A stretch of DNA of 23,613 nucleotides from a virus (IMGVR_UViG_3300027996_000168:1-23613), one strand, 5' to 3'; shown: positions 1-23,613, counted from the stretch's first letter. Program-made: numbers and translations. The notes: generated by a model not told the origin, from the letters alone.

Positions 1-16
1 TAACGTTCTGTCTATG
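1..16 (+). repeat. 5'-arm motif of the cassette-end repeat (cut by window edge)
   Basis: The window opens with TAACGTTCTGTCTATG. It has the same 16-base layout (TAACG, seven variable bases, then TATG) as sites following several small genes downstream. Whatever gene precedes it is outside the window. No good 3' arm pairs with it before the next start codon at 55, so it is either a half site or a degenerate one. The call rests on its resemblance to the copies at 352, 706, 1025 and 1545. Confidence 0.35.
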
Positions 17-54
17 TTTAGTGCGGAATAACTGATAACCTAAAAACGTGAAAG

Positions 55-354
55 ATGAATAAAGAAGATATAGTTAAATTACTAATGTGGCTAGGTGACT
101 GTCACGGAATGGATAACAGAGAACACGCAGAGAAAGTAGCTGATAACTACATAAGCGAGAACGAACCTAAAGCATTAAATATAGACCTTGTTATATGGCG
201 ATGCTCTCAGGATTTATTTATGGATGACGGCAGGAAAATATTCACAAAAGGCAAAGAATACAAACAAGTAGACCCTAATCGCAAATGGGCTTATGACGAT
301 GAATTAGAGGAACACGGTTTTGGTGAATGGGAAAAATATTTCATTGCCATATAA
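55..354 (+). CDS. hypothetical protein, 99 aa, first gene of the cassette-like array
   Basis: An ATG-started ORF of 99 residues that I do not recognise. It is acidic and aromatic-rich, with no signal peptide, membrane segment or cysteine motif. The N-terminal third (IVKLLMWLGDCHGMDNREHA) looks helical. The C-terminal third is rich in charged and aromatic residues and ends in EWEKYFIAI. The stop codon TAA (352-354) is at the same time the first three bases of the repeat motif TAATGACTACGCTATG, an arrangement seen again at 706, 3191 and 3992. It stands alone between two repeat sites rather than in a tight operon. It is likely an accessory early phage gene; no function can be assigned. Confidence 0.75.
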   Translation: MNKEDIVKLLMWLGDCHGMDNREHAEKVADNYISENEPKALNIDLVIWRCSQDLFMDDGRKIFTKGKEYKQVDPNRKWAYDDELEEHGFGEWEKYFIAI

Positions 355-437
355 TGACTACGCTATGAATCGTAGCAAGTAGAACAGTAAGAAGTTAAAC
401 AGAACATTCAGCTATGATTTTATAGCGTTTGTTATAA
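349..437 (+). repeat. attC-like imperfect hairpin with long apical region
   Basis: The 5' arm TATAA (350-354) pairs with TTATA (432-436), and CGCTAT (361-366) pairs with ATAGCG (422-427). An internal loop of six against four bases separates the two helices. The 55-base apical region holds a further small hairpin, CTACG (358-362) with CGTAG (371-375), which competes in part with the main stem. The stop codon of the upstream gene is in the 5' arm, the 3' arm ends in GTTATA, and the next ORF starts 11 bases later. There is no U-tract, so it does not look like an intrinsic terminator. Confidence 0.45.
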
Positions 438-447
438 AGATTTTATT

Positions 448-708
448 ATGAAGTGTTATAAAACATATAATTTAATGCCAATAGTATCGGCTGACGTAAT
501 AGGGGAGGATAATGGTTATTACTACCACATTGACCCATTTAATTACAGAGCAAAAAAAAGGTTTAAGTTTAATGAAAACAGAAACAATGTCGTTTATCAT
601 AAATCATACAAAGACGCTAAAAAATATTTAACAAATGAAATTAATAGAAAACTACAATCCTTAGAAAGTAGTAAATTAAAATTAGAGGGGATTCTTAGTT
701 CTTTATAA
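448..708 (+). CDS. hypothetical protein, 86 aa
   Basis: An ATG-started 86-residue ORF, basic and tyrosine/asparagine-rich, of unknown family. Residues 20-45 (GEDNGYYYHIDPF and onwards) suggest a beta-rich N-terminal half. The C-terminal half, with KKYLTNEINRKLQSLESSKL near residues 53-72, is predicted helical. There is no membrane segment or metal motif. The stop codon TAA (706-708) begins the next hairpin. Position and size match the other single-gene units in this array. Probably an early accessory phage protein; function unknown. Confidence 0.7.
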   Translation: MKCYKTYNLMPIVSADVIGEDNGYYYHIDPFNYRAKKRFKFNENRNNVVYHKSYKDAKKYLTNEINRKLQSLESSKLKLEGILSSL

Positions 709-753
709 CGTGTTGTGTATGAGGGCGTTTTAATGCCTTATACACCGTGTTAG
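706..753 (+). repeat. attC-like imperfect hairpin
   Basis: The 5' arm starts TAACGTGTTGTGTATG and continues AGGGC. The 3' arm is GCC, TTATACACC, then GTGTTAGC. TAAC pairs with GTTA at the base, GTGTAT pairs with ATACAC in the middle, and GGC pairs with GCC near the tip, with a few unpaired bases on the 5' arm. Extrahelical bases on one arm and TAAC/GTTAG ends are the layout of integron attC sites (known family property); calling this attC-like is inference. The stop codon of the preceding gene is the first three bases. No poly-U follows. Confidence 0.55.
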
Positions 754-790
754 CATTTGTACGGATTATTAAACTAAAAAATTAAATAGA

Positions 791-1015
791 ATGGGAAAAT
801 CATGTAATTGTACTCATTGTGTAAATTATGAACTTTATAAATGGGCAGTTGTAATGGAATGTAAATGTGGATGCCATACAGGGGACGGAATGACTGGGCA
901 TGATGGTTTATGTTGCTCGTTACCGAATGGACTAAAGAAAAATAACCCACATAAAAACCTTAAAGAAGCTAAGTATTATAAGGAAATATTAGATAAGTGG
1001 GAAAATGAAGTTTAG
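791..1015 (+). CDS. small cysteine/histidine-rich hypothetical protein, 74 aa
   Basis: A 74-residue ORF with eight cysteines and several histidines in its first 45 residues: CNCTHC near residues 5-10, CKCGCH near 24-29, and CC at about 42-43. This suggests a zinc-binding or otherwise metal-structured N-terminal domain, followed by a lysine-rich helical tail. I cannot match it to a named zinc-ribbon or knuckle family with confidence. It is a lone gene between two repeat sites, with a leader carrying ACGGATTA 30 bases before the start. A nucleic-acid-binding or inhibitor role is possible, but that is only an inference from size and cysteines. Confidence 0.7.
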   Translation: MGKSCNCTHCVNYELYKWAVVMECKCGCHTGDGMTGHDGLCCSLPNGLKKNNPHKNLKEAKYYKEILDKWENEV

Positions 1016-1024
1016 TATTAATGC

Positions 1025-1060
1025 TAATGACTGCGGTATGTTTAGAAATTTTAACGGATT
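1025..1060 (+). repeat. 5'-arm motif plus leader motif, degenerate cassette-end site
   Basis: TAATGACTGCGGTATG (1025-1040) has the 16-base layout of the other cassette-end sites. It is followed by TTTAG and then TAACGGATTAA (1052-1062), a leader pattern also seen near 31, 761, 1571 and 6311. No matching GTTAG-type 3' arm is present. An alternative pairing of ATTAATGCT (1017-1025) with AGCAATAAT (1064-1072), eight of nine bases, could form a stem ending at the next start codon, but it may be chance. Confidence 0.35.
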
Positions 1061-1072
1061 AAAAGCAATAAT

Positions 1073-1306
1073 ATGAAAGAGTTAGATGAAGTGTGCCTGT
1101 TTTGGCAAAGATGGGTATGTAAGCCTGAGCAGGAAAAATTCAGAGGTAAAGAATTGAAGATCGATGAAATGTGGTTGTTTGCTAAAAACTACCACGAAAA
1201 CGAGTTAAAATTATTAAATATACCGCCTGTTGTAGGTAGTTCCATCGATTCTGAGAAATTAGCTAGGATAGAAAAGAAAATAGACGAGGTTTTAGGTAAA
1301 TTATAG
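1073..1306 (+). CDS. hypothetical protein, 77 aa
   Basis: An ATG-started ORF of 77 residues, unrecognised. The N-terminal half is tryptophan-rich (LFWQRWVCKPEQEKF at about residues 9-23, EMWLFAKNYHE at about 32-42). The C-terminal 20 residues (SEKLARIEKKIDEVLGKL) form a short amphipathic helix or coiled-coil, suggesting oligomerisation. There is no signal peptide. The stop TAG lies about five bases before a well-formed hairpin. It is a lone gene within the cassette-like array. Function unknown. Confidence 0.7.
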   Translation: MKELDEVCLFWQRWVCKPEQEKFRGKELKIDEMWLFAKNYHENELKLLNIPPVVGSSIDSEKLARIEKKIDEVLGKL

Positions 1307-1310
1307 AATT

Positions 1311-1365
1311 ACCTACAACGTGTAGGCTAGAATACGTTTCAATGTATATTTAGCCAATGTTAGGT
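1311..1365 (+). repeat. attC-like imperfect hairpin
   Basis: The 5' arm ACCTACAAC, GTGTAGGCTA, GAATAC pairs with the 3' arm GTATATTTAGCC, AATGTTAGGT. ACCTA-AAC pairs with GTTAGGT (one extra C on the 5' side), GGCTA pairs with TAGCC, and a short AT helix closes a small loop at about 1337-1342. The terminal GTTAGGT fits the known attC R' consensus GTTRRRY, and the 5' end fits its complement apart from one inserted base. This is the best attC match in the window. It lies between a gene stop (1306) and a short ORF starting at 1389. Confidence 0.55.
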
Positions 1366-1388
1366 TTTAGTTAAAAAAATTTAAAGAT

Positions 1389-1541
1389 ATGAGTAATTTA
1401 ATAATAAACATAAGATTTTGGTATTGGCACTTTCAATTAGAACGTGGGTTTAAAAATATGCATTGGGGTAAAAACTCCTACTTCGTAAAAAATGGGTTAA
1501 AAGGATATAAGAAAATTGAAGTATTAAATTTCTTTAATTAA
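1389..1541 (+). CDS. small hypothetical protein, 50 aa
   Basis: A 50-codon ORF starting ATG at 1389 and ending TAA at 1539-1541. It begins MSNLIINIRFWYWHFQLERG and ends EVLNFFN. It is strongly basic and aromatic-rich, with five tryptophan/tyrosine/phenylalanine residues around positions 10-15. It occupies the single-gene position between two cassette-end sites, as its longer neighbours do, which is the main reason to believe it is a real gene. Function unknown; it could also be a decayed fragment. Confidence 0.5.
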   Translation: MSNLIINIRFWYWHFQLERGFKNMHWGKNSYFVKNGLKGYKKIEVLNFFN

Positions 1542-1544
1542 ACC

Positions 1545-1599
1545 TAACGTTTAATCTATGGTGTCGTGGCTACCTGATAAAAACCACAAAATTACAAAC
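1545..1599 (+). repeat. degenerate cassette-end hairpin
   Basis: TAACGTTTAATCTATG (1545-1560) matches the 16-base 5'-arm layout and starts four bases after a stop codon. GTTT (1549-1552) can pair with AAAC (1596-1599), AAT (1553-1555) with ATT (1591-1593), and GTGG (1566-1569) with CCAC (1584-1587). The pairing is weaker than at 706 or 1311, and no GTTAG end is present. TACCTGATAAA (1571-1581) resembles the leader motif found after other sites. Confidence 0.35.
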
Positions 1600-1615
1600 A
1601 CTTAAAAATAAACTT

Positions 1616-1870
1616 ATGAAAAAGGAAACAATCAATATCAAAAAGCCATGCACTATAGATAGTGTTAGCAAACGTTACTTTATAGTAGTATATGTGGCTA
1701 GTGTGGTTAGGGGAACAATTACAGGTAACTTAGATGTAACCACAAACGGTGAATATCTAAATAGAGAATTGACAACAAAAAACATTAAAGACAGCATAGA
1801 ACAAGATTGCTCAGATATTGTTGTTACAAACATAATTGAGCTTAATGAAAGAGATTATTGCTGTTGGTAA
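1616..1870 (+). CDS. hypothetical protein, 84 aa
   Basis: An ATG-started ORF of 84 residues without a recognised family. Alternating hydrophobic stretches (RYFIVVYVASVVRGTITGNL near residues 20-39, and SDIVVTNIIELNERDY near 66-81) suggest a small beta-rich soluble fold. The protein ends in CCW. No clear transmembrane helix or signal peptide is present. It is the last single gene before the 75-bp repeat that opens the DNA-processing block. Function unknown. Confidence 0.7.
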   Translation: MKKETINIKKPCTIDSVSKRYFIVVYVASVVRGTITGNLDVTTNGEYLNRELTTKNIKDSIEQDCSDIVVTNIIELNERDYCCW

Positions 1871-1880
1871 CCTAATGTTT

Positions 1881-1955
1881 GCTAACACATCGCTAGACGT
1901 AACAAAAGATACCAAACAAAGGTTTTAGGTTGTTGAGAGTGGTTTGTTGTGGTAT
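1881..1955 (+). repeat. 75-bp direct repeat, copy 1
   Basis: The first 36 bases (starting GCTAACACATCGCTAGACG) are identical to 3990-4025. The next 22 bases diverge, and the last 17 (GTGGTTTGTTGTGGTAT, 1939-1955) match the other copy at 14 of 17 positions with no indel. The segment ends with TGTGGTATC (1948-1956), which can pair with GATACCA (1908-1914). It starts with the cassette-end pattern TAACACATCGCTAGA. It lies between the cassette-like array and the HNH gene. Confidence 0.8.
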
Positions 1956-1971
1956 CTTTAAATAAGTAATT

Positions 1972-2256
1972 ATGAATACATATAGTACAGATAATGGAGA
2001 AAGGTTTACTACCTCTCAAATAGAGTCTAAAGTTAGGAAGGCTAAGGAAGAAAAAATTAACGGGTTTATAGATGAACACGGTTATGTATTCTGTGAGGAG
2101 TGTGGAGTTAATTCGTCTAATACTCGTATAGATTGCAGTCACGACATTAGCGTAAAGAAAGCCAAGGAAACAGGTCAAGCTCAGCAATGTTATAATGTGA
2201 AGAACATAACGCTACTATGCCGTCGATGTCATCAATTAAAAGATAAATTATACTAA
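1972..2256 (+). CDS. HNH-like endonuclease
   Basis: A 94-residue protein with the layout of small phage HNH nucleases. A first zinc-type pair CEEC (residues 41-44) is followed by H57 in the segment IDCSHDISV, then N79, and a second pair CRRC (83-86) followed directly by H87. The two CxxC pairs probably hold a structural zinc around a beta-beta-alpha-metal active site. HNH proteins of this size nick or cut DNA in packaging, recombination or homing (family knowledge). The gene overlaps the RusA-like gene by one base (TAATG), so the two are probably co-translated. The product is not certainly catalytic: the exact general-base histidine cannot be fixed by eye. Confidence 0.7.
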   Translation: MNTYSTDNGERFTTSQIESKVRKAKEEKINGFIDEHGYVFCEECGVNSSNTRIDCSHDISVKKAKETGQAQQCYNVKNITLLCRRCHQLKDKLY

Positions 2257-2582
2257 TGATAGTACATATAAAACCTCTATCAGTTAATGAGTGTTGGAAG
2301 GGTAGAAGATTTAAGACCGATAAATACAAAGCTTACATAATACTATTAATGAGTAAGCTTAGTAAGGTAGATATTCCTAAAGGTAAATTAATGCTTACAG
2401 TAACTTGGGGCTTAAGTTCTAAGAATGCAGATTGGGACAACCCTATTAAGCCGTTTCAAGACATACTACAATTGAAGCACACCTTCAACGATCGATGGGT
2501 TTATAAAGCTATAATTGAAAAGGTGGACGTTAAAAAAGGAGATGAGTTTATAGAATATAAAATAGAGAGTTATGATATATGA
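2256..2582 (+). CDS. RusA-like Holliday junction resolvase
   Basis: A 108-residue protein of the usual RusA length (about 110-130). It carries the signature ADWDNPIKPFQDIL at residues 58-71, corresponding to the family D-x-D-N-x-x-K-x-x-x-D-x-L pattern with acidic residues D59, D61 and D69, and a following D79 in FNDRW where the family has a further metal-binding aspartate. RusA enzymes are dimeric and cut four-way DNA junctions symmetrically; in phages they resolve recombination or replication intermediates before packaging. The start ATG overlaps the HNH stop codon, and the end overlaps the next gene by 11 bases, indicating one operon of DNA-processing functions. Confidence 0.8.
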   Translation: MIVHIKPLSVNECWKGRRFKTDKYKAYIILLMSKLSKVDIPKGKLMLTVTWGLSSKNADWDNPIKPFQDILQLKHTFNDRWVYKAIIEKVDVKKGDEFIEYKIESYDI

Positions 2583-2985
2583 TTTAAGTAATCAAATAGA
2601 TAAAAACAAAGCATCATATAAATTAGATCAGCTAATAAAGAATGATAAGGTTATTGAGCTTACTGAAAAGAGAAAAAGTAAAACGGTACCACAGCTTAAA
2701 TACTTACACGTGTGCATAGACTTATACGCTATTGAGTCAGGTTACACTAGAGAGGAACAGAAGACTGAACTTAAAAGGATATGCCCTTGGATGAGGTACG
2801 AAAAGAATGGTTCTATATTCTTAATAAGCTGCGCAAACTTAGACACTGAACTAATGACTGATTTTATAGATTTTGTTAGAACTAAAGCTGGTTTAGATGG
2901 TATTTACATACCTACATCTGAAGAGTATATAGCCAACAAGATCAATATAGATAAAGAGATAATTAGAAATAAGTTATATCTGTAA
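2572..2985 (+). CDS. NinB-like recombination-associated protein
   Basis: A 137-residue protein. The segment TVPQLKYLHVCIDLYAIESG (about residues 38-57) and the following GYTREEQKTELKR, then LMTDFIDFVRTKAG and IPTSEEYI near the end, follow the pattern of NinB/Orf-type phage proteins (repeat-helix region, then a short helix and a P-T/S-x-E tail). In lambda this family binds single-stranded DNA and assists RecBCD-independent recombination. The assignment rests on remembered sequence pattern only. It overlaps the RusA-like gene and closes the HNH-RusA-NinB operon. A putative promoter for the next gene starts just after its stop. Confidence 0.5.
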   Translation: MIYDLSNQIDKNKASYKLDQLIKNDKVIELTEKRKSKTVPQLKYLHVCIDLYAIESGYTREEQKTELKRICPWMRYEKNGSIFLISCANLDTELMTDFIDFVRTKAGLDGIYIPTSEEYIANKINIDKEIIRNKLYL

Positions 2986-3000
2986 TGTTTTTTAAGTAAA

Positions 3001-3008
3001 TACTTTTG
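3001..3008 (+). promoter_or_regulatory. candidate Bacteroidota -7 promoter box
   Basis: TACTTTTG matches the Bacteroidota sigma-70 -7 consensus TAnnTTTG and lies 30 bases before the ATG at 3038, in a 52-base AT-rich gap. No convincing TTG-type -33 box can be placed about 20 bases upstream, so support is moderate at best. Confidence 0.35.
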
Positions 3009-3037
3009 TTTATTAAATTAATTCACTATCATTGTGT

Positions 3038-3193
3038 ATGGAAGAGATTAAAGAAATACAAATAACATTTTCTAAGTTAAAGTTAAAGTTGATTAACGAA
3101 GGTTTAAGTGATTTTGATTTACAATGTAAATTAGGCATACTATCCAATTTAGAGATTTTGTGTATACGAAAGATAAATAGTTTATTGAGCTAA
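3038..3193 (+). CDS. small hypothetical protein, 51 aa
   Basis: A 51-codon ORF from ATG at 3038 to TAA at 3191-3193. The product is lysine/leucine-rich and probably mostly helical (KEIQITFSKLKLKLINEGL, then LQCKLGILSNLEI). No domain is recognised; the pattern fits a small regulator or antagonist, but this is not evidence. It has its own candidate promoter, and its stop codon is embedded in the 5' arm of the next hairpin, the same layout as the first small genes of the window. Confidence 0.55.
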   Translation: MEEIKEIQITFSKLKLKLINEGLSDFDLQCKLGILSNLEILCIRKINSLLS

Positions 3194-3243
3194 CGTTTAA
3201 ACTAGACAGCGTATTTTTATATGCTGTTTTAGTTAGTGTTAGC
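3189..3243 (+). repeat. attC-like imperfect hairpin upstream of the methyltransferase gene
   Basis: The ends are perfectly complementary: GCTAAC (3189-3194) and GTTAGC (3238-3243). Inside, ACTAGACAGCGTAT (3201-3214) pairs with ATATGCTGTTTTAGT (3219-3233) through two G-T pairs and one extra base, with a loop of about four T residues. The stop codon of the 51-aa gene lies in the 5' arm. The motif TAACGTTTAAACTAGA fits the 16-base layout of other sites. The next gene begins 37 bases later. Confidence 0.6.
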
Positions 3244-3280
3244 CACAGTACTACAACCACAGAACTAAATAGATTACATT

Positions 3281-3994
3281 ATGAAATATATGGGAAGTAA
3301 AAACAGATTCGCTAAAGAACTGTTACCAATAATACTAAAAGATAGAACACCTGATCAATGGTATATTGAGCCAATGGTAGGAGGTGCTAATATGATTGAT
3401 AAAGTAGAGGGTCATAGATTAGGTGCAGATTTTAACGAGTACTTAACTGAAATGTGGACAGCCTTAACTGATGGATGGACACCAAAAGAACACTATACAA
3501 AGGATGAGTATATTGATATTAAAAACAGCAAAGAAAACTACCCTAAATACTTAGTTGGGTATGTTGGTATAAATTGCAGTTATAGCGGTAAATGGTTTGG
3601 AGGATATGCTGGGATTACGCAAACAAAAGGAGGCGTAAGAGACTACCAAAAAGAAGCATTCAAGAATGTAACCAAGCAATTGAAAAATTTGAGAGATGTT
3701 ATCTTTAAATACAGCGATTATAAAAACCTAACAATCCCAGACAATAGCATCGTTTATTGTGATCCACCATACGAGGGAACTACCAAATACAAAGATGGGT
3801 TTAATCATACTGATTTTTGGGATTGGGTAAGAAACAAAGCAAAACAAGGACATAAAGTATTTGTAAGCGAATACAAAGCACCTGAAGACTTTGTTTGTGT
3901 ATGGAGCAAACAAGCAAAAAGCAGCTTAAGTGCTAATGGTAAAATTGGAGGTAATAAAATAAGTACCGAAAAACTATTTACGTATTGTGGCTAA
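3281..3994 (+). CDS. DNA adenine methyltransferase, D12 class (Dam-like)
   Basis: A 237-residue N6-adenine methyltransferase. KYMGSKNRF at residues 2-10 is the usual D12 N-terminus. YIEPMVGGANM (28-38) is motif I, which binds S-adenosylmethionine. VYCDPPYEGT (158-167) is motif IV with the catalytic DPPY at 161-164. The length is slightly below Dam/DpnM (about 270), with a shortened target-recognition region. Phage enzymes of this type methylate adenines in a short sequence, often protecting phage DNA from host restriction. The recognition site cannot be read from the sequence. The gene has an attC-like hairpin upstream, and its stop TAA (3992-3994) is inside copy 2 of the 75-bp repeat, so it sits like a single-gene cassette. 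Confidence 0.85.
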   Translation: MKYMGSKNRFAKELLPIILKDRTPDQWYIEPMVGGANMIDKVEGHRLGADFNEYLTEMWTALTDGWTPKEHYTKDEYIDIKNSKENYPKYLVGYVGINCSYSGKWFGGYAGITQTKGGVRDYQKEAFKNVTKQLKNLRDVIFKYSDYKNLTIPDNSIVYCDPPYEGTTKYKDGFNHTDFWDWVRNKAKQGHKVFVSEYKAPEDFVCVWSKQAKSSLSANGKIGGNKISTEKLFTYCG

Positions 3995-4064
3995 CACATC
4001 GCTAGACGTAACAAAAGATACCAAAACGTTGTTTGGTAAATATAAAGGTGGTACATTGTGGTAT
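3990..4064 (+). repeat. 75-bp direct repeat, copy 2
   Basis: The first 36 bases are identical to 1881-1916, and the final 17 (GTGGTACATTGTGGTAT, 4048-4064) match copy 1 at 14 positions in the same register. Between them, TACCAAA (4019-4025) and TTTGGTA (4032-4038) form a perfect 7-bp stem with a 6-base loop. In copy 1 the corresponding bases differ. The methyltransferase stop codon is at its start, and the start codon of the next gene (4063) overlaps its last bases. Confidence 0.8.
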
Positions 4065-4320
4065 GATTACAAAGTGGATAATAGGTATAAAAGGATTAGA
4101 AGATTACCGATTCAATAAAGAGGGAGAATTGTATAAAATGCCATTTAATAGGAATAAAAGAAATTACGGGGTTAGATTAATTAAAATGCAAGACCCTAAT
4201 AGATGGAGGATGTACAACACTTATTCACAGAAAGAAGAGTGGTACAGTAAAACGCAATTGAGTAATAAGTTAATTGAGGATGAGAACCCAATAATATTAC
4301 CCCAAGACACCCCATTTTAA
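4063..4320 (+). CDS. NUMOD4-like protein, possible homing-endonuclease remnant, 85 aa
   Basis: I chose ATG at 4063 instead of the in-frame TTG 30 bases upstream, because the upstream codons lie inside the 75-bp repeat. The N-terminus (KWIIGIKGLEDYRFNKEGEL) resembles the NUMOD4 pattern W-x-x-I-x-G-x-x-x-Y-x-x-x-x-x-G of HNH homing endonucleases. The later segment RMYNTYSQKEEWYSKTQLSN resembles the following DNA-binding module. No HNH catalytic part follows, so the protein is either a stand-alone DNA-binding domain or a truncated homing nuclease. It borders the structured non-coding region at 4346-4452. Confidence 0.45.
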   Translation: MITKWIIGIKGLEDYRFNKEGELYKMPFNRNKRNYGVRLIKMQDPNRWRMYNTYSQKEEWYSKTQLSNKLIEDENPIILPQDTPF

Positions 4321-4345
4321 AACATTAAAGATAAAAGTCGAAGTA

Positions 4346-4452
4346 GTAATTCTAACCTACCATAGTTAGGCTATTTCATCCCAAGTGGGGCACTCACTCC
4401 ACTTGGTCGTCACAGAGAAGTATGAAGGGGTAGAATTGAGAAGCTGCCCCTT
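4346..4452 (+). ncRNA. candidate structured RNA element with alternative folds
   Basis: This non-coding gap contains strong inverted repeats. CCAAGTGG (4381-4388) pairs perfectly with CCACTTGG (4399-4406), extendable by a G-T and a G-C pair to ten pairs with a 6-base loop. GGGGTAG (4427-4433) pairs with CTGCCCC (4444-4450). CTAAC (4352-4356) pairs with GTTAG (4365-4369). AATTCT (4348-4353) can pair with AGAATT (4432-4437), which excludes the GGGGTAG hairpin, so two mutually exclusive folds exist. It sits 19 bases before the ATG at 4471. It could be a leader/attenuator, a terminator (only TTATTA follows, a weak U-tract) or a small RNA. I do not recognise a known family. Confidence 0.4.
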
Positions 4453-4470
4453 ATTACAAAACAAGAAATT

Positions 4471-4752
4471 ATGTCATTTTATAACACTATACACTTACCT
4501 AAAGACTTACTTATTGAAAGGTTAAAGAAGGTTAAGAAGCAGGAGTTAAAAGTATTAGCAGTATTTCAGATAGCTCTAGATATTTACCTGTCTCCTGCGG
4601 ATGTATATTTTGCTTTAGATAAAGTTTATCCTATGACAAGTATAAGGAGGGGGGTTACAAACCTTACAAATAGAGGTAAGCTAGTTAAAACAAAAACCCA
4701 GAGGATGGGTATGTATGGTACAATGAATTATTGTTGGAAACTAAATAAATAA
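4471..4752 (+). CDS. putative winged-helix DNA-binding protein, 93 aa
   Basis: A 93-residue basic protein. Residues 20-55 (KKQELKVLAVFQIALDIYLS and following PADVYFALDKVYPM) look like the first helices of a winged-helix domain. SIRRGVTNLTNRGKLVKT (57-74) looks like the recognition helix and first wing strand: an S-x-R-R-x-[IV]-x-x-L-x-x-x-G-x-L pattern common in small phage replication or regulatory proteins. It ends in a beta-like YGTMNYCWKL. It starts the tight six-gene run up to 5932 and follows the structured leader, so it may be regulated by it. The DNA-binding role is inferred from pattern only. Confidence 0.55.
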   Translation: MSFYNTIHLPKDLLIERLKKVKKQELKVLAVFQIALDIYLSPADVYFALDKVYPMTSIRRGVTNLTNRGKLVKTKTQRMGMYGTMNYCWKLNK

Positions 4753-4759
4753 TAAAATT

Positions 4760-5101
4760 ATGGTAGAGGAAAGAAAATTATTATTAATAAGTAATGACGA
4801 GCAGGGGAAGTTTATTTTAAATGAAGCATCTAAACTTATCGGTAAAGAGTCTGTTTGGTTTGATATCATAACTCATATACTAGCGGGGGATAATTGGAGG
4901 TTTATTGATTATGAAGGGGAACACGGTTTTGATTATCAACTACATGATTTAGTCCAAGATATAGAGGAATTTGATAAGATATTAGATTTCGTTAGGTTTG
5001 TAATGAACTATTCCTTAAGAATGGAATACTATGAGGTGCTTAATAATGCAACGTTGATACATTCTGATATGATAGAGGTAAGAGGGTGTTATTACCTATA
5101 A
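4760..5101 (+). CDS. hypothetical protein, 113 aa
   Basis: A 113-residue acidic ORF starting seven bases after the winged-helix gene. The N-terminal 25 residues are beta/helix mixed (KLLLISNDEQGKFILNEASK). The middle (HGFDYQLHDLVQDIEEFDKI, about residues 55-74) is strongly acidic and helical. The tail ends RGCYYL. There is no membrane segment and no catalytic motif that I can name. Tight spacing suggests co-transcription with its neighbours. Function unknown. Confidence 0.65.
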   Translation: MVEERKLLLISNDEQGKFILNEASKLIGKESVWFDIITHILAGDNWRFIDYEGEHGFDYQLHDLVQDIEEFDKILDFVRFVMNYSLRMEYYEVLNNATLIHSDMIEVRGCYYL

Positions 5102-5168
5102 CTTTTTAGTATCGAGATTGTATTGTAGAATATTTAGATGGTACATTATAATTATAAGTAATAAAATT

Positions 5169-5339
5169 ATGAGCGTAGAAAAGATAATACAATTACACGC
5201 AGGTAAGCTGAAGGAGGAAGTTGGAACGGTTTTAAGTTGTGACGAATGCTTCGATTTGATTAGTGATGCTATCGAGGAAGCTTTAGTTGAATTTAAGTCT
5301 AATCCTGAGTGTAAGTGTAAAAATCCTTTATATATATAA
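5169..5339 (+). CDS. hypothetical protein, 56 aa
   Basis: ATG at 5169 is preferred to the in-frame TTG at 5118: the extra 17 codons encode a hydrophobic, low-information stretch, while the bases before 5169 have the same AT-rich leader (ending AAAATT) as other genes here. The 56-residue product is helical and acidic, with DECFDLISDAIEEAL near residues 25-39 and a CKCK motif close to the C-terminus. No family is recognised. It belongs to the early six-gene run. Confidence 0.55.
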   Translation: MSVEKIIQLHAGKLKEEVGTVLSCDECFDLISDAIEEALVEFKSNPECKCKNPLYI

Positions 5340-5346
5340 ATAGATT

Positions 5347-5577
5347 ATGAAAATTCATATTAAGGACTTAAAAGGAGGGGAGAGAGTTAATCAATTATTT
5401 AATGGGTATCTAGTTACTGTCGATTCCCCAATTAAAATAGAAATATTAGATTATGGCAACGGTATAAGCTACAGAGCTATGGCTACTAATGATATTGATC
5501 AAAAGTGTAAGGTGTTTGGGTATGATGAACAAACAGAAGATTATGTATTTGAGGCGACAATCGAAATAATAGAATAG
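5347..5577 (+). CDS. hypothetical protein, 76 aa
   Basis: A 76-residue ORF starting ATG seven bases after the previous stop. The sequence is rich in alternating hydrophobic residues (YLVTVDSPIKIEILDYGNG near residues 21-39, DYVFEATIEIIE at the end), typical of a small all-beta domain. KDLKGGERV at 6-14 also looks like the start of a small beta barrel. No known family. It lies in the run of small genes before the terminase. Confidence 0.6.
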   Translation: MKIHIKDLKGGERVNQLFNGYLVTVDSPIKIEILDYGNGISYRAMATNDIDQKCKVFGYDEQTEDYVFEATIEIIE

Positions 5578-5585
5578 ATATAATT

Positions 5586-5726
5586 ATGGAAGAATTATTT
5601 AGGAAGTATATAGCACACGTAATATACTATGAAGGGATTGATTTTATTGATAGATGTAATATAGATCCTGAGAATGTATTATTTACAGATGAAGAAGTAA
5701 AGAAATTAGAGGAATTAAGTAGTTAA
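5586..5726 (+). CDS. small hypothetical protein, 46 aa
   Basis: A 46-codon ORF from ATG 5586 to TAA 5724-5726. The product is acidic, starting MEELFRKYIAHVIYYEGIDF and ending EEVKKLEELSS, with a helix at each end. It fills the gap between two genes with the same short spacing (8 and 5 bases) as the rest of the run, and its leader TATAATTATG resembles those of its neighbours, which supports it being real. Function unknown. Confidence 0.55.
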   Translation: MEELFRKYIAHVIYYEGIDFIDRCNIDPENVLFTDEEVKKLEELSS

Positions 5727-5731
5727 GGGTT

Positions 5732-5932
5732 ATGATAAGATACATAATAAGAATGATAATGAGGAAGGAGCTTAATAAAATTAATGCTTCTGGTGAGGCT
5801 CAGTTTATTGATATACTTTGCAACAAGTATAATGATGGGAAAGAGTTTAAAGGGATTGGACAACATTTAGTATATGTAGATCTTCACCGTTGTAGAGAGA
5901 CTTCGACTACTGTTTCTTATTGCGTAATATAG
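5732..5932 (+). CDS. hypothetical protein, 66 aa
   Basis: A 66-residue basic ORF, last of the tight small-gene run before the packaging genes. It begins MIRYIIRMIMRKELNKINAS, a short amphipathic helix rather than a clear membrane segment, and continues with QFIDILCNKYNDGKEF. An internal ATG at 5759 could give a shorter product that begins at MRKELNK. No motif is recognised. The 47-base gap after it may hold the promoter of the packaging genes. Confidence 0.5.
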   Translation: MIRYIIRMIMRKELNKINASGEAQFIDILCNKYNDGKEFKGIGQHLVYVDLHRCRETSTTVSYCVI

Positions 5933-5979
5933 GTTAAATAATAATTAAGTATATTTATTGCAAACAACAATAATCAACA

Positions 5980-6279
5980 ATGGCATTCGTAAAAGGTAAA
6001 AGTGGTAATCCTAAAGGTAGAGTTGAGGGGTCTGTAAATAAGAAAACAGCAGCTTGGAACGAAATTGGTGAGTGGGTAACTGGTGAGGGTATCGAGATAT
6101 ACAAAGCAAATTTAAGATCTCTAATGGGATCAGAGGACGAAGACATTAAACTTAAGGCTATGGATAAGTTCAATGCGATCATAGAGTTTTTTAGACCTAA
6201 GCTTGCTAGGACTGAGCTAATAGGTGACGATAAGAAGCCTTTGAGTATAGAGATTAATAAAACATATGATAAGGAATGA
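5980..6279 (+). CDS. terS: terminase small subunit (candidate)
   Basis: A 99-residue protein whose start, KGKSGNPKGRVEGSVNKKTA (residues 5-24), matches the S-G-N-P-x-G-R-x-x-G-S-x-N-K signature of DUF5681-type small phage proteins found next to large terminases. Residues 50-75 are helical (MGSEDEDIKLKAMDKFNAII) and fit an oligomerisation region. Small terminase binds phage DNA and delivers it to the large subunit for cutting and packaging. The usual order terS-terL is kept, but two small ORFs lie between them. The upstream gap has TATATTTATTG (about 5950-5960), close to a Bacteroidota -7 box. Confidence 0.65.
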   Translation: MAFVKGKSGNPKGRVEGSVNKKTAAWNEIGEWVTGEGIEIYKANLRSLMGSEDEDIKLKAMDKFNAIIEFFRPKLARTELIGDDKKPLSIEINKTYDKE

Positions 6280-6286
6280 GGTTTCT

Positions 6287-6320
6287 TACAACGTATGGTT
6301 GTATGAATAGTAACGGATAA
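6287..6320 (+). repeat. cassette-end-like site between terS and terL
   Basis: TACAAC (6287-6292) and GTTGTA (6298-6303) form a perfect 6-bp stem around GTATG. CAACGTATGGTTGTATG (6289-6305) is a 17-base variant of the 16-base motif seen after the small genes at the left end. It is followed by TAACGGATAAAC (6311-6322), the same leader pattern as after 1052. There is no GTTAG-type 3' arm. It begins eight bases after the terS stop, in the same relation to the gene as the left-end sites. Confidence 0.4.
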
Positions 6321-6342
6321 ACTAACAATAAACTTAATAAAT

Positions 6343-6492
6343 ATGTACAAAATAAAAACAAATTACGGAGCGACACACCAATATATTGAAAGTTGGAAAG
6401 AATGGGGATTAGATAAAACATTTATAGAATTTAAACAATCTGGTGATTTGTTGATTATACACAAAAGCCAAATTTTAACAATCTATAAGTAG
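6343..6492 (+). CDS. small hypothetical protein, 49 aa, inserted between terminase genes
   Basis: A 49-codon ORF from ATG 6343 to TAG 6490-6492. The product starts MYKIKTNYGATHQYIESWKE and ends IIHKSQILTIYK. It is basic and aromatic-rich, with the look of a small mixed alpha/beta protein. It is preceded by a cassette-end-like site and leader motif, so it resembles the single-gene units of the left end. No family recognised. Confidence 0.5.
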   Translation: MYKIKTNYGATHQYIESWKEWGLDKTFIEFKQSGDLLIIHKSQILTIYK

Positions 6493-6542
6493 TTATAAAT
6501 AGTGCCAAACTATCAACTTTGACCGAGATAATACAAAACATT

Positions 6543-6731
6543 ATGACACCTTTAGAGATAGCAGAAAAATACGTATACGGGAATAATGATTCATTAACCG
6601 ATCGCCAAGAGGTTTTAGATATGGTAAAAGATATTGAGGAATACGCTAAAGAGTTAAAATCTGATTTGCTACATAATGTTAGTAATCGCGTTATTTCAGA
6701 GTGCGATAAAAGCAAAATGGCTAATAAATGA
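6543..6731 (+). CDS. hypothetical protein, 62 aa, coupled to terL
   Basis: ATG at 6543 is preferred to the in-frame TTG at 6519. The 62-residue acidic protein (MTPLEIAEKYVYGNND at its start, DMVKDIEEYAKELKSDLL in the middle) is almost entirely helical. Its stop TGA (6729-6731) overlaps the terL start as ATGA, so translation of terL is probably coupled to it. The upstream gap holds a small hairpin, ATAGT (6500-6504) with ACTAT (6510-6514). Function unknown. It could be a packaging accessory, but size and position alone do not prove it. Confidence 0.55.
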   Translation: MTPLEIAEKYVYGNNDSLTDRQEVLDMVKDIEEYAKELKSDLLHNVSNRVISECDKSKMANK

Positions 6732-8061
6732 TTCTAACTAAAAAGCAGACCGCCGCCTTAGATTATCTCGAAGATTCGGAAACGAACGAGCTACTCTTCG
6801 GCGGCGGGTAATTGGCGCAGGTGGCGCAAAGTCTTTTCTTGGTTGTTTGTGGATCATACTAAGCTGTTTAAAGTACGATGGAACTAGATGGGTAATAGGT
6901 AGATCTAAATTAAAGGCGTTAAAGGAAACAACTTTAAACACGTTCTTTGAGGTAGCAAAGATTCTAGGGATGAAAGCGGGTGAACATTATTTGTATAACG
7001 CTCAAGCATCAACGATAGACATTGGCAATAGTCAAATAATACTTAAAGATTTATTTCATTACCCGTCAGATCCAGAGTATGATTCATTAGGTTCTCTTGA
7101 AATTACAGGAGCTTTTATTGATGAGTGTAATCAACTAAATGTTAAGGCTAAGGAAATACTTAAATCTAGGATTAGATACAAGCTAGAAGAGTTTGATTTA
7201 ATACCTAAGATGTTACTTACTTGTAACCCTGCTAAGAATTATGTATACACTGATTATTATAAACCTAGTAGAGATGGTACTTTGCCAAAGCATAAGAAGT
7301 TCATACAAGCACTAGCAACTGACAACCCTAATATATCACCTCATTACATAGCTAACCTTAAGACGTTACCTAAGAACTCACAAGAGAGGCTTCTTTATGG
7401 TAACTGGGAATATGATGACGACCCTTCTAGGCTTATGGATATTGAGTCCATCACTGATATATTCACTAATGACTTTGTGGATGAAGGTGTTGGTTATATT
7501 ACGGCAGATATTGCAAGGCTTGGAAAGGATAGAACTGTGATAGGTGTCTGGTCTGGGTTTAGGTGTATTAAGATTGTCACTATTGATAAGGGAACTTTGG
7601 ATGAGGTCGCTAAGGTTATTGAGGCATTAAGGATTAAGTACAAAGTAACTAAGTCGCACACCATTTTAGATGAGGATGGACTAGGTGCAGGAGTTAAAGA
7701 TATGCTTAAGTGTAAAGGGTTTATTAACAACTCTAGAGCTATAAAGATTAAGGGTAAAGATGTGAACTTTTCTAACATCAAAGCTCAATGTTATTTTAAA
7801 TTAGCTGATGTAATTAATGATGGGTTACTCTATATTGATTGTAGTGAGGTTGAGAAGGATTTGATTTCTTCTGAGCTGGAAGTGGTTAAGATGAGAGATA
7901 TGGACAAGGATACTAAACTCAATATCCTAGATAAGGCTACGGTAAAAAGTTTAATAGGTAGGTCTCCAGATTTCTCTGATATGATTATGATGAGAATGTT
8001 TTTCACTCTTAGTGGTGGAGGTTTTAAGGCTGCTAGAAGTAGTAGTTTATCAAGAAGATAA
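6728..8061 (+). CDS. terL: terminase large subunit with frame break in the Walker A region
   Basis: Two frames together make a complete large terminase. Frame 1 (6728-6808) gives 27 residues ending NELLFGGG, then TAA at 6809. The -1 frame from 6811 continues IGAGGAKSFLGC and runs to 8061. In that frame: Walker B GAFIDEC with D at 7120 and E at 7123, coupling motif LLTCNP, and a nuclease domain with aspartates in ITADIARLGKDRT (7507), TILDEDGLG and SPDFSDMIMMR. TerL powers DNA translocation with its ATPase and cuts concatemers with its nuclease. As printed, no single frame encodes the ATP-binding loop. Removing eight bases (such as 6809-6816) would give LLFGGGAGGAKSFLG, a normal-looking loop. 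The cause could be sequencing error, true inactivation or recoding. Confidence 0.85.
6750..6807 (+). repeat. GC-rich inverted repeat at the 5' end of terL
   Basis: CCGCCGCC (6750-6757) is the exact reverse complement of GGCGGCGG (6800-6807), around a 42-base middle that itself can fold: CTCG with CGAG, and TTCG with CGAA around a GAAA loop. The codons here (GCC, CTC, TCG, TTC, GGC) are unlike the AT-ending codons elsewhere in the window. The right arm ends two bases before the stop that interrupts terL. Confidence 0.7.
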
Positions 8062-8076
8062 TGTAACTTTATATTT

Positions 8077-8166
8077 ATGAAAAGTAAGGATCTAGTAGTA
8101 ATTTCAATAGCAGCGTTTGTAACATCGGTAGTATTGTTGAAGGTTTCAGAGTTAATGATTTATTAA
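8077..8166 (+). CDS. small single-span membrane peptide, 29 aa
   Basis: A 29-codon ORF from ATG 8077 to TAA 8164-8166. After a charged start (MKSKD) comes one hydrophobic helix, LVVISIAAFVTSVVLLKV, with a few polar residues after it. It overlaps the MuF-like gene by one base (TAATG), which supports real, coupled translation. Orientation by the positive-inside rule would put the N-terminus in the cytoplasm. A similar small membrane ORF sits at 10068. Role unknown. It is too short to call a holin. Confidence 0.45.
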   Translation: MKSKDLVVISIAAFVTSVVLLKVSELMIY

Positions 8167-9065
8167 TGGCAAAGTTTAGCGATATACAAGGGCTTATTAT
8201 AAGTGAGACAGATACATTTGCGAAGGGTTTAGAGAAGACGGGCACGTTTGCTTTTAGGCTTGCTAAGAGAAGGATATCAGATGATATGGACGTTAACTTT
8301 CCTACTGCATCTGATGCTCCTCATTTGATTAGGAGTGAAAAGAATGAATCATTAGCAAGTGATATATCTACCAACCTATTAAATGCGATGTTTACAGGGA
8401 GCTTCAATGATCGTTTGAGTAAGTTTGCTTCTGTTCCTGTTGAAATAAACAAGAGAACACTACAATACTATTTAGACAACTTTGGCGAGCCACCAAGTGA
8501 GGTGATAAGAGATGCAAGCATACAAGCTAGTAACTGTGTTCAAATTATAAACGATGCAATGAATGAGGCTGCTTTATTTGATAAAATATTCACTCCCGCG
8601 GTTAATGCTATGTATGGACATATTGCACAAGGTAGCACAGTTAATGCTACTCTTAAAGATATGGAAACTAGGATAAGCGACAGGTTCGATAATTACCTAA
8701 GACCATTAGGTAGGAGTTTACTACAGACGTGCGCGAGGGAGTTGAATAATATGTATGCTAATAACTTTGATTTGGTTTGGGTGTCTTACAGGAGAAGGTC
8801 TTCCGATGCCGATCGTAGAGAGTTCTGTGTGGCTCACGAAAGTAGACTAGGGAACAATCCTACTCACTACCATATTAATGAAGTAAAACAAGACTGGCCT
8901 ACGTTTGAAAGTGGTGACTGGTCAGGTGCGATAAGTGGAACGAGTAGCCAAACAATATTAGCTTATGCAGGTGGTTATAATTGCCTCCATTATTTTCAAT
9001 ATGCTAAAGCAAGTAATGTGAGTAACGCAGATAAAGCAAGAGCTAGATCAAAAGGATTTATATAG
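8166..9065 (+). CDS. MuF-like minor head protein
   Basis: A 299-residue protein whose C-terminal third has the MuF/SPP1 gp7 layout: R-R-E-F-C-x-x-H (217-224), then a tryptophan-rich middle (WPTF, DWSG) and GGYNCLHYF (269-277), matching the family's C-x-x-H and G-G-x-N-C-x-H endings. The first 200 residues are helical with no known motif. MuF-type proteins sit inside the head near the portal and help head assembly or are injected with DNA (family knowledge). Normally the gene follows the portal gene; here it directly follows terL and the portal gene is 14 kb away. Confidence 0.75.
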   Translation: MAKFSDIQGLIISETDTFAKGLEKTGTFAFRLAKRRISDDMDVNFPTASDAPHLIRSEKNESLASDISTNLLNAMFTGSFNDRLSKFASVPVEINKRTLQYYLDNFGEPPSEVIRDASIQASNCVQIINDAMNEAALFDKIFTPAVNAMYGHIAQGSTVNATLKDMETRISDRFDNYLRPLGRSLLQTCARELNNMYANNFDLVWVSYRRRSSDADRREFCVAHESRLGNNPTHYHINEVKQDWPTFESGDWSGAISGTSSQTILAYAGGYNCLHYFQYAKASNVSNADKARARSKGFI

Positions 9066-9067
9066 AT

Positions 9068-9250
9068 ATGAAGAAAGTAAAATACTTATCAGTAGGTGAT
9101 AAAATAATCCAAGAGAATGATGTCTTAACAGTGCTGTTTTCACCAACCCCAATGGGTAGGAATAGTATATATCAAGTAAAGTGTATTAAAGTAGGAGGTG
9201 ATAGTGCTACGTTCATAGCTGAAGGTAATCTTAAACTAGAGTTAGTATGA
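9068..9250 (+). CDS. hypothetical protein, 60 aa, small beta domain
   Basis: A 60-residue ORF two bases after the MuF-like gene. The sequence (KVKYLSVGDKIIQENDVLTV, SIYQVKCIKVGG) has the alternation and glycine turns of a small SH3-like or RNA-binding beta barrel. The stop overlaps the next gene start as ATGA (9247-9250). Spacing and strand place it in the virion operon. Function unknown. Confidence 0.65.
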   Translation: MKKVKYLSVGDKIIQENDVLTVLFSPTPMGRNSIYQVKCIKVGGDSATFIAEGNLKLELV

Positions 9251-9879
9251 TAAACTTCACGGTAACTATTGATGGTAAAAAAAAGACTATCAACTCACCA
9301 TCAGCTTGGAATGAATTAACATTAAGTCAGTTCATTAGAATAGAAAACGAGTTTATGAAGGATAAGGATAACTTCGTGTTATTATTCCATATATTGACAG
9401 GTCTTGATATCTCATTCATAGAAGACTCTAAAGATAAGAGTGTAGAAAAACAGCTGTATAAGATATGCGCCTTTATAGGAGACACTATTGAGTTGAACAA
9501 GGTTACTCATAGTGATGCTCTAATAATAGAAGGGGACGTTGTAATGATACCAAAAGATTTAAGTGATATAACACTTGGTCAAAAGATTATGGTATCACAA
9601 GCGATTAAAAACATAGACGACATAGTTACAAAGATTCCTATTGTATTGGCTAATATAATGCAACCTGCTAGAGATGGTAAATATGACAGGCATAAAGTCA
9701 AGGAGATGGAGGTTGTTATGAATAATTGTAATGGTTTGGAATGCTACTCATTGGCTAAGGGTTTTTTTTTGCGCTCAAAGATATTGAACAACATTGGACT
9801 GACCAATTCAAAGGAGTACCAGTCCCAAAGGATGAGGCAGCGGAGCATATATCCCAAATGGCTCACGGAAATAGATTAG
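9247..9879 (+). CDS. tail assembly chaperone, zero-frame product
   Basis: A 210-residue ORF; only its first ~174 residues look genuine. Residues 24-34 (ELTLSQFIRIE), LLFHILTGLD (45-54), DITLGQKIMV and IVLANIMQPARDGKYD match the pattern of Bacteroidota phage tail assembly chaperones, which coat the tape measure protein during tail assembly. After GGT TTT TTT TTG (9760-9771) the zero frame continues with 36 residues rich in arginine codons unusual here (CGC, AGG, CGG). The -1 frame instead gives a normal-looking sequence running into the ORF at 9858. The short and the shifted product probably correspond to the G and GT forms of classical tail chaperones. Confidence 0.6.
   Translation: MINFTVTIDGKKKTINSPSAWNELTLSQFIRIENEFMKDKDNFVLLFHILTGLDISFIEDSKDKSVEKQLYKICAFIGDTIELNKVTHSDALIIEGDVVMIPKDLSDITLGQKIMVSQAIKNIDDIVTKIPIVLANIMQPARDGKYDRHKVKEMEVVMNNCNGLECYSLAKGFFLRSKILNNIGLTNSKEYQSQRMRQRSIYPKWLTEID
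9762..9771 (+). other. probable programmed -1 frameshift site, T9 run
   Basis: Nine T residues (9762-9770) followed by G. In the zero frame they read GGT TTT TTT TTG, so both T TTT TTT and T TTT TTG fit the X-XXY-YYZ slippery rule. Slipping back one base leads to FALKDIEQHWTDQFKGVPVP and then to the MAHGNRLDRF frame at 9858. Transcript slippage on the T run is an alternative. Confidence 0.65.
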
Positions 9880-10061
9880 ACAGATTCAGTGATTTGTCTA
9901 TGATTGATGGGATTCAAAAAAGGAGTTGTGGAGCGTATACTCACGATGATGTTTTCAATATGGAAGTAGGTTTCGCATATACTTTAGCATTAAAGGATTA
10001 TGAAGAGAAAATGTACGAAAAAAGGTTTAACTTACAGAGTAGAATTTATAACGATAACTAA
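9858..10061 (+). CDS. C-terminal extension of the tail assembly chaperone (-1 frame)
   Basis: An open frame of 67 codons after an internal ATG; it remains open upstream to the T9 run at 9762. The shifted product would join residues 1-174 of the previous ORF to about 97 residues here, including KDEAAEHISQMAHG, THDDVFNMEVGFAYTLALKD and EEKMYEKRF, giving a protein of about 270 residues. The upstream part from 9771 also looks protein-like, which argues that this frame is expressed by frameshifting rather than from its own ATG. If used alone, the start would give a 67-residue protein with no clear leader. Confidence 0.65.
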   Translation: MAHGNRLDRFSDLSMIDGIQKRSCGAYTHDDVFNMEVGFAYTLALKDYEEKMYEKRFNLQSRIYNDN

Positions 10062-10067
10062 ATTAAT

Positions 10068-10187
10068 ATGGTAGAGACAATGGGATTAATAACGGCATTC
10101 GCTTCTGGGGTTTGTGTCGCAGTAGTTTTGATGATTACGATAGGTTTGGTTATGGTTAAATCTGGAAAAGCAGATAAATGGGTATAG
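10068..10187 (+). CDS. small single-span membrane protein, 39 aa
   Basis: A 39-codon ORF from ATG 10068 to TAG 10185-10187, six bases after the chaperone frame ends and overlapping the next start (10178) by ten bases. Residues 7-30 (LITAFASGVCVAVVLMITIG and LVMV) form one strong transmembrane helix, followed by KSGKADKWV with positive charges. Genetic context is tail/neck. A small membrane protein in this place could be a virion or infection-related peptide, but no family is recognised. Confidence 0.5.
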   Translation: MVETMGLITAFASGVCVAVVLMITIGLVMVKSGKADKWV

Positions 10188-10627
10188 TAAGCGATATCAT
10201 ATCGGATGCAGTAGCAACGGTTTCGGATACCGTATATCTTAGGGCTACTGATTTAGATGCTAACACAAGTATCTCTGAAATAGAATTGGAGGGTAAAAAC
10301 TTTTGCTTATACAACAATCTACCTACTATGAAATCATTAGGTGAGGTAAGTGTAACTTATGAAATACCTATTGAGATAAGTGTATTGAAATTAGCTGATC
10401 TTGGTGATACTACTTTAGATGGTGATACTATAAGAGAGTCTTTAATTCCAGTTGCTGAACAGATATTCGATCGAGTGGTAAGAAACCCTACATTAAGCAA
10501 CCTTGTGATAACAGAAGATTATGAGTTGTCGTTTGAGGATCAAGTTGAAATGTATGACTCTATAATGACGGGTTTAAAGTTGTCTTTTAATATACATATA
10601 GATAGAACGGTTTTTTATTGTGGCTAA
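10178..10627 (+). CDS. putative tail terminator or neck protein, 149 aa
   Basis: A 149-residue protein with strands in the middle (VSVTYEIPIEISVL near residues 58-71), a helix IRESLIPVAEQIFDRVVRNP, and a beta ending GLKLSFNIHIDRTVFYCG. This strand-helix-strand order and the FNIHIDR ending fit small tail-terminator or head-tail joining proteins. The family assignment is by pattern and position, not by a diagnostic motif. It follows the chaperone and overlaps the start of the next gene by eight bases. Confidence 0.4.
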   Translation: MGIVSDIISDAVATVSDTVYLRATDLDANTSISEIELEGKNFCLYNNLPTMKSLGEVSVTYEIPIEISVLKLADLGDTTLDGDTIRESLIPVAEQIFDRVVRNPTLSNLVITEDYELSFEDQVEMYDSIMTGLKLSFNIHIDRTVFYCG

Positions 10628-11147
10628 GGTTAAAGTAAATAGCAGACCAAGGGGTAGACCTGCCAGAATGCTTAACCCAATGATTGAGTGGACGACAGAA
10701 ATTGGTGAGTGGATGATTAGGTGGATGGAAAACAATAATAGAATTGCCTCTGGTGACTCTGTTGATTCTTTTGAGGTTACGGCTATTCAAAACCCTTTGT
10801 ATGTAGAGCTTAAAGCTTCCTCTAGTGTTAAGTACGCTTTGCAAGGAAGGAATGCAGGGTCTTTCCCTAGCTTAGGTGGGATAAAGCAATGGATTAAAGA
10901 TAAAGGTATTAGTTTGATTGATATATCATTAGATAGTTTAGCATTCTTAATTGGTAGGAAAATAGCTAGAAGTGGTACAAGTCAACCTAGGTTAAAGATT
11001 CAAAATATTCAGTTTGCAATTAAGCAAATAGGGAAAAAGCATATGGATAAATTAGCTGACAATATTGCGGAAGATATTTCAAATAGCATATTGGATGGAT
11101 TCAGAAAAGACGCTCCAAAGGGAGCCGTAAAAACAAAAAGTATATAA
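10620..11147 (+). CDS. putative tail-completion/neck protein (HK97 gp10-like), 175 aa
   Basis: A GTG start at 10620 overlapping the previous stop; no ATG is near. The basic N-terminus KVKVNSRPRGRPAR is followed by a helical middle. The segment SFPSLGGIKQWIKDKGI (81-97) then LAFLIGRKIARSGTSQPRL (107-125) matches the F-P-x-L-x-x-I-x-x-W-x-x-x-K-G-I pattern and the later I-A-R-x-G pattern of HK97 gp10-like proteins, which close the tail to the neck. It lies just before the large tail genes. Confidence 0.5.
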   Translation: MAKVKVNSRPRGRPARMLNPMIEWTTEIGEWMIRWMENNNRIASGDSVDSFEVTAIQNPLYVELKASSSVKYALQGRNAGSFPSLGGIKQWIKDKGISLIDISLDSLAFLIGRKIARSGTSQPRLKIQNIQFAIKQIGKKHMDKLADNIAEDISNSILDGFRKDAPKGAVKTKSI

Positions 11148-11149
11148 TA

Positions 11150-12760
11150 ATGGCATTAACATTAACTTCAGAACCAACTAGAACAGTAAACGGTATACTT
11201 TCAAATGTTACTGCAATGAAAAGCCAGATTCCTTTCGAGTTTTTAAGGAGGGATTATGTAGGTGCGCTTACGGGTTCTTCTGGAGGTGGATCGCCTACTT
11301 TAATAATCCAACTACCAAATGAAACAGCTGTTACTGACAACTTAATGGTAGGAGCTCTTATTTATGTTGTATTTACTTCTGTTTATACTACAGGGTTCTA
11401 TGAGGTTACCTCAATTTCGGCAGGGGGGACAATATCAATTGGGGTTAACATACCCTACATAAGTAATCCTACTTGTGATGTTAATTTATTGTACAGACCT
11501 AATTATAATGTAGCTATTAATTTAATAGATAATAGTACGGGTAACTTTATTTTATCAAGTGCTGTAAGGTATACTCCTAAGCAAAATGGTGAGTTATTTG
11601 TAGATTTGTCTGGTTTGTTTTTTGGATACCAACCATTTGAGGGGGCTTTAGATTTTAAAATAACATATGCTGAAAGTTGGGGTGGTGTTGATTTGGGCTA
11701 CTCAGTATCAAATGATTATTTAGGGCTTCCTGCTAGTAAGCAATTACTTAATGATGGTGGAGCTAATATGTGGGAGTACTTACCTAACGTTCAAAATGTG
11801 TCGGATATAAATAAGATCACAAAATCAGCTTCGCCTGACAACGAGCCTATTTTTTGGTTTGATTTAGATGTTAGTTTTCCATTCGTTGTAAACGATTACG
11901 TGACTGTTAATGTGCCTCCATATAAAACAACCGCTAAGATAACGACTGTATCAAATGTATCGGGAACTAGATGGATTCAATTAGATACTCCTTTCTTAGG
12001 AGGTAAAGAAGCTGGATCAACTTCTATACTAGGTAATATTTCCTCTGTTGCTGGTAAATTCTTAACTTCCTTTAATAAACCTAAACAATGGAGGTACTAC
12101 AGTAGAACATTCAGTTGGATATTTGACGATAATCTAATTGCTAGAACTGGAAATGCTGCGGTATCATTAGATTTAAAAGGATATGACAATGCAGGGAGTT
12201 TGATATATTCAGATTCTGGCGAGTTTGAATCTGCTGGATTTTATACTTACAGTATAGACCCGACTGTTGATGTTTCTTACTTTGAATTAACTTTAAGTAG
12301 TGGGGGTGTAGCAAGTGAGGTGCTTACAATAACGCAGGAGCCACCTTGTAAGAATCCTATTATGATTGAGTGGGAAAATGATCAAGGTGTTATGGATCAG
12401 TATATTTTCGGGTTCAATCAAGCGGTAACAGATACAGCTAAGGAGGGATTAGTTTATGAGTCTCCAATAACTCAAACAATGGATTTAGTAAGCAATACTT
12501 TAGGTCGCTTACCTATTGGCAGTAACCAATCAATTCAGTTATTAGCAAGTAATTTAGATGTCAATACATTCAACGCACTTAAGAGAATAAAGGAATCTGA
12601 TACAGTTAATTTATTCCTTGATGTAGAAGGCAATAAAAAGATTTCAGTAGCTGTAGTGGGGGATTATACATCTGTAAGGGAAACCGATTCGGTGGTAGCT
12701 GATTTAGGTATTAAGATAAAGCTTCCTTCAAACTTTCAAATCGAAAACGCATGGCAATAA
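11150..12760 (+). CDS. large virion protein, probable tail or baseplate component, 536 aa
   Basis: A 536-residue protein rich in glycine, serine, threonine and beta-forming residues throughout, typical of a virion surface protein with stacked beta domains. An N-terminal domain (1-100) contains an internal GSSGGGS linker at 42-48. A middle region ends near NEPIFWFDLD. The C-terminal part contains PPCKNPIMIEWENDQGVMDQ followed by a helix and a beta ending. There is no signal peptide, enzyme motif or coiled coil. It precedes and overlaps the 831-residue gene (ATGGCAATAA, 12751-12760), so both probably act at the same tail structure. No named family. Confidence 0.55.
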   Translation: MALTLTSEPTRTVNGILSNVTAMKSQIPFEFLRRDYVGALTGSSGGGSPTLIIQLPNETAVTDNLMVGALIYVVFTSVYTTGFYEVTSISAGGTISIGVNIPYISNPTCDVNLLYRPNYNVAINLIDNSTGNFILSSAVRYTPKQNGELFVDLSGLFFGYQPFEGALDFKITYAESWGGVDLGYSVSNDYLGLPASKQLLNDGGANMWEYLPNVQNVSDINKITKSASPDNEPIFWFDLDVSFPFVVNDYVTVNVPPYKTTAKITTVSNVSGTRWIQLDTPFLGGKEAGSTSILGNISSVAGKFLTSFNKPKQWRYYSRTFSWIFDDNLIARTGNAAVSLDLKGYDNAGSLIYSDSGEFESAGFYTYSIDPTVDVSYFELTLSSGGVASEVLTITQEPPCKNPIMIEWENDQGVMDQYIFGFNQAVTDTAKEGLVYESPITQTMDLVSNTLGRLPIGSNQSIQLLASNLDVNTFNALKRIKESDTVNLFLDVEGNKKISVAVVGDYTSVRETDSVVADLGIKIKLPSNFQIENAWQ

Positions 12761-15246
12761 TAGAGATTCAATTAGAGGATGGTTATTTAGATTTATTAGA
12801 GGGGGTAGAAAGGAGTTTTTATATAACTAAGCAGATCCACGACTTAAAGGATTTGAATACAAGGAACGCTACTTTTAGTAAAACTATAAAAATACCTAGA
12901 ACGGTAAACAATAGAAATCTACTAAATTATCAAATGGTAGATTTTGGAGCTTACGACGGTGAACCTTATAAATACATCCCTTGCACTGTTCTTATGTATG
13001 GAGTGCCTATACTTGAAGATGGGAGACTTTTCCTTTCTTCAGAATCTAGTACAGATAAAACTTTATCAATTGGAGTATTTGGGGGCCTTATAGATTTCTT
13101 CGCTAATCTGAGTGATGATCTTATTGGTGATTTGAATTGGACAGAATTTAATTTTGAGTGGAATTTAACAAACATAACTCCCTACCTAAATACAACTGAA
13201 GGGTTTTTGTTTGGTCAAGCTGGTTGGATAAAGAACGACGACTGGGCAACGGCTCAATCAGAAGGTATTTCTTCTTCAATACAAATAAACGATCCAGATA
13301 TAAGAGTCAACGGTGGTTTTATGTACTTTAAAACAATTATAGAAAGAATACTAGCTTTGCAACCTAACTTAATATTCGATTTATCAAAACTTAATAATAA
13401 TACCCTTTATAATGATCTGGTTTTATGCTTACCGATCACTCAATTAGTAGATAATTTCACTGAGGTAGAAAGCAATAGGTCAGTAGTGAAGGCTGCAAAA
13501 ACTTTCTACGATTTGAATTACGTTGACACTGATGTAAGAGTCACTTTCCCTACAGTATCTTATGAAGATCCTGTGGGATTATGGGATAATGTAACTAGTC
13601 AATTTGATATTTCATTAGATGGATATTATGATATTGATTTAAATATACTTGTAGAGTATAATGAATTTGGGCAGTCTAGAACTGGGTATGTTGGTTATGT
13701 GCCTACTTATGTGGCTTCAATTTTTCACGGGGTTGAAGTTATAGTCTATCAAGGTACTACCGTAATATTTAGTGAGAGAGTTACGCGTGGCTTTAAGCAA
13801 GTGAACCCTTCCTTGTCAAGGTACTTAACTAACGGGGAGTCTATATACGTATCTATTAAGGGGTTTGGTGCTGTTGGAGCTTTTTCAAACATTGAAGGGT
13901 CGTTTCAGATTAAGGGTTCGACTGCTGATAAATCCGACTATGTTATTTTAAGTGAATTTTTCCCAAAGATTAGTCAAAAGAACTTTGTGAAAGAGGTTTT
14001 TAAGATATTTAATGCAATCCCTTACTACGAGTCTAACGGTGTTAGTGTAGAGCTTTGGGATGACATTATAAAAGCGGAAGATATTGATTTAACACCATAC
14101 GTAGATACGGCAAAAAGCATTGAGGAGTCTGGGACTATTCGTGGTTATGGTCAAGTTAATACTTTAAAGTATGCAGAAAACGATACCGTAAACACAAAAG
14201 AGATAGGTACTAATTTTAATGTATTAAACAATTCACTACCCCCTAAAAAGGTTATTTTACAATCTTTGTTTAGTGCGTCTGATGAGGCTTATTCGTCAGG
14301 GTACGATTTCGCTTCATTCCCTTTGATCCCTATGAATTATACGAATGTAACAGGGAATAATATTTCTGTTAATTCTGGTTCTCAAAACTATTCGACCCCA
14401 TTAAGTAATGATTTAAAAGTAGGTGATTTATTATTTGTTAAGAACGCAGCTAATACTGGACTTCAAGGAAGAAGGAGGGTTGTGTCGGTAAGTTCTCCTA
14501 CTAATGGGTTGGTTGATGTGGCTTTCTCTCAAACTTCTACGCGAAAGTGGGATTATATACGAAGTAGTAAGCAGGAAATTGGATTAAGATTTGGAAGGGT
14601 TTCAAATGAAACGAATGTAACTGTTAGAGACGGGGGGTTTGATATACTAGCATCTAATATGAAAAAAGTCCTGTTTGATGAGACTTTAAAATGGAGCAGC
14701 TTAACCGATTCTTATTATGATAATTTAATAAAAACTTTAGTTAAACCAACAGTTAAAAGGTTGTGGCTTAAGCTTCCTATTGCTATATATAATTCTATTA
14801 ATTTAAAGAGACCTGCATACATAGACGGTAAGCGTTGGTATATTAATAAGTTAGAGCAATATAGTCCTACTAAATTGTGTCGAGGTGAATTTATAGAACT
14901 TAAAAACCCTTTACCTGTAACTCAATCCTCTTCTTACTCAGTTTCATTTCAGTTTCTAGATTTAGGTACAGTAAACCAAGGTCAAATTGTGACTGACAAT
15001 ATTACGATATTAAACAATGGTGGAAGCATAGAGGTTGTTGATATTACTCGACAGGGGGGAACAGGTATAGGTGCTTGGTCTTTAAGTTCCGCGCAAGTAA
15101 CATTAAACCCTACACTTTCTGAAGTGGTAGTTCTTACTTACCAATCTGATACTGTTACGGTGGGTATTCAAACAGTAGACATTAAATGCTTAGATCAATT
15201 TGGGAAAGAAATAATAACAACAGTGCAAGTAAACGTGGTAGAATAA
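12751..15246 (+). CDS. large virion protein with C-terminal Ig-like domain, 831 aa
   Basis: An 831-residue, acidic, beta-rich protein, probably at the tail tip. The first ~720 residues show no motif that I can name, although DLNTRNATFSKTIKIPRTVN (34-53) is a recognisable pattern of Bacteroidota phage tail proteins. Residues about 723-831 form an Ig-like domain of ASPM/SPD-2/Hydin type: FLDLGTVNQGQ, NITILNNGG, then a long strand region ending TTVQVNVVE. Such domains bind surface carbohydrates or pack against other virion proteins (inference). It starts inside the preceding gene and is followed seven bases later by the tape measure gene. Confidence 0.55.
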   Translation: MAIIEIQLEDGYLDLLEGVERSFYITKQIHDLKDLNTRNATFSKTIKIPRTVNNRNLLNYQMVDFGAYDGEPYKYIPCTVLMYGVPILEDGRLFLSSESSTDKTLSIGVFGGLIDFFANLSDDLIGDLNWTEFNFEWNLTNITPYLNTTEGFLFGQAGWIKNDDWATAQSEGISSSIQINDPDIRVNGGFMYFKTIIERILALQPNLIFDLSKLNNNTLYNDLVLCLPITQLVDNFTEVESNRSVVKAAKTFYDLNYVDTDVRVTFPTVSYEDPVGLWDNVTSQFDISLDGYYDIDLNILVEYNEFGQSRTGYVGYVPTYVASIFHGVEVIVYQGTTVIFSERVTRGFKQVNPSLSRYLTNGESIYVSIKGFGAVGAFSNIEGSFQIKGSTADKSDYVILSEFFPKISQKNFVKEVFKIFNAIPYYESNGVSVELWDDIIKAEDIDLTPYVDTAKSIEESGTIRGYGQVNTLKYAENDTVNTKEIGTNFNVLNNSLPPKKVILQSLFSASDEAYSSGYDFASFPLIPMNYTNVTGNNISVNSGSQNYSTPLSNDLKVGDLLFVKNAANTGLQGRRRVVSVSSPTNGLVDVAFSQTSTRKWDYIRSSKQEIGLRFGRVSNETNVTVRDGGFDILASNMKKVLFDETLKWSSLTDSYYDNLIKTLVKPTVKRLWLKLPIAIYNSINLKRPAYIDGKRWYINKLEQYSPTKLCRGEFIELKNPLPVTQSSSYSVSFQFLDLGTVNQGQIVTDNITILNNGGSIEVVDITRQGGTGIGAWSLSSAQVTLNPTLSEVVVLTYQSDTVTVGIQTVDIKCLDQFGKEIITTVQVNVVE

Positions 15247-15253
15247 TAAGAAT

Positions 15254-17242
15254 ATGGCAGACATTAAACAATCAGTAGTTACAGAGGTAGTAATAAATAA
15301 CAAGCAAGCTACTAAAGCAATAAACGATCAAGAAAAAGCTCAAGATAAGTTAACTGAATCTACTAATGAGTCGTCTAAGGCGACAGAACAAGCGGAGGGA
15401 GCTATCGATAATATGGCATCATCTTTAGGTCTTAACCTAGGGGCTATGAAGAAGACTGTTGGGGGGTTAAGTGGTGTAGTGAAAGGAATGAAGACGCTCA
15501 AAGGTGCTATTGCTGCCACAGGAATAGGTCTCTTAGTTCTTGCCCTTGTAGGTTTAGTTTCTTGGTTTAAAAGAACGGAAGAAGGGGGTGATAAGCTATC
15601 TGTTATAATGTCAGGCGTTGGGGGTGTTATGGAAGGTCTTCTTGATGTGGTGGGTAATCTTGGTAAGATAGCTTTTGAAGTTTTAGTGGCATCAATAAAG
15701 ATAGCGATTAATGTATTTGAAGTGTATGTAGCAACAGTAACTAGAGGAGCTTTGTTTGTACAGCTTGCGTGGGCTAAATTGTCAGGTACAGTTGAGGACG
15801 TTAATAGTATAAATGAAAAGTTAATAGAGAACAACGAGAAAATAGTACAGTCAGGTAAAGAGATAGTAGATACTGTTAAGGATGCTACTAAGGAGATAAT
15901 TTTGGAATCAAAAGCTCTAGTAGATAATGCTAAGGCTCTAAAAGATAAAGCGGATCAATCCATTGCTCTTCAAAAGATTGAAAACGATCTTAATAGGTTA
16001 ACTAGAAAGAATACGGTAGCGGAAGCGAAAAGAAGAGAAGAGATACAAAAGAATATATTAGTTACAAGAGATTTTAACAAGTCTTTTGAAGATAGAAGAG
16101 CTGCTTTAAATAAAGCAAATGAATTAGAGCAGACACAACTAGAGGAGTCTGTACGTATAGCTGAAACACAGTTTAAGTTGGCTAAAGAAAGAGACGCTAT
16201 TTCTGATAGTGATAAAACAAGTTTAGATGGTGTTGCTCAAGCAGAGGCGAATTTAATTAACGTTAGAACTCAGTCATTATCTAGACAAAAAGAGCTTCAA
16301 AACAGGATAACAGAACAGAATAATAAGCAAGACGCTGAGTTGAAAGCTTTACAAGCGACAAAAGATGCTGTAGAGGCGTCGGATAAATTAACTGAGGACG
16401 CTAGGATTAAGAGAATAGATGATGCTGAATTAAAACTAGTATTAGCTAGGGAAAAAGAAGCTGCTAGGAAAGCTGAAGATCTAGAGAGTGCTAGATTATT
16501 TGAGGAAGAGCTTACTAACATAGAAACCGCTAAATTTGAGAGAGAAAAAGAAGCTGCAAATGGACATAAGGCAGAGTTAGAATTAATTGAGTTTGATCAT
16601 CAAACAAGATTGACTAAAATAAAAGAAAAAGCAGCAGTAAAAGAGGAGAAATTAAAGAAGGCTGAAATTAAGGGCGCTAGAATATCCGCAGAACAGCAGT
16701 TAGCAATATCTGGAGGTGCTGTATCAGAATTAGGGGGGTTGATTAAAGATAACGCTGTTAGTTCTGCTGTAATTAATATAGCGAATGGAGTTACAGCAGC
16801 CTTGGCTTTAGGGCCAGTAGGTATACCTACCATACCCGGCATAATAGCAACGGGTTTGGCTCAGTTAGGAATAATTAAATCTGTTGAAACCGTCAAAGCA
16901 GAGGATGGTATGATGATACAGGGAGCGAGCCACTTAAATGGAGGGGTTAATGTAATGACTCCTAATGGAATGATTGAGGCTGAAGGGGGTGAGTTTATAA
17001 TGAATAAGTTAAGCACTGCGATGTTTAAAGATGAGTTAAGTGCTATATCACAAGCAGGGGGTGGTGTTCCATTAGCGCAAAGAGGTTTATTGATTGAGGG
17101 AGCTTCAAGCTCTTCTAGCCTTAGGAATTTAAGCAGTGATATTAGTGGAACTGTAAATGGTGTTCAAACAGTATTAGTAACAGAAGATTTAACGGCGGTA
17201 CAATCTAGAGTATCAGTAACGGAACAAATAAGTACATTATAA
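15254..17242 (+). CDS. tail tape measure protein
   Basis: A 662-residue protein with long heptad-rich helices at about 170-490 (EKLIENNEKIVQSGKEIVD, many KALKDKADQS-like segments). One hydrophobic stretch lies at 84-105 (GAIAATGIGLLVLALVGLVS) and another near 515-545. The C-terminal region has GASHLNGGVNVMTPNGMIEA followed by EGGEFIMNK (580-605), a signature of Bacteroidota tape measures. At about 0.15 nm per residue in a helix it suggests a tail near 100 nm. The tape measure sets tail length and is later injected at the cell membrane. It overlaps the next gene by one base. Confidence 0.8.
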   Translation: MADIKQSVVTEVVINNKQATKAINDQEKAQDKLTESTNESSKATEQAEGAIDNMASSLGLNLGAMKKTVGGLSGVVKGMKTLKGAIAATGIGLLVLALVGLVSWFKRTEEGGDKLSVIMSGVGGVMEGLLDVVGNLGKIAFEVLVASIKIAINVFEVYVATVTRGALFVQLAWAKLSGTVEDVNSINEKLIENNEKIVQSGKEIVDTVKDATKEIILESKALVDNAKALKDKADQSIALQKIENDLNRLTRKNTVAEAKRREEIQKNILVTRDFNKSFEDRRAALNKANELEQTQLEESVRIAETQFKLAKERDAISDSDKTSLDGVAQAEANLINVRTQSLSRQKELQNRITEQNNKQDAELKALQATKDAVEASDKLTEDARIKRIDDAELKLVLAREKEAARKAEDLESARLFEEELTNIETAKFEREKEAANGHKAELELIEFDHQTRLTKIKEKAAVKEEKLKKAEIKGARISAEQQLAISGGAVSELGGLIKDNAVSSAVINIANGVTAALALGPVGIPTIPGIIATGLAQLGIIKSVETVKAEDGMMIQGASHLNGGVNVMTPNGMIEAEGGEFIMNKLSTAMFKDELSAISQAGGGVPLAQRGLLIEGASSSSSLRNLSSDISGTVNGVQTVLVTEDLTAVQSRVSVTEQISTL

Positions 17243-17469
17243 TGGGAGATAAAAAATACACACTATCAGAGCTTTTTAATATGGGTCTAATAAGCTATAA
17301 GCCTATTTTTTACATAGAGATGTTTAATAAGTATGAGCAACTTGTCAAGTCAGGTACTAAGAAAGCGAAAGCTGTAAAAGATGTGGCTGAGTTGTCTAGA
17401 GTTACACCTAGGACTGTGTACAAAGCTATTAGATTATTGAACCCAAAAGAGAAAGAATTTATATTTTAG
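17242..17469 (+). CDS. small helix-turn-helix protein in the tail module, 75 aa
   Basis: A 75-residue basic protein with a plausible HTH: AKAVKDVAELSRVTPRTVYK (about 42-61), with the turn at LSRVT and recognition helix PRTVYKAIRLL. The N-terminal half (LSELFNMGLISYKPIFYIEM) is helical. Its ATG overlaps the tape measure stop (TAATG), so it is co-translated with a late gene. HTH proteins in late operons can act as late regulators, but a structural role is equally possible. It is unusual between the tape measure and a fibre gene. Confidence 0.6.
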   Translation: MGDKKYTLSELFNMGLISYKPIFYIEMFNKYEQLVKSGTKKAKAVKDVAELSRVTPRTVYKAIRLLNPKEKEFIF

Positions 17470-17487
17470 ATATTTAATTATAATATT

Positions 17488-17506
17488 TACGGTTTAATAA
17501 ACTGTA
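17488..17506 (+). other. small hairpin before the fibre gene
   Basis: TACGGTTT (17488-17495) and AAACTGTA (17499-17506) form eight pairs (one G-T) with a three-base loop. It ends six bases before the fibre gene ATG at 17513, so it could affect translation or mark the end of the tape measure transcript. No U-tract follows. Confidence 0.4.
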
Positions 17507-17512
17507 GATGTT

Positions 17513-19060
17513 ATGGCTAGGAATTGGACTGAAGTAAATAATAATAGAGGCAATGTATTAAGAACCTCTTATCAGAAAGGGATTGTCTCAGATGCTACAG
17601 TTAAACCAGACTCTAATATTCACTATATAGAGATTGATGTATTAGGCGCACCTATAACTATAACAGGAGATGCTAGCACGTCGCAAACAGGCGATGAAAT
17701 AAGGGTAACAATTAAAAACACAGGAGGGTCTGAGGCTTCACTTTATTTTTCAGGTGACTTTGAAAATACCTCTGCTTCAATATCTGTGGGGGAGTCTGAG
17801 GCAACTTCATTTTTTTGCAATGGGAGTAGTTTTGTATTGAGTCGATTGGATAGTTTGCAGAACACAATCGTAGTAAACCAAGCAAACGTATCAACAACTT
17901 TAGGGGGTGTCATTGATAGTACAAAAGAGTATTTTATTGATGGTATAATTGATTTGGGAACAACTCAAATAACTGTACCCACAACAGGGATAACATTAAG
18001 AGGCTATAGCTTTGATTTAAGTGGTCTTGTGTCTAGTGAAGACAATTATTCTATGATTGTATCAGAGACTCCGATTATAGGAAGTGGTAATATACTAGGA
18101 TTTGATTTTTATTACAGTGTAACGGGAACAAATAGTAAAGTTCATGATATATATGACGCTACAGGTTTTAGTGCCTTTGAATATGCTAGAGTCAATTATA
18201 TTAATTGCACTTCATTAGGTGATATTTACAACTACCGTCAAGGGTTAGAAACGGGGACGGGTAGATTTGGGGGAAGTCCAAGTTTAACTTTACACGGAAC
18301 TTGGGTTGGTGGGTTTAGAATCACAACATCTATAGTAAGATCTTTATCCGCTGCAATGACAGAGCCATTATTTAAGGCAGGAACAGCTTTTTCAATGGAT
18401 AGCAGATTTTTAACTGACATAAACGTTGACCTACCTGCGTTGTCTTCTTTATTAGATTTTGCACCTGCAAACTTCCCTAATCCTAGCACCTTACAACTTA
18501 AGGGTTGTATTGTTACTAGAGACGGAATAAGTAACTCAGATGATTTAAATTTAACCCCAAATATTAACCAAAAATATTTATCCTCTGATTGGGATGGTAA
18601 TTTAGGTATCAGAAATACTTTCATAGGAGGATTAAAAGATATTACTACAGAGGTCGAAACAGTCTTAACGGTAGGTGTTCCCATTGCTGTAATTGCAGGT
18701 ACTTGGATAAACTCAGATGAACAACATTTTGATAGTAATTTCAACTACTCATTTAGACATTTAGGTACTGACCCGCTAGACTTTAGGGTAGTATTTGATT
18801 TCGTACTAAAAGGCACACAAGACCAAGAGTATAAGATTTATCTAAAAAAAGATAGTGGGGCGGTAATTACAACACTATACACACAAACAAGAACGATTGA
18901 CAGATTAGCAGGAAATAGAGATGTTGCTTATTTTAACGGCACATTTGGTATTGCTATGCTTCAAAATGACTTTGTTTATTGGGAGGTTGAAAATATTACA
19001 AGCGCAGGGAATAATTGCACCTTAGAGTTAACTTCTCAATGGTTGATTGAAGAGAGGTAA
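17513..19060 (+). CDS. tail fibre or receptor-binding protein, 515 aa
   Basis: A 515-residue protein dominated by beta strands and polar residues. Residues 40-110 (HYIEIDVLGAPITITGDAST and following) look like a beta domain. TTQITVPTTGITLRGYSFDL (about 148-167) and the next repeats resemble the turns of a right-handed beta-helix as in tailspikes. The C-terminal 130 residues form a beta-sandwich-like trimer tip (NFNYSFRHLGTDPLDFRVVF). There is no catalytic motif. Late position before the head genes and the composition fit a receptor-binding fibre or spike; no family is certain. Confidence 0.6.
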   Translation: MARNWTEVNNNRGNVLRTSYQKGIVSDATVKPDSNIHYIEIDVLGAPITITGDASTSQTGDEIRVTIKNTGGSEASLYFSGDFENTSASISVGESEATSFFCNGSSFVLSRLDSLQNTIVVNQANVSTTLGGVIDSTKEYFIDGIIDLGTTQITVPTTGITLRGYSFDLSGLVSSEDNYSMIVSETPIIGSGNILGFDFYYSVTGTNSKVHDIYDATGFSAFEYARVNYINCTSLGDIYNYRQGLETGTGRFGGSPSLTLHGTWVGGFRITTSIVRSLSAAMTEPLFKAGTAFSMDSRFLTDINVDLPALSSLLDFAPANFPNPSTLQLKGCIVTRDGISNSDDLNLTPNINQKYLSSDWDGNLGIRNTFIGGLKDITTEVETVLTVGVPIAVIAGTWINSDEQHFDSNFNYSFRHLGTDPLDFRVVFDFVLKGTQDQEYKIYLKKDSGAVITTLYTQTRTIDRLAGNRDVAYFNGTFGIAMLQNDFVYWEVENITSAGNNCTLELTSQWLIEER

Positions 19061-19076
19061 TGAACCATATGGTTCA
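19061..19076 (+). promoter_or_regulatory. perfect 16-bp palindrome, possible operator or short terminator
   Basis: TGAACCATATGGTTCA is its own reverse complement, directly after the fibre stop codon and 40 bases before the protease gene. As DNA it could be a dimeric protein site; as RNA it gives at most a 6-bp stem with a four-base loop and is followed by A residues rather than U. TAACTTTA (about 19105-19112) downstream is close to a Bacteroidota -7 box. Confidence 0.45.
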
Positions 19077-19116
19077 CAAAACAAAAAGCATCTATTTAGT
19101 TGCGTAACTTTAAGTA

Positions 19117-20115
19117 ATGAGTATGAAGACGATTAGGATTGATGGTATTGTAGGTGACTTACTTAACACAGCGGACGGCTTTAAAGCTAGAGTTGCTGAG
19201 TTAGATTTATCTGATAAAGACGATCTTAAGGTTGTTGTAAACTCTCAAGGTGGAAGTGTTTTAGAGGGTTATGGAATATATAATTTCTTAAAAAACCTAG
19301 ATAACGAGGTGTTTATTGATATAGATGGATTTGCAGGATCAATTGCTACATTAATATCTTTGGCTACTAAGAAGGAAAACACTTCTATTAGTGAGGTTTC
19401 AATGTTTATGATTCATAGAAGTTCAGTAACAGCAGAAGGGAATCAAGAGCAGCTGGCTAGTCAGATAAAGATTCTTGATTCAATAGATAACACTTTAGCA
19501 TCTGTTTATTCAGAGAGGACTGATATCCCTAAAGATACTATCACAGAAATGATGTCCAAGGAGACTTGGTTGAGTGGAGCTGATGCAGTTAAGGCTGGAT
19601 TCATAGGAAGCTTGAGTAATAAGATTTCAGCCGACGTGGTTGCGCGAGTATATAGTAAACAAATAAAAGAGAATATGAATTTAGTAGAAAAAATGATGTC
19701 TTCTTTTAAAGCTGAGGCTGAAGAAGAGAAGAAAAAAGAAGAAGAAACTGTTACGGCTGAGGCTAAAGCAGAAAAAGACAAAGAAGATGAAGAAGCTAAA
19801 GCTGAATCTACAGTTACAATGGAGGCATTTACTCAATTAGTTGAGGCAGTAGCTAAATTGTCAGCTAAACTAGATGAAGATGACGAAGTAGCTGAAACAG
19901 ACGAAGAGATTGAGAAGAAGAAAGAATTAGAGGAAGAAGAAATGAGTGCTGTTATTTCTGCGGAAGTAGAGGCAAAAGTTAAATCTACAATCTTAAACTT
20001 AAAAGCTTCTAAGGGACTTGCTCCAGTAGGAATTACAAAAGAGCCTGTAGCAGTGAACGCATTCACAGCACACAGAGCAAGACAAAAAGAAATCGAAAGC
20101 AAAACAAGACTTTAA
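19117..20115 (+). CDS. ClpP-type prohead protease with scaffold-like C-terminal half
   Basis: A 332-residue protein. The first ~180 residues form a ClpP-fold serine protease: oxyanion strand VVNSQGGSV (40-48), nucleophile Ser75 in GFAGSIATL, His100 in FMIHRSS, and KETWLSGADAV (148-158) with Glu149 where ClpP has its third residue, as in other phage members. Residues ~190-290 are highly charged (long E/K runs) and helical, as in scaffolding proteins. An in-frame ATG at 19675 (residue 187) could give a separate scaffold of 146 residues, like lambda C/Nu3. The protease matures the prohead and removes scaffold. The gene precedes the capsid gene by 12 bases. Confidence 0.85.
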   Translation: MSMKTIRIDGIVGDLLNTADGFKARVAELDLSDKDDLKVVVNSQGGSVLEGYGIYNFLKNLDNEVFIDIDGFAGSIATLISLATKKENTSISEVSMFMIHRSSVTAEGNQEQLASQIKILDSIDNTLASVYSERTDIPKDTITEMMSKETWLSGADAVKAGFIGSLSNKISADVVARVYSKQIKENMNLVEKMMSSFKAEAEEEKKKEEETVTAEAKAEKDKEDEEAKAESTVTMEAFTQLVEAVAKLSAKLDEDDEVAETDEEIEKKKELEEEEMSAVISAEVEAKVKSTILNLKASKGLAPVGITKEPVAVNAFTAHRARQKEIESKTRL

Positions 20116-20127
20116 ATAAATAATAAT

Positions 20128-21057
20128 ATGGCAATTTCAATAACTTCAGGATATGCTGGTGATGTAGCAGATGTCCTAATATCATTAATGACTACAGGTA
20201 ATCAAGCTGTAGAAAAAGGTTCTGTTTATGTTCACGCAGGAGTACAAAAATCTTTGGCTATGCCTAGATTTAATGCAGCAGCAGACCAAATTCAAGCAAA
20301 CAACCCAGACCCTCAGACAGCTCAGGCTAGTGGATCATTTACATACGATGAAAGAACACTTACACCTCTTTCTTTTATGTTTTATGATGAAACTAATCCA
20401 AGAGACTTCGAAGATGTATGGAGAGAATTTCAGCCTACTGGTAACTTAGCTGACCGTGTTGATAATCCTAAGATTTTAAGCGCAATTACTACTGAGACTT
20501 TAAAGTCTTTTGGTACACAGATAGGTAAATGTATTTGGCAGGGAGACACAGCAGGAGCTACGGCAGTATCTTGGTTTGACGGATTCGAAAAGACTCTAGC
20601 AGCAGACGGAGCTATTAATCCTGCTCCAGTAGGTGCTATTACAGCAGGGAATGTGATTGCTATTTTAGAATCCTGTGTGGCAGCTATCCCAGATGCAGTT
20701 TATGATGATCCTAATATGATTATCCATATGCCTACTTCTGCTTTCAGATTATACCAACAAGCAGCAAGAGCTTTAGATTTTAAAGGATCTAATATTGGCG
20801 ATGCAATGGAGGACAGGTTCGGTGGGTTTGCTATCAGACACTATTCAGGAATGACGGTGAATAAAATAATAATTGCTAAATCAACTGGAGGTCGAGATTC
20901 AAACTTGTGGTGTGGGATTGACGTTAACACTGATGAAACAACTGTAAAAATCGCTAGAAAATCAGCAATGTCAGAATTGTTTGGTGTTCTTGTAAGAGCT
21001 AAGTACGGTACTCAAGTTGGTAATCCAACAGAATGCGTTCTTTACCTTTCAGCATAA
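20128..21057 (+). CDS. major capsid protein (HK97-like)
   Basis: A 309-residue protein directly after the protease/scaffold gene. It shows a pattern common in Bacteroidota capsid proteins: an N-terminal arm of about 70 residues, SFTYDERTLTPLSFMFYDET (near 71-90), a central helix-rich domain, and a C-terminal part with NLWCGIDVNTDETTVKIARK followed by a G-x-Q-V-G-N-P-T-E beta ending. Length, position and the strong terminator behind it support the call. It is not cleaved at an obvious delta-domain; the scaffold function lies in the upstream gene. Confidence 0.8.
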   Translation: MAISITSGYAGDVADVLISLMTTGNQAVEKGSVYVHAGVQKSLAMPRFNAAADQIQANNPDPQTAQASGSFTYDERTLTPLSFMFYDETNPRDFEDVWREFQPTGNLADRVDNPKILSAITTETLKSFGTQIGKCIWQGDTAGATAVSWFDGFEKTLAADGAINPAPVGAITAGNVIAILESCVAAIPDAVYDDPNMIIHMPTSAFRLYQQAARALDFKGSNIGDAMEDRFGGFAIRHYSGMTVNKIIIAKSTGGRDSNLWCGIDVNTDETTVKIARKSAMSELFGVLVRAKYGTQVGNPTECVLYLSA

Positions 21058-21063
21058 TTAAAT

Positions 21064-21088
21064 AGGGAGGTGTTCAGCCTCCCTTTTT
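21064..21088 (+). terminator. rho-independent terminator after the capsid gene
   Basis: GGGAGG (21065-21070) pairs with CCTCCC (21078-21083), loop TGTTCAG, followed by TTTTT (21084-21088); an A-T pair can extend the base. It lies 7 bases after the capsid stop. A clear intrinsic terminator, which would separate capsid transcripts from the next gene or act as an attenuator. Confidence 0.9.
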
Positions 21089-21112
21089 CTAAACATTTAA
21101 AATAACAATATT

Positions 21113-21712
21113 ATGAGCGTATGCGGAGGCATCGTGTCGGGTAGTGTTTATGATTGTACTAATCCTATTGTAGGAGGAAACAATCAAAACTTAATCCTAA
21201 TCGATAAAGAAATATTTGATAGAGCAACCATTACTTATGATGGTTCTACAGATAACTTAATAACAAACATATTACTTACTGAAATTGGTGACGTTGGATA
21301 TAAATTTGAAGGTATCAGAAAGTCCTTAAATCCACAAAGTGCATTTGTGCCTAGTGAGGTTGCTAACGGTTACGATCATCAAGTAGATTTCTTAATCTTT
21401 GATGTAGATCAAGCACAAAAAAACAACATTGAAAAGATGGCTTATGGTAAGCAGGTAGCTATTGTTGAAAACACTAATGTGGCAGGGAATGGAGATTCTG
21501 TGTTTGAGGTATTTGGGACTAATTTAGGTCTCGAAGTTCAGGCAGGAGCAATGAGAATAACAGGCGACGCAGACACAAATGGCGCGTATACTATTTCATT
21601 GAAAACCTCTGAATCAGCAGGGAAAGAACAGCATTTACCTAATTCATTATGGGCAGTAAACTTTGCTGCGACTAAGGTAATTGTAAACTCTTTACTTGTA
21701 CCAATAACATAA
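21113..21712 (+). CDS. putative major tail tube protein, 199 aa
   Basis: A 199-residue protein with paired cysteines near the N-terminus (C4, C15) and beta-rich sequence throughout. The strands YKFEGIRKSLNPQSA, HQVDFLIFDVDQ, QVAIVENTNVAGNGDSVF, EVFGTNLGLEVQAG and the last segment TKVIVNSLLVPIT follow the pattern of a group of Bacteroidota phage structural proteins that are probably tail tubes. It sits between two terminators, consistent with high, separate expression. It could instead be a capsid decoration or head protein because it follows the capsid gene. Confidence 0.5.
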   Translation: MSVCGGIVSGSVYDCTNPIVGGNNQNLILIDKEIFDRATITYDGSTDNLITNILLTEIGDVGYKFEGIRKSLNPQSAFVPSEVANGYDHQVDFLIFDVDQAQKNNIEKMAYGKQVAIVENTNVAGNGDSVFEVFGTNLGLEVQAGAMRITGDADTNGAYTISLKTSESAGKEQHLPNSLWAVNFAATKVIVNSLLVPIT

Positions 21713-21718
21713 TTTATT

Positions 21719-21746
21719 GAGGGGGCCTTTCTGGCTCCCTCTTATC
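21719..21746 (+). terminator. hairpin terminator after the 199-aa structural gene
   Basis: GAGGGGGCC (21719-21727) pairs with GGCTCCCTC (21733-21741), nine pairs with one G-T and a five-base loop (TTTCT), followed by TTATCT. It begins seven bases after the stop codon. The U-tract is short, so the strength is somewhat uncertain. Confidence 0.75.
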
Positions 21747-21770
21747 TAAAAACAAACAAACAAAAATAAA

Positions 21771-21929
21771 ATGTATAGTTTAAAAAAAGACTGCAAATTA
21801 GTTGTTAAATCTCTTGGTATTATATTGACTAAAGACAGTACTCAAGAAGAGTTTGCAAGTGCCTTAGAACATTCACCGAAATTGATTACCTTTATAGAAA
21901 CAAAATCTAAAAAAGATGTCACAAAATAG
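21771..21929 (+). CDS. small hypothetical protein, 52 aa
   Basis: A 52-codon ORF from ATG 21771 to TAG 21927-21929, product starting MYSLKKDCKLVVKSLGIILT and continuing KDSTQEEFASALEHSPKLIT. The helical pattern L-x-x-x-L-G-I-x-L-T-x-x-x-T-Q-E-x-x-x-x-A-L is one I associate with small phage proteins of Bacteroidota. It overlaps the next start (21916) by 14 bases. It is preceded by a terminator and followed by portal-linked genes. Function unknown. Confidence 0.55.
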   Translation: MYSLKKDCKLVVKSLGIILTKDSTQEEFASALEHSPKLITFIETKSKKDVTK

Positions 21930-22179
21930 AACAAAAGGAGCTACTAAATCAAAACCAGTAAAGAAAGTTTTAGAAGGGAAACGCTTTTGGCGTAGTAAGA
22001 TTTTTATTGATGGTGTTGGATTAGTGGAGGGAGAAGTTAAAGAGTCTGATTTCGATATGTTTATCAGTAAAATACCTAATGGTTTAGATATTAATTTAGA
22101 CAAATGGTGTATTACAGAATCAGAGCAAGAAGCAAAAGATATTAAATACAAAGAACGTCAAAGATTAGCAAAAGCATAA
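21916..22179 (+). CDS. hypothetical protein, 87 aa
   Basis: An 87-residue basic ORF overlapping the previous one by 14 bases and followed one base later by the portal gene. An N-terminal lysine-rich tail (NRTKGATKSKPVKKVLEGKR) precedes a beta-like middle (SKIFIDGVGLVEGEVKES), and the end is a charged helix (EQEAKDIKYKERQRLAKA). Nucleic-acid binding is conceivable from the basic tail. It most likely belongs to head assembly because of its tight link to the portal gene; no family recognised. Confidence 0.6.
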   Translation: MSQNRTKGATKSKPVKKVLEGKRFWRSKIFIDGVGLVEGEVKESDFDMFISKIPNGLDINLDKWCITESEQEAKDIKYKERQRLAKA

Positions 22180-22180
22180 T

Positions 22181-23527
22181 ATGTCATTAGCACTAAATAA
22201 AACACTTATTAAAAGAATCTCTGTACAAGTAGATTACAGAGATGATATTTCGTGCTATGGTATTGACAATCTTTATCCTCAGAGAGTTGAAGAGATTGCG
22301 TTTAGGTCACCAATAGCGACAAGGTGCCTTGCTACGTTAAGTGATTTTCTAGAGGGTGGTGGCTTTATTGATAACGGTGATTTTGTTGTGAATAGAGAGA
22401 GGCAAACTCTTAATGATTTATTAAGGGAAGTTACTTTGGATGACGCTAAGTTTGCAGGGTTTGCTTTACATATTAACGTTGATGAAATTGGTGGAGTCAC
22501 TGAGATTGCAAGGGTAAAATTTAAAGATGTCCGTTATGGATTACCTAATAGATTTGGACGGATTGAAGACGTTAAAGTAAATGTGAACTGGGAAGAAGAT
22601 TATAACAAATCTACATACCATTCAAGAGATATATTCCCTTTTCCATTATGGAGTAAAAGAGATACTTACGAGATTGAGGATATTGAAGAGTTTTCAGGTT
22701 ACATTCTTTATTGGACTCCAGAGAAAAATATGTATCCTAAATGTACCTTTGATAGTTCTTTAGATTCAGTCCAAACTAATGGAGAAATTCAGGTTTTTGA
22801 GATTGGGTCTTTACAAAATTCATTCTTAGGGACAACAATATTTAAGCAGCAGGGAGAAATTGAGAGTGAGGATGACGAGCAGATACTAGTGAATGAGTTA
22901 GCTCAATTGACTGGAGCAGAAAATGCTGGGTCTGTAATGGTCGTAAATGTACCTGAAGGTTTTGATGGTGATATATTAGAGCAGATACCAGCTAACAACA
23001 ACGATCGTTTATTTGAGCTTACAAACAAGACCTCTGAAAATAGAGTAGTTTATACGTTTGCGGTTCCAAAGGCTGTGCTAGGCATTGAACCAGAGAGTGG
23101 AATGTTTAATGTGGAGCAAGAGGAGACAGCTCATAACTCTTACAACACCCGTACACGAAAAAGAAGGGCTTCAATAGCTAAGGTTTTTGATGATATATTA
23201 GGTAATTGGCACACTGGGGCTATGTCTATAGGAGGAATTAAGGAACAACCTTTCGGAGTGTTAGCGGATGTGGAAGTTGAAGAGGATGTTGAAGTTGAGG
23301 AAGGTGAAGAGATTAAAGAGGATACACCTGATGGTGATAAAGTAAAACCTAGTGTAGAAGAGAAGATACAAAAAGAAACTAGTTTCAATGGGGCGCAAAT
23401 AACGTCAGCACTTGATATCATGAGCCGAGTATCTTTAGGTGAATTAAGTAAAGAGCAGGGAGTTGAATCATTAATGGAGTTTTTGAGATTATCAGAGGAA
23501 ACAGCTATAAAATTATTAACTAAGTAA
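22181..23527 (+). CDS. portal protein
   Basis: A 448-residue protein. The N-terminal part (DNLYPQRVEEIAFRSPIATR, residues 27-46, then LATLSDFLEGGGFID) is the typical start of Bacteroidota portal proteins, followed by the wing/stem region and a helical stretch with RVVYTFAVPKAVLGIEPES (about 287-305) and NVEQEETAHNSYN, which fits the clip/stem part. The C-terminal 80 residues are very acidic (VEVEEDVEVEEGEE) and end in a helix. Portals form a dodecameric ring at one capsid vertex where terminase docks and the neck attaches. The gene overlaps the next start by one base (TAATG). Confidence 0.75.
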   Translation: MSLALNKTLIKRISVQVDYRDDISCYGIDNLYPQRVEEIAFRSPIATRCLATLSDFLEGGGFIDNGDFVVNRERQTLNDLLREVTLDDAKFAGFALHINVDEIGGVTEIARVKFKDVRYGLPNRFGRIEDVKVNVNWEEDYNKSTYHSRDIFPFPLWSKRDTYEIEDIEEFSGYILYWTPEKNMYPKCTFDSSLDSVQTNGEIQVFEIGSLQNSFLGTTIFKQQGEIESEDDEQILVNELAQLTGAENAGSVMVVNVPEGFDGDILEQIPANNNDRLFELTNKTSENRVVYTFAVPKAVLGIEPESGMFNVEQEETAHNSYNTRTRKRRASIAKVFDDILGNWHTGAMSIGGIKEQPFGVLADVEVEEDVEVEEGEEIKEDTPDGDKVKPSVEEKIQKETSFNGAQITSALDIMSRVSLGELSKEQGVESLMEFLRLSEETAIKLLTK

Positions 23528-23613
23528 TGGCAGAAACTACAATCATAACAAAGGACGATATACGCCTCACGTGGGCTAACTTCGATAAGAATCTAAAAGA
23601 CACACAAGTAGAG
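23527..23613 (+). CDS. partial gene after the portal (first 29 codons)
   Basis: An ATG at 23527 overlapping the portal stop, open to the window end. The visible start is MAETTIITKDDIRLTWANFD then KNLKDTQVE, acidic and helical. Position suggests a head-tail connector or other head-completion protein, but there is too little sequence to name it. Confidence 0.5.
   Translation, partial: MAETTIITKDDIRLTWANFDKNLKDTQVE

Follow-up and report, generated by a model that had tools for sequence, protein, structure and literature searches.

Integrons, both class 1 and chromosomal, hold one-gene cassettes in tandem arrays, with recombination sites (attC) that form imperfect hairpins with AAC/GTT cores and with an attI site beside the recombinase gene. 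The recombinase IntI possesses an additional domain that serves to define intI (PMC2426708) and has been called essential for integron function (PMC8138268). In Bacteroidetes, a complete integron has been reported only in Salinibacter ruber (IntegronFinder 2, PMC9024848), and in Treponema integrons intI is transcribed toward attI (PMC3607928). Phage attC sites and clusters are already published: the parts of Qi et al. 2023 (PMC9892861) considered here describe attC clusters devoid of an integrase (CALINs), some of them in virulent phages, as well as, in temperate phages (Vibrio, P1, Shewanella), integrons or an In0, and recombination of P12002L_attC2 with attI1 through IntI1. The phage recombinase lineage, the inversion and the translated attC arm described below are not found in those parts of the paper.

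The window (the whole stretch of DNA analysed, 23,613 bases) is a linear IMG/VR virus record, IMGVR_UViG_3300027996_000168. It encodes a terminase-like protein (6847-8061), whose relatives are abundant on viral contigs, a Clp-type protease (at 19117) and a portal protein (at 22181, weak match). Related sites point to a Bacteroidota host, and the phage is described here as Bacteroidota-type. On the basis of sequence analysis, the left arm very probably holds two small integron-like platforms, with cassette exchange by a tyrosine recombinase. A sequence-only reading had proposed a single cassette array over 1-4064; the attC-like hairpins and the cassette organization hold, but there are two arrays (1-1883 and 3192-3992), and the segment 1884-3191 between them is fixed backbone. 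This backbone, annotated from 1972 to 3193 on the plus strand, comprises NinG/HNH-like (1972-2256; weak PHROG NinG match, 9e-5), RusA-like (2256-2582; Pfam RusA 5e-4, under its cut-off) and NinB-like (2572-2985; weak PHROG NinB match, 1e-4) genes and a small ORF (3032-3193). No tRNA-type att sites were found in the window. The locus shares with integrons the one-gene cassettes, the hairpins with AAC/GTT cores and the tandem arrangement, and in relatives the attI beside the recombinase gene, together with a probable G^TT cut of one arm and complementary ends within the cassette. It differs in that the phage genes are inverted with respect to attC, in the absence of the additional domain from the recombinase, in a complementarity of approximately 10 bp, and in rarely matching the strict RYYYAAC/GTTRRRY ends.

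Array 1 is made up of six cassettes, all on the plus strand. Cassette A (1-352, its left end possibly cut by the contig end) has a 5' arm at 1-21 and a 3' arm at approximately 168-193, within ORF 55-354, where it is translated as ALNIDLVIW. Cassette B (353-706) comprises an attC-like hairpin at 352-437, with an arm duplex of -13.8 kcal/mol, and ORF 448-708. Cassette C (707-1025) has its hairpin at 706-754, followed by the leader GTACGGATTA and ORF 791-1015. The site of cassette D (1026-1316) spans 1025-1234 with a long loop and an inverted repeat at 1033-1055/1204-1226 (87%), its 3' arm lying within ORF 1073-1306. Cassette E (1317-1545) carries a hairpin at 1316-1364 (inverted repeat I2) and ORF 1389-1541, and cassette F (1546-1883) a site at 1545-1669 (inverted repeat I4) with the 3' arm within ORF 1616-1870. 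Cassette G in array 2 (3192-3992, plus strand) has a hairpin at 3191-3243 and encodes a D12 adenine methyltransferase (ORF 3281-3994; PF02086, 5e-13).

The four hairpins first noticed, at 349-437, 706-753, 1311-1365 and 3189-3243, are genuine, with limits refined to 352-437, 706-754, 1316-1364 and 3191-3243. The sites near 1, 1025 and 1545, initially taken for degenerate or half versions, do exist, but are complete, with the 3' arm lying in the following ORF (GTT at 190, 1229 and 1664). A further candidate of this kind near 6287 has neither a match to the covariance model nor a matching end, and is not supported as a site. The observation that the TAA of the 5' motif serves as stop codon of the upstream gene at 352, 706, 3191 and 3992 is borne out. 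The comparison with integron R'' and R' ends holds for the AAC/GTT cores, and the strict consensus RYYYAAC or GTTRRRY is satisfied by one of seven sites on each side.

A covariance model (R2) was built from 28 sequences, which include sites 706, 1316 and 3191 but not 1545. In the proposed scan of the 23.6 kb, it matched 706 (59 bits, E = 1e-14), 3191 (46.8 bits, 4e-11), 1545 (36 bits, 4e-8) and 1316 (35.5 bits, 6e-8), and no other sites. Site 352, which has a long loop, was not picked up by R2, and its arm pairing was equalled in 0/300 shuffles. The pairing at 1545 (0/300) and 1025 (1/300) is likewise clearly non-random. At sites 1, 706 and 1316, arm pairing alone is non-decisive (37, 66 and 118 of 300 shuffles as good), so the support there comes from R2, from the end-pairing test described below, or from both. 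In an earlier version of the model (R1) the R-box pairs are one column off relative to R2, with nearly the same scores in the window (59.2 and 59.3 bits, and 46.7 and 46.8 bits, for R1 and R2, respectively). The counts for the terminase relatives, the first seven recombinase contigs, P12002L and the 251 Flavobacteriaceae genomes given below are based on R1. R2 favours sites resembling its 28 phage-derived training sequences, and numbers of divergent sites are lower bounds because the model was built on phage examples.

The sites are widespread among viruses and also occur in Flavobacteriaceae. The pattern TGTTAGCNNNNGTACGGATTA, which combines the 3' arm and leader, is present in 110 viral stretches, approximately 85 of them genuine; about 25 matching viral contigs belong to an unrelated coding family and were set aside. 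In a set of 84,980 species, each represented by a single genome, it occurs in five stretches. Of 251 Flavobacteriaceae genomes, 65 contain sites by the covariance model, which also detects five in the 20.7 kb examined of the isolated Polaribacter phage P12002L, one of the phages for which the considered parts of Qi et al. report attC; these five are of the same family as those of the window. Close relatives of the terminase were rejected as the source of the array: their DNA (567 kb) contains only two sites by the covariance model, indicating that carriage of the array does not follow the terminase lineage.

The identity of the hairpins was addressed by base pairing between their flanks. If a cassette circularizes, the flank following its hairpin should pair with the flank preceding the next hairpin, because both belong to a single unit, one at either end; for a terminator, the expected partner is the hairpin's own left flank. 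All seven window cassettes pair end to end, over 6-7 contiguous bp beyond GTT/AAC (7 bp in A, B, D, F and G, and 6 bp in C and E), compared with at most 3 bp for the own flank; in cassette A, the bases after GTT190 (ATATGGC) pair at 7/7 positions with those preceding AA353. Of all 5,040 permutations of the window ends, none but the actual arrangement attains the observed sum. Over 131 adjacent viral site pairs, some of them near-copies, the mean run is 3.56, against 1.53 for own flanks and 1.50 for shuffled ones, and runs of at least 6 number 51 against 0 for own flanks. Adjacent viral sites that do not pair may have an undetected site between them. Chromosomal arrays follow the same trend (9/28 against 1).

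This pattern bears directly on the proposal that the hairpins act in transcription termination or RNA processing, punctuating an operon of small genes. The hairpins are intergenic and foldable, and attC sites are thought to be weak terminators, according to the parts of PMC9892861 considered. However, a local stem should continue into the sequence on either side of it, whereas here the 3' flank pairs with sequence beside the following hairpin; three of the seven window sites place the 3' arm within a gene, and gene content is swapped exactly at AAC, as detailed below. No Rfam family matched at the gathering threshold anywhere in the window. Terminators and RNA elements, left as an alternative in the sequence-only reading, are rejected on the basis of end pairing and breakpoints, and we regard this explanation as highly improbable.

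Both arrays close at an attI-like site. The first, GCTAACACATCGCTAGACGTAACAAAAGATACCAAA (1881-1916, plus strand), lies at the right end of array 1 and is repeated exactly at the right end of array 2 (3990-4025, plus strand). A 32-kb relative, IMGVR_UViG_3300023112_000063 (G001), contains three further copies of the first 23 bases of this sequence, each at an array end, so that the attI-like sequence terminates 5/5 arrays across the two phages. The relative is 98.9% identical to the window over 1881-3199, including the backbone, and 98.1% identical over 3990-4762; between these blocks the window has one methyltransferase cassette, whereas G001 has three other cassettes. The homology ends at 3199, in GAGCTAACG, and restarts exactly at 3990, GCTAACACATCG. 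Gene content also differs leftward of 1881, the base at which homology with G001 begins. Comparison with close relatives had been proposed as one of the checks, and it reveals, at the level of sequence, replacement of gene units between identical AAC boundaries.

Of 66 homology breakpoints across viral loci, 24 lie no more than 12 bp from the start of the 5' arm (0.9 expected) and 6 near the end of the 3' arm (1.1 expected), the breakpoints being partly non-independent. This clustering, together with the limits of homology with G001, places the cassette boundary at AAC|G in the 5' arm, and not in the GTTAG of the 3' arm as first predicted. Read on the opposite strand, the AAC|G boundary is equivalent to G^TT of the attC R' box. 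End pairing and the 5'-arm breakpoints thus suggest that the cassettes are excisable units with a boundary in the R box. The same exchange could in principle arise from homologous recombination between similar hairpins, with no site-specific recombinase; hairpins are sometimes near-identical between cassettes, which would favour it. Such a process predicts breakpoints throughout the hairpin, rather than the observed concentration at the start of the 5' arm, and leaves the matched private cassette ends unexplained, making it very unlikely.

A tyrosine recombinase is encoded neither within the window nor in G001, both of which are genome fragments; the sequence-only reading had likewise seen no integrase in the window. 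It had suggested a host or phage tyrosine recombinase, and one of phage origin does adjoin homologous arrays in relatives. Seven of 50 viral records carrying the motif encode a PF00589 recombinase; in each of these first seven contigs its gene shares the strand of the array and is located downstream of it. The alignment of the seven (A2), used as the query for viral relatives, retrieved more than 450. In 78 further recombinase loci, the covariance model found 189 sites, all on the strand of the recombinase gene and nearly all upstream of it; at one locus (L356), two sites lie downstream. With duplicates dropped, 167 sites remain in 54 recombinase loci, so that covariance and protein searches together give a minimum of 54 viral loci at which the same sites adjoin a co-directional tyrosine recombinase. 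A PF03237 terminase is present on 13 of 50 recombinase contigs, which reach 310 kb. HUH/Y1 single-strand transposases, or another hairpin-recognizing enzyme, might also be considered as movers of the units, since the single hairpins of the window and their short, fixed target recall IS200/IS605-type elements. This possibility, to which we give very little credence, is countered by the tyrosine recombinase that immediately follows the array in those recombinase-bearing contigs with sites detected by the model.

A conserved attI, AACTATTATATATA, is present ahead of the recombinase start codon, with variable cassette ends on its 5' side; in related phages it lies approximately 54 bp before the start. 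The motif AACN3-6TATAT precedes 60 of 67 phage recombinases by no more than 90 bp (2.5 in shuffles), and a second AAC at a fixed distance in attI is weakly supported. The attI-like site of the window has CTAGAC in its L-box, whereas recombinase-bearing phages have TATATA; the former may therefore belong to another recombinase.

The phage recombinase is closest by sequence to XerA, then to IntI. XerA/Xer proteins (PDB entries 4a8e and 5hxy), the closest solved structures by sequence, have a simple catalytic core and no arm-binding domain. The median spacing between the K motif and HxxRH is 62 residues in the phage proteins and 64 in the host proteins, compared with 106 in IntI1 and 72 in Xer proteins, and the alignment of the phage recombinase to IntI4 splits at 180/258. 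Judged by this spacing of approximately 62 residues against 106 in IntI1, the IntI additional domain is absent from the phage recombinase. Because this domain is held necessary in IntI, a folded-attC mechanism is not guaranteed here. Sixty-six phage recombinases form one clade (support 100/98), separate from host relatives and Xer, in a tree where the positions of the four most divergent phage recombinases and of IntI1, all on long branches, are insecure. The phage proteins differ from XerC/D-type host proteins, both in forming their own clade and in adjoining cassette arrays.

The orientation of the genes departs from the classical cassette layout initially assumed. At 104 of 107 viral sites the gene follows attC, with the ORF sense to the hairpin, whereas on Flavobacteriaceae chromosomes the ORF is antisense and the gene precedes attC at 43 of 44 sites, as in the classical layout. 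Viral loci fetched through the leader motif are biased toward inverted cassettes; the recombinase-anchored set, which is free of that bias, gives the same answer (162/165). In host arrays, the recombinase points at the array, along the direction of the cassette genes, an arrangement resembling that of Treponema. Unlike in Treponema integrons, the recombinase lacks the IntI additional domain, and the phage version flips both the recombinase and the genes. In terms of sequence layout, the phage arrays retain the attI/attC geometry, with genes and recombinase both reversed.

The arrays could alternatively be CALINs composed of picked-up host cassettes and moved in trans by a canonical host IntI. 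The CALIN definition (at least two attC and no integrase nearby) literally fits the window fragment, and phage P12002L combines sites of the window's family with an attC that works with IntI1 (Qi et al. 2023, PMC9892861, as far as considered). Nevertheless, inversion of phage genes relative to host cassettes is inconsistent with simple pick-up, and none of 21 Flavobacteriaceae genomes with arrays gave a canonical IntI (TIGR02249) match above the curated cut-off. The attI-like sites closing both window arrays, and the recombinase that related phages encode beside attI, also go beyond a CALIN. We consider the CALIN explanation unlikely, though it carries more weight than the other alternatives. 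The locus also departs from a canonical integron: the window has an attI-like repeat with no integrase, the attI of relatives adjoins a recombinase lacking the additional domain, and viral genes nearly always follow attC.

In the viruses, coding sequence also extends into the recombination site. The ORF starts inside the hairpin loop at 33 of 224 distinct viral sites, and at 16 the core GTT is read in frame, mostly as V-S (LNIGA|VSSS, FAIHG|VSSS, TIDS|VSK). Unrelated cassette proteins can therefore have in common an N-terminal tag dictated by their recombination site.

Taken as a cassette system, each platform is a row of one-gene cassettes closing at its attI-like site (1881 and 3990). A cassette starts at the AAC|G cut in its hairpin's 5' arm, comprises hairpin, leader and gene in that order, and stops at the AAC of the following site. 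Its ends carry a private, mutually complementary sequence of approximately 10 bp (GTTN7/N7AAC), which would give the excised circle a single, whole attC-like hairpin. Joining of AAC|G sites by a tyrosine recombinase would lead to cassette gain and loss. In related phages, this enzyme would be the one whose gene comes immediately after the array, and the cassette genes point toward attI and the recombinase; the window arrays would be served by a recombinase elsewhere in the genome or acting in trans. The sequences establish the anatomy, the boundaries, the unit-wise exchange, the association with the recombinase and the inversion, and from them we infer the recombination itself, its circular intermediates, the action of this recombinase and action on a folded strand. 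Promoters outside the array would read the phage genes, whose direction would match that of the phage operon, with entry of new cassettes at its distal end. Overall, the observation made in the sequence-only reading is confirmed, and its interpretation is supported and largely right.

Phage genomes are known to be mosaic, and a literature search found no description of a dedicated single-gene, site-specific swapping system in Bacteroidota phages. The open literature, along with a few subscription papers and preprints, yielded no such phage recombinase lineage, uniformly inverted cassettes or attC arms coding N-termini. Bacteroidota phages, large ones included, probably possess their own distinct integron lineage, with a XerA-like recombinase lacking the IntI additional domain, an attI of its own, all-inverted cassettes whose genes sometimes start in the attC loop, exchange of single genes among phages, and a gene pool apart from the chromosomal arrays of their likely hosts. 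Such a system, whose swapped cargo comprises methyltransferases and many small unknown genes, would account for the fast variation of these phage regions and offers an exact delimitation of phage accessory genes. It points to integron-like behaviour with a recombinase lacking a domain held essential, and the inversion between phage and host makes it testable how expression and the cassette entry point set orientation.

Unrelated cassette proteins share an N-terminal peptide containing VS (compared loci L324, L299, L335, L350, L307 and L102, and the attC-like site at 1545 of the window), the source of which is the 3′ arm of attC, where GTTAGC is read as V-S. Matches to the search motif TGTTAGCNNNNGTACGGATTA at L100, L101, L103, L109, L114 and approximately 20 further loci were rejected as cassettes; these represent a coding family (gtaatttattggggatcgtggcata...) that fits the motif coincidentally.

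Homology between the window and the relative G001 ends at 6250, and the next small ORF (6343–6492) is absent from G001. Within this region (6250–6343), position 6287 bears an AAC motif, possibly the decayed remnant of a cassette site. Upstream of ORF 4471, at 4320–4470, a G+C-rich hairpin (CCAAGTGGGGCACTCACTCCACTTGG) is followed by GAATTGAGAAGC..CCCC, together possibly forming an RNA leader of the phage; L001 contains a stretch resembling GAATTGAGAAGC..CCCC at approximately 5195–5225.

L356 is the only one of 78 loci with attC-like sites 3′ of the recombinase, the two sites (9894–10611) perhaps constituting a second array. Flavobacteriaceae chromosomes (L274–L282) carry arrays with the same attC family as the phage arrays, together with a relative of the recombinase (approximately 300–437 amino acids). 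Canonical IntI is absent from these chromosomal arrays, which appear to represent a class of integrons in Bacteroidota that has been under-reported.
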